64,000 bases of DNA from assembly GCA_003216915.1 (NCBI GenBank), contig QCIB01000004.1, positions 1 through 64,000 on the forward strand, read 5' to 3'. Shown here piece by piece: positions 1-64,000 of this stretch (position 1 is the first letter of the stretch; each line of letters opens with the position of its first letter). This DNA comes from Prochlorococcus sp. AG-402-I23. Its GTDB lineage: Bacteria; Cyanobacteriota; Cyanobacteriia; PCC-6307; Cyanobiaceae. The notes beneath the pieces were generated by a model, which worked only from the letters and a program-made list of their open reading frames with translations, did no database searches and had not been told where the DNA came from. Both the position numbers and the translations under genes were made by a program.

Positions 1-897
1 TTTTGGATTTATATTAGATTGATCTTTACTTAAGAAACCAATCCCATGTAGTGATTGTTTTTTATCTATTACTTTTATGGGTTTTTTATAATCAAAAGAC
101 TTGCTTCCCTTGAAGTAATTAAGATCAACTTTAATTGCTCTTCCTGTTTGCCAAAAATTGATTTGTTCTTCAGTACTTAAGACAAATGATGAAATGTGAT
201 TAAGAGCAGAAATTGTTGGAATAATAAAATTTTTCGAGTTTTTTTTACCTTTTTCGATATCAGATATTTTTATCGAGTTTTGTTCATCAAAGCCACAAGC
301 TGAAATTCTTTTAAGTTGTAGAAGGCAACCTTCGGAATTAAGAATTTCTCCCAAATCTCTTGCAATTGATCTTATGTATGTGCCAGCTGAACATTTGATT
401 TTTATTTCTATGATTCCGTTTATTTGGTCCCATTTCATTAAAGTAAGTTCGTCTATTTTTACTTCTCTTGGTGCTAATTCAAAAACTTCATTCCTGAAAG
501 ATTTTTTATAAGCTCTCTCACCATTAACCCACACACTAGATACTTTCGGCGGAATTTGATTAATAATTCCTCTAAATCTATTTAAGTATTGATCTAATTT
601 TTCATCACTGATTTTAGGCCAACTTTTTTGATTAATTATTTCTCCGTGAATATCATCAGTGTTAGTTCTTATCCCTAATTTAATTTCTCCTATGTAAGTT
701 TTACCCTGAGGAAGATATTGAATAAATCTTGTTGCACTGCCTATCGCGATTGGTAATGTTCCTATAACTTCTGGGTCAAGAGTTCCTGCGTGACCGACTT
801 TTTTTGTATTTAGTAACTTCCTTATTTGTTTAACACAATCATGTGAGGTACATCCTTTATCTTTATTAATTACTAAGAATCCATCTTTAGCTTCCAT
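1..897 (-). CDS. truB: tRNA pseudouridine(55) synthase TruB, C-terminus cut by window edge
   Basis: Makes pseudouridine 55 in the T-loop of tRNAs. The reverse frame opens with ATG at 897 and stays open to base 1, giving 299 codons with no stop, so only a short C-terminal piece is missing. The motif [10 protein letters not shown] (about residues 35-44) carries the catalytic aspartate D41. The segment near the window edge (LHGIGFL) resembles the end of the PUA-like tail region. A 76-base gap separates its start from the divergent methyltransferase gene. Family assignment is secure; the true stop cannot be seen. Confidence 0.93.
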
Positions 898-973
898 TTT
901 TAATATTAAGAATACTTTGAGAAAGATTTACAACCATCCTATGATTTTGGTATCGGAAATTTAGAGTAAGAAA

Positions 974-1714
974 TTGAAAAATAATAATATTATTTTAAAA
1001 GAGTTTTTAGACAATGCTTTTAATTTGAAATCACATTTAATGGAATACTTATGTATTAGAGAATGTGATTTAGATGGATTCCTTGCAAATGCAAAGATGA
1101 ATTTGGCAAATTCACATCCTGGTGATGCTTTGAATGATGTTTCAGATTTTTATACTGAGATTGTAGGAGATAGGCATGTAGCTGATTTAGCTGCTTGGCA
1201 TATCACAAGTAGGGAATACATCGCTGATACTTTAAAACTTCAGCAGAGATTTTCTAGAGATTTGGTTTTGGATTTTGGAGGAGGTATTGGTACGCATGCC
1301 TTAGCTAACGCTATGTCTTCAAAAGTTGAGCATGTTTTTTTTGTAGATATTAATCAAACAAATAGAAATTTTGTTGAATACAGGGCTAAGAAATTAGGAG
1401 TCGAAAAAAAACTTACTTTCTGCAAGACAATTCAAGATACACAAATATTGAAATTTGATACGATAATTTGTCTTGATGTTTTGGAACATCTTGCAGATCC
1501 AACTTCACAAATTAAAAATTTCAGTGAGATTATGAATAGCAATTCTATTGCTCTATTTAATTGGTATTTTTACAAAGGAGATAAGAATGAATATCCGTTT
1601 CATATCGACGATATTCAAATTGTTGAAAAGTTTTTTGAGACTCTTCAATCAAATTTTTTAGAAGTATTTCATCCTATTCTTATAACTACAAGAGCTTATA
1701 AGAAAATTAGATAA
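974..1714 (+). CDS. class I SAM-dependent methyltransferase, substrate unknown
   Basis: A 246-residue protein with a Rossmann methyltransferase core. Motif I is [10 protein letters not shown] (97-106), the acidic end of strand 2 is VFFVDIN with D125, and a motif-IV-like segment [15 protein letters not shown] lies at about 162-176. Residues 1-95 form a helical N-terminal part that I do not recognise. The start is TTG at 974, the first in-frame start after the truB divergence. Its 3' end overlaps the convergent rpmA gene by 8 bases. The DVLEHL segment is common in small-molecule methyltransferases, but nothing here identifies the acceptor. The product could act on a metabolite, lipid or protein. 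Confidence 0.8.
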
Positions 1715-1967
1715 CTATATTAACTCTTTTTCTATTTCTTAAATTTCTTTTAATGCTTTCAAAACTTACTGTTCCTTCTTTGAGTGCAAAAAGGGTGTCA
1801 TCTTTACCTTTTCCGACATTGATCCCCGGCAAAAAAGATGTACCTCTTTGACGAATTAAAATTGATCCAGCAGTTACTTTTTCTCCTCCATAAGCTTTTA
1901 CACCCAATCTTTTGGAATTTGAATCTCTTCCGTTTCTAGTAGAACCTGTTCCTTTTTTATGTGCCAT
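1707..1967 (-). CDS. rpmA: 50S ribosomal protein L27
   Basis: Ribosomal protein bL27 of the large subunit, whose N-terminal tail reaches toward the peptidyl transferase centre. The 86-residue length and the N-terminus [16 protein letters not shown] followed by RLGVKAYGG are diagnostic. The sequence begins directly with AHKKG, so there is no cleavable leader of the Firmicutes type. It lies 9 bases downstream of rplU on the same strand, the standard rplU-rpmA operon. Confidence 0.97.
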
Positions 1968-1976
1968 TAGAAGTGT

Positions 1977-2420
1977 TTAATTTGTAGATTTTTCGGATTT
2001 TGGTTTAGTTTCCTTTTTAACAGTTTCTTCCTTTTTAGAAGAAGACTTAGGAGCACCCTTACCTATTTTTATAGATTTTACCATAACTCTTGTAAGTTCT
2101 TGTCTGTGTCCCATCTTTCTTCTTGTCTTTTTTTTTGGACGCATCTTGTATACGAGAATCTTCTTATCTCTTTTGTGAGAGACTACTTCTAATTCAATTA
2201 TTGCGTCTTTAACGTAAGGTTTACCAATAGTTATAGACTCTTTGTCCTTTAAAACTAAAACTTTTTCCAGAGTTATCTTGTCTTTCTCTTTTGCATTTAA
2301 CCTGTCTATGTCATAGTATCTATCAACTTCGAACCAAAATTGTTGACCTGAAGTTTCTGCTATTGCATACAATTCATTACTTTCAGAAGAATTGTTTGAG
2401 GAGTTTTTAGAATTTGTCAT
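1977..2420 (-). CDS. rplU: 50S ribosomal protein L21 with Lys/Glu-rich C-terminal tail
   Basis: Ribosomal protein bL21. The core (about residues 16-120) includes YAIAETSGQQFWFEVDRYYD and the basic stretch MRPKKKTRRKMGHRQ typical of the family. The protein is 147 residues long against roughly 100-105 for E. coli L21. The excess is a short Ser/Asn-rich N-terminal extension and a charged tail rich in K and E (about 121-147). It is first in the rplU-rpmA operon and diverges from kaiB across a 143-base gap. Confidence 0.96.
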   Translation of the reverse strand: MTNSKNSSNNSSESNELYAIAETSGQQFWFEVDRYYDIDRLNAKEKDKITLEKVLVLKDKESITIGKPYVKDAIIELEVVSHKRDKKILVYKMRPKKKTRRKMGHRQELTRVMVKSIKIGKGAPKSSSKKEETVKKETKPKSEKSTN

Positions 2421-2438
2421 ATCTTAAAGACGCTACTA

Positions 2439-2465
2439 GGCTCAAATTAACAATTTGATTAAGCC
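2439..2465 (-). promoter_or_regulatory. leader hairpin upstream of rplU
   Basis: In the shared rplU/kaiB gap, TCAAATT at 2442-2448 and AATTTGA at 2452-2458 form a perfect 7-bp stem around a 3-base loop. GGC/GCC can extend it at the base with an internal bulge. On the minus strand it lies about 20 bases before the rplU ATG, so it would be in the mRNA leader. A regulatory role is inference; no known L21 leader class was matched. Confidence 0.3.
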
Positions 2466-2563
2466 CAATAAGCAATCATAATAGTTTGTTTATTTTCTTA
2501 TTTTGTAGTGTAATAAGTCAAGGGTTGTTTTAAATCTTTTATATCAATTCAGGAACTATAACG

Positions 2564-2881
2564 ATGGCAGCAAGGAAAACATATATTTTAAAACTCTATG
2601 TTGCTGGAAATACTCCTAATTCGATGAGAGCTTTAAATACCTTAAGAGAAATTTTAGATAATGAATTCAAAGGAGTTTATGCTTTGAAGGTTATCGATGT
2701 ACTTAAGCAACCACAACTTGCAGAAGAAGATAAAATTTTAGCCACTCCTACTTTAGCTAAAATTTTACCGCCACCAGTTAGAAAAATAATAGGTGATCTT
2801 TCAGATAGAGAGAAAGTTTTAATTGGTTTAGATCTACTTTTTGATGAATTAACTCAAACTGAATATAGTGGAGATAAATAA
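2564..2881 (+). CDS. kaiB: circadian clock protein KaiB
   Basis: KaiB is the fold-switching thioredoxin-like clock protein that binds phosphorylated KaiC. The 105-residue sequence has the family N-terminus ([18 protein letters not shown]) and the [22 protein letters not shown] segment, including the characteristic proline pair. ATG start at 2564. It is followed after 69 bases by kaiC. There is no kaiA before it: the gap to rplU is 143 bases, far too short for that gene. In Prochlorococcus the kaiBC pair is thought to drive an hourglass-like rather than self-sustained clock (established knowledge). Confidence 0.97.
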
Positions 2882-2902
2882 TATATAAAACTTTTAAAAT
2901 TA

Positions 2903-2925
2903 AAAATAAATTCAAAATTTATTTT
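2903..2925 (+). promoter_or_regulatory. AT-only perfect hairpin between kaiB and kaiC
   Basis: AAAATAAATT at 2903-2912 and AATTTATTTT at 2916-2925 are exact reverse complements around the loop CAA, and a T-rich run follows. The stem is made only of A and T, so it is weak. It sits 22 bases after the kaiB stop and 25 before the kaiC ATG. It might attenuate read-through or mark an mRNA processing point; both are inference. Confidence 0.3.
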
Positions 2926-2950
2926 ATTTTTGTTTAATTAGTACAAAACT

Positions 2951-4480
2951 ATGAATGATAAGAAATTTGGCAAATCAAATAAAATGCAAGTACAAAAATT
3001 ACCAACTGGAATAGAAGGTTTTGATGATGTTTGCAGGGGTGGGTTGCCTGTATCTCGAAGTACACTCGTTAGTGGTACCTCAGGAACTGGTAAAACTGTT
3101 TTTTCTTTGCAATATTTACACCATGGAATTTGTAATTTTGATGAGCCTGGAATCTTTGTAACATTTGAGGAATCACCTTTAGATATTATTAGAAATGCTG
3201 CAAGTTTTGGTTGGGATTTACAAGAATTAATTGATCAAAATAAACTTTTTATTTTGGACGCATCTCCTGATCCTGATGGTCAGGATGTGGCGGGTAACTT
3301 TGACTTGTCTGGTCTTATTGAGAGAATTAGTTATGCAATTAGAAAATATAAAGCTAAAAGAGTTGCAATAGATTCAATGACTGCTGTCTTTCAACAGTAT
3401 GATGCTATTTACGTTGTTAGAAGGGAAATATTTAGATTGATAGCAAGATTAAAAGAAATAGGTGTGACAACAGTTATGACTACAGAAAGGGTGGATGATT
3501 ACGGTCCAATTGCTAGATATGGTGTAGAAGAATTTGTATCTGATAATGTTGTCATATTAAGAAATGTTCTTGAGTCAGAGAAGAGAAGAAGAACTCTAGA
3601 AGTTCTTAAATTAAGAGGTACTATACACATGAAAGGTGAATATCCATTCACTATGGGAATGGATGGAATAAGTGTGTTTGCTCTAGGAGCAATGAGATTA
3701 ACGCAGAGATCCTCAAATATTAGGATTAGCTCTGGAGTTAAAGATCTTGATGATATGTGTGGTGGAGGATATTTTCAAGATTCCATTATTCTCGCCACTG
3801 GAGCAACTGGTACGGGCAAAACAATGCTCGTATCGAAATTTGTTGAAGATGCTTATAACAATAATGAAAGAGCAATACTTTTTGCATATGAAGAATCTAG
3901 GGCTCAATTGCTTAGGAATGCTACTAGCTGGGGGATAGATTTTGAAAAAATGGAAAGTGATGGATTATTAAAAATTATTTGTGCATATCCTGAATCAACT
4001 GGTTTAGAGGATCACTTACAAATTATAAAAACGCAAATTAATCAATTTAAACCAAAAAGAATGGCAATTGATTCTCTCTCTGCTTTAGCCAGAGGCGTAA
4101 GTTTGAATGCATTTAGACAGTTTGTAATTGCTGTTACCGGTTATACAAAACAAGAGGAAATAGCAGGCTTTTTTACTAATACTGCGGAAGAATTCATGGG
4201 AAGTCATTCTATAACTGATTCTCACATCTCAACAATTACAGACACCATATTGTTGCTTCAATATGTAGAAATAAAAGGTGAGATGGCACGAGCTTTAAAT
4301 GTTTTTAAAATGAGGGGATCATGGCATGATAAACGAATAAGAGAATTTATCATTACAAATAGTGGCCCAGAAATAAGGGATTCTTTTTCTAATTTTGAAC
4401 AAATATTTAGTGGTGCCCCTCACAGAGTTGTGCCTGATCAAAATGTTCAAAATGTTTTTAGAGGAATAGATAATAATTAG
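2951..4480 (+). CDS. kaiC: circadian clock ATPase/kinase KaiC
   Basis: KaiC is a hexameric double-domain ATPase with autokinase activity. CI has Walker A GTSGTGKT (42-49) and the glutamate pair E73/E74. CII has Walker A GATGTGKT (284-291) and E314/E315. The phosphorylation segment ITDSHISTIT is intact, with S427 and T428 matching S431/T432 of Synechococcus elongatus and T422 matching T426. The protein is 509 residues, about 10 shorter than in S. elongatus; the C-terminal tail, where KaiA binds in that species, is divergent. ATG start at 2951. It converges with nblS, 8 bases apart. Loss of kaiA with retained kinase sites fits the Prochlorococcus pattern. Confidence 0.97.
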   Translation: MNDKKFGKSNKMQVQKLPTGIEGFDDVCRGGLPVSRSTLVSGTSGTGKTVFSLQYLHHGICNFDEPGIFVTFEESPLDIIRNAASFGWDLQELIDQNKLFILDASPDPDGQDVAGNFDLSGLIERISYAIRKYKAKRVAIDSMTAVFQQYDAIYVVRREIFRLIARLKEIGVTTVMTTERVDDYGPIARYGVEEFVSDNVVILRNVLESEKRRRTLEVLKLRGTIHMKGEYPFTMGMDGISVFALGAMRLTQRSSNIRISSGVKDLDDMCGGGYFQDSIILATGATGTGKTMLVSKFVEDAYNNNERAILFAYEESRAQLLRNATSWGIDFEKMESDGLLKIICAYPESTGLEDHLQIIKTQINQFKPKRMAIDSLSALARGVSLNAFRQFVIAVTGYTKQEEIAGFFTNTAEEFMGSHSITDSHISTITDTILLLQYVEIKGEMARALNVFKMRGSWHDKRIREFIITNSGPEIRDSFSNFEQIFSGAPHRVVPDQNVQNVFRGIDNN

Positions 4481-4488
4481 ATAATTTC

Positions 4489-6543
4489 TTAAATTTCAGA
4501 ACCTGGAAAAGAATCTGAATTATTAATAGCTTTTGTCAATAATTCATCTTTGTCAGATTGTGCCAAGGCTAAATCAAACCAAAACGTTGTTCCTACTCCT
4601 AATTCACTAGCCATACGAATCTCCCCACCGTGTTTTTCAATTATTCCCCGCACTATGGATAAACCTAAACCGGTTCCTTGCTCAGTATGAACAGCATTCT
4701 CTACTCTATAAAAACGATCAAATATCTTTTCTTGATCAGCCTGAGATATTCCTGAGCCAGTATCAGCAATCTCAATTCTTACTTTTGGAAGTGGTGAAAC
4801 TAATTCACATTGAGGGGCTGCATCATTTTTAATACTTGGAGGGAAAGCAGGACAGGAATCTGGCCAAGTATAAGCTCTTATAATTAGGGCGCTATTTTTT
4901 GGACTAAATTTCAATCCATTTCCTAGTAAATTATCAAAAACCTGCAAAAGTAAATCAAAATTTCCAAGAATTTGAGGAATAGTTTCCTCTATGTCATGAG
5001 CTAATGAAACATTTTTTTCTGAAGCATTAAGTCTATAATTTCTAAGAGTCTGTTCTATTGCTGGTTTTATGTCCATTTGCTCTAACTGAACAATTTTCCC
5101 AGACTCCAATCTAGATAAATCTAATACATCATTTACAAGTCTTGTTAACCTATCAGTTTCTGAATTTGCAATTCCCAAAAATTCTATTTGTTCTTCATCA
5201 GATAGCTGATCTTTTAAATCATGTAAGGTCTCTACATAACTTTTGATATTAAAAAGTGGTGTCCTTAATTCATGCGATACATTACTTATAAACCTATTTT
5301 GTGCCGCGTTAAGTTCAACTTCTCTAGTTAAATCTTGAATTGTCACAGCAATTCCTTTTAATTCAACTTTATTTGTATCTAAGACAGATTGCAAGACAAT
5401 TCTTAAGGTTCTTGCGGGTTCTCCTAAGCTGAATCTTAAATCGTCCTTCTCCTTTTCCCTATTTAAAATAGATTCTATATTTGTATGTAAATCGTTGGAT
5501 AAAATTTCGGGGATTTCATTTAAAAAATGTTTACCTTCTAGAAATCTTCCTTCCCATCTAAATAATCTCTTTGCTGTTGGATTAGTTAGTACAATCTTGC
5601 CTTGTGAATCCAATAATATTGCACCATCAGCCATTGTAGCTATTAATGATTGCTGCTTGATTTGTGCCGCTTTTAGTTCTTCTATATTAGCTTCATCATA
5701 ATTTTCTAACTGTGTTGCCATTCGGTTAAATCCATTTAAGAGTTCTCCTAGATCACCAGTCATGGGTAAAGAAATTCTGGATTTAAAATTTCCTCTTGAA
5801 ATTTCTCTAACACCTCTTACTAATTCTCTGACTGGCCTTGTAATTGTCAGTGCATTAAATACTGCTCCAAGGATTACTAAAACCCAAATAGAGATAAAAA
5901 CTGCAATGGTTACCTCTCTAGTTAAGGCAGCACTGGCTAATGCTTTTTTGTTAGGGGTGACTCCCAAAGCTAAAGTTCCAAGATATTTGCCTTTCCATAA
6001 CATTGGGACAAATACATCTGTTACTTGACCTTGAGGTGTCGCATGCTGCCTAACCAAAGGGAATTGGGGTCTCTTCTTTAATTCTGAAGGTAGTTTTAAT
6101 TTGCGAGTGAGCTGAAACTGACTGTCTGAGCTTGTTGGTGTAGCACTGATCGGTATCCCAAGCTGAACAATATCTTCAGCATCAGTAAAAAATATATAGC
6201 GCAGGTTTCGACTTGATCTCCAAAACTTTTCAGCAACATTTGAAATTTCTTTTTTTTGGTTATTAGCTACTAATTCTGTAACATTCCCAGATAACAATAA
6301 GCCAAGATCTCGAGCATATCTAGTATCATTCATACCTGCATCTCTTTGAATACTATTTAATGCAAAAAAAGTTATTCCTGTCATTAGGAGGCTTACGACT
6401 AAAGTTGCTATGGCTAATAACTTTGTTCTTAAACTGAACCCACTCCACCAGGCGAGAAGTCCATTAATCCAATAGTTAGTATTCATATCTTCATTATCAG
6501 TGATGTTATATTTTCTACTTTCTCGATTATTAGTATCCACCAT
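4489..6543 (-). CDS. nblS: NblS/Hik33-type membrane sensor histidine kinase
   Basis: A 684-residue kinase of the cyanobacterial NblS (Hik33/DspA) family, known for light, nutrient and stress signalling. In order: a TM helix at about 41-62, a periplasmic region to about 210, a second TM helix (211-232), HAMP (233-285), PAS (about 295-400), HisKA with phospho-accepting H424 in NVSHELRTPL, then the ATPase domain with DTGSGIS (594-600) and GTGLGLSI (623-630). The WWSGFSLRTKLL segment before TM1 is typical of the family. It starts 4 bases after the purD stop, so the two are probably co-transcribed. No response regulator gene lies nearby. Confidence 0.9.
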   Translation of the reverse strand: MVDTNNRESRKYNITDNEDMNTNYWINGLLAWWSGFSLRTKLLAIATLVVSLLMTGITFFALNSIQRDAGMNDTRYARDLGLLLSGNVTELVANNQKKEISNVAEKFWRSSRNLRYIFFTDAEDIVQLGIPISATPTSSDSQFQLTRKLKLPSELKKRPQFPLVRQHATPQGQVTDVFVPMLWKGKYLGTLALGVTPNKKALASAALTREVTIAVFISIWVLVILGAVFNALTITRPVRELVRGVREISRGNFKSRISLPMTGDLGELLNGFNRMATQLENYDEANIEELKAAQIKQQSLIATMADGAILLDSQGKIVLTNPTAKRLFRWEGRFLEGKHFLNEIPEILSNDLHTNIESILNREKEKDDLRFSLGEPARTLRIVLQSVLDTNKVELKGIAVTIQDLTREVELNAAQNRFISNVSHELRTPLFNIKSYVETLHDLKDQLSDEEQIEFLGIANSETDRLTRLVNDVLDLSRLESGKIVQLEQMDIKPAIEQTLRNYRLNASEKNVSLAHDIEETIPQILGNFDLLLQVFDNLLGNGLKFSPKNSALIIRAYTWPDSCPAFPPSIKNDAAPQCELVSPLPKVRIEIADTGSGISQADQEKIFDRFYRVENAVHTEQGTGLGLSIVRGIIEKHGGEIRMASELGVGTTFWFDLALAQSDKDELLTKAINNSDSFPGSEI

Positions 6544-6547
6544 AAGC

Positions 6548-7879
6548 TTAATTCTTATTAGAAAAGTTTTTTCTCACTTGATGACCTATGTCATTTCTAA
6601 AGTAAATACCCTCAAAATGAATTTCTTTTAAATTTTTGTATGTTTTTTCAAAAACCTTATCGAAGTCTTTATCTTGGCAGACAATACTTAAGACTCTTCC
6701 TCCAGCAGTTAATAATTTCCCACTTTCACTAAAAGAAGTACCAGAGTCAAAAATTTGACAATCATTTGAATCAATTTTACCTATTTTTATTTGATAACCA
6801 GTTTTATATTCGTGAGGATAACCTTTGGAGGTCGCTATTACACAACCACTAACTTTATCAGAAGTATAAATTTTTTCATCACCAGTTAATCTTCCCATAG
6901 AGCATTTTTCTAAAAGAAATACAAAATTTTGATCCATTAAGGGCATTATTGTTTGGCATTCTGGATCACCAAATCTACAATTATATTCTATAACCTTGGG
7001 ACCAGATTTTGTGATCATTAACCCAAAATAAATTACGCCTCTATAGTCAATATTTCTTTTATTTAGCTCATTTATTGTAGGTTCAATTATCTCTTTGATG
7101 ATTCTATCAAGGTAATCTTCTGTTAATAATGGTGCAGGAGAATAAGCCCCCATACCTCCTGTATTTGGACCTTTATCTTTTTCATCAAGTCGTTTGTGAT
7201 CTTGGGCCGTTGGAAGTAATGTATATCTCTTTCCATCGCATAAAGCAAAAACAGAAACTTCTGGCCCTTGAATTTTTTCTTCTAGAACAACTACATTCCC
7301 AGAGTTGCCAAATCTCCCATTAAAAATTGTCTCTGCTGCTTTAAAGCATTCATTTTTTGAATTAGGAATAAAAACACCTTTACCTGAAGCTAGACCATCA
7401 GCTTTTACTACAAGTGGATTTGAGGATGAATTAATAATTTTTTTAGCTTCTTCTAGAGAATTGACTTTCCAAAAGTTTGCAGTTGGAATATTTGCTTCTT
7501 GCATAAATTCCTTCGCCCAGGATTTGCTAAATTCTAGTTTTGCTCCATCTTTATTAGGACCAAACACTTTAAAATCTTTTTTTCGAAGAAAATCAGCTAA
7601 TCCATTTGCCAGAGGTATTTCTGGTCCAATAACGACTAAATCTATCTTAAAAAAATCAAGCTTTTCGACTAGTTCATTTTTATTATTTATATCAATTTTT
7701 ATTCTTTCACATTTACTTATTCGTTCTGAACCAGCGTTACCAGGTATTAAGTAAACTTTTTTAACTAATTCATTTTTTTGAATAGCCCAAGCCAAAGAGT
7801 TTTCTCTCCCGCCATTTCCAATTATTAAAATATTTTCTAATTTAATAAAGTTCCTAGAACTGGGTGAATGAATTCCCAT
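6548..7879 (-). CDS. purD: phosphoribosylamine-glycine ligase
   Basis: GAR synthetase, the second step of purine synthesis, joining phosphoribosylamine and glycine with ATP. The 443-residue protein has the N-terminal ILIIGNGGREN motif (about 18-27), a central ATP-grasp region including VVKADGLASGKGV, and GAYSPAPL and YNCRFGDPE further on. The start is ATG at 7879, which puts about 16 residues before the family core; no later ATG, GTG or TTG fits better. It is divergent from purC across 135 bases and immediately upstream of nblS. Confidence 0.95.
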   Translation of the reverse strand: MGIHSPSSRNFIKLENILIIGNGGRENSLAWAIQKNELVKKVYLIPGNAGSERISKCERIKIDINNKNELVEKLDFFKIDLVVIGPEIPLANGLADFLRKKDFKVFGPNKDGAKLEFSKSWAKEFMQEANIPTANFWKVNSLEEAKKIINSSSNPLVVKADGLASGKGVFIPNSKNECFKAAETIFNGRFGNSGNVVVLEEKIQGPEVSVFALCDGKRYTLLPTAQDHKRLDEKDKGPNTGGMGAYSPAPLLTEDYLDRIIKEIIEPTINELNKRNIDYRGVIYFGLMITKSGPKVIEYNCRFGDPECQTIMPLMDQNFVFLLEKCSMGRLTGDEKIYTSDKVSGCVIATSKGYPHEYKTGYQIKIGKIDSNDCQIFDSGTSFSESGKLLTAGGRVLSIVCQDKDFDKVFEKTYKNLKEIHFEGIYFRNDIGHQVRKNFSNKN

Positions 7880-8014
7880 ATATTTTTTTTTTTAAGGTTA
7901 TGAGGTTTCGATAAATAATCAGTTAAAATGAAAATAAAATCATTTGAAGTTGATCTCTAATAATTATGTTAATTATAAAAAGTACTTTACTAATAATAAT
8001 GAGGTTTTAAGTTA

Positions 8015-8752
8015 ATGAATAATAAATATGAGTTGATTTACGAAGGCAAAGCAAAAAAAGTATTTACTTATGATGATTCAAATAAAGTAAAAATTGAATT
8101 TAAAGATGAAGCTACAGCGTTTAATGCGTTGAAAAAAGAAAAATTTGAAGGTAAAGGCAAACTTAATTGCTTAATAAGTGCAAGAATTTTTGAGATTCTA
8201 ATTGAGGAAAATATTCCAACTCATTTTATTGAACTTGAGAATGAAAATACAATGATTGCAAAAAAAATAAAAGTAATTCCATTAGAAATTGTTCTAAGAA
8301 ATACTGCTTATGGTTCTTTGTGCAAACAAACCACTATTAAACCTGGAACTTTGTTATCAAAACCATTAATTGATATCTATCTTAAAAATGATGAACTTAA
8401 TGATCCCCTTATTACAAAAGATAGAATTGAATTAATGAACATTTTAAGCTCTCATGATTTAGATTTAATAATAAATTTAACCTTAAAAATTAATGTAATC
8501 TTGAAAAGTTTTTTTAAAAATATTCAACTAAAACTTGTAGATTTTAAATTGGAATTTGGTTATGATTTTAGAAATAATATTATTCTCGGGGATGAAATAA
8601 GTCCTGATAATTGTAGATTGTGGGATCTTAAACAAAAAAATGATATAATTGTAAGTCTTGATAAAGATAGATTTAGAAATGATTTAGGTGGTCTAATTGA
8701 AGCTTATAGTGAAATCCACCGAAGAATAAACGATTTTCTTAAACCTAATTGA
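8015..8752 (+). CDS. purC: phosphoribosylaminoimidazole-succinocarboxamide synthase
   Basis: SAICAR synthetase, which couples aspartate to CAIR in purine synthesis. The sequence opens with YEGKAKKVFTYDD, the signature of the family, followed by KDEATAFNA and later LVDFKLEFGYD and GDEISPDNCRLWD near the C-terminus. The 245-residue length is normal. ATG start at 8015, 15 bases after a purine-rich GAGG that may serve as ribosome binding site. It is divergent from purD, so purine synthesis genes flank a shared promoter region. Confidence 0.96.
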   Translation: MNNKYELIYEGKAKKVFTYDDSNKVKIEFKDEATAFNALKKEKFEGKGKLNCLISARIFEILIEENIPTHFIELENENTMIAKKIKVIPLEIVLRNTAYGSLCKQTTIKPGTLLSKPLIDIYLKNDELNDPLITKDRIELMNILSSHDLDLIINLTLKINVILKSFFKNIQLKLVDFKLEFGYDFRNNIILGDEISPDNCRLWDLKQKNDIIVSLDKDRFRNDLGGLIEAYSEIHRRINDFLKPN

Positions 8753-8788
8753 ATAAGTAATGATTTATTTATCTTAATAAAAAGTACT

Positions 8789-10921
8789 ATGCAAAAACAT
8801 TTTTTAAAATTTGGGAAGGTTTTCATAAATGTTGCCTGCTCTCCCCTTGTCTTTATATCAAATAATTCAGAACTGGCTGCTAAGTATTTGCCAAATGACG
8901 TTGATCAATCAATAAAAACCTTAGAAATACCAAATATTAATAATGTTTTTTTTCAAGGGATTGATATTAAAAAAGAGAAAAAATTTCTTCTTGCAGAAAA
9001 TAATAATGTTATTAGTGAAGAAAGTGTTCTTATCTCTGAAATAATTATTGAAGGTTGGGAAAATCATCCTGAAGGTAGAAAACTTGAATTGGCTGCATAT
9101 GATTCAATGAGTATAAAGCCTGGCAGTATTGTTGATAATCGAATTTTAAATCAAGACCTTAATTCAATATATGCTAGTGGTTGGTTTTCAGGAGTTAAAA
9201 TAAAGTCTCAAGATGGGCCACTAGGTGTGAGGCTAATAGTAAATGTAGTGCCTAATCCAATCTTGAAGAAAGTTGAACTTAAACCAATAACCTCTATAGT
9301 CTCCAATGAATACGTAGATAATATTTTTAAAAATTATTATGGGACAACCCTTAACCTAAAGGAATTACAAAATAAGATCGAAATAATAAAAGAACGTTAT
9401 GAAAAAGCGGGTTATTCTCTAGCTAGAATTAGTGGCCCAGATAGAATCTTTGAGAACGGAGTAGTAAGATTAAAAGTTTCTGAGGGTACTATCTCTGACG
9501 TAAAAATAAGATTCCCAAATTCTGATGGTGAATTTATTATTGATGGAAAACCTAGAAAAGGGAAAACAAAAGACTGGGTTATAAAGAGAGAATTAAAAAC
9601 ACAACCCGGCACCATATTTAATAGAAAAATTTTAGAAGCTGATATCGGTAGACTCTATGCCACAGCATTATTTGATGATGTAAAGGTTTCTCTTGGCCCG
9701 GATAATTTAAATCCTGGTCAAGTCATAATTTTTTTAGACTTGAGTGAACAAAGAACAGGATCGTTAACAGGTGGACTTGGTTATAGCAATGGTTCAGGTA
9801 TCTTCGCCTCAATTGGTTTGCAGGAATCAAATACACTAGGAAGGGCATGGTCTACAAATTTAAATCTAAATTTTGGAGAATATTCAACTACTTATAATTT
9901 TTCATTAACTGATCCATGGATTAAAGGAGATAAACATAAAACATCTTTTAGAACAAATATTTTTTTAAGCAGAGATTATCCACAAGAATTTAAAAGTGAA
10001 AAAAATGGGCGTATATACGCAGTAGATGATACTAGTACTTCGACCTCTGATACTTTTTCATCAATAGTTTTAGAAAAAACAGGAGGTGGATTTTCTTTCT
10101 CAAGGCCATTAAATGGTGGAGATCCATTTAAGGTAGCTAAATGGAGAGTTCTTGCAGGAATGAATTTTAAGACGGTAAAGATGATTGATGGTGATGGAAA
10201 CAAAAAACCTTATGGTGATAGGACCCCAACAACAGGAAATATAAATGATATTATCTGTATTGGATTTACTCCAAATGATGGTTCATGTCCTAAAGAAAAT
10301 ACATTAGTGAGTTTTATCGCGAGTACTTCTAGAAATAATTTGAATAATTCCATCAATCCAACTGCAGGAAATAAATTTACCTTTGGGACCGAACAATTTG
10401 TTTCAATGGGAAAAAATTCTCCAACTTTTAATAGAATGAGAGCATCATATTCTTATTTTATACCTACAAAATTGATCAATTTAACCAAGGCATGTAGATC
10501 TAGTAAAGCTACTAGTGAAGATTGTCCTCAAGCTATTGGTTTTCAATTTAAGGCGGGAACTATTCTTGGGGAATTGCCTCCATACGAAGCATTTTGTATG
10601 GGAGGAACATCATCAGTTAGAGGATGGGGATCTTGTGATTTAGCTGTAAGTAAAAGTTTTGTTGAAGGTACTGCAGAATATAGATTCCCTGTTTGGAGAA
10701 TGATATCAGGAGCATTATTTGTTGATGCAGGAAGTGATTTAGGATCTCAAAATGATGTTCCAGGCAAACCTGGTAAATTATTAGAGAAATCAGGCTCTGG
10801 TTATTCCCTTGGAGGAGGGGTTGGGGTTAAAACACCAATAGGTCCATTAAGATTAGATATTGCTAGCAAGGACCTAAGTGGAGATTGGAGATATACACTT
10901 GGAGTTGGATGGAAGTTTTAA
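8789..10921 (+). CDS. bamA: Omp85/BamA-family outer membrane assembly protein
   Basis: Outer-membrane protein insertion machinery of the BamA/Omp85 (D15) family. After a signal-like N-terminus (roughly 1-31, hydrophobic core FINVACSPLVFI), POTRA-type repeats occupy about 80-325. A beta-barrel follows from about 330 to 710 and ends with an aromatic residue (GVGWKF), as in other barrel proteins. The barrel includes GGTSSVRGW, a conserved Omp85 loop motif. It is the first gene of a tight lipid A block; its stop codon abuts the GTG of lpxC. Cyanobacterial Omp85 usually has three POTRA domains; I have not delimited them. Confidence 0.92.
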   Translation: MQKHFLKFGKVFINVACSPLVFISNNSELAAKYLPNDVDQSIKTLEIPNINNVFFQGIDIKKEKKFLLAENNNVISEESVLISEIIIEGWENHPEGRKLELAAYDSMSIKPGSIVDNRILNQDLNSIYASGWFSGVKIKSQDGPLGVRLIVNVVPNPILKKVELKPITSIVSNEYVDNIFKNYYGTTLNLKELQNKIEIIKERYEKAGYSLARISGPDRIFENGVVRLKVSEGTISDVKIRFPNSDGEFIIDGKPRKGKTKDWVIKRELKTQPGTIFNRKILEADIGRLYATALFDDVKVSLGPDNLNPGQVIIFLDLSEQRTGSLTGGLGYSNGSGIFASIGLQESNTLGRAWSTNLNLNFGEYSTTYNFSLTDPWIKGDKHKTSFRTNIFLSRDYPQEFKSEKNGRIYAVDDTSTSTSDTFSSIVLEKTGGGFSFSRPLNGGDPFKVAKWRVLAGMNFKTVKMIDGDGNKKPYGDRTPTTGNINDIICIGFTPNDGSCPKENTLVSFIASTSRNNLNNSINPTAGNKFTFGTEQFVSMGKNSPTFNRMRASYSYFIPTKLINLTKACRSSKATSEDCPQAIGFQFKAGTILGELPPYEAFCMGGTSSVRGWGSCDLAVSKSFVEGTAEYRFPVWRMISGALFVDAGSDLGSQNDVPGKPGKLLEKSGSGYSLGGGVGVKTPIGPLRLDIASKDLSGDWRYTLGVGWKF

Positions 10922-11758
10922 GTGTTTTCTTGGCCTGCTAATTATGATTATTGTTATACCTTAGCTGGGGTTATCTCCAGAGAGGGCATAGGCCTTCATA
11001 GTGGAGAAAAAACAAGAGTTACAATTTCTTCTTACGAGAAAGAAGGATATTATGTCTCTTTCAGGGATAAACCTAATGAGATTTTTAAGTTAACTCAGGA
11101 TTTAATTGGAAGTACAATGCTTTGTACGGCGGTTAAATTAGCGGGGAGAAATTTGTATACTATCGAACATTTATTATCTTCAATGGCAGGGTGTGGGTTG
11201 AGTTATATACATATTGAGGTTGATGGGAAAGAGATTCCTCTTTTAGATGGATCGGCAATCCAGTGGGTTAGAGATTTTGAAGAAGCAGGTATAAAAAAGG
11301 CACCTAGACCAGATAATTTTTTTCGAGAGATTAATAAATCAATAATTTTAAATAAAGAAGGCTCAGTTATAGCAGCAACCCCTTCTGAAAAAACTATAAT
11401 TATATCCACTATAAGTTTTGCCTATAAAGCGATTGGGAACCAAACTTTTGTGATTGATTTAAATCCAAAAAGTTTTGTTGAAATGATTGCTCCTGCTAGA
11501 ACATTTGGTTTTAAAGATCAATTTCAAGAGTTAAGTGAACTGGGATTAATAAAAGGCGGAAGTTTGGAAAATGCCCTTGTTTGTGACGGTGATAAATGGG
11601 TAAATCCACCATTAAGATTTGATAATGAACCAATAAGACATAAAATTTTAGACCTAATTGGGGACTTGGCTTTGGTAGGGTTACCTAAGGCCCAAATTTT
11701 AGTTTATAAAGGATCACATTCTTTAAATGCTTTATTGGCCTCATCGCTAAAAAATTAA
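10922..11758 (+). CDS. lpxC: UDP-3-O-acyl-N-acetylglucosamine deacetylase
   Basis: LpxC, the zinc enzyme of the committed step of lipid A synthesis. Zinc ligands can be assigned to H83 (TIEHLLSSM), H240 and D244 ([10 protein letters not shown]), with the acid-base pair E82 and H267 (KGSHSLN). Length 278, slightly shorter than E. coli LpxC (305). The start is GTG at 10922, directly after the bamA stop, which implies translational coupling. It is followed 17 bases later by fabZ. Confidence 0.96.
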
Positions 11759-11775
11759 TTTTATCTTTAATTGTT

Positions 11776-12234
11776 TTGGAAAAGAAATTATCCAGTGAAA
11801 ATAATCAACTTTCCTCTGAGCACATACTAGGTTTGTTACCTCACAGATATCCTTTTGCTCTTGTGGACAAAGTTATAGAGCATATTCCTGGGGAAAAAGC
11901 CGTTGCAGTAAAAAATGTAACTATAAATGAGCCTCAATTTCAGGGTCACTTTCCTGAGAGACCCTTGATGCCTGGGGTTCTTATTGTTGAATCAATGGCT
12001 CAAGTTGGTGGAATAATTGTAACGCAAATGCCCGATCTCCCTAAAGGACTTTTCGTCTTTGCTGGAATCAATAATGTTAAATTTAGAAAACCAGTTGTGC
12101 CTGGAGATCAATTGATAATTTCTTGTGAGTTATTGTCTATTAAAAGACAAAGATTTGGGAAGGTTAAAGGTGAGGCGCATGTTGATGGGAAGTTGGTTTG
12201 TGCTGGAGAGTTAATGTTTTCATTAGTTGATTAG
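11776..12234 (+). CDS. fabZ: 3-hydroxyacyl-ACP dehydratase FabZ
   Basis: Hot-dog fold dehydratase of fatty acid elongation. The catalytic segment [20 protein letters not shown] supplies H58 and E72. Length 152 is normal. The start is TTG at 11776; the upstream in-frame sequence belongs to the short lpxC gap. Its place between lpxC and lpxA is the usual arrangement and balances hydroxyacyl-ACP use between phospholipid and lipid A synthesis. The 3' end overlaps the possible TTG start of lpxA by 8 bases. Confidence 0.96.
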
Positions 12235-13081
12235 GGACATGGATCATAACAATACTGAATTAAACTCAATCTTTAGTGGAGTCAAAGTGCACCCAAATGC
12301 TTTTGTTGATCCAAGTGCCGAATTACATGATGGGGTTATTGTCTCTCAAGGAGCTATTATCGGTCCTGATGTGACTATCGGGAAAGGCACCGAAATAGGA
12401 CCGAATGCTGTTATTTCAGGAAGAACTCAAATTGGTATTAACAATAAAGTTTCCCCAAGTGTTTATATAGGGCTTGATCCCCAGGACCTTAAATATAAAG
12501 GGGCCCATACTGAAGTAATTATTGGAGATAATAATACTTTCAGAGAATGTGTAACTATTAATAAGGCAACTGATGAAGGAGAAAAAACAATTATTGGAAA
12601 TAATAATTTGTTGATGGCTTACACTCATATCGGCCATAATTGTGAACTTGGTAATAGGATAGTTTTATCAAATAGTGTTCAAGTTGCAGGCCATGTAAAG
12701 ATTGAAGATAAAGCTATTATTGGCGGTTGTTTAGGTATTCATCAGTTTGTACATATTGGATATTTAGCAATGATTGGAGGAATGACTAGAGTAGATAGAG
12801 ATGTCCCTCCTTTTTGTTTGGCCGAAGGGCATCCAGGAAGATTGAGAGGTTTGAATAGAATTGGAATTAAGAGAAGTGGTTTAATGGAAAATAAAGATTT
12901 TGACTTAAAATTACTTCAAAGTACTTGGAATATACTTTTTAAATCTAATGATGCGATTTCAAATTCATTAGAAAAAGTAATGAAAGGAGAATTAGATATT
13001 TCATCTTCAAGATTATGTAGTTTTTTAAAAGAGTCAATATCTAAAGAAAGACGAGGACCAATGCCTGTAGTGAATGTATGA
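12227..13081 (+). CDS. lpxA: UDP-N-acetylglucosamine O-acyltransferase
   Basis: LpxA, first acyl transfer of lipid A synthesis. The left-handed parallel beta-helix is visible as hexapeptide repeats ([19 protein letters not shown] and so on) over about residues 20-200. The helical C-terminal part follows. The segment [11 protein letters not shown] gives the catalytic histidine (H137, equivalent to E. coli H125), and DPQDLKYKG is the familiar substrate loop. Two starts are possible: TTG at 12227, inside fabZ, and ATG at 12239, four codons later. The ATG leaves a 4-base gap and may be the real one. The 3' end overlaps lpxB by 4 bases (ATGA). Confidence 0.95.
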
Positions 13082-14256
13082 ATAAAAAGATATTTATAAG
13101 TACTGGAGAAGTCTCTGGAGATTTGCACGGAAGTTTGTTATCAAAAGCATTATTAGATGAAGCTAAAAAAAAATCTATAGATTTAGAAATTTGCGGATTA
13201 GGCGGGGAAAGGATGAAGAAAGAAGGTGTGAAAATTCTTCAAAATACTACATCAATTAGTGCAATAGGAATTTGGGAGGCTTTACCTCTTATTATTCCAA
13301 CAATAATAATTCAAAAAAGGTTTTACAAATTACTAAAAAAATATCCTCCTGATTGCTTAATTTTGATTGACTATATGGGACCCAATATAAAAATTGGTAC
13401 TAAATTAAAAAGATCGAAGACTAAAATTCCAATTTTTTACTATATTGCTCCTCAAGAGTGGGCTTGGAGGGTTGGCAATAATACTACTACAAATCTAATA
13501 AAGTTTTCTGATAAGATTTTTGCAATTTTCAAGAAAGAAGCAGCATTTTATAAAAAGAGGGGTGGAAATGTTTTTTGGGTTGGACATCCAATGATTGATT
13601 TAACAAAAAAACTTCCTCTAAAAAAGGATGCCAGAACTATTTTAAACCTTCGACCAGATCAAAACATCATACTTTTAATGCCCGCATCAAGACCTCAAGA
13701 ATTGCGATATATATTGCCTACCTTTATGAGGGCGGCTAAAAAATTACAACAAAAATATCCAAGTTTTGTTGTCTATATTCCCTCTTGCCGGGATGCCTTT
13801 GATGAAATATTCAAAAAAGCCTTTAGAAAATATCAAGTTAATGGACTCGTGATTTCTCAAAAAGATAGTGCAAAATTAAAGCCTTACATTTATTCCCTCA
13901 CTAAAATTGCTCTTTGTAAATCTGGGACAGTTAATATGGAATTAGCTTTATATGGAATCCCCCAGATTGTTGGTTATAGAGTAAGTAGGGTAACTGCTTT
14001 TATTGCAAAAAAAATTCTTAATTTCAAAGTAAAATTTATTTCCCCTGTAAATTTGTTAGTTAATAAATTTATAATCCCTGAGTTTGTACAAAAGGAGTTT
14101 GATGACAAGAAAATTTTCTATAAATCTTGTAGGATTCTTGATGGGAAGTCAGAAAATATAAAAATTAAAAAAGGTTATGCTTTTTTAAAAAAAGAATTAG
14201 GAGAAAAGGGCGTAGTACAGAGAGCTGCTAAAGAGATTATTAATTCTATTATTTGA
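13078..14256 (+). CDS. lpxB: lipid-A-disaccharide synthase
   Basis: GT19 glycosyltransferase that joins lipid X to UDP-diacylglucosamine. The N-terminus ISTGEVSGDLHGS and the internal YIAPQEWAW, VGHPMID and LCKSGTVNMELAL motifs identify it; SGT.N.E is the nucleotide-sugar binding signature. Length 392, normal for the family. Its ATG overlaps the lpxA stop (ATGA), so it is translationally coupled and closes the bamA-lpxC-fabZ-lpxA-lpxB run. No genes for later lipid A steps lie in the window. Confidence 0.96.
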   Translation: MNKKIFISTGEVSGDLHGSLLSKALLDEAKKKSIDLEICGLGGERMKKEGVKILQNTTSISAIGIWEALPLIIPTIIIQKRFYKLLKKYPPDCLILIDYMGPNIKIGTKLKRSKTKIPIFYYIAPQEWAWRVGNNTTTNLIKFSDKIFAIFKKEAAFYKKRGGNVFWVGHPMIDLTKKLPLKKDARTILNLRPDQNIILLMPASRPQELRYILPTFMRAAKKLQQKYPSFVVYIPSCRDAFDEIFKKAFRKYQVNGLVISQKDSAKLKPYIYSLTKIALCKSGTVNMELALYGIPQIVGYRVSRVTAFIAKKILNFKVKFISPVNLLVNKFIIPEFVQKEFDDKKIFYKSCRILDGKSENIKIKKGYAFLKKELGEKGVVQRAAKEIINSII

Positions 14257-14272
14257 ACTTTATAATAAAAAA

Positions 14273-14875
14273 ATGAAATATTTCTTTCCTCTAATAATTG
14301 CTATTTCAATATTTATTAACCCTTTAAACGCTTTTGCAGAGGAATTGATTCTTGGAGGAGGTTGTTTTTGGTGTTTAGAACATGATTTAGAGTCATTAAA
14401 GGGGATAAATTTTGTACAAAGTGGCTATTCAGGCGGAGATTTACAAAATCCTACATACGAAAATCATGAAGGACATCAGGAAGTGGTTTTGGTGAACTAT
14501 GATTCCAAATTGGTAACTTTACCCGAGATACTTAGGCTCTATTTCAGAAATATTGATCCTCTGGATGGCAAGGGTCAATTTTGTGATCGTGGAGATTCTT
14601 ATAGGCCAGTGATCTTTTTCAAAGATGCAAATGAGGAAAGTGATGCCAGAAATGCAATTGTTTCCGCCTCTAATGAATTGAGTTTGCCGTTAGAAAAAAT
14701 ATCTGTAGAACTAAAATCAAAAGGTCAATTTTGGTTGGCTGAAGAATATCATCAGGATTTTGCCGAGAGAAATGAATTAAAATATAAGTTCTATAGATTC
14801 TCATGCGGGAGAGATCAAAGGTTGGATAAATTATGGGGTGATAATGCTAGATCAACAAATCTTTGGAATGAATGA
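14273..14875 (+). CDS. msrA: exported peptide methionine-S-sulfoxide reductase MsrA
   Basis: Reduces S-methionine sulfoxide in proteins. A signal peptide is visible (residues 1-22: lysine, then a hydrophobic run ending NAFAEE), so the enzyme should act in the periplasm or thylakoid lumen. The catalytic motif GGCFWC gives C31. EYHQDFAERN and a C-terminal FSCGRDQ cysteine, likely a resolving residue, are also present. Length 200. It follows lpxB after 16 bases and may share its transcript. Typical cytosolic MsrA lacks the leader. Confidence 0.92.
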   Translation: MKYFFPLIIAISIFINPLNAFAEELILGGGCFWCLEHDLESLKGINFVQSGYSGGDLQNPTYENHEGHQEVVLVNYDSKLVTLPEILRLYFRNIDPLDGKGQFCDRGDSYRPVIFFKDANEESDARNAIVSASNELSLPLEKISVELKSKGQFWLAEEYHQDFAERNELKYKFYRFSCGRDQRLDKLWGDNARSTNLWNE

Positions 14876-14886
14876 TTTAAATATAG

Positions 14887-16359
14887 TTATTTATTTTTAA
14901 TCCATTGAACAAGAGTTTTAACTCCAAAACCGGTTGCACCTGATGGGTTAATTCCCTTATTCTTATCAGTCCAACAAGTCCCAGCAATATCAATATGAGC
15001 CCATTTAATCTGTGTATCAAAGAATTCCTCCAAAAACAAAGCAGCAGTTATTGACCCACCTGCTCTAGGGCCTGTATTTTTCATGTCAGCTATATGAGAC
15101 TTTAACCCTTCTTTATAAGATTTTTGTAAAGGCATTTGCCATAATTCTTCTCCAGACTGGGCTGATGCAGCTTTTAGATCATTTGCTAGATCATCATTAT
15201 TGCTCCAGAATCCAGCTATATCATTTCCTAATGCAACAACAATAGCTCCTGTTAAAGTTGCGAGATCTATTATTGAATCCGGTTTTAAATTGGATGCGTA
15301 AGTTAAAGCATCAGCTAATGTGAGTCTACCCTCTGCATCAGTGTTATTTATTTCAATTGTCTTGCCATTAGATGCCTTAACTACATCTCCAGGATGTACT
15401 GCAGATCCATTGATCATGTTTTCGCAAGATGCCACAATAAAATGAATTTCTAATCCCTTTGGCTTTATTGCTCCAAGTGCTTTTGCTGCTCCTAAAACTG
15501 CAGCGCTTCCGCCCATATCATATTTCATCATTTCAATTTGAGAGGCTCCTACTTTCAGATTGTATCCTCCAGAATCAAAGGTTAAACCCTTCCCAACAAG
15601 CGCAATCTTTTCTTTTATAGGCCCGTCTGACTTTAAAGTAAGATGTATAAATTTAGGATCCAGATCAGAACCTTTTGCTACAGCTAAATATGCACCCATT
15701 CCTAAATCCTCACAATCTTTTGCCTCTAAAATTTTTACTTCCAAACCATGATCATTAGCTATTTGAGAAGCTTGTATAGACATTTCCTGAGGCGTAAGAC
15801 TATTTGGAGGGGCGGCTACAAGTCTTCTAGCTAGTTCTACACCTTCACATATTTGTGCTGTCTCTTCAAAGCTAATATTCTCAAATTTTTTTAAATTCAA
15901 AAACTCTATTACTTTAAGAACTTTCTTTTCATCTTTTTTCTTATTGAATCTATTGTCTTTATAGGCAGATAATCTGGCTGACTCTGCTAATTGATTTATT
16001 TCTAGTTGTGAATTTATTAATTCCCAAGGTAGCAAGATGCTGATTTTTTCATTTTTATCAACAGTTTTCCTAACTAGATTTCCTATAGAGTTTTCTATAT
16101 CACTTTTATTTAGGTCTTTTGATTTGCCAAGACCGACTATGATTAAAGTTTCTAATTTTTGATCTAAAAATTCAAAGCTTAAAGTTTTTCCTTTTTCTCC
16201 TTTAAATTTTTTTTGAGTAACTTTTTTAAGTAATAATTTTGGGTCAATAACAAATTTTATGTTTTCAAGTTGGCTTGCAATTTCTTCCTCTAAAACTCCA
16301 AAAATTAATGAAGTACCTTGCCAGTTATCTAGATTTTTTTGGAATGTGGAAAATTGCAT
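14887..16359 (-). CDS. pepA: leucyl aminopeptidase (M17)
   Basis: Two-metal M17 aminopeptidase for peptide turnover. The C-terminal catalytic domain has the metal/catalytic segment [10 protein letters not shown] (256-265) and the family signature NTDAEGRL (339-346), with the N-terminal regulatory domain before it. Length 490 is standard. ATG start at 16359. It converges with msrA, with 11 bases between stops. Confidence 0.96.
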
Positions 16360-16383
16360 TTGTAAAATGGATTTAATTAACTT

Positions 16384-16995
16384 TTAGTTGTTTGTGAAAG
16401 TAGTTGCCCACCTATCTCGAGTTTCTTTATTAAAAGGTGGTAACCATAAATATATCAGTTGCTGTTCTAATTTACGTCTTAATTTTACTTCTTTAGGTAC
16501 ATCTAAGAAGAAACGAATATCTTGGTGACTTGAGAGTTTGTTATGAGCTAAGGCTTCTTTATAGTTCATGAGGTAATTTTTACAGTCATGTTCTCCCTTC
16601 CATCTTTTATTTGCCGAATTTGTTTCTCCTATATAAAGGATTATTTTAGAACTCTCCATCGAGTCAATTACAAAATACATTGCTGGACCATTGTGTATAT
16701 ATTGATTGGTTCTCCAAAAGTTCAATGATAATGGCTGCAGGGAAAACGGATCAATTTTTCTTTCATTGGAAATTGTATTTATAGGAAGACTTGTTTGATG
16801 CAAAGTTTTATTATGATTATCTTTTGTAATTTTGAATTGGTGATTATATATTCTATTTCTCCATTCAGTTAGGATTTCGCCTTTGATTTTTAGATTTTTT
16901 GAGTGTTGAAAATTAATTGATGTATTTACATTTGAACCAAATAATTCAAATTGTCTATTTTGATTTGAAATATTATTTACGTTAAATTTTTCCAA
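16384..16995 (-). CDS. GIY-YIG-like nuclease fold protein, function unknown
   Basis: A 203-residue protein whose central part looks like a GIY-YIG domain: AMYFVID at about 105-111, then ILYIGETNSANKRW (119-132) supplying Y121, G123 and R131, and a downstream Glu in RRKLEQQLIYLWLPPFN (E177). The first 100 residues are not recognised. The spacing and YIGETN motif suit a small GIY-YIG family seen in cyanobacteria (from memory, not checked). It could be a repair nuclease or a non-catalytic binder. It lies 24 bases upstream of pepA on the same strand. Confidence 0.6.
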   Translation of the reverse strand: MEKFNVNNISNQNRQFELFGSNVNTSINFQHSKNLKIKGEILTEWRNRIYNHQFKITKDNHNKTLHQTSLPINTISNERKIDPFSLQPLSLNFWRTNQYIHNGPAMYFVIDSMESSKIILYIGETNSANKRWKGEHDCKNYLMNYKEALAHNKLSSHQDIRFFLDVPKEVKLRRKLEQQLIYLWLPPFNKETRDRWATTFTNN

Positions 16996-17146
16996 TATTT
17001 ATGAAACATGTCTACTAAATTTAATTCTGAAAAAATATAAATCAAAGAATTATTTATAAACTAAAATTTATTAATGTTCTTATTAATTTAAAAGATTCTT
17101 GTTATCTTGTAATTGAGCCTTAATCTTGCGAAGTAAAAAAATAGAA

Positions 17147-17179
17147 ATGGGATTCTTTGAGTCTGAAAAAAACTCATAA
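17147..17179 (+). pseudogene. 10-codon relic of the DUF1825 gene
   Basis: The short frame encodes MGFFESEKNS then TAA. Its first 20 bases match the first 20 of the intact DUF1825 gene at 19265 with only two differences (18/20), and both copies begin at the ATG. Its last codons (E-K-N-S-stop) resemble the intact gene's end (D-K-T-S-stop). It therefore looks like a copy with an internal in-frame deletion. It lies in the gap between the GIY-YIG gene and the HNH gene, in the same orientation as the intact copy. That it marks an insertion boundary is inference. Confidence 0.5.
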
Positions 17180-17200
17180 ATTAATAAAGAAAAAATAATT

Positions 17201-18610
17201 TTAATTCATGTCTTGACCCTTATTGAATTTTTTCCATCTCCATTCCAATGCTTCTTTACTTGGTGGATATTTGAGATGCCTTAGATTTGAACGCATTATT
17301 TGGAGAGAGTTAAGATTATTTTGATTATTTGGTATTATCTCCAAATATTTTGGATCAATACTCCATTTATTAAGATCAAAAAGTGAATGATGATTTCTAC
17401 ATAACCATATTCCATTACCAGATTGATCTCCCCCATTATCTTTTACTGGTCTAATATGTGCTGCTTCAATAACTTCTGGTAATGCATCACATAGAACACA
17501 ATGTTTGGGACCGATTCTTTTTAGTAATTTTTTGCGAAAAACTTCTTGACTTCTTTTTTTTGATTTTGTTGTTTTTACAGAGATTTCTCTCTCTTGAAAA
17601 GTGTCCTCTTCTTCAATAGGTATTTCATAGTCATCTTTCCCACCTTCAGAAAAAGTTATAACAATAGAGTTATCTTCTGGTGAATCATAAAGAACAAAAA
17701 CTTTATCTACTTTTCTCCTTTTACCAGAATTAATTAATTCACCTTTCTCATTTGCATTCCTTATTAAAAATATTGGAAGTTTTAATTGCATTGCAGATCT
17801 AAGTGATTCAATATCTGCTGAATCTTGACCTCTCATTTCAGTTTTGGGATAGTCATAAGTTCCTGTCTCTTCACCAAAGTCATCTTCATATTTGCCTCTA
17901 CTACTGATACCCACACATACACCTTTCCCAGATGGAGTGATGTCACTGGTATTTTTAGTATCTCTCCATATCCCTCTAGCACTCCCATAGCATCCTATGG
18001 ACCTTACTTCTTCAGCAGTAAGAGGTCTTATATTTTGAATTTTTTGTATTTCCATCCACATTTTTTCTCTTCTTTCTATTTCAACTTTTAATGCAGTATC
18101 GTTGAATGATTTTTCAAAAAATGGAATTTGAAAAGCAGCAACAATTTTCTCGGAACTTTCATTATCAAATGTTGTATAACCTTGGATATAAAACTTTTCC
18201 TTATAACCCATCACTTTCTTTAATACATCAAGTGGTACATTTATTTCGTTAATCTCATCAATAAGGAACATATTTTCCCATAATTGACCATCCTCTTTAA
18301 ATCCCCAAAGATATTCTGAGAATTCCTTATTTTTAAACTTTGCTGTAATCTTTCCGCAACTAAAAAAAGTTTTATCCCTATACATTATGCAAATATCGTC
18401 TTTTTGCATTGTCTGCCAATTTTTATAGTTGGAATTATTTTTAGCATTGGTTACTCCCCAGCATGCATAGGCATCATCTTTCAATGTTGAGGTCAATTTT
18501 TTGTCATTTTCAAAAAGAATTATCTCCTCTCTAGGAACTAATTTTTCAATAGTTTTTGCGTGATGCTTTCTAGCATATTTGTCGCCACAAGGAACAATAT
18601 GAACTCTCAT
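17201..18610 (-). CDS. EVE-like / SRA-like / HNH putative modification-dependent (type IV) restriction endonuclease
   Basis: A 469-residue protein with three parts. Residues 1-165 resemble the PUA-like EVE/YTH reader fold (ACWGVTNAKN, DDICIMYRDKTFFSCGKI). Residues 205-335 resemble the SRA/YDG modified-base reader: KYEDDFGEE, TYDYPKTEMRGQDSAD and LPIFLIRN match the order YEDD - GRDQ - N - PV.VIR. Residues 358-420 form an HNH nuclease with CVLC (371-374), EAAHIRP with H385, and LCRNHHSLFD with C404, H407 and H408. SRA-HNH and EVE-HNH architectures are known modification-dependent restriction enzymes, so cleavage of modified DNA is the likely role. Its ATG overlaps the mazG-like stop by 4 bases. 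No DNA methyltransferase lies beside it. The HNH assignment is firm, SRA moderate, EVE tentative. Confidence 0.72.
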   Translation of the reverse strand: MRVHIVPCGDKYARKHHAKTIEKLVPREEIILFENDKKLTSTLKDDAYACWGVTNAKNNSNYKNWQTMQKDDICIMYRDKTFFSCGKITAKFKNKEFSEYLWGFKEDGQLWENMFLIDEINEINVPLDVLKKVMGYKEKFYIQGYTTFDNESSEKIVAAFQIPFFEKSFNDTALKVEIERREKMWMEIQKIQNIRPLTAEEVRSIGCYGSARGIWRDTKNTSDITPSGKGVCVGISSRGKYEDDFGEETGTYDYPKTEMRGQDSADIESLRSAMQLKLPIFLIRNANEKGELINSGKRRKVDKVFVLYDSPEDNSIVITFSEGGKDDYEIPIEEEDTFQEREISVKTTKSKKRSQEVFRKKLLKRIGPKHCVLCDALPEVIEAAHIRPVKDNGGDQSGNGIWLCRNHHSLFDLNKWSIDPKYLEIIPNNQNNLNSLQIMRSNLRHLKYPPSKEALEWRWKKFNKGQDMN

Positions 18611-18960
18611 AATTCTGTGTATTTAAGAGATTTCCCTTTTGATTTCTCAATTGGATATTTCTTCGAATTTAAGTCAATTTTTTTAAGCGCAATTTTTTCT
18701 AAATCTATATCTAACAAATCGACAAGTTTAACAAGATAGTTAAAAATATCGGCAATTTCCGATTCAATTTCCTCTTTTGAATTTTCAATAACATCTTGAC
18801 CACCATCGAGAGACCATTGGAATATTTCTAATAATTCTGATACTTCTACTGTTAATGCCATAGCAAGATTTTTTGGTGTATGAAATTTTTCCCAATCGCG
18901 TTCTTTTGAGAATTTTATGAGTTTATCTTTAATTTTTTTCAAATCCACTATTTCCTTCAT
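18607..18960 (-). CDS. MazG-like nucleotide pyrophosphohydrolase (RS21-C6/dCTPP1 type)
   Basis: A 117-residue all-alpha NTP pyrophosphohydrolase. The magnesium-binding helices are clear: E39xxE42 with E45 in TVEVSELLEIFQW, and E68xxD71 in SEIADIF. The HTPKNLAMAL...FQW arrangement is close to RS21-C6 (dCTPP1), which removes dCTP analogues including 5-methyl-dCTP (known for the mammalian enzyme). ATG start at 18960. It is transcribed before the HNH nuclease and coupled to it by an ATGA overlap, so the two are very likely made together. One inference is that it keeps modified nucleotides out of host DNA; general nucleotide sanitation is the conservative alternative. Confidence 0.8.
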   Translation of the reverse strand: MKEIVDLKKIKDKLIKFSKERDWEKFHTPKNLAMALTVEVSELLEIFQWSLDGGQDVIENSKEEIESEIADIFNYLVKLVDLLDIDLEKIALKKIDLNSKKYPIEKSKGKSLKYTEL

Positions 18961-19063
18961 TTGTAAAAATCTTTTTTATCACTAGAGATAAACTAGTCAT
19001 TGCTAGATATGAATTCACTTTAAATTTAAATATCTTCAAATAAATCTTTGTGTTTAAAAATTT

Positions 19064-19081
19064 AGGTAGTATTTTCTACCT
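19064..19081. repeat. inverted repeat AGGTAG-(6)-CTACCT in the mazG-like / DUF1825 gap
   Basis: A perfect 6-bp inverted repeat with loop TATTTT. A second short inverted repeat, ACTAG (18981-18985) with CTAGT (18993-18997), lies closer to the mazG-like start. The 304-base gap 18961-19264 must hold promoters for both directions, so these could be operator or transcript-end elements. No T-run follows, which argues against a classic terminator. Confidence 0.3.
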
Positions 19082-19117
19082 TTCAATTATTGGTAAAATA
19101 TATTAGTTTAGGACAAC

Positions 19118-19228
19118 ATGAGTGCAACATCACTTCAAATCCTTTGGTATCAGGAAGTGAAAAACAAGAAAAGTTGTACCGCACCAACTTTATTATTCAA
19201 TGATGCAAAATCATCAAGTCAGTTATAA
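19118..19228 (+). CDS. possible 36-residue small ORF upstream of DUF1825
   Basis: ATG at 19118 opens a 36-codon frame (begins MSATSLQILWYQEVKN, ends SSSQL) closed by TAA at 19228. Composition is protein-like rather than low-complexity, and it lies in the only long stretch between the mazG-like gene and DUF1825. A shorter ORF (19203-19262, ending GSQRLGGGL) overlaps its end in another frame. There is no strong ribosome binding site. It could be a small protein, part of an untranslated leader, or chance. Confidence 0.3.
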   Translation: MSATSLQILWYQEVKNKKSCTAPTLLFNDAKSSSQL

Positions 19229-19264
19229 TAATGGTTCTCAGAGATTAGGGGGAGGATTATAATC

Positions 19265-19588
19265 ATGGGATTCTTCGAGTCAGACATCGTTCAAGAAGAA
19301 GCTAAAAAGCTTTTTACAGATTATCAAGAACTTATGAAACTTGGTTCTGATTATGGAAAATTTGACAGAGAAGGGAAAAAAATGTTTATAAAAAAAATGG
19401 AATCTCTTATGGATCGTTATAAGGTTTTTATGAAGAGATTTGAATTGTCTGAAGATTTTCAAGCAAAAATGACAGTGGAACAATTAAAGACACAGTTAAG
19501 TCAATTTGGGATTACTCCTGATCAAATGTTCGATCAAATGAATAAAACCTTAATAAGAATGAAGGATGAACTTGATAAAACTTCTTAA
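19265..19588 (+). CDS. DUF1825 family protein
   Basis: A 107-residue, highly charged, mostly helical protein of the cyanobacterial DUF1825 family (MGFFESDIVQEEAKKLF start, later LSQFGITPDQMFDQM). Its function is unknown. ATG at 19265 is preceded by GGGGGAGG, a strong ribosome binding site. tyrS follows after 19 bases, so they may form an operon. The first 20 bases recur with two changes at 17147, where a decayed copy appears to remain. Confidence 0.85.
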   Translation: MGFFESDIVQEEAKKLFTDYQELMKLGSDYGKFDREGKKMFIKKMESLMDRYKVFMKRFELSEDFQAKMTVEQLKTQLSQFGITPDQMFDQMNKTLIRMKDELDKTS

Positions 19589-19607
19589 ATTTAATTGTTA
19601 AAGCTTC

Positions 19608-20846
19608 ATGTCAGATAATTTAATATTGCCATCATGGCTTTCAAGAGGAATAGAAGAATATTTCCCAATTAAGGGAACAGATAAAACCTTTTCGGAAATA
19701 ATTGATTATGCGAAAAAAAATAATAAAAAATTAAGGGTTAAACTCGGGATCGATCCAACTGGAACAGATATTCATCTTGGGCACAGCATATTGTTTAAAA
19801 AACTTAGGGCATTCCAAGATAACGGACATATTGCAGTTTTAATTATTGGGGATTTTACTGCTCAAATTGGAGACCCAACCGGAAAAAACAAAACAAGAGT
19901 TCAGTTATCGGAAAAACAAGTCAAGGATAATGCAAAAACATATTTAACCCAACTAGGGATGGGAAAGCCAGCTAATGAATCTATTTTAGACTTTAATTCA
20001 AAAGATAGAATAGAAATTAGATATAACAGTGAATGGTTAAAAGGATTAAATCTTAATTCGATAATTGAATTAATGGGTAGTGCAACAGTTAGTCAAATGC
20101 TAGCTAAGGAGGAATTTAATAAAAGGTACACTTCGCAAGTTCCAATTGCTTTGCATGAATTCTTATATCCACTATTACAAGGTTACGATTCCGTGGTTGT
20201 TCAATCAGATATTGAGCTTGGAGGTACAGATCAGAAATTTAATATTGCAATAGGAAGAGATCTTCAAAGGCATTTTAAAAAAGACCCTCAATTTGGTGTT
20301 CTGCTGCCAATTTTGACAGGTTTAGATGGAATTAAGAAGATGAGTAAATCTGAATTTAACACCGTCGGTTTGACTGAAGATCCGCTTTCAATGTATTCAA
20401 AATTAGAAAAAGTACCCGATAATATAATACCTACCTATTTTGAATTACTTACTGAATTAGATTTAAGTTTTCTTGAAAACTCAAATCCTCGTGAATTACA
20501 GAGAAGAATGGCTTTAGAAGTTACTACTTTATTCCATGGGGCTGAAGAAGCATTAAAGGCGCAATCAAACTGCGAAAAATTATTCCTTGGACACAAAGAA
20601 AAAGTTGGAGAAATTCCAGAGATTTCTTTAAAAGAAGTAGTTTTTCCAGTAAAGTTTTTTTACTTGTTAAGTGCTCTAAAACTTTTCAAATCTAGTAGCG
20701 AATCTAAAAGATCTATTAAAGGTGGGGGTGTGAAAATTGATAGTCAGAAAGTAATAAATCCTGATTTAGTTTTTAATTCAAAAAATGATTTGGAAGGGAA
20801 AATTTTGCAAATTGGGAAAAAAATAATTAAGAGGTTTGAAAACTGA
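19608..20846 (+). CDS. tyrS: tyrosyl-tRNA synthetase
   Basis: Class I aminoacyl-tRNA synthetase for tyrosine. HLGH (56-59) is the HIGH motif, [11 protein letters not shown] the tyrosine-pocket region, and KMSKS is at 244-248. Length 412 matches the longer bacterial TyrRS, with a C-terminal S4-like RNA-binding part (about 350-412; [17 protein letters not shown]). ATG start at 19608. It is followed within about 6 bases by pyrF. Confidence 0.97.
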
Positions 20847-20852
20847 AAATTG

Positions 20853-21581
20853 ATGAATAAAAGATTTAATTCAGAAGATAAAATAATATTGGCAATTGAT
20901 GGATTAGATGTAAGTCAAGCAAAATTACTTCTGGAAAAATGTCCTAATATTAAATGGGTTAAAGTTGGTTTAGAGCTTTTTGTCAGGGAAGGTCCAAGAG
21001 TTATTGAAATATTAAAAGGTTTAAATAAAAAAATTTTTTTAGACTTAAAATTTCATGATATTCCAAATACAATGCGTTCAGCATGTTTCCAAGTTTCAAA
21101 ATTAGGGGTTGATATAATTTCTATTCATGCTTCAGCAGGTCTAAAAGCTCTTAAGGATTCTAAGAAAGCATCTTTAGAAGGAGCCACTTCAGTTAGTGTT
21201 AAACCTCCATTTGTTGTAGGAATAACTGTTTTAACAAGCTTTTCTCTTAAAGATTTTCAAACTGATCTAGATAGAAATAATTCAATTGAAGAAAATGTAT
21301 TGAGACTTGCAAAATTGTCTTTTGATGCCGGATTAGATGGATGTGTTTGTTCCCCTTGGGAGGTAAAAATTTTGAGATCAATTTATAAGGATAATTTTGA
21401 AATTATTACACCAGGCATTAGATTAAATATTGACAATAAAGATGATCAAAATAGAATTATGACTCCCCGTGAAGCTATAGATAATGGCGCTTCTAAGTTA
21501 GTTATTGGTAGATCAATATCAAAAGCTATAGATCCTAATAAAGCTCTAATAGAAATATTTAAATCTATTGATTCTGATTAA
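20853..21581 (+). CDS. pyrF: orotidine 5'-phosphate decarboxylase
   Basis: Final step of UMP synthesis. The catalytic motif [10 protein letters not shown] (about residues 66-75) with its Asp-Lys-Asp array is intact, and TPGIRL and VIGRSI near the C-terminus form the phosphate site. ATG at 20853 is chosen over the TTG one codon earlier. It sits 6 bases after tyrS in a probable operon. The last 17 bases overlap the convergent plsY gene. Confidence 0.96.
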
Positions 21582-22158
21582 TTTTGGATTCTTCTCCCTT
21601 AAGCAATCTTGTTATGTTTGTTCTATGTTTCCAGATTACTAATAATGCCACAATTAAACTTATAAAAAAATATGAGTGAATAAATTTTCCTAGGTAAAAA
21701 AACATAAAAATAGGAAGTAAGATTGCAGCTGAAATACTGGATAAAGAAACAAATTTAGTTCTTGTTAGGACTATTAAAAAAATACCAAGAGATGCGAGTC
21801 CGACTTTCCAAGAAAGAGCCAAAAACATACCTAATCCAGTTGCAACAGCTTTCCCTCCTTTACCTTTAAGCCATATTGGCCAAATATGTCCTGAGATAGC
21901 GGATATCCCTGCTATAACTTCTATTAATCCTTGATCTGTGTAATATTGAGCAATTTTTACTGCAATAAGGCCTTTCCCAACGTCAATGATAAATACAAAA
22001 AGTGCTGGCCATTTCCCAACATTTCTTAAGACATTTGTGGCACCTGTAGATCCAGAACCTATAGTTCTTAGATCTATATTTTTGAGATATTTTCCAATTA
22101 AGAAACCTGTCGGAACTGATCCTAAAAGATAACTTGTAAAAATTATTAAGACATTCAT
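21565..22158 (-). CDS. plsY: glycerol-3-phosphate acyltransferase PlsY
   Basis: Membrane acyltransferase that uses acyl-phosphate to make lysophosphatidate. About five hydrophobic helices are visible, and [12 protein letters not shown] (34-45) and a central [13 protein letters not shown] are the conserved cytosolic loops. Length 197 is typical. It lies 5 bases after the DUF3086 gene, so co-transcription is likely; the 3' end overlaps pyrF by 17 bases tail to tail. Confidence 0.95.
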
Positions 22159-22163
22159 AAAGC

Positions 22164-23174
22164 TTAGTTTAGTTCAAGATCATCGTAAATTTCATTATCT
22201 GAACCAGCAAATGCAACCCATAATGGGAATTGAAGTATTGGAATTTCAACAGAGGTTTCTGCCGCATCAATGATAATAAATGGCAATTCTTCATTCGCTT
22301 CTAATCTATCAGCTCTCTCGATGACACCTTCAGGCCTTTCAAAAAGAACAATCCCACTATTAGGTCCAAAGTCATCCCTTGTAAGACCAAGTGAATCTTG
22401 AAGAATTCTTCTCCATTCACCTAATCGTTCAGGCTGCGAAGCTAAAATAAGTGTCTGAAACTGATCTCCATATAATTCGCCGAGAATAGATATTAAACCC
22501 GCTGATAACAAGGCATTTTTTTGTCGAGATCCTCTACTTTCAAGAGAACCTCTCCCGCCCATGTTAAAGAACCAATCATCCATAATTTCTATATCTGATG
22601 AATCCAGACTACGTCTTAATTTCCAAGGTTCTGCATAAAAGTCAGGTTGTTCTGTAAAACTTGAAAAGCAACTTTTTATAATCTCTTCATCTGGCTTAAA
22701 TGTTTCAGAAAGAGCGGGAACATTAACTACATTATTTGTGCTATTGTTTTGCTTTTTTTCATCAAGGGGAGAAGGTTTTACGATTATTGGTTGAGAAACT
22801 AATTCAAGTTTCTCTACGTTTTGTGAAAGATTCTGCAAAGCCCCAGTTAAGTACTCTTGAAAGCCTTTAACTCTTTTAGCAATATTATCTGACTGACCTT
22901 TAAAATTTGACTCAATATCTTTTTCTATTTCATTTTTTTTTGTTTCTAACTCTTTTATTTCTTCACCTAAAGAGTCTTTTTTTGAAACGAGATCTCTAAA
23001 AATTTCATTAGAAATTTCATCAAAAGATTTAGTTGATTTGTCGTTTTTTGGTGTAGTTTTTTTATTTTGTGTTGTATTTTTCTTACTAATTTGTTTGGTT
23101 TTATCATCTGAAATTGACTTATCTATTATTAATTCCTTTTCAGGATTATTGTCGGAAATTTCTGTATTGGTCAT
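22164..23174 (-). CDS. DUF3086 family protein
   Basis: A 336-residue cyanobacterial protein of unknown function. Residues 1-55 are Lys/Thr/Asn-rich, 60-110 look like a coiled coil ([22 protein letters not shown]), and about 165-336 form a conserved globular domain with [20 protein letters not shown] and [14 protein letters not shown]. No catalytic motif is recognised. ATG start at 23174. It lies between the DUF3119 and plsY genes on the same strand. Confidence 0.8.
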
Positions 23175-23209
23175 TTAAATAATTTTGATGAATAGGCAAA
23201 GTCTGAATT

Positions 23210-23614
23210 TTAAGAATTTTTAATTTCCAGGGAGTCAACTTTTTTTATGAGCTCATCTTTTAATTGCTTTGGATTAAATAAAATTGGTAATAAATGAGGA
23301 CTGGACTTTTCTCTAAAATAAAAAATACCTGGGATTATAGGGAAAAAGAATTTCCATGATATCCAGTTCTTGAACGGAAAAGTTCTAATCTCTTTCCCTA
23401 ATTGTAAAACGATTAAATCATCATTTGTTATTTTTATTCTTAAGGTGAATGACTGAAGTAATAAAAAAAAGCTAAAAGAAGCACAAACTATTGTTGGCAA
23501 AGAACCAATATTCAAAAACAAAAGCATAAAACTTAAAACTATTAGAATGATTGGTAACTGAAATGATGGAGATATTATTACTGGTTCCTCTTTTTTTGAT
23601 TTAGTGTTAAACAT
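23210..23614 (-). CDS. DUF3119 family membrane protein
   Basis: A small cyanobacterial membrane protein (134 residues from the chosen start). Two hydrophobic segments (LPIILIVLSFMLLFLNIG and IVCASFSFFLLL) are followed by a soluble part with DDLIVLQLGKEIRTFPFKNW. The frame is open to 23650, but the ATG at 23614 is preferred because it begins 4 bases after the mlaE-like stop, whereas the longer version overlaps that gene by 32 bases. Function unknown; the neighbours suggest membrane or envelope work. Confidence 0.8.
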   Translation of the reverse strand: MFNTKSKKEEPVIISPSFQLPIILIVLSFMLLFLNIGSLPTIVCASFSFFLLLQSFTLRIKITNDDLIVLQLGKEIRTFPFKNWISWKFFFPIIPGIFYFREKSSPHLLPILFNPKQLKDELIKKVDSLEIKNS

Positions 23615-23618
23615 AGGA

Positions 23619-24374
23619 TCATCCAAATAAAATTTGTGTGAGAAATACATCCATTAAAGATACAGTAACGAGAGTCATTACAACTGCGCCTGTTGTACTT
23701 GTTCCAACTTCTTTTGGACCACCTTTAGTTGTGAGTCCATATCCACAAGCAATGATTGAAATAAGTAATCCGAACACAACAGATTTTATTAACATTGAAG
23801 TTAAGTCTGTACTGGTTAAACTCACATTACCTGATCTTACAGATGTCCAAAAAACTATTGGAGGAACTTTATAAAAAATTGTGCTCCAAACTTGTCCGCT
23901 CCATAAAGCTACAGATAAAAACAAAAGACACTGTATTGGAGACATTATTATCATCGATAGTAACCTTGGGACTACCAAATATTGGACTGGTTCGGTCCTT
24001 AACATGGTTATTGCCTCAATTTGTTCTGTGACTTTCATAGTTCCCAGTTGAGCAGCATAGGCAGTGGCAACCTTTCCAGTCATTAAAGTAGCAGTTAGAA
24101 GGGGAGCCATTTCTCTCGCCATGCCTACTGCTAATAAACCTCCAATTTCACTTGAAACTCCCATACTTGTGAGTTGTGATGCAACTTGAATATTAAAAAC
24201 TGTACCTGCGGCAATTCCTGTAATTAATACAATTAATAAACTTCCAGGACCTGACTCCATGAGTTGGTCAAAGAGATCATTTTTGGAAATTTTACCTCTA
24301 AAGATAAAGTTAATTGCTTGCCCGCCAATGATTAAGCTGCTTAGAAGTCTTTTGAAAAAATAAGGATAATACAT
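23619..24374 (-). CDS. mlaE: MlaE-family ABC transporter permease
   Basis: Permease of the MlaE/YrbE (plant TGD1) family, which moves phospholipid-like substrates between membranes. The 251 residues include GSLLIVLITGIAAGTVFNIQ, GGLLAVGMAREMAPLLTATLMTGKVATAYAAQLGTM (the family signature region) and several TM helices. ATG start at 24374. The ATPase and substrate-binding (MlaD/MCE) genes are not adjacent and must lie elsewhere. Co-directional with DUF3119, DUF3086 and plsY, so a lipid-linked operon is plausible. Confidence 0.88.
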   Translation of the reverse strand: MYYPYFFKRLLSSLIIGGQAINFIFRGKISKNDLFDQLMESGPGSLLIVLITGIAAGTVFNIQVASQLTSMGVSSEIGGLLAVGMAREMAPLLTATLMTGKVATAYAAQLGTMKVTEQIEAITMLRTEPVQYLVVPRLLSMIIMSPIQCLLFLSVALWSGQVWSTIFYKVPPIVFWTSVRSGNVSLTSTDLTSMLIKSVVFGLLISIIACGYGLTTKGGPKEVGTSTTGAVVMTLVTVSLMDVFLTQILFG

Positions 24375-24383
24375 ATCTTTATA

Positions 24384-25781
24384 TTAGTTTGTAATTAATT
24401 TTTGATCCCATTTTCTCATAATTAAAAGACCAATTATTACCAATATTGAGGGTATAAAACCAATACATAATCTAATAGTTAATTGTGCTGAGTAGCATTG
24501 TTCCATAATATTTAGACCATCTTGATCATTCAAGCATGATTGATAACCAGATAAATATAATAAAAATCCTAATAATTGAACACTAAATGCGATACCAATC
24601 TTCTGAATAAGCACCATCCAAGCGGTATATAGTCCTGCGGGTTTCTCTGGATCTTCATCTATTGCATCAGGAAGTAGTGACCAAGGGATAAGAAAAGCAG
24701 TTGAAGCTCCAATACCGATAAGACAGATTATGAAAATTAAAAGAATGAACAAAATTATATTTCCTGAATTTAGAAATAAATTATCCCCAACGCCTGAAAC
24801 CCTAGATAAAGAAGGTAAAAACAAAGTTGCCGTACATGAAAGAATCCAAATCATCGCTCCATAGTTTAAAGCTGAAATCCTATTCAATTTATTTGATACT
24901 CTGGTCCATATTTGTAAACCCACTAAAGCGCTAATTTGGAAAGGTATTGGTACCCACTTCGCAATATATGTTGGTACATTCAGTACATCTTCTATATAAA
25001 TTAAAGCTACAGTTTGCATTAATTGTAAGGCGCACCAGAGAAGAATATAAAGCGTAATAACTTTTAGAAATTTTTTATTTCTGAAGATTCTTTTGAATTG
25101 AAGTGTTATAGCTTCCACTTTTCCTGAAGGCCTTCGTGCTTTTTTTGCAAATGGAGCCAATCCCCAACAAGAAATTAATGTTGCAGCAACTGCAATACAT
25201 CCACTTATTTTACCCATTAAAAAATATTCATTATTTGCTGATCCTTCAGAACCTAATACAACTCCAGCAATTATTAGACCAGTTAGTCCTGCAATTATTG
25301 AGCCAGTAAATCTAGATGCGTTTAATCTTGTTCTTATTTCTGTTTTTTCAGAAATTTCAGTAGATAGAGCTGCAAAAGGAAGATTAATACTTGTATAAGC
25401 AGTCATTACGACTATAGAAATTATGGCATAGTAAATAGTCTTGGTTAGCACGGAACCAGAGGGTGTCCACCATATCGCTGCTAAAGATAAACCAAGAGGA
25501 ACAGATGCTGCTACCATCCAAGGGATTCTAGGCCCCCATCTTGATTTGGTTCGATCACTTAACCATCCAATTAACGGATCATTTACTGCGTCCCATATCT
25601 TTATTAACATTAATAATGAACCTGCAATTATTACTGGTAAACCAGCAGAAATAAAGAATTTGAAAAGAAAAAAACCAAATTGCGTCGCGACTAAACCTGT
25701 GCCTGCATCTCCTAGTCCATAAGAGAGCATTAATCTTGTTGTTGATCTAGAAATATTTTTTTTCGAGTGTGAATTTTCCAA
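24384..25781 (-). CDS. GPH-family sugar:cation symporter (MFS superfamily)
   Basis: A 465-residue, roughly 12-helix carrier of the glycoside-pentoside-hexuronide family: DAVNDPLIGWLSDRTKSRWGPRIPW is the signature loop after helix 2. In Prochlorococcus the MelB-like member has been reported as a high-affinity glucose transporter (GlcH). This gene is a reasonable orthologue candidate, but that is inference. ATG start at 25781. The mlaE-like gene follows after 9 bases. It is divergent from tRNA-Gly; glgX lies just beyond, putting sugar uptake beside glycogen breakdown. Confidence 0.85.
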   Translation of the reverse strand: MENSHSKKNISRSTTRLMLSYGLGDAGTGLVATQFGFFLFKFFISAGLPVIIAGSLLMLIKIWDAVNDPLIGWLSDRTKSRWGPRIPWMVAASVPLGLSLAAIWWTPSGSVLTKTIYYAIISIVVMTAYTSINLPFAALSTEISEKTEIRTRLNASRFTGSIIAGLTGLIIAGVVLGSEGSANNEYFLMGKISGCIAVAATLISCWGLAPFAKKARRPSGKVEAITLQFKRIFRNKKFLKVITLYILLWCALQLMQTVALIYIEDVLNVPTYIAKWVPIPFQISALVGLQIWTRVSNKLNRISALNYGAMIWILSCTATLFLPSLSRVSGVGDNLFLNSGNIILFILLIFIICLIGIGASTAFLIPWSLLPDAIDEDPEKPAGLYTAWMVLIQKIGIAFSVQLLGFLLYLSGYQSCLNDQDGLNIMEQCYSAQLTIRLCIGFIPSILVIIGLLIMRKWDQKLITN

Positions 25782-25842
25782 TCTTTTTACTTTGTTGATT
25801 GTTTGATAATGTATTATTGCAATGGTAATTCTATTACTTAAT

Positions 25843-25913
25843 GCGGGCGTGGTTTAGTGGTAAAACCTCAGCCTTCCAAGCTGAAGATGCGGGTTCGATT
25901 CCCGCCGCCCGCT
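25843..25913 (+). tRNA. tRNA-Gly (anticodon UCC)
   Basis: Full cloverleaf of 71 nt. Acceptor GCGGGCG pairs with CGCCCGC, anticodon stem TCAGC/GCTGA encloses loop CTTCCAA with anticodon TCC, and the T-arm GCGGGTTCGATTCCCGC is intact. Discriminator U73; CCA is not encoded. The 3' end lies one base from the stop codon of convergent glgX. Confidence 0.97.
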
Positions 25914-25914
25914 T

Positions 25915-27948
25915 TTAGAATATATTGTTTTTTGTCCCAAATACTTCTTCTGAAATGATTAATAAAGAGCTTCTACTCTTTATTGAAACAGATTTTTCCT
26001 TAATAGTTAAGGGTTTAAAAATCTCAGACATACTAGTGTCAACAATTTTTAACCAATTATATTTACAATTCGGTAAGGGGAAATCTATACTTTTTGAATA
26101 TGCATTTAAACCTATCCAGACCAGCGGATTAGTATTGCCTTTGTTAATACTAAATGCAACTGTGTGAGACCAACTACTCCAATCGGGTCTATCTAACTTT
26201 GTTCCATGCCAATGATATCTTGGAATATTTTCATTGGTTTGATTATTAGGGAAGAATGATGGATTAAAAATGTTTATTAGTTTTTTTCGGATTTTTATAA
26301 CGTATTTAAAATATTCCAATAATTCCAAATCTTGTTGACCATGTTCCCAATTCATCCAGCCCAATAAATTATTTTGGCACCAAGAATTATTGTTACCGCC
26401 TTGTGACCTTCCTATCTCATCACCCATAAGTATCATTGGAACACCTCTAGATATAAGTAAACTAAGAATAAGATTTTTTTGTTGTCTTTTTCTTAAATCA
26501 TTAATTAATAAGTTTGTAGTTGGTCCCTCTATACCATGATTCCAAGAATTATTATGGTTATCACCATCTCTATTTTGTTCTCTATTGGCAAAATTATGTT
26601 TTCTATTGAAAGTTACTAAATCTTTTAGAGTGAATCCATCATGGGAAGTAATAAAATTTATTGATTTTGGGAAAATATCATCTTCTTTATAAATAGATGG
26701 CGTCCCTTTTATTTTATCGCTCATATTCCAAGCTGTATCTTTATCCCCCTTCCAAAATCTCCGTAAGTCATCTCTAAAATGACCATTCCAAGTGAAAGTA
26801 TTCTTAGATGGGAAATCACCTAATTTATATAAACCGCCACAATCCCATGGCTCACTTATGAACTTGATATCGATAAGTTCTGGTTCACATTCGATATCTT
26901 CAAAAATTGGAGGATTATCAAGCGGTGAAAGATTTTCTCCTCTTGATAGGGCAATTCCTAAATCAAATCTAAAACCATCAACCCCTAATTCACTTGCCCA
27001 ACATTTTAATGATTCAATTATTAGTTTTCTAACTAATCCTCTGTTTGCTGCAATAGTATTACCACATCCGGAGACGTCCTGATAATTTTTATCTTTTCCA
27101 ATAAAGTAATAAAGATTTTCATCTATACCTTTCCAAGATATTGCGGGCCCTTTTGAATCACCTTCGGAAGTGTGATTATATACAACATCTAAGATGACTT
27201 CAATGCCTGCTTTATGACATTCCTCTACAAATCTTCTAAATTCGTCTCTATTTTTTTCGGCGGATTCATTTGAAAGATATTCAAAATGCGGAGTAAACCA
27301 ATTAATTGGACTATAACCCCAAAAATTTTTTAGACCATTTGGGGCATCAGTAGGATCAAAACAAAAAATTGGAAGTAATTCAATTGTTGTAATACCCAGT
27401 TCTTTGAGATAAGGAATTTTTTTTAAAAATTTCTTAAAACAACTTTCATATTTATCAGTTGATTCAGTGAAAGCTTTAATATGGAGTTCATAAATAATTG
27501 TTTCTTCCCAAGAATGTTTTGGTCTTGGATAATCCTTAAAATTAAATAATTTCCTATCGCAAACAATGCTTTTAAGACAAGAATTAGTATTTTCTTGCGT
27601 TTTTAATGCATTTTCTCTTTGATAACTTCCCCATCCGGCAATACCCCTTGAACATGGATCAAGTAATACTTTTTTTTCATAGTTACTATTAATTTCATTA
27701 TTTTTTTGTTTTACTCTAAAAGCATAAATACAACCTTCATCTAGATTTTTTATTTCGGCATGCCAGTAAGGACCTTTATTATGAGTCTGATCTAATTTGA
27801 ATATACTTTTTGGGAAAATAGAGTCCTCTTTCTCAAACAATAAGATTTCTACATATTCAGCATTTGTGGCTATCAAGGAAAAATTAACCCCTTGTGAAGT
27901 TAGAGAACTTCCTAAAGGAAATGGTTTGCCTTTATTGAGATGAATCAC
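25915..27948 (-). CDS. glgX: glycogen debranching enzyme (isoamylase/GlgX type)
   Basis: GH13 enzyme cleaving alpha-1,6 branches of glycogen. An N-terminal CBM48-like domain (1-130, KGKPFPLGSSLTSQGVNFS) precedes the barrel with DVVYNH (254-259), the nucleophile D329 in GFRFDL, and FITSHDGFTLKDLV later. Length 677 is usual. ATG start at 27948. The stop is 1 base from the tRNA-Gly 3' end. It is followed downstream on the same strand by the GPH symporter, beyond the tRNA. Confidence 0.95.
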   Translation of the reverse strand: MIHLNKGKPFPLGSSLTSQGVNFSLIATNAEYVEILLFEKEDSIFPKSIFKLDQTHNKGPYWHAEIKNLDEGCIYAFRVKQKNNEINSNYEKKVLLDPCSRGIAGWGSYQRENALKTQENTNSCLKSIVCDRKLFNFKDYPRPKHSWEETIIYELHIKAFTESTDKYESCFKKFLKKIPYLKELGITTIELLPIFCFDPTDAPNGLKNFWGYSPINWFTPHFEYLSNESAEKNRDEFRRFVEECHKAGIEVILDVVYNHTSEGDSKGPAISWKGIDENLYYFIGKDKNYQDVSGCGNTIAANRGLVRKLIIESLKCWASELGVDGFRFDLGIALSRGENLSPLDNPPIFEDIECEPELIDIKFISEPWDCGGLYKLGDFPSKNTFTWNGHFRDDLRRFWKGDKDTAWNMSDKIKGTPSIYKEDDIFPKSINFITSHDGFTLKDLVTFNRKHNFANREQNRDGDNHNNSWNHGIEGPTTNLLINDLRKRQQKNLILSLLISRGVPMILMGDEIGRSQGGNNNSWCQNNLLGWMNWEHGQQDLELLEYFKYVIKIRKKLINIFNPSFFPNNQTNENIPRYHWHGTKLDRPDWSSWSHTVAFSINKGNTNPLVWIGLNAYSKSIDFPLPNCKYNWLKIVDTSMSEIFKPLTIKEKSVSIKSRSSLLIISEEVFGTKNNIF

Positions 27949-28575
27949 TTTATCTTTTTCATTGATTAGTTAAATCTTGAGATAATTTATTTAAATTACT
28001 GATATTTGAATAATAGATGCAAAATTTAAAAATAAACTCAAATTTAAGGCTTCACTAATCAACTTTATTAGATCTTGGAGAGTATTAATTTTCTAATTAA
28101 TTACAATTTCTTTATCCATCTGCTCAGTGCATAAAACGATTTAGAGAGAAAGTTTAATAATGAGAAAACCAGATTTTTCTTGATTTCAAAATACAAATTA
28201 TGCTTTCTCATGTGATGAGAAGGAAATATATCTGAAAATTAATAAAAAATAATAAATAGCTCAAATTCTTAAATTCATCCCCCTTTGATATTTTTCCCCT
28301 TTGCTAAATGTAGTTAGCCTTTTTAAGGCTAACTACAGTGCCACCAATGCTTTTAGCTGTTTTCTAAATGAAGAGGCTATTTTTTATAAATGAAAAAGCT
28401 TGGCTATAAAAATAAATAATGTTGCTAAAAATGTCCCTAAAATTTGTATAAAGCTTTGCCCCGCCAGCATTTTCGGTTGCCGTATTTGTATTTGCTCCAT
28501 ATGATGTGGAAGTTCGAGGTTTAAAACTCGATTTAAATCTTTTTTTTTTAAACCTTTGCTTTAATTTAAATTTCA
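27949..28575. other. gene-poor stretch between glgX and hupB
   Basis: About 630 bases with no convincing gene. It must carry divergent promoters for glgX and hupB. It contains a 7-bp hairpin TTCTCAT-GTG-ATGAGAA near 28205, the perfect 13-bp palindrome at 28309, and one weak minus-strand ORF at 28364. No tRNA, riboswitch or CRISPR pattern is seen. An unannotated small RNA is possible. Confidence 0.5.
28309..28337. repeat. perfect 13-bp palindrome with 3-base loop
   Basis: TGTAGTTAGCCTT and AAGGCTAACTACA are exact reverse complements around TTT. It is the strongest isolated hairpin noticed in the window. No T-run of 4 or more follows on the plus strand (CAGTGCC follows), so a standard terminator is unlikely in that direction. 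It could be a bidirectional transcript end, an operator or a small-RNA hairpin. Confidence 0.6.
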
Positions 28576-28576
28576 A
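28364..28576 (-). CDS. doubtful 70-residue ORF antisense to the hupB leader
   Basis: The frame starts with TTG at 28576, whose last base is the first base of the hupB start codon, and has no internal methionine. The N-terminus is very Lys/Phe-rich, probably because the DNA is AT-rich, but the middle (SSFKPRTSTSYGANTNTATE) and a hydrophobic end look protein-like. No recognised family and no clear ribosome binding site. It could be a decayed gene fragment. Probably not a real gene as drawn. Confidence 0.2.
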   Translation of the reverse strand: MKFKLKQRFKKKRFKSSFKPRTSTSYGANTNTATENAGGAKLYTNFRDIFSNIIYFYSQAFSFIKNSLFI

Positions 28577-28851
28577 TGAACAAAGCTGATTTAGTAAATC
28601 TTGTTGCAGCTCGTACAGAGCTCACAAAAACGGATGTTTCTTTAGTTGTTGATGCAGCTATTGAAACTATTGTTGATTCAGTAGTGGAAGGCAAAAAAGT
28701 CTCTTTACTAGGATTTGGTTCTTTCGAACCAAGAGATCGTTCTGCAAGACAGGGATTAAACCCTAAGACAGGCGAAAAAATAGCAATACCTGCTAAAAGA
28801 GTTCCAACATTCTCTGCAGGTAAACTTTTTAAGGATAGAGTTCAAGGGTAA
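28576..28851 (+). CDS. hupB: DNA-binding protein HU
   Basis: HU/IHF-family nucleoid protein, 91 residues. MNKADLVNLVAARTELTKTD, then the LLGFGSFEPRDRSARQGLNP signature at the base of the DNA-binding arm, and IPAKRVPTFSAGKLFKD at the end. ATG start at 28576. Monocistronic by appearance, with a terminator hairpin 30 bases downstream. Confidence 0.96.
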   Translation: MNKADLVNLVAARTELTKTDVSLVVDAAIETIVDSVVEGKKVSLLGFGSFEPRDRSARQGLNPKTGEKIAIPAKRVPTFSAGKLFKDRVQG

Positions 28852-28881
28852 TCTTTTTAATCTATTTCTTCCCTTAATAAC

Positions 28882-28909
28882 AAGGTGCTCTTTTAGGGCA
28901 TCTTTTTTT
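28882..28909 (+). terminator. rho-independent terminator of hupB
   Basis: AAGGTGCTC pairs with GGGCATCTT (two G-U pairs) around TTTTA, directly followed by a run of seven T that includes the last two stem bases. It lies 30 bases after the hupB stop, as expected for its transcript end. Confidence 0.7.
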
Positions 28910-28985
28910 ATTGCAATAAAATGCAATTAGCACTATGTCCAAAACTCCTGCCGAAGTATCCAAAATTTTGAAATCTTAAAAAGTA

Positions 28986-29297
28986 ATGAAATTTTTAACT
29001 ATTTTATTCTTAAAATTTTTATTATTATCAAATTTCCTTATGGCAGAGACAATACAAACAAAGTCTAAGATTTTAAAACAATCTAGTGATTGTTTTAAAG
29101 ATTCTCAAACCCCATTATGTAAAGAATTAGTTTCTGAAATAGAAAAACTTCAATTAGTAATATTTGATCAAAATAGATTCAAATGTCAATCTAGTTTATT
29201 GGGGCTGCAAACGGAAATTATTGAAGCTTATTTTTTTAATAATTCCTCAAATGAGAGAATTTCATTAATGATGCCATATGTGATTAAAAATTGTTAA
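28986..29297 (+). CDS. hypothetical exported protein
   Basis: A 103-residue protein not recognised. Residues 1-20 are a typical signal peptide (MKFLTILFLKFLLLSNFLMA), with a likely cut after LMA. The mature part is short and has cysteines at about positions 37, 45, 63 and 103, an even number that could form disulfides in an oxidising compartment. ATG start at 28986. It is first in a run of three small plus-strand genes. Confidence 0.6.
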   Translation: MKFLTILFLKFLLLSNFLMAETIQTKSKILKQSSDCFKDSQTPLCKELVSEIEKLQLVIFDQNRFKCQSSLLGLQTEIIEAYFFNNSSNERISLMMPYVIKNC

Positions 29298-29351
29298 TTA
29301 TTAAAATAATTTATTTTTTTGGAATATTATAAACTTGTTATTTAATTTGTA

Positions 29352-29606
29352 ATGGTAAAAGGTTTCTCTGATAATGAAGTAAAGTATAATACTCAAAATA
29401 CTCAAATAAAAGAAACAAAAAAAGGAAAAAAAGGCTTAGCAGCTTTTCTTAAAGGCAAAAAATTTACTTACACTTTGCCAGGTAAAAAACAAATAAATAT
29501 TTTTGGATCATTAGTACTAGGTTTAAATTTAATTTTAATATTGTTAGTCATCCTTTATTTAAAGAATCAAGAATTCCATGACTTTGTATTTAATGTTGGT
29601 CGTTAG
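29352..29606 (+). CDS. hypothetical single-pass membrane protein
   Basis: An 84-residue protein, not recognised. The N-terminal half is basic (KETKKGKKGLAAFLKGKK), followed by a YTLPGKKQ segment and one TM helix at about 55-70 (LVLGLNLILILLVILYL). Topology is probably N-in. ATG start at 29352, 54 bases after the preceding gene. Confidence 0.55.
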   Translation: MVKGFSDNEVKYNTQNTQIKETKKGKKGLAAFLKGKKFTYTLPGKKQINIFGSLVLGLNLILILLVILYLKNQEFHDFVFNVGR

Positions 29607-29664
29607 CTATATTTTTAGATCGAAAAATTTTATTAGATGATATATTTAAATTTTAGAATATCTT

Positions 29665-29922
29665 ATGAAGGTAGTTAATTTAGTTTCTCAAGTATTTTTT
29701 TTGTTAATAACTGTTCTATTTTTGATATATTTTCTAACAGGTTATGACTCTGCTTTTGAGGCAGACCAAAATTGTCATTCATATCTTTCAAGTTACAATA
29801 ACCTATCTGGAAATTATGGTTGTGATCATGATACTGAGACACATCAGTGGATACTTTACGAGTCCAATGAAAGTAAAGAACCAGCAAAAATTATTAAGAA
29901 ATTTAGGTATAAGTTTTTATAA
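29665..29922 (+). CDS. hypothetical small membrane-anchored protein
   Basis: An 85-residue protein, not recognised. One N-terminal TM helix or uncleaved signal (about 6-26), then a soluble part with two cysteines and several His/Asp/Glu (FEADQNCHSYLSS, GCDHDTETHQW). The latter could bind a metal, but that is speculation. The last 6 bases overlap the convergent gene at 29917. Confidence 0.5.
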   Translation: MKVVNLVSQVFFLLITVLFLIYFLTGYDSAFEADQNCHSYLSSYNNLSGNYGCDHDTETHQWILYESNESKEPAKIIKKFRYKFL

Positions 29923-30129
29923 ATCAATTTTCTTATAAATAAACTTTGCAGATATAATAGAAATAATCGCTGTAGCTGTGAAAGTAAGATATTGATATAT
30001 GCTTCCTTCTAAGTAGATTTTATTTTTATATAGAGGAAAATCGATCAAAGATCCTAAAGTGCCCCAAATAATTACCCATACAGATATGTATAAGAATACT
30101 TTTATTGGATTAGATTTTTTTGCTTCCAT
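29917..30129 (-). CDS. hypothetical two-helix membrane protein next to hli
   Basis: A 70-residue protein with two hydrophobic helices (VFLYISVWVIIWGTLGSLI and LTFTATAIISIISAKFIY) and short basic ends. Not recognised as a named family. It lies 2 bases downstream of the hli gene on the same strand, so the two are almost certainly co-transcribed and a thylakoid role is plausible. Confidence 0.65.
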   Translation of the reverse strand: MEAKKSNPIKVFLYISVWVIIWGTLGSLIDFPLYKNKIYLEGSIYQYLTFTATAIISIISAKFIYKKIDL

Positions 30130-30131
30130 TT

Positions 30132-30377
30132 TTAATTAATACCAAAAATTGAAGAAGTAACAGGTCTGCCGCTAAAAACTAACTCAGTTAATATGAGCAT
30201 TAAGAATCCGATCATTGCTGCTCTGCCATTTACAAGTTCAGCATTGCTATTAAATCCAAAAACATTCTTTACTTCATCTCCCTGATTGTCTACCCATTTT
30301 GAGTATTCATTATCAGTTGATGATGTATTAGTAAAATCATCACTTTGATTTTCTATTGGAGAGCTATTTTCTTGCAT
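30132..30377 (-). CDS. hli: high-light-inducible protein (Hli/SCP)
   Basis: Single-helix chlorophyll-binding-like protein, 81 residues. The signature ELVNGRAAMIGFL spans 47-59, with E47, N50, R52 and M55 at the pigment-binding positions, followed by a hydrophobic helix. The N-terminal 40 residues are acidic and Ser/Asn-rich. Hli proteins protect photosystems during high light and stress (established). ATG start at 30377. It is co-directional with the membrane gene at 29917. Confidence 0.92.
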   Translation of the reverse strand: MQENSSPIENQSDDFTNTSSTDNEYSKWVDNQGDEVKNVFGFNSNAELVNGRAAMIGFLMLILTELVFSGRPVTSSIFGIN

Positions 30378-30438
30378 AGAGCTTTTATATTTATTTTAGT
30401 AATTTTAAAACTAATTTATCATTAAATTAAAGTCGAAA

Positions 30439-31458
30439 TTAAAAAAAAATTAAGACAAAAATTAAGACAAAAATTATTATCCATAAAAATTGTAATCTCA
30501 AAATTAATTGACAAATTAATTTAATTTTCTCTCCAGTGCAATCACCTCCATTCGCATTGATGATTGGCTTTTTAATAATCTCATTTTTATATTTACTTTC
30601 CCCACCCAATTTTATCCCAGAAATATAAGCAAATATAGCTTCTGAAATCCCAGCATTAGGCGAATCATATTTTTTACCATCAAGATAGCTTTTTTTTATG
30701 ATTGATCCATACTCATTAATTTTGGGACTAACTAAAGGCAATGTGATTAAAACTAATCTTGAAGGAACAAATGTAAAAATATCTTCGATTTTTGCACTGA
30801 AAAAACCTAAATATTTAAAATGATCATATTTGTAACCTATCATTGAATCTAAAGTACTTATAGCTTTATAAGAAAAACCAAGTGATAAAGGCCCTGGCAG
30901 AAAAATTGAAAATTTCATAAAAAAAATTCCAATAAAAATCCAAAATAATGGCCCAAATATTCCATCAACAGAATTTTCGGTAAGACTCTCTGTACTTGAT
31001 CTCAAAAGATGTTCTAAAGAAGATGAACTTACATCCCTACTTACTATCCTTTGTACCTTCTCTTTTATTATTCTCTTATTTTGGTCATTAATCTCTTCGC
31101 GTTCTATTAACTCTTTAATCTCTTTCACACTTGAAATAAGTCCCTTAGTCGCAATACAACTTGAAAGGCCAAAAAAAATTAACAATCCACCAAAAAAATT
31201 ATTTCTTGATTGCACATAACTGAGCTCTATCAATTTTCCGAAACCAAAACTCATTCCAATGGTGGATACAGCTATGATTAAACCTCCCCAAAACAATATA
31301 TTTTTATTTTTACTAAAATTTTTTATGAGGTAATCAGATATTTTTTTTATGTAAAAGCCAATTACTTGAACGGGGTGTATCAAGAATCTTGGATCGCCGA
31401 TAAATAAATCAAAACCAATTGATCCAAGGAATATTAAAAATAAATTTATTTCAGCCAA
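30439..31458 (-). CDS. cobD: adenosylcobinamide-phosphate synthase CobD/CbiB
   Basis: Integral membrane enzyme of cobamide synthesis that attaches the aminopropanol arm. [23 protein letters not shown] at the N-terminus and [16 protein letters not shown] in the middle are family hallmarks; [21 protein letters not shown] follows. Length 339. The 5' end overlaps the end of ilvC by 13 bases, so the two are likely transcribed together although their pathways are unrelated. Confidence 0.93.
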
Positions 31459-32435
31459 CTGAACATCGAGCGCAATCCTTTACCTACTTTCTCAATTTCA
31501 TGTTTTGAGTTCTCTTCTCTTAATTTTGTCATTAAGGGTTTGTTTTTATCGCATTCTTCAACAAAATTCTTAGCGAAAGTTCCATCTTGAATATCTTTTA
31601 GAATTTTTTGCATTTCTTTCTTTGTATCACTATTGATAAGTCTTTTACCGCTTACATAATCTCCATATTCTGCAGTATTTGAAATGGAATCTCTCATTTG
31701 AGATAAGCCTCCCTTCACCATTAAATCAACAATAAGTTTAACTTCATGTAAGCATTCGAAGTAAGCAAGTTCGGGCTGATATCCTGCCTCTACAAGAGTT
31801 TCGAAGCCTGATTTGACGAGCTCTGATAATCCTCCGCACAAAACCGCTTGTTCGCCAAATAAATCAGTTTCTGTTTCTTCTTTAAAATTTGTTTCAAGAA
31901 TCCCAGCTCTCGTTCCACCAATCCCTTTAGCGTAAGCCATTGCCAATGATCTTGCCCCTCCGGAAGAATCCTGTTCAACTGCAAACAGTGCTGGAACTCC
32001 TTGGCCATTCTGATATTCCCAACGAACAGTGTGTCCAGGTCCTTTTGGGGCAATCATTACAACATCCACAAAACTAGGAGGCTTGATAAGTCCGAATCTT
32101 ATATTGAAGCCGTGAGCAAAACTTAGTATCTTTCCTTCTTTTAAGTTTGGTTCTATTTCTTTAAGGTAAACATCTTTCTGAAACTCATCGGGGAGGAGAA
32201 CCATAATCCAGTCTGCTTTTTCGCAAGCTTCAGAAACGCTAAAGACTTTTAGACCATCGCTAATAGCTTTGCTTTCAGACTTACTTCCTTTATATAATCC
32301 AACAATTACATCCATACCGCTATCTTTAAGATTTAGGGCATGTGCATGACCTTGTGATCCATATCCAATAATCGCTATTGTTTTATTATTTAAAAGACTT
32401 AGATCTGCATCTGTGTCGTAAAAGAGTTGGGTCAT
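31446..32435 (-). CDS. ilvC: ketol-acid reductoisomerase (class I)
   Basis: Branched-chain amino acid synthesis: alkyl migration and NADPH reduction of acetolactate. GYGSQG (24-29) is the nucleotide loop, AHGFNIRFG and [12 protein letters not shown] are active-site strands, and the C-terminal knotted domain has [19 protein letters not shown] and [18 protein letters not shown]. Length 329 is class I. ATG start at 32435 with a 110-base upstream gap that should carry the promoter for ilvC-cobD. Confidence 0.97.
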
Positions 32436-32545
32436 TAGTTGTAGCTTCTTTGCATTTGATAGTTATTATTTTAGACATTAAGGTGGCAATAAACCAAAAA
32501 AATTATTAATTTAAAAATTAAAATTAAAATATTAATTTAGAAAGT

Positions 32546-33157
32546 TTAGGACTGATTTGCTTCGCTTGGATGTGTAATTACTCTATCAATTAATCCATAA
32601 TTTTTTGCTTCTTCAGCACTTAGAAAATAATCTCTATCAGTATCCTTTTCAATTTTCTCAAATGATTGGCCTGTCATATCTGCCATAGACATGTTTAACA
32701 TATCTTTAATTCTTAAAATTTCCTTAGCTTCTATTTCAATATCACTTGCTTGGCGTTGAGATGTCCCTCCTAAGGGTTGATGAATCATTATTCTGCTGTG
32801 GGGCAAAGCAACTCTTTTACCTTTTGTACCAGCGGCCAATAGGAATGCTCCCATGGAGGCTGCTAGGCCTACGCATATGGTTACTACATCACTTTTTACG
32901 TATTTAATAGTGTCATAAATTGCCAAGCCTGCAGTTACTGATCCTCCTGGGCTATTTATATACAGATAGATAGGTTTGGAACTATCATCAGAATCTAAAT
33001 AAAGCATTTGTGCAACAAGGCTATTAGCAATACCATCATTCACTTCTTGTCCAAGAAAAAGAATTCTTTCAACACCTAGTCTTGTATATATGTCGACCCA
33101 TCTTTCGTATTGACTTCCTGGAAGTCTGTAAGGCACGCTTGGAGTTCCTATTGGCAT
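32546..33157 (-). CDS. clpP: ATP-dependent Clp protease proteolytic subunit (active ClpP, ClpP3-like)
   Basis: Serine protease subunit of 203 residues. The triad is complete: S101 in GLAASMGA, H126 in RIMIHQP, and D176 in DTDRDYF. It lies 24 bases downstream of the ClpR-like gene. In cyanobacteria ClpR and ClpP3 assemble together into one mixed core (established), and the gene order suggests the same here. Confidence 0.95.
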
Positions 33158-33181
33158 GATTTTAAAATAGTTTTGTGAGTG

Positions 33182-33853
33182 TTAAATTTTATTTGGTAGA
33201 TCTTTTTGACTTGTGAGTATTCTATCGATAACTCCATAATCTAGGGCTTCTTGAGGGTTGAGATAACTCATCCTGTCAGAGTCTTTTGAGAGTTCTTCGA
33301 TGGTCTTTCCAGTATTACGAGATAAAATCTCCAGCATTGATTTTTTATTTTTCAAAACTTCCTCAGCTCTTATTTGGATATCAGTTGCTTGGCCTCTTGC
33401 TCCGCTTATAGGTTGATGCAAAACAATAGAAGCATGTGGAAGAGCGGCCCTTTGCCCCTTAGTGCCAGATGAAAGAATAACTGCAGCAGTCCCCATTGCT
33501 TGTCCGATACATATAGTGTGTACTGGAGGCTTAATATAGCTTATTGTATCGCAGATAGCGAAAGCTTCTGTTTCAAAACCTACTGCGTCACCAGTGTACC
33601 AACTTGTCCCAGTTGAATTGATATAGAAATAGATTGGTTTTTCTGGATCCTCAAACTCTAAATAAAGAAGTTGAGCAATGATTAGCTCAGTAACATCCAT
33701 TCCTAGTTGTCTTTTCGCATCATCATCTGAAAATAATGGTAAACCAAGATAAACAATTCGCTCTTTCAGTAAAAGAGAGGGAAGATCTGGGGGCGGGGTC
33801 CTCATAACGGTGTTTTCGCCGTAATAAGGAGCAGATACAGTCATTTGTATCAC
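33182..33853 (-). CDS. clpR: ClpR, inactive ClpP-like subunit
   Basis: A 223-residue ClpP paralogue. At the position of the catalytic serine the motif reads IGQAMGTAAV, with G121 instead of Ser, while the histidine (H146 in IVLHQP) remains, so this subunit should be proteolytically dead. An extension around TGTSWYTGDAVGFETEA (81-97) is absent from the active neighbour and typical of ClpR. ATG start at 33853. First in the clpR-clpP3 pair. Confidence 0.9.
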   Translation of the reverse strand: MIQMTVSAPYYGENTVMRTPPPDLPSLLLKERIVYLGLPLFSDDDAKRQLGMDVTELIIAQLLYLEFEDPEKPIYFYINSTGTSWYTGDAVGFETEAFAICDTISYIKPPVHTICIGQAMGTAAVILSSGTKGQRAALPHASIVLHQPISGARGQATDIQIRAEEVLKNKKSMLEILSRNTGKTIEELSKDSDRMSYLNPQEALDYGVIDRILTSQKDLPNKI

Positions 33854-33884
33854 AAAATTAAGATTGAACTGATTCTAGCTAGAT

Positions 33885-34994
33885 TTAGCCCTGTGTCGCT
33901 GGTGATTTAAAAGATTTGTTTGACTCAGGATTATTTATTAGTTTTCCAAAGACCATTCTTCCAGTAGGAGTTTGTAATGCTCCTGTGATGACAATATCTA
34001 ATCTGCTTCCAACAAAATTCTTTGCCTCATCAATAACAACCATTGTGCCGTCATCTAAATATCCAATACCTTGCATTTCTTCTTTGCCTTCTCTCACAAT
34101 TTTTATATTAAGTGACTCTCCTGGTTGTACTTCTGGCCTTAAAGCAATAACCAAATCACTCAAATTCATAACTTTTAATTCTTTAACTTCAGCGATCTGA
34201 GAAAGATTATAATCAGCCGTAATTAAAGTTCCTGTCATATCCTCAGTAATTTTAAGGAGTTTTTCATCTACCCCATTACCTTCATACTTTGTTGGGTTTA
34301 TTACAAGTCTTCTCCCATATAAATCTCTTAATTCTTTTAATAACTTGAGCCCTCTTCTGCCTTTCGACCTTTTTTCATTACTGCTTGAGTCAGCTAAAGT
34401 TTGTAATTCATCAATTACACTTTGAGCAACAATTAATTGCCCTTCCAATAAGCCGCAACTTAATAAACCATTGATTCTTCCATCAATAATTACGCTAGTA
34501 TCTAGAATTTTTGGACTTGCAGCAGGGAGAATTCCTTCATTGACAAGATATGCATCAGTGTTATTTGGATTGAATAATCTCAATAATGTCCTTCCATGGG
34601 TATCTGCCAACTTATAACCAAGCACACCAAAGAAAATGTTGCTTAAAATGGCCGATAAAGGTTTTGCGAAAAAAACCTCTCTAGGGAAGGGAATTAATAG
34701 TATTGGAGCAAGTAGGAGATTCGCAACAAGTAATCCTAAAATTAATCCAACAGACCTACTTATTAGTAAGTCCGTAGGCATTGTTCTTATTTGATCAAGA
34801 AAAGTCTTTCTAAGTTGAAGGAATACAAAACCAGCTGCTAATCCTACAAAAAAACCAATTATTGCTAAAACAATTCTAAAACCTTCTACATTAGATACCT
34901 GTTTGAGTATGTCTACTGGCAATAAATCAACACCAAGCCACCCTGAAGCAGCCCCAGACAATACAAATAAAATTAATACTAAGATATCGGTCAT
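33885..34994 (-). CDS. membrane-anchored PIN-TRAM domain protein (YacL family)
   Basis: A 369-residue protein with about four TM helices in residues 1-130, a PIN nuclease-like domain (161-275) and a TRAM RNA-binding domain (about 292-355). PIN acidic residues are present: D165 (ILDTSVIIDG), E196 (VIDELQ), D243 and D261 (LITADYN). The layout matches Bacillus YacL. Predicted role is a membrane-tethered ribonuclease; the substrate is unknown. It is 31 bases upstream of clpR on the same strand. Confidence 0.88.
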   Translation of the reverse strand: MTDILVLILFVLSGAASGWLGVDLLPVDILKQVSNVEGFRIVLAIIGFFVGLAAGFVFLQLRKTFLDQIRTMPTDLLISRSVGLILGLLVANLLLAPILLIPFPREVFFAKPLSAILSNIFFGVLGYKLADTHGRTLLRLFNPNNTDAYLVNEGILPAASPKILDTSVIIDGRINGLLSCGLLEGQLIVAQSVIDELQTLADSSSNEKRSKGRRGLKLLKELRDLYGRRLVINPTKYEGNGVDEKLLKITEDMTGTLITADYNLSQIAEVKELKVMNLSDLVIALRPEVQPGESLNIKIVREGKEEMQGIGYLDDGTMVVIDEAKNFVGSRLDIVITGALQTPTGRMVFGKLINNPESNKSFKSPATQG

Positions 34995-35090
34995 ATCTAT
35001 AATCTACTAGGATTTATTAATTGAGTAAATAAGGATTTTATTTTTTTCGATCCTTAATACTTTTTTGGAGCTTAAAAATGAATTTAGATT

Positions 35091-36314
35091 ATGAATAAGT
35101 TTCCAAGAAGTGCTTATGTGCACATTCCTTTTTGCCACAGAAGGTGTTTTTATTGTGATTTTGCAGTTATTCCATTAGGAAACGAAGTTGAAACTTTAAA
35201 AGGTTATGGAAGCAAAACAGTTCAAGAGTATTTACAATTTTTATATAAAGAAATATTGTCAATTAAGCATAAATCACCTCTATCGACAATTTATATAGGA
35301 GGTGGTACACCATCAATTTTAGATCCTGCTCAAATCAAAGAATTAGTTGATCTTTTTAAAGAAAATTATGGAATTGACTATGGTGCTGAAATCACTATGG
35401 AGGTTGATCCAGCAAGTTTTACTCAAGATGATCTTTTCGGATTCATAAATGCTGGGATAAATAGATTTAGTCTTGGAGTACAAAGTTTTAATAATCAGAT
35501 ACTTCAAAAGTCGGGAAGGCGTCATTTGAAAGAAGATGCAGAGAAATCTTGTTTATGGTTGAAGAGAGAATATGATTCCGGGTTAATAAAAAGCTGGAGT
35601 TTAGACTTAATTCAAAACTTGCCACTAAGTGGATTTAAAGAATGGCAAGATGACTTAAAAAAAGCAATTACATTTTCTCCACCTCATCTATCTATTTACG
35701 ATTTAAATATTGAAAATGGCACTGTTTTTAAAAAATTAATTAATTTAGGAAAATTAAAACTCCCAAGTGATGAAGAAGCTTTTAGGAATAGTGAATCAAC
35801 CCATTTAATTTTAAAAAACTCAGGGTATTCAAGATATGAAATCTCAAACTATTGCCTTCCGCGACATCAGTCGAGACATAATAGAGTTTATTGGAGTGGT
35901 TTAGGCTGGTGGAGTTTTGGTCAAGGTTCCACTAGTTCACCTTGGGGGGAAAAGTTTACTCGACCAAGAGTTAGTAAAGAATATAAAGAATGGGTAACTA
36001 GACAAGACGAATTTAATTTAGATTTATCCCTAACTAATAAGGGGTTTGTTTATAAAGAACTTGATGAGAAAATAATGTTGGGATTAAGACTTAAAGAGGG
36101 TTTAGATATCAAAGAAGTGTTTAAAAAACAAAACTGGGAAAGCAATAAATTTGAAAGCAACTTCAGTAAATTGGTTGAAGAATGGGAAAGATTTCTTGAA
36201 AGTGGACTACTAGTAAGAAAGGGGAATAGATTCTTTTTAAGTGAGCCTAATGGCATGGAACTTAGTAATCAAGTTCTTGTTTCTATGTTTAAGTGGTGGG
36301 ATGAGATTAACTAA
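35091..36314 (+). CDS. hemW: HemW-like radical SAM protein (coproporphyrinogen III oxidase-like)
   Basis: Radical SAM protein of the HemN/HemW family, 407 residues. The iron-sulfur cluster motif CHRRCFYC gives C15, C19 and C22; YIGGGTPSIL and FSLGVQSFN are family segments, and a C-terminal HemN-type domain follows. HemW proteins are haem chaperones rather than true coproporphyrinogen oxidases (established for several members); genuine HemN cannot be wholly excluded. ATG start at 35091. The 3' end overlaps panB by 8 bases, tail to tail. Confidence 0.88.
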   Translation: MNKFPRSAYVHIPFCHRRCFYCDFAVIPLGNEVETLKGYGSKTVQEYLQFLYKEILSIKHKSPLSTIYIGGGTPSILDPAQIKELVDLFKENYGIDYGAEITMEVDPASFTQDDLFGFINAGINRFSLGVQSFNNQILQKSGRRHLKEDAEKSCLWLKREYDSGLIKSWSLDLIQNLPLSGFKEWQDDLKKAITFSPPHLSIYDLNIENGTVFKKLINLGKLKLPSDEEAFRNSESTHLILKNSGYSRYEISNYCLPRHQSRHNRVYWSGLGWWSFGQGSTSSPWGEKFTRPRVSKEYKEWVTRQDEFNLDLSLTNKGFVYKELDEKIMLGLRLKEGLDIKEVFKKQNWESNKFESNFSKLVEEWERFLESGLLVRKGNRFFLSEPNGMELSNQVLVSMFKWWDEIN

Positions 36315-37080
36315 GTCTTTCAGAGTCTACCCATTCTTTTAATTTATCCTTAAATAATTTCTTCCCTTGGATAATTGGTTGGCAAAATGGGGGTTGATCA
36401 TCATTGAGGCCTAACAAATCTGCAGTAACTCTTACTTGCCCATCGCAATAATTACCTGCGCCGATACCTATTGTGGGAATTGTTAAAGAATTTTGTATTT
36501 CCTTAGCAAGCAAATCAGGAATATGTTCAAGTACTATTGAAAAACATCCTAATTCTTCAAGAATTGAAGCCTCTTTCTTAATTTTTTCTTGGCTTGCTAA
36601 GCTTTCTCCTTGTTTTCTTAATCCAATATTTAGATAGCTTTGTGGTGTAAGACCTATATGACCCATAACAGGGATTCCCATTCTTATTAATCTAGAAATA
36701 ACTTTTTGTATTTCTGGTTCAGCTCCTTCCACTTTTACAGCTTTTGCATAAGTGCTCTGAATGATTTTCCCTGCATACTCAACAGCCTTATCCTCACCAC
36801 ATTGGTAAGTCAGAAAAGGCATATCTGAAACGACTAAAGGTTGTTCCTCAATTTTTTTCTTAAATCCTCTTGAAACAGCATTAGTATGATAAATTATGTT
36901 TTCTAAAGTTATTGGCAATGTCGATTTGTATCCTAAGCAGACCATTGCTAATGAATCTCCTACTAGTACGAGATCAACATTTGCTTGTTCTGCAATAGAT
37001 CCTGATATGGAGTCCCAGGCAGTTAGTGCAATGATTTTGCGAGATTTTTTTTTATAATTAACTAGGTCTGAAGGTAACAT
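36307..37080 (-). CDS. panB: 3-methyl-2-oxobutanoate hydroxymethyltransferase
   Basis: First step of pantothenate synthesis. Segments ALTAWDSISGSIAEQA, LVLVGDSLAMVCLG, VKVEGAE and MGHIGLTPQS are family motifs with the metal ligands near the two aspartates. Length 257 is typical. ATG start at 37080; the upstream gap holds the SRP RNA gene on the opposite strand, 47 bases away. Confidence 0.96.
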   Translation of the reverse strand: MLPSDLVNYKKKSRKIIALTAWDSISGSIAEQANVDLVLVGDSLAMVCLGYKSTLPITLENIIYHTNAVSRGFKKKIEEQPLVVSDMPFLTYQCGEDKAVEYAGKIIQSTYAKAVKVEGAEPEIQKVISRLIRMGIPVMGHIGLTPQSYLNIGLRKQGESLASQEKIKKEASILEELGCFSIVLEHIPDLLAKEIQNSLTIPTIGIGAGNYCDGQVRVTADLLGLNDDQPPFCQPIIQGKKLFKDKLKEWVDSERLS

Positions 37081-37127
37081 AATAAATTTATGTATCTTTT
37101 TTAATCAAGAATTGCTAATATGATTCT

Positions 37128-37221
37128 GACTCGGCCTTTCGCGGTTTTAACGCCTAAACCTGGTCAGGACCGGAAGGTAGCAGCCACAAGGGATGCTTGA
37201 GGCAGGCGAGATAACCGAGTC
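37128..37221 (+). ncRNA. ffs: signal recognition particle RNA (4.5S type)
   Basis: The conserved SRP core is present: GGTCAGGACCGGAAGGTAGC followed by AGCCACAAGGG, giving the domain IV tetraloop and asymmetric loop that bind Ffh. The ends GACTCGG and CCGAGTC pair to close the long hairpin, defining about 94 nt. It lies between panB and ftsZ. The gene for its partner Ffh begins at 63800. Confidence 0.96.
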
Positions 37222-37236
37222 ACTCTATTTTACCTT

Positions 37237-38352
37237 TTAACCTATATCTTTTTTATTTTGCCTTAATCTCAAAAACTCAGGAATACTAGCTCCTGATTCT
37301 TTATTGTCGGAATAATTATATAAGGGTTGATTAGATAATCTGTTTTTTATTCTTTGCTGGTTTAATGGTTGGGTTGTTTCAAATCCTGTAGCAATTACAG
37401 TAACTTGTATCTCCCCTTCCATTGCCTCATCGACCACTGCACCAACAATAATATTCGCTTCTTGATCAACAACATCATAAATAATTTCAGATGCAGAGGT
37501 CATGTCTTCTAAAGTCATGTCTTTGCCTCCAGTAATATTTATAACGCAGCCTTTAGCTCCATCAATTCTTGCTGCTTCTAATAAAGGACTATTCATTGCT
37601 GCCTGTGCTGCCTCTATAGCTCTTGATCTTCCTGAACCTATACCTATTCCGAGAAGTGCAGTGCCAGCCTCAGTCATAACTGATCTAACGTCTGCAAAAT
37701 CAACATTAACTAATCCCGGGCAAGTAATTATGTCACTAATGCCTTTGACTCCCATTCTTAGAACATCATCAGCATTCCTAAATGCTTCTTGAAGAGGAGC
37801 TCCTGCTATAACGTCTTTTAATCGATCATTTGGAATAACTATAAGAGTATCAACGTTTTCAGCTAGTCTTGCGATCCCCTCCTCTGCTTGACGCATTCTT
37901 CTTTTCCCTTCAAAAGAAAATGGTTTGGTTACTATGCCTACTGTTAGAGCCCCACTTTGTTTTGCTACTTCTGCAACAACTGGAGCAGCACCTGTACCAG
38001 TTCCTCCACCCATTCCAGCGGCTATAAAAACTAGATCAGATCCCTCTAAAGCTTGTTGAAGCTCTTCTTTGGATTCTTCGGCTGCCTTTTGTCCAATACT
38101 TGGATTCCCACCTGCACCTAAACCTCTAGTGAGGTTTTGTCCAAGTTGAACTCTACTTTCTGCAGAAGATTGCAGTAGGGCTTGTGCATCGGTATTGAGG
38201 ACTCTAAATGAAACACCTTCTAAATCACTATTTATCATTCTATTGACTGCATTACTGCCACCACCACCTACACCAATTACTTCAATTTTGGCGTTTTGGC
38301 TTGGAAGGATTTCTCTCGATTGATCAAAGTTTGGATTGTTACCGAAGCTCAT
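37237..38352 (-). CDS. ftsZ: cell division GTPase FtsZ
   Basis: Tubulin-like GTPase that forms the division ring. [13 protein letters not shown] (27-39) and the tubulin signature GGGTGTG (115-121) are intact, and the T7 region [11 protein letters not shown] is present. Length 371, with a short C-terminal linker ending in a conserved SIPEFLRLR peptide that would bind partners such as SepF/ZipN. ATG start at 38352. A 179-base gap separates it from ftsQ upstream, so ftsZ probably has its own promoter. Confidence 0.97.
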
Positions 38353-38531
38353 CTCTTAATAGGAATCTTTTACTAGTATTGGGTGCATTATGAACTTACT
38401 GCGCTCATATGTAGGAATTTGTTGAGGAAAATCCTAAAAATATTTATTTATTAAATATTTTGTTTTGAATGCAAAACCCATATCAACACTACAATAATTA
38501 AAAAAAATTACTCAAAATACTTTTTCAAATA

Positions 38532-39257
38532 TTAGGGTTTGAACACTTTTATTTTTGGTTTATCTGGATTAGTAAGATCAATATTATCTATTTTTTTTGA
38601 AAAGCTATTTTTCTTAAATTCATTTTTAAGATAATTGATTTTTTGAAATTGATTATTGATTAAATTTGTCTTAAATCCTAAGAATATTGTTTTTAAATCT
38701 TTTTCCTCAACAGTTAGAAACCCATCGGATGAAAAAGTTATTTTAATTATCTCTAATTCATAATTATCTATAGAAATAAAAATTTCAGATAATATTTTTT
38801 TAAATTTTTCTTTCCACCCAAAAACTTTTATGGTTAATTTATTCAAATTTTTTTCATCCACATTTTGTTTATTTATAAAAATTCCATCTTTATCAATAAA
38901 GCCTAATATTTTTTCGTCGTTTAATATTCTCTCACCGTAAGCTATTGGAGTTCTTGAATTAATATGAACTTTCAAACCAAAAGGAAATAGTTCTCTGCTT
39001 ACCGAAACATTCTTGAGAGATAAACTTTGTTTTAACTCTTTTTCTAGCAAATTAGTTTCAACAAAAATTAATCGGATAGGAAAATTTAAAGATGAATTTT
39101 TTATCACATCATTCTGCGAAAATAATTCACTACCATAAATCCTAATGTCCTGAGTATCAACTTTTTTGAGTGTTTTAATGCTTAATAAGCATGTTAAAAA
39201 TAAAAATGAAATTAGAAAAAAAAAGCTTCTATTTTTGATTACTTTTTTGTTTTTCAC
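38532..39257 (-). CDS. ftsQ: cell division protein FtsQ (DivIB-like)
   Basis: A 241-residue single-pass membrane protein: basic N-terminus, TM helix at about 12-29, then a POTRA-type domain (about 35-105, DIRIYGSELFSQNDVIKNSS) and the beta domain with PIAYGERI and GFIDKDGIFI. The order ddl - hypothetical - ftsQ - ftsZ on one strand resembles the dcw cluster. Its ATG overlaps the preceding gene by 4 bases. Sequence is weakly conserved, so the call rests on layout plus context. Confidence 0.85.
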   Translation of the reverse strand: MKNKKVIKNRSFFFLISFLFLTCLLSIKTLKKVDTQDIRIYGSELFSQNDVIKNSSLNFPIRLIFVETNLLEKELKQSLSLKNVSVSRELFPFGLKVHINSRTPIAYGERILNDEKILGFIDKDGIFINKQNVDEKNLNKLTIKVFGWKEKFKKILSEIFISIDNYELEIIKITFSSDGFLTVEEKDLKTIFLGFKTNLINNQFQKINYLKNEFKKNSFSKKIDNIDLTNPDKPKIKVFKP

Positions 39258-39664
39258 AAATCACATCGAGCTTTTTCCATCAGTTGGTCCATCCATTCCC
39301 TTGCTTGCTCTGCATCTGAAAATGGTACATCCATCTCTTTACCATCCCCTACTAATCTCAACCTGCACTTACCTTGAGATTCACTTGTTAGAGGAGCTTC
39401 ACCTGAAGTTAGTGCCATTAATTCAACTAATTCCAGTTTCTTGATCGTAAAACAATCTTTTTCTTCAAATTTACCAGCTTCAAATGCGCTCCATTTTAAC
39501 TCCCCATTTTTTAAAGACGCTGCACCTGAACTATCCAACTTGCACAGTTCAGAATCACTAGCCCAACTTCTAAAAAGATTTTGTCTTCTTCTTTCTAACC
39601 ATCCAAGTGCAGTTAATAAAATGAAGATTAAAAGTAATGGTAACCAAAGTAGTCCATGCAACAT
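39254..39664 (-). CDS. hypothetical cyanobacterial membrane protein between ddl and ftsQ
   Basis: A 136-residue protein with one N-terminal TM helix (LLWLPLLLIFILLTALGWL) and a soluble part (about 25-136) containing GELKWSAFEAGKF and a C-terminal DAEQAREWMDQLM helix. Not a named family to me. Tight placement (10 bases after ddl, ATGA overlap with ftsQ) suggests a role in envelope or division. Confidence 0.75.
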   Translation of the reverse strand: MLHGLLWLPLLLIFILLTALGWLERRRQNLFRSWASDSELCKLDSSGAASLKNGELKWSAFEAGKFEEKDCFTIKKLELVELMALTSGEAPLTSESQGKCRLRLVGDGKEMDVPFSDAEQAREWMDQLMEKARCDL

Positions 39665-39674
39665 TTGATTTAAA

Positions 39675-40742
39675 TTACAAATCTAAAGATATATCTACCA
39701 GTTTAGCCACAAGTTGTTCAATTTTTAAACCTGAAGCTTCCCAAAGCATTGGAAACATACTGTTTTTTGTAAAACCAGGAATTGTATTTATTTCATTTAG
39801 TAAAATTTTATTTGAAGATTTTTCTAAAAAGAAATCTACTCTTGCAAAACCGAAAATATTTAGTGCTCTACAACTTTTAATAGCAATTTCTTTAATTTCT
39901 TTTGTGATTTTAGAATCTATTTCGGCTGGGATAATTATTTTATTATTTGAGTGATATTTTGAATCGTAATCATACCAATCACTTTCGTAATTTACCTCGC
40001 CTATCTCAGAGGTTAAGAGTTTTGAATTACCAATTATTCCGCATTCAATCTCCCTTACCTCTAAACCTTCCTCTACTAAGATTCTTGGATCTATTTCCCG
40101 AGCCTTTTCTAATGCTAGTAATATTTCCGATTCATTTTTGACTTTGGAGATGCCAAGAGATGATCCAGAGTTCGATGGTTTAACAAAAACAGGAAATTTT
40201 AATTTTTTTAAAATTTCATTAATTATTTTATTTTTTACTTGCTTATCGTTGAGATCTTCATTTTGAAAAACTAGATAATTAACTTGTGGAAGTTTAAGAT
40301 TTGAGAAAATTGTTTTCATCAATATTTTATCCATTCCAAGTGCAGAGCCAATAATTCCGCACCCGACTAAAGGTTTCTTTGTAAATCTAATTAAGCCATG
40401 AATTGATCCGTCTTCACCATTAAATCCATGTAAAAGAGGAAACCAAACATCAATATTTTGAAATTCAATTCCGTCAAGGAAGTTAATTTTTTCTTGATTA
40501 AAAATTTCTTGTTTTTTTGTTTTATAGTTTTCAATTTCACCAATTAGGATTTTTTCTGAAATATCACTATCAAGCCAATCTCCATATTTGTTTATGTAAA
40601 AGGCTTTAACTGTAAAGCGTTCTTTGTTTATTTCTGCATTAAATGCCTGAAAAACTGTTTTTGCAGACGATATCGATACTTCATGTTCATTGGAATGCCC
40701 GCCAAATATTAACCCAATACATTTTTTCTTTCCCCCGATCAT
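39675..40742 (-). CDS. ddl: D-alanine-D-alanine ligase
   Basis: ATP-grasp ligase making the D-Ala-D-Ala dipeptide of peptidoglycan. LIFGGHSNEHEVSISSA at the N-terminus, PLLHGFNGEDGSIHGL, FVKPSNSGSSLGISKV (P-loop region) and LNEINTIPGFT (metal ligands) are all present. Length 355. ATG start at 40742, 12 bases after miaB. First of the ddl - hypothetical - ftsQ run. Confidence 0.96.
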   Translation of the reverse strand: MIGGKKKCIGLIFGGHSNEHEVSISSAKTVFQAFNAEINKERFTVKAFYINKYGDWLDSDISEKILIGEIENYKTKKQEIFNQEKINFLDGIEFQNIDVWFPLLHGFNGEDGSIHGLIRFTKKPLVGCGIIGSALGMDKILMKTIFSNLKLPQVNYLVFQNEDLNDKQVKNKIINEILKKLKFPVFVKPSNSGSSLGISKVKNESEILLALEKAREIDPRILVEEGLEVREIECGIIGNSKLLTSEIGEVNYESDWYDYDSKYHSNNKIIIPAEIDSKITKEIKEIAIKSCRALNIFGFARVDFFLEKSSNKILLNEINTIPGFTKNSMFPMLWEASGLKIEQLVAKLVDISLDL

Positions 40743-40754
40743 TTAAAAAAAAAT

Positions 40755-42149
40755 TTATAAAAACAGTTCTCCTGTTAAAGAAAAAGGTCTTGCTTCATTT
40801 ATTCTGACATTTATCTCATCTCCCAACGAAAAATTAAAGTTAATGTTTTTGGGAATCTCTACGAAAGTTAATCTATTTGTTCTAGTTCTACCCATAATTT
40901 GAGAGGAATTTTTTGGATTTAAACCCTCAATTAAAACGCTTTCGATATTATTAATATATCTTTGATTTCTACTCCTAGCAGTTTTCTCGACCAAATCATT
41001 AATTTCCTGTAATCTAGCTTTTTTTAACTCTTCCGAAAGTTGATTCGTCCAAACTGCTGCAGGCGTATTTGGTCTTGGAGAGTATGCTGCTGTATTCACC
41101 TGATCAAAGCCAATTTCTGATATTAGCTTTAATGTATCTTGATATTGTTGCTCGGTTTCTCCTGGGAAAGCAACTATCGCGTCAGCTGTGATTGATGCAT
41201 TTGGCATTAATGACCTTATGTTCTCGATAATATTTTTATACTTTTTAATAGAATATCCTCTGGACATTTGCTTTAAAATTTCATCATTTCCACTTTGGAA
41301 GGGGATATGGAAATGTTCACAGACTTTATCGAGTTCATAACAAGCTTGAATCAACCTTTTTGAAAAATATCTTGGATGACTAGTAGCAAATCTTATTCTG
41401 CGAATGCCTTTAACATCATGAATAAAATACAAAAGATCAGTTAGGGTATTCTCTTTTCTCCCCTCTTTTGTAGTTCCTGGAAGGTCTCTACCATAAGCAT
41501 CAATGTTCTGACCCAAAAGAGTAATTTCTTTAAAATTATCATCAGCTAATTTTTGGATCTCACTTTTTATCGCATTTGGATATCTTGATTGCTCTTTTCC
41601 TCTGACAGAGGGGACTACACAATATGAACACCTTTCATTACATCCATAGATGATATTAACCCAACCACAAATAGAGCTTTCTCTTCTGGCACTTGTTATA
41701 TCTTCAGAAATGAAGGTTTCTTCTGTAGCAGCAACTTGATTTCCTAAATCAACTTTCCCCAGAAGATTCTCAAGGTTATTTACATGTTGAGGGCCCATTA
41801 CTAGGTCAAGTTCTGGGACTCTTCTTAGTAGGGATTCTCCCTCTTGCTGAGCAAGACAACCTGCAACAACAAGTTTTAAGCTAGGTGTTTTGTGCTTTCT
41901 TTTTGCTTGTCTTCCTAGAAAGCTATAAACTTTTTGCTCTGCATTATCTCTAATAGTGCATGTATTGTATAAGACCAAATCGGCATTTAATTCATTATCT
42001 GCTCTGATGTATCCCATTTTCTCTAATGTCCCAGCCATCCTCTCAGAATCAGCCTTGTTCATTTGGCATCCAAATGTGGTTATCCAATAACTGCCAGTAG
42101 TTGAATTCTTTTGAGTTTTTTTTTCGTCTGATTTTGTTTTTGTTAGCAC
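40755..42149 (-). CDS. miaB: tRNA-2-methylthio-N6-dimethylallyladenosine synthase
   Basis: Methylthiotransferase making ms2i6A37 in tRNAs. The N-terminal cluster cysteines are C28, C64 and C98; the radical SAM motif CNERCSYC gives C170, C174 and C177; a TRAM-like domain closes the protein. Length 464. ATG start at 42149. tRNA-His lies 72 bases upstream on the same strand, so it may share a transcript. Confidence 0.96.
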
Positions 42150-42221
42150 TTTGCTAGGGATTTTTTATGATTCTTTAATTCAAAATTACAAGTTAAATAA
42201 TTTTGCTGCAATATTTTTGAG

Positions 42222-42295
42222 GGCGAGCGAGGGGATTCGAACCCCCGAATAGCGGCGCCACAAGCCGCTGCCTTAACCACTTGGCGACGCCCGCC
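42222..42295 (-). tRNA. tRNA-His (anticodon GUG)
   Basis: On the minus strand, acceptor GCGGGCG pairs with CGCTCGC (one G-U), anticodon stem GCGGC/GCCGC encloses TTGTGGC with anticodon GTG, and the T-loop is TTCGAAT. An additional 5' G opposite C73 is encoded, the G-1 identity element of tRNA-His, giving 74 nt. CCA is not encoded. Confidence 0.95.
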
Positions 42296-42423
42296 TCACA
42301 TTTATAAATTTAACAACTCAAGGGTAATTTTTCATAGTTATTTTTATCTTTTAGAAAAATTTGAATTATTTTCTAATTCAGTAAAGTTTTCTTATGATTT
42401 AAAATAGAAGAAAATTTAAAAAT

Positions 42424-43659
42424 TTGAGTAATTCCGGCACAGCTGAGGTTCTTATTCCCAGAAGTCTTTGTTTAATAGAAGACTTAGATAACCTCATTAT
42501 CGATGTAGAGGATTTATGTTCAGTATCCATTAGTTGGGAGGATGGATTTGTTTCTGAGTTAAAGCCTTTAAAAAATAAAATTATAAAACCAAAAAATATT
42601 TTATTCCCAAGATTTGTTGAAACGCATTCGCATTTTGATAAATCTTTTACATGGACAGACTTTCCTAATCTGGAATCAAACTATGGAGGTGCATTATCAG
42701 TAAATCTTGAAGAACATAAAAATAGAACTACATATAAGGTTCTTGAAAGAGTTGAGAAATCATTAAAACTTGCCATACAAAATGGATACCGAGCAATTAG
42801 AAGTCATATTGATACATACAAAGGTCAATCTATTGATATTTGGATTGAACTATTTAAATTACAAAAAAAATTTTCATCTGAGTTGACTTTACAATACGTT
42901 GCTTTAGCTCCATTGGAATTCTGGGATACAAATGATGGAGAAGATTTGGCAAAAATATTTTCCTCTAATGAAGGCATTTTAGGAGGTGTTATTGTACCCC
43001 CGTTCAATAAAAAAGATACAAGCAAATTTCTAGCAAAGATGCTTCTTCTTGCTAGTAAATTTAAATTAGAAATTGATTTGCATATAGATGAATCAATTAT
43101 TGAACCTGGAGCGGGAATAAAAGTTTTATTAGAAACAATCGAAAATTTAAATATTAATAGTATTCCGATTACTTGTAGTCATTTGAGTAGTCTTATTTCT
43201 CTAAGTAATAGAGAGATTTTAAATTTAGGAGAAAAAATGGCTGAGAAAAATATTAAGGTTATTGCCTTACCCCTAACAAATTTTTGGCTGCTCAATCGAA
43301 GTAATAAAACTACTTCATTAAAAAGACCAGTAGCGCCAATAAAGCAATTACAAAAATCACATGTGGATGTATCTCTTGGTAGTGATAATGTTCAAGACCC
43401 TTGGTACCCATTTGGTAATTTTGACCCTTTTTATACGTTGTCTTGTTCGATGCCTATGCTTCAATTAAATCCCTGGGAGAGAATGACTCTATCTTCTATT
43501 TTTTTAGCTCCAAGCAGATTATTAAATTTAAAATGGGATGGTTTAATTAAAAAAGGTTGCCCTGCTGATTTTGTTATTTTAGATGCACAAAGATGGGCAG
43601 ATGTTTTTTCGAGCAATTTAAAGAGAAAAGTATTTATAAACGGTGATTTATATTGCTAA
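42424..43659 (+). CDS. cytosine deaminase-like amidohydrolase (CodA family)
   Basis: A 411-residue amidohydrolase-fold enzyme. Metal and catalytic residues follow CodA: H68 and H70 in ETHSHFDKSF, H220 and E223 in LHIDES, H253 in TCSHLSS, and D321 in GSDNVQDPWYPFG, close to CodA's HDDVFDPWYPLG but with Ser for its first His. It may therefore deaminate cytosine or a related heterocycle; the substrate is not certain. The start is TTG at 42424. The FAD oxidase gene begins 38 bases later, and the two look like one unit. Confidence 0.8.
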   Translation: MSNSGTAEVLIPRSLCLIEDLDNLIIDVEDLCSVSISWEDGFVSELKPLKNKIIKPKNILFPRFVETHSHFDKSFTWTDFPNLESNYGGALSVNLEEHKNRTTYKVLERVEKSLKLAIQNGYRAIRSHIDTYKGQSIDIWIELFKLQKKFSSELTLQYVALAPLEFWDTNDGEDLAKIFSSNEGILGGVIVPPFNKKDTSKFLAKMLLLASKFKLEIDLHIDESIIEPGAGIKVLLETIENLNINSIPITCSHLSSLISLSNREILNLGEKMAEKNIKVIALPLTNFWLLNRSNKTTSLKRPVAPIKQLQKSHVDVSLGSDNVQDPWYPFGNFDPFYTLSCSMPMLQLNPWERMTLSSIFLAPSRLLNLKWDGLIKKGCPADFVILDAQRWADVFSSNLKRKVFINGDLYC

Positions 43660-43697
43660 TTGGCTAATTTATATACAAAGCATAAAAATTTTTTTTA

Positions 43698-45050
43698 ATG
43701 ATATCAAAACTTAAATTTATAGACAAATTTAGAGAAGTCAAAAACTTAGAGATCATTGAAAATAAATCCGATGTAAAAAGACTTTCAAAAGATTTTTATA
43801 ACTACTCTCCAATCCTTACTGAAAAATTAGACGAATGTATTGCTGATTTGGTTGTAAGACCTAGTGATCACAAAGCGGTAAAGGAAGTAGCAGAAATTTG
43901 TTGGGAATTATCTATCCCACTTACTTTAAGGGGTTCAGGTACAGGTAATTATGGACAAGCTGTCCCATTATTTAAAGGAGTTGTAATGCAGATGAGTCAA
44001 TTTAATAAGTTAGAAGAATTTTATCCAGATACAGGCTTTGTAAAAGTACAGTCTGGCTGTATTATGGGAGATTTGAATAAACAATTAGAGAAATATGGGA
44101 GGGAATTGAGGTTACTTCCTAGTACTTGGAAAACTGCAACAATTGGAGGTTTTATTGCAGGTGGATCAGGAGGTATTGGTTCCATTAGGTGGGGATTTTT
44201 AAGAGATCCAGGAAATCTTATAGGTTTAGAGGCAGTAACGATGAATGAAAAACCTGCATTATTAAAATTTGATGCTGAAGAATCTGAACCTCTAAATCAT
44301 GCTTATGGGACTAATGGAATAATTACTTCTCTATTACTTGCTACTGATATCAAACGTAAGTGGTACTCAATAGTTATCGACTGTATTGAATTTGAAAAAA
44401 CAATAGAAATATTAAAAACTCTTACTAGCGCAGCAATTAATCTGAAATTAGGAGCAATTCTTGAAGAAGAAATTGTAGATCAAATGCCAAAATGGTTTAA
44501 AAGTAAATCTAGAAGTCACAAGATATTAATTCAATCTACTCTTGGAGGAATAAAAACCATCGAGCTAATTTGTAAAAAATTTAAAGTTGAATCTACCCTA
44601 CTTGGGGAAGAAGAAAAGCTTGTGAATGGAATTTCTGAAGTCGTATGGAATCATACAACTCTTCATATGAGGTCTAGGGATAAAAATTGGACATATTTAC
44701 AGATGCTTTTGCCACTTAATAATGAACTAGAATTAATTAATTTTTTGAGAAAGAAATGGGGTAAAAAAGTTCTTTGGCATTTAGAGGCAGTTTCTCAACA
44801 AGGATCACCGCGATTAGCGGCTTTGCCTGTATTAAAGTGGAATGGGGCAGAAGAATTAAATGAAATAATGGAAGATTGCAAGAAACTTGGTGCTTTTATT
44901 TTTAATCCTCATGTTTTAACAGTTGAAGGCGGAGGTCTCGGAGTTGTGGATGCAGATCAAGTAAAAGCGAAATTAAGATTTGATCCTAAAGGGCTATTAA
45001 ATCCAGGAAAATTGGAAGGTTGGGAAGTAAAAGAACAATTTATAGTTTAA
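43698..45050 (+). CDS. FAD-linked oxidase (GlcD/VAO-PCMH family)
   Basis: A 450-residue flavoprotein with a PCMH-type FAD domain: RPSDHKAVKEVAE, RGSGTGNYGQAVP (pyrophosphate loop), LLPSTWKTATIGGFIAGGSGGIGS and YGTNGIITSLLLAT. The C-terminus ends FDPKGLLNPGKL, as in GlcD-type enzymes. The substrate is probably a hydroxy acid, by family. ATG start at 43698. It follows the CodA-like gene, perhaps as a second catabolic step. It converges with folC with a 4-base overlap. Confidence 0.82.
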   Translation: MISKLKFIDKFREVKNLEIIENKSDVKRLSKDFYNYSPILTEKLDECIADLVVRPSDHKAVKEVAEICWELSIPLTLRGSGTGNYGQAVPLFKGVVMQMSQFNKLEEFYPDTGFVKVQSGCIMGDLNKQLEKYGRELRLLPSTWKTATIGGFIAGGSGGIGSIRWGFLRDPGNLIGLEAVTMNEKPALLKFDAEESEPLNHAYGTNGIITSLLLATDIKRKWYSIVIDCIEFEKTIEILKTLTSAAINLKLGAILEEEIVDQMPKWFKSKSRSHKILIQSTLGGIKTIELICKKFKVESTLLGEEEKLVNGISEVVWNHTTLHMRSRDKNWTYLQMLLPLNNELELINFLRKKWGKKVLWHLEAVSQQGSPRLAALPVLKWNGAEELNEIMEDCKKLGAFIFNPHVLTVEGGGLGVVDADQVKAKLRFDPKGLLNPGKLEGWEVKEQFIV

Positions 45051-46279
45051 CATTTTTCTTTATTCGCAAATTTAATAAATTCAGCAACTAAAAAAATAGA
45101 ACCTGTTAGAACAGGATGATTAGGTGGCCATTTTTCTAGGGAAAATAAATACTCAATGGCAAGTTCAAATGTTTTAAATTCAATTGTTTTTTGAAAGTCA
45201 ATTTCTTTAATCTGAGAGAGATCATTTAATTGCCAACTAGGTTGGTTTGGAACTGGCACAAGTAATAAGCGATCATTTTTCTTTAGAAGTGTTTTTAATA
45301 TTGCGTAAATATCTTTTTGTCTTTGGACACCTAAAATCCAATAAATTCCTTTATCTTCATTCTCCCATTTGCTTCGCTCATTAGAGAGTGCTTTTGCAGC
45401 AGGATAATTATGCGCACAATCTACAAGAATTTCTTTGTTGAAATAATTTATTATTTCTAGCCTTCCGTTCCAAGTTGTCCTTTTAAGACCTTCAGATATG
45501 TGCTTTTCTTTTATATTAAATCCCAAATTATTCAACGCTTCAATTGCTCCAACAGCTACCGAAGCATTTTGCTTTTGAAAAATGCCTTTTAATCCAAGCT
45601 CATAGCTGTTTGAAATTGAATCTTTCCAAATAATTTCTGCTCCTACCTCTTTAACTTTTTTGGTTATTAAATTTTCAACTTGACTATTTTGATTGCATGA
45701 GATGACAATTGAGTTTTTTTCAATAACTGCTAATTTTTCTTCGGCAATTTTTTCAATCGTATCTCCAAGAAATTCTTTATGGTCTAAGCCAATATTCCCA
45801 ATAGCAATGATTGGTCTAAATTTATGGGCTGTTGTCGCGTCTAATCGTCCCCCTAAGCCAGCTTCAAGAATGAGTAATTCAACTTTTTTATGGTCAAAAA
45901 AATTTAGTGCGCAGCAAATGATTTTTTCAAAAGGAGTTAATTCAAATGTTGAAAAATTTTTTTCTATTAATCTATAGATTTTTTCAAAATCAGTTTTATT
46001 AATATTTTTTTTATTAACTCTAATCCTCTCGCATACATCCAAAAGATGAGGAGATGTCGTTACACCGAAATTCCTTTTAGCTTCAAAAAGTATACTTTCT
46101 AAATATGCCGCGATTGATCCTTTTCCATTGGTTCCAATAATCTGTATCGCAGGGATATTCTCGCAAGGATTACCAAGTTCTTGAAGTGCTTTTTTAATTC
46201 TTGATAAACCTAACTTGATATTTTCCCTTTCATATTTAGGAGATAATAATTCAAAAATTTTTAAATTTGCATTTTTCAA
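45047..46279 (-). CDS. folC: folylpolyglutamate/dihydrofolate synthase
   Basis: Mur-ligase-like enzyme that adds glutamate to folates and may make dihydrofolate. The P-loop GTNGKGS (49-55), TSPHLLDVCERIRVN and EAGLGGRLDATT are present, with ILVDCAHNYPAA in the C-terminal domain. Length 410. It is immediately downstream of argD (11 bases) on the same strand. Confidence 0.95.
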   Translation of the reverse strand: MKNANLKIFELLSPKYERENIKLGLSRIKKALQELGNPCENIPAIQIIGTNGKGSIAAYLESILFEAKRNFGVTTSPHLLDVCERIRVNKKNINKTDFEKIYRLIEKNFSTFELTPFEKIICCALNFFDHKKVELLILEAGLGGRLDATTAHKFRPIIAIGNIGLDHKEFLGDTIEKIAEEKLAVIEKNSIVISCNQNSQVENLITKKVKEVGAEIIWKDSISNSYELGLKGIFQKQNASVAVGAIEALNNLGFNIKEKHISEGLKRTTWNGRLEIINYFNKEILVDCAHNYPAAKALSNERSKWENEDKGIYWILGVQRQKDIYAILKTLLKKNDRLLLVPVPNQPSWQLNDLSQIKEIDFQKTIEFKTFELAIEYLFSLEKWPPNHPVLTGSIFLVAEFIKFANKEKC

Positions 46280-46290
46280 AATTTAAATTG

Positions 46291-47466
46291 CTATAACTCT
46301 TCAAAAATTGAATTTAGCTTATCCAAAAGAATAATAATTTCTCTTCGAGATATAACTAATGGTGGGACAATCCTTACAACATTTCCTCCTGCAGGAACTA
46401 CCAGTAATCCTTTATCAAAAGCTTTTAATGTAATTTTTTTTGCATCAGTATAATCATTATTGATCACAAGACCTTGTATTAAACCTAAACCTCTTTTCCC
46501 GCTAATAATATTTGGAAATTTTTTTGACAATTCTTCAAACCCAGCACTTAATTGTTCCCCTCTTAGATAAACATTATTGATAATATTTCTTCTATTTATT
46601 TCTTCTAATACAGTTAGGGCAGCTTTACAGGCGAATGGGTTCCCTCCAAAAGTGCTTGCATGATCTCCTGGAGAAAAAATGTTGGCTTTTTCTTTTACCA
46701 ATAATGCTCCAATTGCATGACCTCCTCCTAATCCTTTAGCAAGGGTGAATCCATCAGGTTCAATTCCTAAATTCTCATAACCCCACATTTTCCCAGTTCG
46801 ACCTACTCCACTTTGGACCTCATCTAAAATGAGAAGAGAATTATATTTATCACATATATCTCTCAGGCTTTTAAAAAATATTTTACTTCCAGGAATTACT
46901 CCGCCTTCTCCTTGTATTGGTTCAACTAAAACGCCGGAAATTTTTTGATTATTATTTTCACACTCTTCAAATAATTTTTGTACCGAATCAAAATTGTTAA
47001 ATTTAAAAAATTTGAACCCTTTAATCATTGGTTCGAAACCTTTTTGATATTTGGGCTGTCCAGTAGCACTCAAGGCAGCCAGCGTCCTTCCATGAAAGCT
47101 TGATTCTGCTGCGAGAATAATTGATTCTTTACCTATATTTGTTGTATTACCATATTTTTTAATTAATTTAATTGCTGATTCATTTGCTTCCGCACCACTA
47201 TTGCAGAAGAAGACGTTTTTAGCACAACTCATATTCGTTAAAGTTCTGCTTAATTGTTCTTGTTCTTCAATGTTGTAGAGATTGGAAATGTGCTGAATCT
47301 TTTTTAGTTGAGTTGATAACCTTCTTCTTAAAACTCTGTCGCTATGTCCAAGACTACAAGTCGCTATACCAGCGACTGCATCAAGATACTTTTTACCTTT
47401 TTTGTCCCATAGCCAACAACCTTTTCCTTTTTTGAAAGATATATCGAATCGACTATAGGTATTCAT
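46291..47466 (-). CDS. argD: acetylornithine aminotransferase
   Basis: PLP enzyme of arginine synthesis, 391 residues from ATG 47466. FCNSGAEANESAIKL, SFHGRTLAALSATG and LILDEVQSGVGRTG are class III aminotransferase motifs; the PLP lysine is in FTLAKGLGGG. The frame continues upstream to 47547, but those 27 codons are the tRNA-Leu gene read as protein, so that start is rejected. The ATG lies only 5 bases after the tRNA 3' end, so tRNA maturation would leave almost no leader on this mRNA. Confidence 0.94.
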   Translation of the reverse strand: MNTYSRFDISFKKGKGCWLWDKKGKKYLDAVAGIATCSLGHSDRVLRRRLSTQLKKIQHISNLYNIEEQEQLSRTLTNMSCAKNVFFCNSGAEANESAIKLIKKYGNTTNIGKESIILAAESSFHGRTLAALSATGQPKYQKGFEPMIKGFKFFKFNNFDSVQKLFEECENNNQKISGVLVEPIQGEGGVIPGSKIFFKSLRDICDKYNSLLILDEVQSGVGRTGKMWGYENLGIEPDGFTLAKGLGGGHAIGALLVKEKANIFSPGDHASTFGGNPFACKAALTVLEEINRRNIINNVYLRGEQLSAGFEELSKKFPNIISGKRGLGLIQGLVINNDYTDAKKITLKAFDKGLLVVPAGGNVVRIVPPLVISRREIIILLDKLNSIFEEL

Positions 47467-47471
47467 CAAAG

Positions 47472-47553
47472 TGGGAGCGGTCGGACTTGAACCGACATAC
47501 CCGAAGGTGCCGCATTTTGAGTGCGGTGCGTCTACCAATTCCACCACGCTCCC
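47472..47553 (-). tRNA. tRNA-Leu (anticodon CAA)
   Basis: Class II tRNA of 82 nt. Acceptor GGGAGCG pairs with CGCTCCC, anticodon stem CCGCA/TGCGG encloses CTCAAAA with anticodon CAA, and there is a long variable arm (CACCTTCGGGTA) and T-loop TTCAAGT. Discriminator A73; CCA not encoded. argD begins 5 bases beyond its 3' end on the same strand. Confidence 0.96.
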
Positions 47554-47580
47554 AAGGCTTTTGAAAAAATGAACTTTTTT

Positions 47581-47586
47581 ATTATA
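47581..47586 (-). promoter_or_regulatory. -10 element of the tRNA-Leu / argD transcript
   Basis: On the minus strand the sequence reads TATAAT, a perfect -10 consensus, 27 bases before the tRNA 5' end. No good -35 box is seen. It would drive tRNA-Leu and, by read-through, argD and folC. Confidence 0.5.
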
Positions 47587-47833
47587 ACAAAAATCACCTT
47601 ATTGACTATTGTTTTGTTCAAGGAACAGTGATCAAGATAAAGTTTGTTAATAGTTAATCTTTTCGATAAAAAAATAGAATTATAATTATTGAATTTCTGA
47701 CAAGAAATGAGGTAAAAAATGAAAAATTAAACATCTATGATACATTTTTGTGTTTAAATACGAGTAAAAGCCTTTTTTTTTTGGAGATAACTTCATAATT
47801 AGTAATATTGTGTTATATTAATTAAAAAAACAA

Positions 47834-47941
47834 ATGTCCAAAATTCAAGCTAAAAAATTATCCTTAAAATTTGCCCCTTACCTCTTTGTTGCAGTGACTA
47901 TATTGACAGCATTCGGATCCAATAATGGAACTTGGGCATGA
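47834..47941 (+). CDS. 35-residue hydrophobic microprotein ORF
   Basis: ATG at 47834 opens a frame that starts MSKIQAKKLSLKFAPYL, then has a hydrophobic segment (LFVAVTILTAFG) and ends GTWA. It looks like a basic N-terminus plus one membrane helix or signal. A -10-like TATATT at 47814-47819 would give a very short leader. The stop overlaps the ATG of the next ORF (ATGA). It lies in a 531-base stretch between tRNA-Leu and murA that otherwise holds no gene. No family recognised. Confidence 0.45.
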   Translation: MSKIQAKKLSLKFAPYLFVAVTILTAFGSNNGTWA

Positions 47942-48048
47942 ATGAATTTAAGTTCAATGGTTTGAATAAAATTTGGTCTAATCGCTTTTTAGTGTTGTTG
48001 GTATTATTTTTGGGTTGTATTTCACTAATCAATATTGCTTACGTTTGA
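47938..48048 (+). CDS. 36-residue single-helix microprotein ORF
   Basis: ATG at 47938, overlapping the previous stop by 4 bases. The protein has a polar N-terminus (MNEFKFNGLNKIWSNR) and then a membrane helix (FLVLLVLFLGCISLINIAYV). The overlap and matched topology suggest the two microproteins are made together, as with small photosystem or transporter subunits, but neither matches a subunit I know. It ends 36 bases before the convergent murA stop. Confidence 0.45.
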   Translation: MNEFKFNGLNKIWSNRFLVLLVLFLGCISLINIAYV

Positions 48049-48084
48049 ATCAACTGTTATATTTTTAAAATTTTTTAGAAAATA

Positions 48085-49455
48085 CTAAGCTGCTTTGAGT
48101 TTTGAAAGATTTTCAGATTTGGGATTAATTTTATATCCATTCTCCTCAAAAGTACTTCTACTAATCTCTCTAATTATTTTAATACCTAAATTTTTTAGTT
48201 TTAATTCAAAATTTTCATATCCTCTATCTAGATGTTCTAATCCATAGATCTTACTACTACCTTTTGCGATGATTCCTGCAATTATTAATGCAGCTGATGA
48301 CCTTAAATCTGAGCCTACTAGATTCATCCCATTAATTGTTTTAACACCTTTTATGTGAGCTACGTTTTTGTTTAGTTTTATATGGGCACCCATTTCATTA
48401 AGTAAATAAATATGATTCATTCTGTTTTCGAAAATTGTTTCAGTTATTTTTGATTCACCATTTGCGATTGTCATTAGAGCTGTAAATGGTGCCTGCAAAT
48501 CAGTAGGAAAGCCTGGAAAAGGAGCTGTTTCAATATCTACTCCTTTAATCTCTTTACTCTTGATTGAAATAGAATTACCTTTAATTGTTATTTTACTCCC
48601 ACTCTCTTGAAGCTTATTAGTAACAGCCTCAAGATGATGAGGGATTACTGGAGAAATTGTTATTGAAGAGGAAGTTGCAGCAGCAGCTATTAAAAAAGTT
48701 CCAGCTTCAATTCGATCTGGAATTACTTTATGTATACAACCGCCTAGATTATTAACACCATCAATAATTATTGTTTCTTTACCGGAGTCATAAATTTTTG
48801 CCCCCATTTTATTAAGCATTTGGCATAAATCTTGAACTTCAGGCTCTCTAGCAGCATTTTCAATAGTAGTCCTTCCTTTAGCTAAAGATGCAGCCATTAT
48901 TAAAGTTTCAGTCGCACCTACACTTGGACACTTTAATTTAATATGAGTTCCATGAAGTCTATTTTTGTTTCCCCTTATTTTTGCCTTGACAATTCCCTCT
49001 TCAATAATTATGTCTGCTCCTAACGCGATTAGTCCATTAATGTGCTCGTCTATTGGCCTTGAGCCAATATTGCATCCACCTGGTAAGGGTACTTGCGCTT
49101 CTCCAAATTTAGTTAATAGTGCACCTATACAAAAGAAACTAGCTCTTAATTCTTTAACAAGTTTATATGGAAGTTCTTTAATCGAAATAGTTGTTGGATC
49201 TATTTCTAGTTTGTTGTTTTTATGAACTAAATTTACTCCTAAATTTATTAGGATATTCCCCATTTTTTCAATGTCAGTGAGAAAAGGTACATTTTCAAGA
49301 ATTATTTTTTCATTAGTTAGCAATGATGAGGCTAATAAAACTAAGGCGGAATTCTTCGCACCACTTATCTCAACTATTCCATTTAACTTGCCTTGGCCAA
49401 GAATCTTTAAATTTTGCGATTTAAGATATGACTTCGTTTTGCTTCCGCAAATCAT
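48085..49455 (-). CDS. murA: UDP-N-acetylglucosamine 1-carboxyvinyltransferase
   Basis: First committed step of peptidoglycan synthesis. SGAKNSALVLLASSLLT (31-47) and the active-site loop PLPGGCNIGSRPID, with the phosphoenolpyruvate-reactive C128, are present, as is DLRSSAALIIAG near the end. Length 456, about 37 longer than E. coli MurA; the extra is split between both termini. ATG start at 49455, divergent from the SpoU methyltransferase gene. Confidence 0.96.
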   Translation of the reverse strand: MICGSKTKSYLKSQNLKILGQGKLNGIVEISGAKNSALVLLASSLLTNEKIILENVPFLTDIEKMGNILINLGVNLVHKNNKLEIDPTTISIKELPYKLVKELRASFFCIGALLTKFGEAQVPLPGGCNIGSRPIDEHINGLIALGADIIIEEGIVKAKIRGNKNRLHGTHIKLKCPSVGATETLIMAASLAKGRTTIENAAREPEVQDLCQMLNKMGAKIYDSGKETIIIDGVNNLGGCIHKVIPDRIEAGTFLIAAAATSSSITISPVIPHHLEAVTNKLQESGSKITIKGNSISIKSKEIKGVDIETAPFPGFPTDLQAPFTALMTIANGESKITETIFENRMNHIYLLNEMGAHIKLNKNVAHIKGVKTINGMNLVGSDLRSSAALIIAGIIAKGSSKIYGLEHLDRGYENFELKLKNLGIKIIREISRSTFEENGYKINPKSENLSKLKAA

Positions 49456-49661
49456 TAAGACTTATTTTATTAGGTTCATCATGACAAACTAATAATATTA
49501 AGTCCACCCTATGTAACGTCACGAATATTAATTAAAAGTGAAAATGTATTTTTTTTTGGGAAATAAAAATTTAATAAATATATTGATCAAAATATTTAAG
49601 TAATTAAAATATAGTTGATAACGAATTTTTCAAATTACTCATAGAAAATACTTTTTTAAAA

Positions 49662-50486
49662 ATAACTAGTAAAAACAATAATCTAGTTAAAAGATTTAGA
49701 TCATTTAAAAGGGGATCATCTCCAAAAGATCAAGACTTTTTTTGCATAGAAGGGACACATCTCATTGAAGAATTGCTGAAGTCTGGGAAAAATCCCTCTA
49801 AGATTTTAGTTACCGAAAAATGGCTAAGAAAAAATCAAAATCTAAGCAAAAAATTTCATCAGTCATTAATAAATATTGTCTCAGAGGAAGTCTTGGCATC
49901 TGCGATTTCAACAATTAATCCAGATGGGATAGCAGCTTTAGTAGAGATTTCAGCAATAACCAATTATCAATTTAATATAAAAGATGATTTTGTTCTTGTT
50001 CTCGACAGGATTCAAGATCCTGGGAACATGGGTAATCTTTTTAGAACTGCTTTAGCTGCTGGTGTTGATGCAATTTTTTTAGCTGGAGGTGCGCACCCAT
50101 TAGGCCAAAAGGTATTAAGGGCATCCTCTGGTGCCGTTTTTCATCTGCCATTTTTAAGATTCGATGGAACTGAAGAAGAAATATTAAATTCTTTACTTAA
50201 GTCTTTGTCTGAACTAACAAATGTAGGATTTAAGATTTTCTCTACTAGTAGCAATAATAATAGTTCAAAAAAACCTTCAAAACCTTACTGGGAAGTTGAT
50301 TGGTCTAGATGTACCGCATTAATTTTGGGTAATGAAGGTCAAGGTATTCATAAAAAAATTCAAGAAGCTTTTAATGAAACAATTACAATTCCGCATAGTG
50401 AGCTTGTAGAATCATTAAATGTGGCTTGTGTTGCAGTTCCTTTATTACTTGAACGAAAAAGAGTCGCATACACCTCTAATAAATAA
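49662..50486 (+). CDS. SpoU/TrmH-family RNA 2'-O-methyltransferase, non-canonical start suspected
   Basis: SPOUT methyltransferase. The catalytic part has LDRIQDPGNMGNLFRTALAAG, LRASSGAVFHLPF, LILGNEGQGI and IPHSELVESLNVACVAVPLLLE, the three family motifs. The first ordinary start in frame is TTG at 49773. The frame is open upstream to a stop at 49605, and that sequence encodes ITSKNNNLVKRFRSF and QDFFCIEGTHLIEE, which match the N-terminal substrate-binding domain of the family. No ATG, GTG or TTG lies in that stretch. The start drawn here is ATA 49662, where homologues usually carry Met before TS; it is a guess. Confidence 0.8.
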   Translation: MTSKNNNLVKRFRSFKRGSSPKDQDFFCIEGTHLIEELLKSGKNPSKILVTEKWLRKNQNLSKKFHQSLINIVSEEVLASAISTINPDGIAALVEISAITNYQFNIKDDFVLVLDRIQDPGNMGNLFRTALAAGVDAIFLAGGAHPLGQKVLRASSGAVFHLPFLRFDGTEEEILNSLLKSLSELTNVGFKIFSTSSNNNSSKKPSKPYWEVDWSRCTALILGNEGQGIHKKIQEAFNETITIPHSELVESLNVACVAVPLLLERKRVAYTSNK

Positions 50487-50493
50487 ATAAAAA

Positions 50494-51933
50494 GTGACTG
50501 ATTCAAGTTTTGATTTTGATTTAATCGTAATAGGAGCAGGATATGGGGGTTTTGATGCCGCTAAACATGCTGCTGGTAAGGGAATGAAAGTCGCAATAGT
50601 AGAATCTTCTGATATGGGAGGAACTTGTGTTAACAAGGGTTGTGTTCCATCAAAAGCTCTTTTGGCTGCAAGTGGAAAAGTTAGAGAAATAGCTGATTAT
50701 GAACATTTAGCTAAATTTGGTATTCACGCTTCCCCAGTTAGGTTCGAGAGATCAAAAATTGCAGATCATGCAAATAATTTAGTTTTAAATGTTAGAGAAA
50801 ATTTAACAAAAACTCTTAAAAGGAGTGGAGTTGAAATTATTTTGGGCATTGGCAGAATTGAAGGAAATCAACAAGTAGGTGTAAGAGATAAAAACGGAAT
50901 TGATAAAATTTACACATGTAAGAATATTGTTATAGCGACTGGTTCTTCTCCTTTTGTGCCCCGTGGAATAACTTTGGATAATAGGACTGTATTTACTAGT
51001 GATGATGCGGTTAAACTTGAGTGGCTTCCTAGATGGATAGCAATTATTGGAAGCGGATATATAGGACTAGAATTTGCTGATGTTTATACCGCGCTTGGTT
51101 GTGAAGTTACCATGATCGAGGCTTTGGAGAATATTATGCCAACATTTGATCCAGACATCACTAAAATTGCTAAGAAGAATCTTATTCAAGCAAGAGATAT
51201 AGACACAAAATCAAATGTCTTTGCGACAAAAATAACACCAGGATGCCCTGTAAAAATAGAATTGACAGATGCAAAATCTAAGGAAGTTGTAGAAACTTTA
51301 GAAGTTGACGCTGTACTAGTTGCAACTGGCAGAACTCCAAATAGTAATAACTTAAATCTTGAGTCGGTTGGTATTGAAACAGTAAAAGGTTTCATTCCTG
51401 TAGATGATCAAATGAGAGTTAAGAATGGTGATGAAATAATACCTAATATTTGGGCTGTTGGAGATGTAACGGGCAAACTAATGCTTGCCCATACAGCTGC
51501 AGCGCAGGGTACTATTGCTGTTGATAATATTTGCGGTGGTAATGTCGAAATTAACTATAAAAGTATCCCTGCAGCAACCTTTACTCACCCAGAGATAAGT
51601 TCAGTTGGTCTCTCTGAAGCTGAAGCAAAGGAGATATCTTCAGCAGAAAATTTTACTTTGGGAGTTGTCAAAAGTTTCTTTAAGGCTAATTCAAAAGCAT
51701 TGGCTGAATTGGAGAGTGATGGATTGCTAAAGTTGATTTTCAATAAAGATAATGGGAAAGTATTGGGTGCTCATATTTTTGGGTTACATGCAGCTGATTT
51801 AATTCAAGAAATTTCGAATGCTATTTCAAGGAACCAAGATGTAATTGAATTATCTAAAGAAGTTCATACTCATCCCACTCTTAGTGAAGTAGTTGAGGTC
51901 GCATATAAACAAGCGGCTTCTCAAATAAAATAA
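50494..51933 (+). CDS. lpdA: dihydrolipoamide dehydrogenase (E3)
   Basis: FAD disulfide reductase of 2-oxoacid dehydrogenase and glycine cleavage complexes. FAD site GAGYGGFDAAKHA (14-26), redox pair C45/C50 in GTCVNKGC, NAD site IGSGYIGLEFADV, and C-terminal HTHPTLSE with the catalytic His-Glu. Length 479. The start is GTG at 50494, 7 bases after the SpoU gene. Its E1 alpha partner pdhA lies in this window at 60460. Confidence 0.96.
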   Translation: MTDSSFDFDLIVIGAGYGGFDAAKHAAGKGMKVAIVESSDMGGTCVNKGCVPSKALLAASGKVREIADYEHLAKFGIHASPVRFERSKIADHANNLVLNVRENLTKTLKRSGVEIILGIGRIEGNQQVGVRDKNGIDKIYTCKNIVIATGSSPFVPRGITLDNRTVFTSDDAVKLEWLPRWIAIIGSGYIGLEFADVYTALGCEVTMIEALENIMPTFDPDITKIAKKNLIQARDIDTKSNVFATKITPGCPVKIELTDAKSKEVVETLEVDAVLVATGRTPNSNNLNLESVGIETVKGFIPVDDQMRVKNGDEIIPNIWAVGDVTGKLMLAHTAAAQGTIAVDNICGGNVEINYKSIPAATFTHPEISSVGLSEAEAKEISSAENFTLGVVKSFFKANSKALAELESDGLLKLIFNKDNGKVLGAHIFGLHAADLIQEISNAISRNQDVIELSKEVHTHPTLSEVVEVAYKQAASQIK

Positions 51934-51945
51934 TATCTTAAATAA

Positions 51946-52833
51946 ATGGAGATAAGACGCAGGCCACCAAATCCAACAGTAAGGGTAGAAAATTTAGAAT
52001 ACGCTGTACCTCATAGAGAAGCACAAGCAAAAAATATTCTGGAAGAAATTGTATGGCACAAGGATATTGAAATTAAGAATTTTAAAAAAATAGTTTCTTT
52101 AGAAGATCTCATTAAAAGGATTGAAAACCTTCCTGCTCCCAAAGATTTTTATAAAAATATTTTGGAGTCAAAAATAAAACCTGGAGTAATTGCTGAAATA
52201 AAAAAAGCTAGTCCCAGTAAAGGAGTTATTAGAAAAGATTTTAACCCTGAAGACATAGCAATTTGTTATGAAGGATTAGGTGCATCATGTATCTCAGTAC
52301 TTACCGATAAAAGGTTTTTTCAAGGTAGTTATGAAATACTTAAAACTGTAAGGAAGTCAACTAATCTCCCTCTACTCTGCAAAGATTTTATTATTTCTGC
52401 TTATCAGATTTATAAAGCAAGGGAATCTGGTGCTGATGCAATATTATTAATCGCTGCGATTTTAAGTAATGACGATTTAATTTATCTAAAGAAAATAGCT
52501 GACAATTTAAAGATGAGTGTTCTTGTTGAAGTCCATAATGATAATGAATTAGAAAGGATTCTAAAGTTAAAATCTTTTAATTTGATTGGAATAAATAATA
52601 GGGACTTAAAGACTTTTAAAACGGATTTAAAAACAACAATAGAATTGATGCATACATATGCTGATATATTTTTAAAACAAAATATTCTCCCCATTAGTGA
52701 ATCCGGAATTAATTGTGCCGAAGATTTAGAATCGCTTAGATCTATTGGAATCAAGGGAGTATTAATTGGTGAAACTTTTATGAGAGAAAGTGATATTGAA
52801 CAATCTTTCAAGAAATTATTTAACTCAATTTAA
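51946..52833 (+). CDS. trpC: indole-3-glycerol-phosphate synthase
   Basis: Tryptophan synthesis ring closure. The barrel motifs [42 protein letters not shown] and [11 protein letters not shown] are intact, with the catalytic Lys/Glu residues visible. Length 295, including a cyanobacterial N-terminal extension (about 30 residues). ATG start at 51946, 12 bases after lpdA; probably one transcript. Confidence 0.96.
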
Positions 52834-52886
52834 TTTTGCCTTCAAATCGTGCTATAAAATTTAATAAAGGGTTGTACTGAAAATAT

Positions 52887-53558
52887 ATGCAGGCTGTAAT
52901 TTTAACAGGTATAGTTGCAGGATTTGTGCATGTTGTTAGTGGCGCTGATCATCTAATTGCAATGGCACCAGCAGCGATTAATAATCCCCAAAAAGCTCTT
53001 AAAAATAGTTTCTCATGGGGCTTGGGACACTCTTCAGGTGTCCTCTTGTTAGCTTTCCTAGCGATTTTTATTAAGGATATTACGCCATTAAACAAATTTT
53101 CCAATATTGCTGAATTCCTAGTTGGAATTTCTCTTCTAATTGTTGGAGTATTTGCTATAAAGAATTCTTTTCAATTAAGTATCCACTCGCATTCCCATAA
53201 GCATGAGAATGGAATTGCCCATCGTCACTTTCACTTTCATGTTAAGGATCAAAAAAATAATAATAAGCACTCACATGCTTTGACAGGTTTAGGCTTGCTA
53301 CACGGTATAGCTGGAGGTTCGCATTTTCTTGCAGTTCTTCCTGCTTTAGCACTACCTTTAACAAGCGCCTTCTTATATTTGATTTCATATTTGATTGGTT
53401 CACTAACAAGTATGAATCTTTTTACTTTTTTAATATCTTTTACCACCTTTAAAGCAAGTCAAAAATTTATTAAAAGATTAATAGCTGTAGCAGGAGGGCT
53501 TTCCTTTTCTTTGGGATTATTTTGGATTCAAAGAAGTGCTTCTGTTTTTTTTAATTAA
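52887..53558 (+). CDS. NicO/UreH-like nickel permease candidate
   Basis: A 223-residue membrane protein with about six helices. HVVSGADHLIAM near the N-terminus resembles the metal-binding HxxxxDH motif of nickel/cobalt permeases, and a central loop is very His-rich (HSHSHKHENGIAHRHFHFH). Its neighbours are nickel superoxide dismutase and its maturation protease, which supports nickel as the substrate. ATG start at 52887. The 3' end overlaps sodX by 42 bases, tail to tail, so the two are not co-transcribed. Confidence 0.82.
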   Translation: MQAVILTGIVAGFVHVVSGADHLIAMAPAAINNPQKALKNSFSWGLGHSSGVLLLAFLAIFIKDITPLNKFSNIAEFLVGISLLIVGVFAIKNSFQLSIHSHSHKHENGIAHRHFHFHVKDQKNNNKHSHALTGLGLLHGIAGGSHFLAVLPALALPLTSAFLYLISYLIGSLTSMNLFTFLISFTTFKASQKFIKRLIAVAGGLSFSLGLFWIQRSASVFFN

Positions 53559-53912
53559 AAAATTTTTTAATTTAGGAATAATTAATTTAGAGGTGACAAT
53601 CCCAATTATTTTTTCGTTATTGATTAATCCAAATTTATTACTATCTTCGCTAAATTCAATATTGTCGCCAAGAACCTCAATATTATTTTGATTCACTGAG
53701 TTTATCCTTTTTATTAAGTTTTTATTTTTAAGTGGATGATTAAAAATAACTATTTGTCGATTTTTTAGTTTTGATTTATTTTTTTTATATATTTTAAAAA
53801 ATACAATATCTCCTTCTTTTAGGTAAGGTAACATCGATTCACCACTAATAATGGCGGTTTTTCTTAAACCTAAAAAAAATAAAATAAAATCTAAAAAACT
53901 ATTGAAAATAAT
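53517..53912 (-). CDS. sodX: nickel-type SOD maturation protease (SodX, S26 family), non-canonical start suspected
   Basis: Signal-peptidase-like protease expected to trim the NiSOD leader. From ATG 53834 the frame starts MLPYLKEGD and would lack the catalytic serine. The codons just before it read AIISGES and supply the S26 motif SGESM.P. Before that lies a membrane helix (FLDFILFFLGL). The frame is open back to a stop at 53922 but contains no ATG, GTG or TTG; only ATC 53918, ATT 53912 and ATT 53909 are possible. ATT 53912 is drawn. The downstream LIKRIN segment probably gives the lysine base, and GDN...FG.I closes the domain. It follows sodN by a few bases. Confidence 0.78.
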   Translation of the reverse strand: MIFNSFLDFILFFLGLRKTAIISGESMLPYLKEGDIVFFKIYKKNKSKLKNRQIVIFNHPLKNKNLIKRINSVNQNNIEVLGDNIEFSEDSNKFGLINNEKIIGIVTSKLIIPKLKNFLIKKNRSTSLNPK

Positions 53913-53917
53913 TCTGA

Positions 53918-54391
53918 TTAACTAGCTTTTACAAAAGCGTCTGATCTTCCTTTTGAAGCCCAGAAAATATTATGAATCTTTTCTACATAACTCATTAGTT
54001 CTTCAGCTTGAGCTAAATCAATATTAACTTTGCATGCACTGCATAATTTAGCTGCCTTCCAAATGGTTTCATGTAAGTCTGGATAAGTTTCTAAGTGAAC
54101 TGGTTTAAAGTAATCTGTCCACAAAATTAGAATTTCTTTCTTTGTTTCTTTTGCTTGCTCTTCTTTAACTGAAACATATCTAGAAAATGTATTACTGTAT
54201 GCAGCCCACTCTGCTGAATCAGTGCTAGAAGGAGCTTCTAGTGCAATAAGTTTTTTTGTCATTGATAAAACTGCTTCAGCAGCAACTCTTGTAGATGCTG
54301 GATCATAAACTCCACAAGGACCATCACAGTGAGCATGGACTGGCATTGGGGATTTTTTATCTAAAAAAGAATTGATGAATTTACTTAACAT
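53918..54391 (-). CDS. sodN: nickel superoxide dismutase
   Basis: NiSOD, which removes superoxide using a nickel hook. The hook HCDGPCGVYDP is present with H21, C22 and C26; the 20-residue leader (MLSKFINSFLDKKSPMPVHA) must be removed so that His becomes the N-terminus. Length 157, as in other cyanobacteria. ATG start at 54391. The sodN-sodX order and the convergent NicO-type gene form the usual nickel cassette, replacing iron SOD in low-iron oceans. Confidence 0.97.
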   Translation of the reverse strand: MLSKFINSFLDKKSPMPVHAHCDGPCGVYDPASTRVAAEAVLSMTKKLIALEAPSSTDSAEWAAYSNTFSRYVSVKEEQAKETKKEILILWTDYFKPVHLETYPDLHETIWKAAKLCSACKVNIDLAQAEELMSYVEKIHNIFWASKGRSDAFVKAS

Positions 54392-54469
54392 TTCAAATAT
54401 AATGTGTTGTATATATATTACTTGGAGATTAACTAAATTGAAAAGTCTTGGATATTTTTCTTACTTAAT

Positions 54470-55090
54470 TTAATTGACTTTTAATAATTCAACTTCAAAT
54501 ATCAAAGTCGCATTTGCGGGTATAACATTTCCTGCCCCTCTTGATCCGTATCCAAGTTCAGGAGGTATTGTTAATTTTCTTTTACCTCCAACTTTCATGC
54601 CTGCGACACCTTCGTCCCAACCTTTTATTACTCGTCCAGCACCTAATGGAAAGCTGAATGGAGCTCTGCCGATACTGGTATCAAATTGTGTCCCGTCTTC
54701 GAGAGTTCCTGTATAATTTACAGTAACTGTTTGCCCAGCAATAGCTTGATCTCCTTCCCCATTTACGATATCCGAAATAATTAGACCACTTTCAGTAGTC
54801 ATTGAATTGCTTTCTGATTGTGTTTCTTCTGCCATAGCGAAAAGGATAGGATTTGGATCTGATGGGTCTAGCTCAAATAAATTATTATTTGAAACATTTG
54901 ATGAGTTTGCAATAGTTGTTTTTTGAATTAATTGAGTTTCTGATTCGGCAGCATTAACAACTTGTGGTGAATTAAATTGACTGAAAAGAGTCAATGAAAC
55001 ACAAAAAACAAGAACTGCAAAACTAATAAAGACTTCTCTCACTAAAATTTTGAAAGTTACTAAAATTAAGTTTACAGAATAAAGGTACAA
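54470..55090 (-). CDS. FKBP-type peptidyl-prolyl isomerase, membrane-anchored or lumenal
   Basis: The FKBP domain occupies about residues 105-206: [36 protein letters not shown] and [15 protein letters not shown] carry the active-site residues. An N-terminal hydrophobic segment (about 19-36) suggests a signal or anchor, probably thylakoid or periplasmic. The frame begins with ATG at 55090, but GTG at 55042 fits better with a standard signal peptide. It is divergent from lnt across 38 bases. Confidence 0.88.
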
Positions 55091-55128
55091 TAAATGAGTG
55101 ATTATAAATTTAATTTCGTAATTTTAGA

Positions 55129-56616
55129 TTGTTAATCCCGACTCAAAATAAAAGTTTAAGACAATATTTTTACCCTTGCTTAGGTGGAATTTTAGGCGGA
55201 ATTTCAGTCTCAACTCACTTTTGGCTGATTTTTATGCCGATATCTTTATTTATTTTATGGGAGGGAAGTGAAAGAAAAATAGCAAATTTTTGGTGGGGCT
55301 TTTTCTTTGTTTTAATAAGTCATTCATGGTTATATGATCTTCATCCATTGACATGGCTCGGGTTTTCATGGTTAGCAAGTTTAATAATTGCCATTTCAAT
55401 ATTATTATTTTGTGCTTTTTGGGGTGGATTTTTAGTTTATTTATGGGGGCTGTTAGTTGAAAGAATTCTCTGGAGAGAAGATGTTTTTAAAATGAAAATT
55501 ATGCCTTTAATCATAAAAGTATTTTTTTTATCTTTGACTTGGGGGATTGGTGAATTGATACTTTCTCAAACACCTTTTTTCTGGATAGGTTTAGGTGAAA
55601 GTCTAGTCCCAGGTGATATTTATCTTGCTGGTTTGGCAAGATGGATTGGTGCAAGTGGTTTATGCGTATTACAAATATTAATTGGATTTTGGATTTTTGT
55701 TAGTCACGGTAGATGGAGAAGAAAACTTCATTTTAAAAAAATATTTATCTTCGGACTTTTTGTTATTTTTTTCTTACATCTATTTGGGGGGTTAACAACT
55801 TCAATTAAAAGAAATTATGAATATCCTGTAGCTATTTGGCAAACCAATATATCAACAAGAGAAAAATTAAAAAGAGATAATGAATTTATTAAAGACAAAC
55901 AATCTATCGCTCAAAAGTATGCTTTAGCCAATCAAGCAAAACTTCTTGTTGCTCCTGAAGGAACTCTATATAATAATTTTTATTTATCTAAAGGCTTTAA
56001 GGTTAATACATTGGCAGGAGGTTTCAGAAATTCTAATAATGAGTTAAGAAGTTCTTTACTCGGATTTCAAATTGGAGATAAATCTTTTACCTCATTTATA
56101 GATAAAAATAGACTTGTTCCATTAGGTGAAAAAATACCTAAATTTTTAGATAGTTTTTCAAGAGGATTATCTGCAGTAGGAGGAATTCAACCAGGCACTG
56201 ATTCAAGATTTTTTGATCCTAAATTTTCACAACCTCTAGCAGTGGCTATCTGTTATGAAATTAGTGATGGATTGAAAATAAGAAAGGCTATTAATAGCGG
56301 TGCAAAACTAATAATAACTGCAGCAAATTTAGATCCCTATCCAACTAAGCTTTATAATCAATTTCTGTCTTTGGCAAGATTGAGAAGTATTGAAAATAAA
56401 AAAGATAATCTACTTGTATCAAACACCGGTCCCTCGGGTTTAGTTAAAGATGATGGAAAAATAATTCAACTTCTAGATTTAAATGTGGAGCAAAATAAAA
56501 TAGTGTTCCCTAATTTTTCATCCCACAGGACCTTCTATACAAAATTTGGAGATAAACCTATTTTGTTATTGTTTATATTTTTTATGGGATTAAATTTCTT
56601 TTGGAAAATTAATTAA
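55129..56616 (+). CDS. lnt: apolipoprotein N-acyltransferase
   Basis: Acylates the N-terminus of lipoproteins at the inner membrane. About seven N-terminal hydrophobic helices (to about residue 230) precede a nitrilase-like domain. The catalytic triad is visible: Glu in LLVAPEGTL, Lys in DKNRLVPLG, and Cys in VAICYEIS. Length 495. The start is TTG at 55129. It converges with mnmA with an 8-base overlap. N-terminal acylation implies diderm-type lipoproteins, consistent with the bamA and lpx genes here. Confidence 0.92.
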
Positions 56617-57766
56617 TTAATCCGCCACCTAATAAAATTTCTCCTTTATAAAAAACTGCAGCTTGTCCGGGCGTTACCGAACTTTGACTTTCTTCAAAAA
56701 TTAATTTAAATGTTGTAGTTGGATTATCTAAATTTTTCAAAGGTATTAAAGTTCCTTTTACTGGATGACTTCTATATCTGATTTGTGCTTCTACTTCAAT
56801 CTCTTGCTTAGGTTCTTCGATTGATACCCAGTTAAGCTTACTTATTATTGCTTCTCTATTAAATAATTCACTTTTATTTGCTACATAAACTATGTTTTTT
56901 ACCCTGTCTAAACTTTTTACATATAATGGTTCCGGCCAAGCAATGCCCAACCCTTTTCGTTGACCTACCGTAAAGTGCTGAATACCATTGTGCGTTCCTA
57001 GAACTTTCCCATTTACATGCACAATTTCTCCTTCTTTGGGTTCAATGTGTTTGTCGATAAATATCTGCATTGATCCATAATGCTCAACTAAACATAAATC
57101 TTGACTTTCTGCTTTTTGAGCAGTTCTAAGGCCTAATCTTAGGGCTTCCTTTCTTGTTTCTTCTTTTTTCATTTCACCAAGAGGAAATTCTAATCTGCTT
57201 AGTACTTCTTGTGACAGAGAATAAAGAAAATAACTTTGGTCTTTGTTTTCGTCAGCACCTCTGAGAAGAAGGAAGTCCTTAAATACAAAGCTCTTGCAAT
57301 AAAGTGTTTTAGCATAAGATGATTTTTTTATCCTTGCGTAATGTCCGGTGGCAATATGAGTAAAGTCTTTTTTGTTTATTGCGTAATTAAGCATTTCTTC
57401 AAACTTCACATTCTTGTTGCACATCGAACATGGAAGTGGTGTGAATCCTTTCTCATAGCTTTCAGTAGTTTTTTTTATTACCTCTCTTTCGAAAATTTCT
57501 CTTGAGTCTATTATTTTATGATTTATTCCCAAATCTTCACAAAGGCCAGCAGCATCTACTAATCCTTCAGAACAACAGGAGCCTTGTCCTTTCATTAGCC
57601 AAAGAGTTAGTCCCTCTACATTCCAGCCTCTTTCTACAAGAAGAGCAGCTGAAAGGGAACTATCTACACCACCAGAAAGACCTACAATAATATTTTTCTT
57701 CTTTTTAGTTTTATTATTAGAAGAAAAAAAGTTCTCTGATTTTTTATCCTTTTGTGTCTTTAACAT
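56609..57766 (-). CDS. mnmA: tRNA-specific 2-thiouridylase
   Basis: Installs the 2-thio group on U34 of tRNAs for Lys, Glu and Gln. The PP-loop SGGVDSS lies at 31-37, catalytic cysteines in [13 protein letters not shown] and in [10 protein letters not shown], and the closing PGQAAVFY motif in the C-terminal barrel. Length 385, slightly extended at the N-terminus by a Lys/Asn-rich segment. ATG start at 57766, divergent from nnrDE across 46 bases. Confidence 0.96.
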
Positions 57767-57812
57767 GGAAGTTTAAAATTTTGAACTGTACTTCAATTGC
57801 TTTGTACTCATT

Positions 57813-59378
57813 ATGAACGAAATTGTATGGCCAACAATTGACTCTGAACATTTAATTGTTGATTCAAAGCAAATGTTGATATTAGAGAAAGAAATGTTTT
57901 CTGATGGAATGCCACAAGAAGCATTGATGGAAAAAGCTGGAATCCAAATTAGTAGATGGCTCTTAAAAAAGAAAGCCCTTCTCAAGCATGGAATAACTGT
58001 TTTTATAGGTCCTGGGCATAATGGTGGTGATGGTGCCGTAATAGCTAGAGAGCTTTTTTTGAAAGGTTTTAATGTACAGGTATGGTGTCCATTCCCTATA
58101 AAAAAAAAATTAACAAATAACCACCTTAATTATCTTACATCTCTTGGGGTCAGGAAATTGGTAGAGCCTCCTGATGGAAGTGGGAAAGAACTGTGGATTG
58201 ATGCTGTTTTTGGTAATAATCAAACAAGAAAAGTTGATAATAAATTAATTAAATTATTTAATCAAAAATTTCATAACAAATATGGCAAGGTAATAAGTAT
58301 TGATATCCCAACAGGATTATGTCCTGACAAAGGAGAGCCTTTTTTAGATAATGCAGTAAAGGCAGACTATACCTTGACCATTGGTCTTCATAAGATTGGT
58401 TTGACGCAAGATTCTGCTTTACCTTTTATTGGAGAATTGCACCATATAGATGTTGGGGTGCCTTTTAATAAATTTTCCAAAGTTGATAAAAAGATTTTTA
58501 AGGTTACTTACAAAGATTTAAAAAATATTGATTTACCTTCTTTACCAAAAAATTCCAACAAATATAAAAGAGGTAGAACATTACTAATAGCCGGAAGTGA
58601 AAAATATCCTGGCGCTGCATACTTAGCAGTAAAAGGCGCCATATCAAGTGGTGCAGGCTTTATCTCTGCGGTCTTGCCTGGGATAGTTGCTGAATCTATT
58701 TGGCAAGTTGCCCCAGAAATAGTTTTAAAAGAAACTATGCAATCTAATCAAAATGGAAATGCATCTTTATTCGGAGCATTAAAGAATATTGATTTAAATG
58801 CATTTGATTCATTAGCTGTGGGCCCTGGAATAGGAATTGATGATGATGATTGGCAAAAATCAAAAGACTATCTTATGGATTATGGAGGATTATTAATCTT
58901 AGATGCAGATGCACTTAATAGAATTTCGGAATCTAAGTTAGGGTCAAATTTCTTTTTAGAGAGAAAATTTAAAACATGGATTACACCACATAGTAAAGAA
59001 TTTCGAAGGTTATTCCCTAATATAAAATCTGAGAACAATGTAGGGCTAGCTCTTGATGCGGCAAAAGAATTTAACATTAGTATTTTATTAAAGGGAGCTA
59101 ATAGCATAGTTGCTGATAATAAAAAAATATGGCAACTTTTTGGAACAGATTCTCAGACAGCTCGAGCTGGATTGGGTGATCTTTTGTCTGGATTTATAGC
59201 TGGCAGTTCTGCGATTGACTTAACCTTTCGTAGAAATATAACAACAGATTTTTTTGCTAAATATGTACTTTTGCATTCATTTGCTGCATCAAAGTGCAAA
59301 AAAGGGTCAAATGCTTCTGCTATTGGTGACGAGTTGTCAAAATTAATGAGAAATATAAAAACGAGACAAATATCTTGA
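57813..59378 (+). CDS. nnr: bifunctional NAD(P)H-hydrate epimerase / ADP-dependent dehydratase
   Basis: Repairs damaged NAD(P)H hydrates. The YjeF_N epimerase part occupies about 1-215 (FIGPGHNGGDGAVIARELF) and the C-terminal ribokinase-like dehydratase part about 240-520 (GRTLLIAGSEKYPGAAYLA, AVGPGIG, ARAGLGDLLSGFIAG). Length 521 matches two-domain Nnr. ATG start at 57813; it appears monocistronic. Confidence 0.94.
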   Translation: MNEIVWPTIDSEHLIVDSKQMLILEKEMFSDGMPQEALMEKAGIQISRWLLKKKALLKHGITVFIGPGHNGGDGAVIARELFLKGFNVQVWCPFPIKKKLTNNHLNYLTSLGVRKLVEPPDGSGKELWIDAVFGNNQTRKVDNKLIKLFNQKFHNKYGKVISIDIPTGLCPDKGEPFLDNAVKADYTLTIGLHKIGLTQDSALPFIGELHHIDVGVPFNKFSKVDKKIFKVTYKDLKNIDLPSLPKNSNKYKRGRTLLIAGSEKYPGAAYLAVKGAISSGAGFISAVLPGIVAESIWQVAPEIVLKETMQSNQNGNASLFGALKNIDLNAFDSLAVGPGIGIDDDDWQKSKDYLMDYGGLLILDADALNRISESKLGSNFFLERKFKTWITPHSKEFRRLFPNIKSENNVGLALDAAKEFNISILLKGANSIVADNKKIWQLFGTDSQTARAGLGDLLSGFIAGSSAIDLTFRRNITTDFFAKYVLLHSFAASKCKKGSNASAIGDELSKLMRNIKTRQIS

Positions 59379-59516
59379 AAGAAACAATTTAAGAGAGTTA
59401 TTTCTAGTTTTAAACACATAAGTGTACAAATATTACTTGAAATCTGAAGCGCGCATTAAATATTTGGCTATTTCTTCAAAAGTATAGGAAAGTTTTAATA
59501 CCTAAAAGGTCAAAAA

Positions 59517-60458
59517 ATGGTTTCATCCATACCAATACAATCAGAACAACCTAAGAGGAGGAGTAATGATCCAATTAGTTGGTATTTGCAGAACATCGGT
59601 AGAGTCCCTCTTTTAACACCTGCCGAGGAGATCGAATTGGGTAATCAAGTTCAGAAAATGATGATTCTTACAGAAGATGGAACATTAAGTGAAAAGATTA
59701 ATGAATTTACAACTCAGCAAAAAAGAACAATAAAAATTGGTCGAAGAGCTAAAGAAAGGATGATGAAAGCTAATCTAAGATTAGTTGTTAGTGTGGCAAA
59801 AAAGTATCAAGGTAAAGGACTAGAACTTCTTGATTTAGTACAAGAAGGTTCTCTTGGGTTGGAGAGAGCTGTTGAAAAATTTGATCCGACAAGGGGATAT
59901 AAATTTTCTACTTATGCTTTTTGGTGGATTAGACAGAGTATGACAAGAGCGATTGCCTGTCAATCAAGAACGATTCGTTTACCTGTTCATTTAAGTGAAA
60001 AGTTAGCTACCATTAGAAAAGTTAGTCGAGATTTGGCTCATAAGCTTGGCGCTATGCCAAGCAGGATTGAAATAGCAGAGGCGATGGAAATTGATGTAGA
60101 AGAATTGGATTCTTTTTTGAGACAAGCCTTATCGACAAGTAGTTTAGATGCTCCAGTAAATGGTGATGACGGCAGGAGCTTTTTAGGTGATTTGATTGCA
60201 GACACTAATAATGAAGAACCTTTAGATCAAGTTGAACAAAAAATGCATCAAGAGCAACTTGGTAAGTGGTTAAGTCATTTAAGCGAGCAAGAACAACATG
60301 TTCTCAAATTAAGGTTTGGACTTGATTCAAATGAGAGGCATACACTTGCTGAAATTGGAAGATTATTAGAAGTTTCTAGAGAAAGAGTAAGACAAGTTGA
60401 ACTTAAGGCACTAAGAAAATTAAGAAATTTAACTAGAAAATTACCTAGCAGTATTTAA
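59517..60458 (+). CDS. group 2 sigma-70 factor
   Basis: Alternative sigma factor of the RpoD family, 313 residues. Region 1.2 is DPISWYLQNIGRVPLLTPAEEIELG, region 2 contains NLRLVVSVAKKYQG, LDLVQEGSLGLERAVEKFDP and TYAFWWIRQSM (2.4), and region 4 ends with the helix-turn-helix LAEIGRLLEVSRERVRQVE. Region 1.1 is missing, as in group 2 sigmas (SigB-E type), so it is not the principal factor. Which paralogue cannot be told from one gene. The ATG is 138 bases after nnr. Confidence 0.93.
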   Translation: MVSSIPIQSEQPKRRSNDPISWYLQNIGRVPLLTPAEEIELGNQVQKMMILTEDGTLSEKINEFTTQQKRTIKIGRRAKERMMKANLRLVVSVAKKYQGKGLELLDLVQEGSLGLERAVEKFDPTRGYKFSTYAFWWIRQSMTRAIACQSRTIRLPVHLSEKLATIRKVSRDLAHKLGAMPSRIEIAEAMEIDVEELDSFLRQALSTSSLDAPVNGDDGRSFLGDLIADTNNEEPLDQVEQKMHQEQLGKWLSHLSEQEQHVLKLRFGLDSNERHTLAEIGRLLEVSRERVRQVELKALRKLRNLTRKLPSSI

Positions 60459-60459
60459 T

Positions 60460-61533
60460 CTAATCTTCTGCCCAAATATATTTAGTTAATTCTTGTGAAG
60501 GGGGTTCGGGTGCTTCAATAGCATTTTTAACTGACTCCGATATCTCTGCATCAATTTTCTTTTCAATATTTTTTAATTCTTCTTCCGTAGCTAATTTACC
60601 GTCAATAATTTCTTTGGCTAACTTCTTAATAGGATCTCTTTTACCCCAAAACTCCTTCTCTTTTTCAGATCTTAATTCATCTGGATCTGCAAGAGAATGC
60701 CCTCTATATCTATAAGTTAAACATTCTAAAAGTGTGGGGCCTTCTCCTTCTCTAGCGCGCTCAATTGCTCTTTGTGCTGCTCCTCTTACTGCTAATACAT
60801 CCATTCCATCAACTTCCTCGCCGTGCATACCAAAAGCAGACGCTTTTCTCCAGATTTCAGGATTACTAGTAGCCCTATCATGAGCCATACCAATAGCCCA
60901 TTTATTATTTTCAACAACAAATATTATGGGCAATTTCCATAACTGGGCCATATTTAAACATTCAAAAAACTGCCCATTATTGCAAGTCCCATCCCCAAAG
61001 AATGCTGCAGTTACTGCATCACTATTACTATTACCAGCAACTTCCTTTTTGTATTTACTTGAAAAGGCTGCCCCTAAGGCAACTGGAATTCCCTCTCCAA
61101 TAAATGCATATCCTCCGAGTAAGTGATGCTCTCGTGAAAATAAGTGCATGGATCCACCTCGGCCTTTACTGCAACCAGTAGCTTTGCCAAAAAGTTCACT
61201 CATTACCTCAAATGAGGGAACACCCGCACTTAGTGCATGAACATGATCGCGATAGGTACTGCAAAACCAATCATGTTTCTTTTTCATGGCGCCAATTACT
61301 CCTGTGCTTATAGCCTCTTGACCGTTATATAAATGAACGAAACCAAACATTTTCCCCCTGTAATACATTTCTGCACACTTATCTTCAAACCTACGCCCAA
61401 GCGTCATGTCTTCATAAAGAAATAATCCGGTTTCTCGATTTAATTCGGCTTTTTTTATGTCTTGAAGATTTGAGATTCTCTCTACGTGTGTTTCCAAGAA
61501 AAATACCTTAACGAAGTTTTGATTTGTTAACAT
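60460..61533 (-). CDS. pdhA: pyruvate dehydrogenase E1 component, alpha subunit
   Basis: Thiamine-dependent decarboxylase subunit. [22 protein letters not shown], the TPP/Mg motif [18 protein letters not shown] and the phosphorylation-loop-type [13 protein letters not shown] segment are present. Length 357 from ATG 61533. An internal TTG at 61497 (start of the LETHVERI segment) is an alternative that removes 12 atypical residues. It converges with the sigma gene one base apart. Confidence 0.95.
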
Positions 61534-61646
61534 TCTAAGCCGTGAAGGGCGATTTTCATGATTTTTTTTAATAACTCTGTAAGACCCTGTGAAAAAAATT
61601 TTTAACTTGATAAAATTTGTCTAAGAATTTTCAATAGGATATTTGT

Positions 61647-63752
61647 TTGGAACTTCCTTTAGACCATTTTCGTTTAATTGGCGTAAGCCCCTCTGCAACT
61701 TCTGAGGAAATATTAAGGGCGTTTCAATTGCGGTTAGATAAAACACCCGATGAAGGTTTTACTTATGAAGTTTTAACTCAGAGATCTGAGTTGCTTCGCC
61801 TAACTGCCGATCTACTTACAGATCCAGAAAGCAGAAGAGAGTACGAAAATTTTTTATTAAATGGGAAGTCTGGATTGGATTTTTCCTCAAATAGAGAAGT
61901 AGCAGGATTAATACTTCTTTGGGAATCGGGTTCAGCAAAGGAAGCTTTTAAATTCACGAGAAAAGCATTGCAGCCCCCACAAACTCCAGCTTTAGGAAGT
62001 AGTAGAGAAGCTGATTTAACATTATTGGCTGCTTTAACAGCTAGAGATTCTGCAATTCAAGAACAACAGCTTAGATCCTATTCGAACGCAGCAGACTTTT
62101 TACATGAAGGTATACAACTTCTGCAAAGAATGGGAAAGCTTGGAGACATTAGAAAAGAACTTGAAGAAGATTTGGTTGCTTTGCTTCCTTACAGAATACT
62201 AGATCTACTTAGTAGGGATCTAAATGATCAAGAGTCTCATAAAAAAGGCTTAAGTATGTTGGAAAATTTACTAATCAAAAGAGGTGGTTTGGAAGGTAAT
62301 AATAAATCTGAATTTAAAAATTATTTAAATCAGCAAGAGTTTGAAGTTTTTTTTCGACAAATTAAGCCATTTTTGACAGTGCAAGAACAGATTGATTTGT
62401 TTCTTGAATTACAAAAAAGAGGATCATTAGAAGCAGGATTTTTAGCATTTCTATCCTTAACAGCTATTGGTTTCTCTAGAAGAAAGCCGGAAAAATTATT
62501 TGAAGCGAGGAGAATTTTAAAGAAACTAAATTTATCTGGTCTTGATTCAATGCCTCTAATTGGTTGTTTAGATTTGCTTTTAGCTGATATTGACCAGGCT
62601 TCTGGAAGGTTTTCAAGTAGTTCTGATGAAAACTTACGAGATTGGCTTAATAATTATCCTGGAAATAAGTTAGAAGCGATATGTATTTTCTGCAAAAATT
62701 GGTTAGAGAATGATGTTTTAGTTGGATATAGAGACATTGACTCAAAAGAGGTGGATTTAGATTCTTGGTTTGAAGATAGGGAAATTCAAGAATTTATAGA
62801 AAAATTAGAAAAGAAATCAAATAAAATTGTAAGTAGGTCAAACCTTCAGAACCTACAGATTGAGAAGGAATCCTCCACAAAAGCGACTGAAAATTTTGAT
62901 AATATATTGGACAATATTGATGAAAGGAGCTTACCTTGGCCTGGTGGTATAAAACAAGATTATAAAAAGGTTGAGATTAAAGAAAACGAATTCAATGAGG
63001 AATACTTTAAGAAAAAACCAATAGAGTTTTATAATTTTTTAATTGAAAAAATTGCTGAATTAAAGTTTATTTTTGGGGAATTCTTGAAGGATAAAGAGAT
63101 TATTAATCGGTCACCTTATTTAATTTATATTTATGCGTTTTTGATCTTATTTGCATTTGGTATTGGTATTGGATTTTTAAGAAATAATTTAAAAAAATCA
63201 ATTCAGGAGGAAGCTATTGCTGAAAAACCTTTAATTGCCATTGATAAAAATCAAAATAGTAGTGAGAAAGATATTATTCAGGAAATAAAAAAAAATCCTT
63301 CAAGCAAATTGAATTCTATTCCTGAGAAATCTACTTCAATTATTTCCTATGAATTCAAAGAACTTAATTCCCCTTTACCTTCTTTGGAAGATATTAGAAA
63401 TTTAATTAATGGATGGCTTCTTAGTAAAAGTAATTACTTGGCGGGAAAGAGTGAAATTAATCTTTCTAAGATTGTTAGTAAAGGTCTAATTAATCGAACA
63501 ATCGAAGAAAGACAGAACGATATCAAGAAGGGAATTTATAAAGAAATTAATTCCCAAATACGTAAGATTGATTTGGAATCGCAAACTTCATCTCGGATAG
63601 TTGTTTTAGTTGAATTAAATTATCTAGAGAGAATAGTAAAGAATTCTGGGGAATTTGTTAATGAAACATCATTGACTCCCCTCAAAGTTAGATATATTTT
63701 CGGTTTTTCAAATAAATCATGGAAATTGGTTGATTTCGTGAGCGGCTTGTAA
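61647..63752 (+). CDS. ftn2: cell division protein ARC6/Ftn2 (ZipN)
   Basis: Cyanobacterial FtsZ-anchoring protein. A J-like domain occupies residues 1-65 (DHFRLIGVSPSATSEEILRAF...SRREYE), a helical repeat region spans about 80-400, a TM helix lies near 490-512 (YLIYIYAFLILFAFGIG), and a C-terminal IMS-type domain covers about 585-700. Length 701. The start is TTG at 61647. It is divergent from pdhA and precedes ffh by 47 bases. FtsZ and FtsQ, likely partners, are also in this window. Confidence 0.92.
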   Translation: MELPLDHFRLIGVSPSATSEEILRAFQLRLDKTPDEGFTYEVLTQRSELLRLTADLLTDPESRREYENFLLNGKSGLDFSSNREVAGLILLWESGSAKEAFKFTRKALQPPQTPALGSSREADLTLLAALTARDSAIQEQQLRSYSNAADFLHEGIQLLQRMGKLGDIRKELEEDLVALLPYRILDLLSRDLNDQESHKKGLSMLENLLIKRGGLEGNNKSEFKNYLNQQEFEVFFRQIKPFLTVQEQIDLFLELQKRGSLEAGFLAFLSLTAIGFSRRKPEKLFEARRILKKLNLSGLDSMPLIGCLDLLLADIDQASGRFSSSSDENLRDWLNNYPGNKLEAICIFCKNWLENDVLVGYRDIDSKEVDLDSWFEDREIQEFIEKLEKKSNKIVSRSNLQNLQIEKESSTKATENFDNILDNIDERSLPWPGGIKQDYKKVEIKENEFNEEYFKKKPIEFYNFLIEKIAELKFIFGEFLKDKEIINRSPYLIYIYAFLILFAFGIGIGFLRNNLKKSIQEEAIAEKPLIAIDKNQNSSEKDIIQEIKKNPSSKLNSIPEKSTSIISYEFKELNSPLPSLEDIRNLINGWLLSKSNYLAGKSEINLSKIVSKGLINRTIEERQNDIKKGIYKEINSQIRKIDLESQTSSRIVVLVELNYLERIVKNSGEFVNETSLTPLKVRYIFGFSNKSWKLVDFVSGL

Positions 63753-63799
63753 TTACAAACTTTAAGATCATCTATAATATTAAAAATTACTTTTGAATA

Positions 63800-64000
63800 A
63801 TGTTTGATGAACTCTCGTCACGCTTTGAAGACGCAGTAAAGGGTTTAAGAGGCGAAGCAAAAATTAGTGAAAATAACATTAACGATGCCTTGAAGGAGGT
63901 AAAAAGAGCTCTCCTTGATGCAGATGTTAGCTTGTCTGTAGTAAAAGAGTTTATATCAGATGTAAAAGATAAAGCTATTGGAGAAGAAGTAGTTAGGGGT
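63800..64000 (+). CDS. ffh: signal recognition particle protein Ffh, N-terminal fragment
   Basis: ATG at 63800 begins MFDELSSRFEDAVKGLRGEAK, then DALKEVKRALLDADVSL, the N-domain of the SRP GTPase. 67 codons are present before the window ends, so the GTPase and M domains are not visible. The SRP RNA (37128) is its partner. Confidence 0.95.
   Translation, partial: MFDELSSRFEDAVKGLRGEAKISENNINDALKEVKRALLDADVSLSVVKEFISDVKDKAIGEEVVRG

Follow-up and report, generated by a model that had tools for sequence, protein, structure and literature searches.

A gene for a MazG-type nucleotide pyrophosphohydrolase and a gene carrying a YTH-like reader domain form a pair that recurs across prophages and distantly related bacteria, suggestive of a kind of restriction not yet described. 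The pair was studied in the window, i.e., the whole stretch of 64,000 nucleotides analysed here, which comes from a Prochlorococcus genome of 37 contigs and 1.42 Mb that is 87.6% complete. We read the two genes as a mobile type IV (modification-dependent) restriction unit that carries its own nucleotide-pool enzyme for self-protection, and we judge the chances of this reading to be about even. The components are known; as a conserved two-gene system it had no match in the literature searched, and we regard it as a novel type IV variant.

Both genes lie on the minus strand. The mazG gene (18607-18960, 117 aa) is followed by the gene for an HNH nuclease (17201-18610, 469 aa), and the mazG stop codon and the nuclease start codon share the four nucleotides ATGA (18607-18610, minus strand), an overlap that the original prediction had reported and that both reading frames reproduce. 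The closest named relatives found are the Prochlorococcus single-cell genomes AG-388-F11 and AG-442-M23 (loci L030 and L033), in which both frames are intact, with 96% and 94% identity to the window for the nuclease and 99% and 97% for mazG. The original prediction had interpreted the locus as a nuclease with an EVE-type and an SRA-like reader, accompanied by an RS21-C6-type MazG that clears modified nucleotides. The type of MazG, the base-reader fold at the N-terminus, and the conserved pairing were upheld; EVE ranked behind the TgMcrB type as the nearest fold, and SRA was not confirmed.

The first 165 residues of the nuclease (18116..18610, minus strand) are, by their predicted structure, a PUA-superfamily reader domain of the YTH-like type. 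The structure was predicted for the corresponding domain of L033, which is 94% identical to that of the window, from an alignment of 14 rows, and the model has a mean pLDDT of 90.8. The top Foldseek match was the N-terminal domain of Thermococcus gammatolerans McrB (TgMcrB; 6p0f, E 2.8e-7, TM 0.70), followed by a YTH domain and then by VcaM4I and 2p5d. Alignment with VIA-align gave a Z score of 14.8 for TgMcrB (rmsd 2.8 over 152 residues), 12.0 for VcaM4I, 11.8 for both 2p5d and 1wmm, which we take to be EVE proteins, and about 10 for YTH domains. The EVE entries scored below TgMcrB, yet above most YTH entries. A profile search of PDB sequences with the domain led to the same TgMcrB protein (E 4e-4). 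The claim of an EVE-type reader was correct as to the base-reader (PUA-superfamily) fold; in the structural comparison, the YTH-like domain of TgMcrB (Z 14.8) comes closer than EVE (11.8 to 12.0).

Residues 4-162 match PHROG 14240, a family without assigned function (E 1.5e-22), and in PADLOC the reader had one weak match, to ZorE2. Six residues of the domain (H16, W51, N61, D72, W102, and W111) are identical in 20 out of 20 aligned relatives, and two of the three tryptophans may form a base cage, as in YTH structures. The title of one PDB entry for the TgMcrB domain reads "bound to m5C DNA". In the available portions of two papers, the same domain is described as a YTH domain binding 6mA (PMC7897488, PMC12707154).

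At the other end of the nuclease, the predicted HNH motif is present with all five of its residues (C371, C374, H385, C404, and H408), and residues 371-419 (17354..17500, minus strand) match Pfam HNH_2 (PF13391) with 35.9 bits against a cut-off of 21; no other Pfam family was over its cut-off in the 469-aa protein. The central region (residues 191-345; 17576..18040, minus strand) is a candidate for a second, SRA-like reader on account of the motifs YEDD (241-244), RGQD (260-263), and LPIFLIRN (278-285), the order of which, as we take it, resembles that of SRA domains. The region shares 55% identity with a portion of a 298-aa HNH protein from a cyanobacterium of the same family (L008). It had no match in Pfam up to E 10, in a profile comparison with the N-terminal domain, or in plasmids, phages, and viral contigs, and a profile search of the PDB with it returned no SRA. 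An AF2 model of the region on four sequences had a low pLDDT of 39, and no fold was read from it. A plasmid protein (L112) tried as a bridge from the region to SRA was found to have an EcoRII-N-like region instead; the SRA protein of the archaeal virus HHPV4, sought through an HNH domain, was absent among the 30 of 121 records listed; and the SRA family gave one sub-threshold match in 194 genomes and none in 14 control genomes. Because the SRA reading of residues 205-345 or so had no Pfam or PDB profile match, the claim of two reader domains is half supported, namely by the N-terminal one, and the central region is possibly a second, SRA-like reader.

The mazG product (18607..18960, minus strand) belongs, as had been claimed, to the RS21-C6/dCTP-pyrophosphatase type of NTP pyrophosphohydrolases. 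Its matches to PDB sequences include 4qgp (E 4e-22) and RS21-C6/dCTP pyrophosphatase 1 (E 6e-22), it is over the cut-off for Pfam PF12643, and it contains the acidic ExxE...ExxD metal motif of this type, the residues of which (E39, E42, E68, and D71) are identical in 20 out of 20 aligned relatives. A search of the window genome with PF03819 gave four matches in three other reading frames and none at the window locus, and PADLOC gave one weak match of the window MazG, to a type IIG model. A characterised MazG relative prefers dCTP and 5-modified dCTP, according to the accessible part of its description (PMC7162842).

The association of the two genes was followed in 44 records, which were gathered by similarity to the N-terminal domain, some of them via the whole protein containing it; the plasmid records fetched were a part of the plasmid matches to the domain. 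These records comprised 34 bacterial or bacterial-type viral contigs (for 9 of 13 viral contigs, the bacterial type was judged by gene content) and 10 archaeal ones including one archaeal provirus. A MazG profile built from eleven mazG genes seen at reader loci was run over all reading frames. The mazG gene lies directly upstream of the YTH-like domain, on the same strand, in 26 of the 34 bacterial or prophage records, with a spacing of -8 to +37 bp between the stop of mazG and the beginning of the reader match; in one of the 26 (L038), mazG is cut by the contig end. In another record (L035), mazG is on the opposite strand, behind a McrB-like gene and the next gene. Only pieces of mazG are present in three bacterial records, in each of which the nuclease frame beside them is open (L040, 2730-2951; L048, 2681-4869; L049, 2694-2986), and the profile found no mazG in four others (L031, L032, L034, and L064). 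No archaeal record has mazG upstream (0/10); a 33-residue antisense MazG match at 1e-3 in the archaeal L041 was disregarded. Among 20 control HNH loci without the N-terminal domain, none had a MazG match. A conserved pairing elsewhere, the absence of which would have spoken against the original prediction, was thus found in 26 of 34 records versus 0 of 20 controls.

Within the order, homologues of the window MazG occur in 8 of 299 genomes, and seven of these are exactly the genomes with the N-terminal domain. The eighth match (G267, L080) is weak, lies in a frame with eight stops, and was not counted. This co-occurrence, together with 26/34 versus 0/20, rules out a chance pairing of mazG and the nuclease. 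A phylum-wide search with profile A1 of the N-terminal domain gave one match in 386, the window itself. In 27 records, mazG is either complete or cut; 20 of these were aligned, the seven left out being near-duplicates or partial, and the 20 form 14 groups at more than 35% N-domain distance, L035 included. Reader and MazG distances are correlated among the 20 pairs (Mantel r 0.64, p 1e-4) as well as among the 14 dereplicated ones (r 0.33, p 0.018), i.e., the co-phylogeny is modest after dereplication. The central region and the HNH domain were considered as the tie of MazG to the locus and were ruled out, since L008 has both of them and has neither the N-terminal domain nor mazG. Therefore, the pairing goes with the YTH-like domain.

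The small size of the upstream gene and the overlapping or close frames (-8 to +37 bp) would also suit a unit resembling a toxin-antitoxin system, in which direct contact with the MazG protein holds the nuclease in check until MazG is lost. We consider this very unlikely, because the seven bacterial records in which mazG is absent or in pieces (L031, L032, L034, L040, L048, L049, and L064) have an open, putative nuclease frame, and because the MazG residues kept in 20 out of 20 relatives include the metal site, which would be needless for pure binding. The same seven records and the 10 archaeal ones without mazG upstream suggest that the reader can work without mazG. On haloarchaeal plasmids (L041, L047, and L066-L072), the YTH-like domain is part of HNH proteins, of proteins carrying a restriction-endonuclease annotation, and of short proteins, with mazG not upstream.

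The reader is joined to different effectors. The HNH domains fused to it are of the PF13391 type in the window, L037, and L058, of the PF01844 type in L055, and without a Pfam match in L051 and L065. Two further records have the domain on McrB-like AAA proteins with a further gene behind them and mazG near, i.e., upstream in L028 (1120-6194) and nearby on the opposite strand in L035 (4902-9038). The names McrB and McrC were given to these genes by eye; the AAA_5 match of L035 is strong (2.7e-26), and L028 has sub-threshold Pfam AAA matches only and a strong match to PADLOC PDC-M26A (2.7e-47). An Archaeoglobus provirus has the reader on an AAA protein with a PD-(D/E)XK protein behind it and without mazG. 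Since it occurs on differing HNH types and on AAA proteins, the reader behaves, as far as its sequence contexts indicate, as a restriction specificity module that can be exchanged, and bacterial mazG appears to travel with this module and not with one nuclease.

These exchanges bear on the possibility that the pair has no part in DNA restriction, so that the PUA-type domain would read modified RNA or the two genes would merely ride on a mobile element as an unrelated metabolic function. Most of what is known of related YTH and EVE domains concerns modified RNA, as stated in the available part of one paper (PMC7897488), and the pair is indeed mobile. Nevertheless, such a passenger would not keep company with a single domain in 26 of the 34 bacterial records yet miss 20 HNH controls, and the reader is swapped among HNH and McrB-like effectors in the manner of the specificity domains of restriction systems. 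We give this explanation little credence, and retain that of a type IV restriction unit.

The mobility of the pair is visible in the window, where it is carried by an insertion of 2,118 bp (17147..19264, no strand assigned) that is absent from 25 of 30 Prochlorococcus loci examined, these being the 30 best among 53 genomes that have the flanking 107-aa gene, out of 61 searched. At the 25 loci, the sequence passes from window position 17166 straight to 19265 with an overlap of 20 bp, which places the insertion at the start of the 107-aa gene. The insertion is flanked by a 20-bp repeat, the left copy of which (17147..17166, plus strand) has 18 of 20 bases equal to the right copy, the first 20 bases of the 107-aa gene (19265..19284, plus strand); there are only these two such 20-mers within the window. 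The 20 bases are found once at the 25 empty sites and twice in the window, L030, L086, L091, and L102. Of these, L091 has a short non-coding remnant in addition to the repeats, and L086 and L102 have another gene in place of the pair. L033 has the right repeat copy only, even at 14 of 20 matching bases, and an extra 373-aa gene; the thirtieth locus (L107), which is genome G285, carries the pair. No integrase was found within the insert in the window, L030, L086, L091, and L102.

The 5' end of the 107-aa gene, upstream of tyrS, is an insertion hotspot in Prochlorococcus, the cargo of which varies (mazG and nuclease, a TPR-like protein, or none) and is flanked by a repeat of the first 15 to 20 bases of the gene. 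Adjoining the insertion, and near the site in L033 as well, is a gene for a 203-aa protein with a sub-threshold GIY-YIG match (window 16384-16995). Among viral contigs, neither the full nuclease nor profile A1 of the N-terminal domain as query gave a match, and a broader profile of the domain (A2) gave 13. The pair is present in all 13 prophage-like viral contigs fetched, several of which have it beside apparent terminase genes, as judged by eye.

Methyltransferase genes were surveyed as well. No DNA methyltransferase was seen by eye among the neighbouring window ORFs, and the window genome, at 87.6% completeness, had no match to PF00145, PF01555, or PF02086 (C5, N6_N4, and D12) and one sub-threshold match to PF02384. 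A C5 methyltransferase is present in three of seven carrier genomes and an N6_Mtase-type gene in one or two of them (with an in-frame stop in G145 and partial in G173); this survey did not separate the seven carriers from six non-carriers and is weak evidence. Collectively, a modified-base reader domain (residues 1-165, by fold) fused to a nuclease domain (HNH_2, residues 371-419), no cognate methyltransferase among the nearby ORFs and the families searched in the genome, mobility, and exchange with McrB-like proteins are as expected of a modification-dependent restriction enzyme.

The following mechanism is proposed. The mazG gene is encoded first and is probably translationally coupled to the nuclease. 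The nuclease would bind DNA by its YTH-like, base-flipping domain and, in the window clade, by a second, possibly SRA-like, region, and the HNH domain would cut when a modified base is present. MazG would hydrolyse the matching modified dNTP to the monophosphate. In this way, host DNA would stay free of modified nucleotides arising from salvage, the phage, or nuclease-degraded phage DNA, and the nuclease would not be turned on its own chromosome. Modification-dependent cleavage, the substrate of MazG, and its protective role are what we infer. Because mazG follows the reader, we think that MazG acts on a substrate akin to the target of the reader and keeps such nucleotides from host DNA. As to the base that is read, analogy points in two directions, from the fold of the reader to 6mA and from the MazG family to modified dCTP. 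With a TgMcrB domain that is reported to bind 6mA and characterised MazG relatives that prefer (modified) dCTP, the reader and the sanitising enzyme might not share a base.

Alternatively, the two genes may be two weapons, in which MazG destroys the modified or canonical dNTPs of the phage, thus starving it or de-modifying its DNA, and the nuclease cuts modified DNA that is still made. The occurrence of the pair on prophage-like contigs would suit such a role, and an enzyme whose metal site is intact would be active under both explanations. Furthermore, the MazG domain is among the predicted, unvalidated defence domains of DefensePredictor, without partner details in the accessible part of that source (PMC13092281). 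On the other hand, mazG tracks the reader and not defence genes generally (0 of 20 HNH loci without the reader), and by removing the mark on which the reader depends, MazG would counteract the nuclease; neither consideration settles the matter. We consider the two-weapon explanation rather doubtful, and continue with MazG as a means of self-protection.

Compared to known systems, the pair exhibits several distinguishing features. First, VcaM4I and other EVE-HNH enzymes likewise have a PUA-superfamily reader followed by an HNH nuclease, and VcaM4I was the third structural entry (Z 12.0); in the window, by contrast, the reader is nearer to TgMcrB, a MazG gene is coupled to the nuclease, and the window clade has an extra central region. 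Second, the McrBC system of T. gammatolerans shares the fold of the reader, being the best match by both fold and sequence profile, but its reader is on a GTP-dependent McrB, while that of the window is on an HNH nuclease. Third, the HNH domain aligns with that of TagI-type SRA-HNH enzymes (profile E 4e-4); these enzymes are single-gene, and an SRA domain in the window protein was not confirmed by profile searches. Fourth, the window MazG resembles RS21-C6 and human dCTP pyrophosphatase 1 in sequence (E 6e-22) and in its acidic metal motif; those are stand-alone house-cleaning enzymes, whereas the window mazG is tied to a nuclease.

In the usual account, type IV enzymes have no partner, and their hosts do not carry the mark in the first place. 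No pairing of MazG with EVE, YTH, type IV or HNH, McrBC, or an operon endonuclease was found in the literature searched (for McrBC, titles and abstract openings), nor was anything found there on modification-dependent restriction together with a pyrophosphatase and a modified nucleotide, and MazG is nowhere mentioned in the main text of either the EVE/DCD survey or the CoCoNuT paper. PADLOC models match HNH, Nudix, and AAA parts. If the proposed mechanism is true, a conserved dNTP pyrophosphohydrolase partner implies a genuine danger of self-targeting by way of stray modified nucleotides, and the substrate of MazG would reveal the base seen by the reader. It could also explain why MazG and Nudix proteins appear among defence-gene predictions.

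Other nucleotide-pool enzymes stand next to restriction nucleases as well. On two Priestia plasmids (L046, 2603-3810; L114, 2103-3310), a MutT gene has a 4-nt overlap with the start of an HNH nuclease gene, and the N-terminal region of these nucleases is other than the YTH-like domain and is without a family name. A Paenibacillus plasmid (L044, 2296-3759) encodes a single protein with an HNH and then a NUDIX domain, the latter matching PADLOC PDC-S07 (1.3e-45). MutT homologues have been noted beside SauUSI, as given in part of one paper (PMC7641849), and MTH1, a MutT homologue, removes N6-methyl-dATP according to an excerpt of another (PMC7152754). From what is available on them, the MutT beside SauUSI and the Nudix candidate PDC-S07 resemble the window pair in having a nucleotide-pool enzyme next to a modification-dependent restriction enzyme and differ from it in having an unrelated enzyme fold and other readers. 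MutT genes overlapping HNH nuclease genes, a Nudix domain fused to one, and MutT by SauUSI suggest a common principle served by two unrelated enzyme folds. We tentatively propose, at somewhat less than even chances, a widespread form of restriction in which self is protected through policing of the precursor pool instead of marking of DNA, such that reader-nucleases are inherited with a pyrophosphohydrolase (YTH-like readers with MazG, other readers with MutT or Nudix enzymes) that would remove the modified dNTP they would otherwise find in host DNA. An Aerococcus plasmid (L042, 1-3792) has a cytosine methyltransferase, a MutH/Sau3AI-type endonuclease, and an HNH nuclease together.
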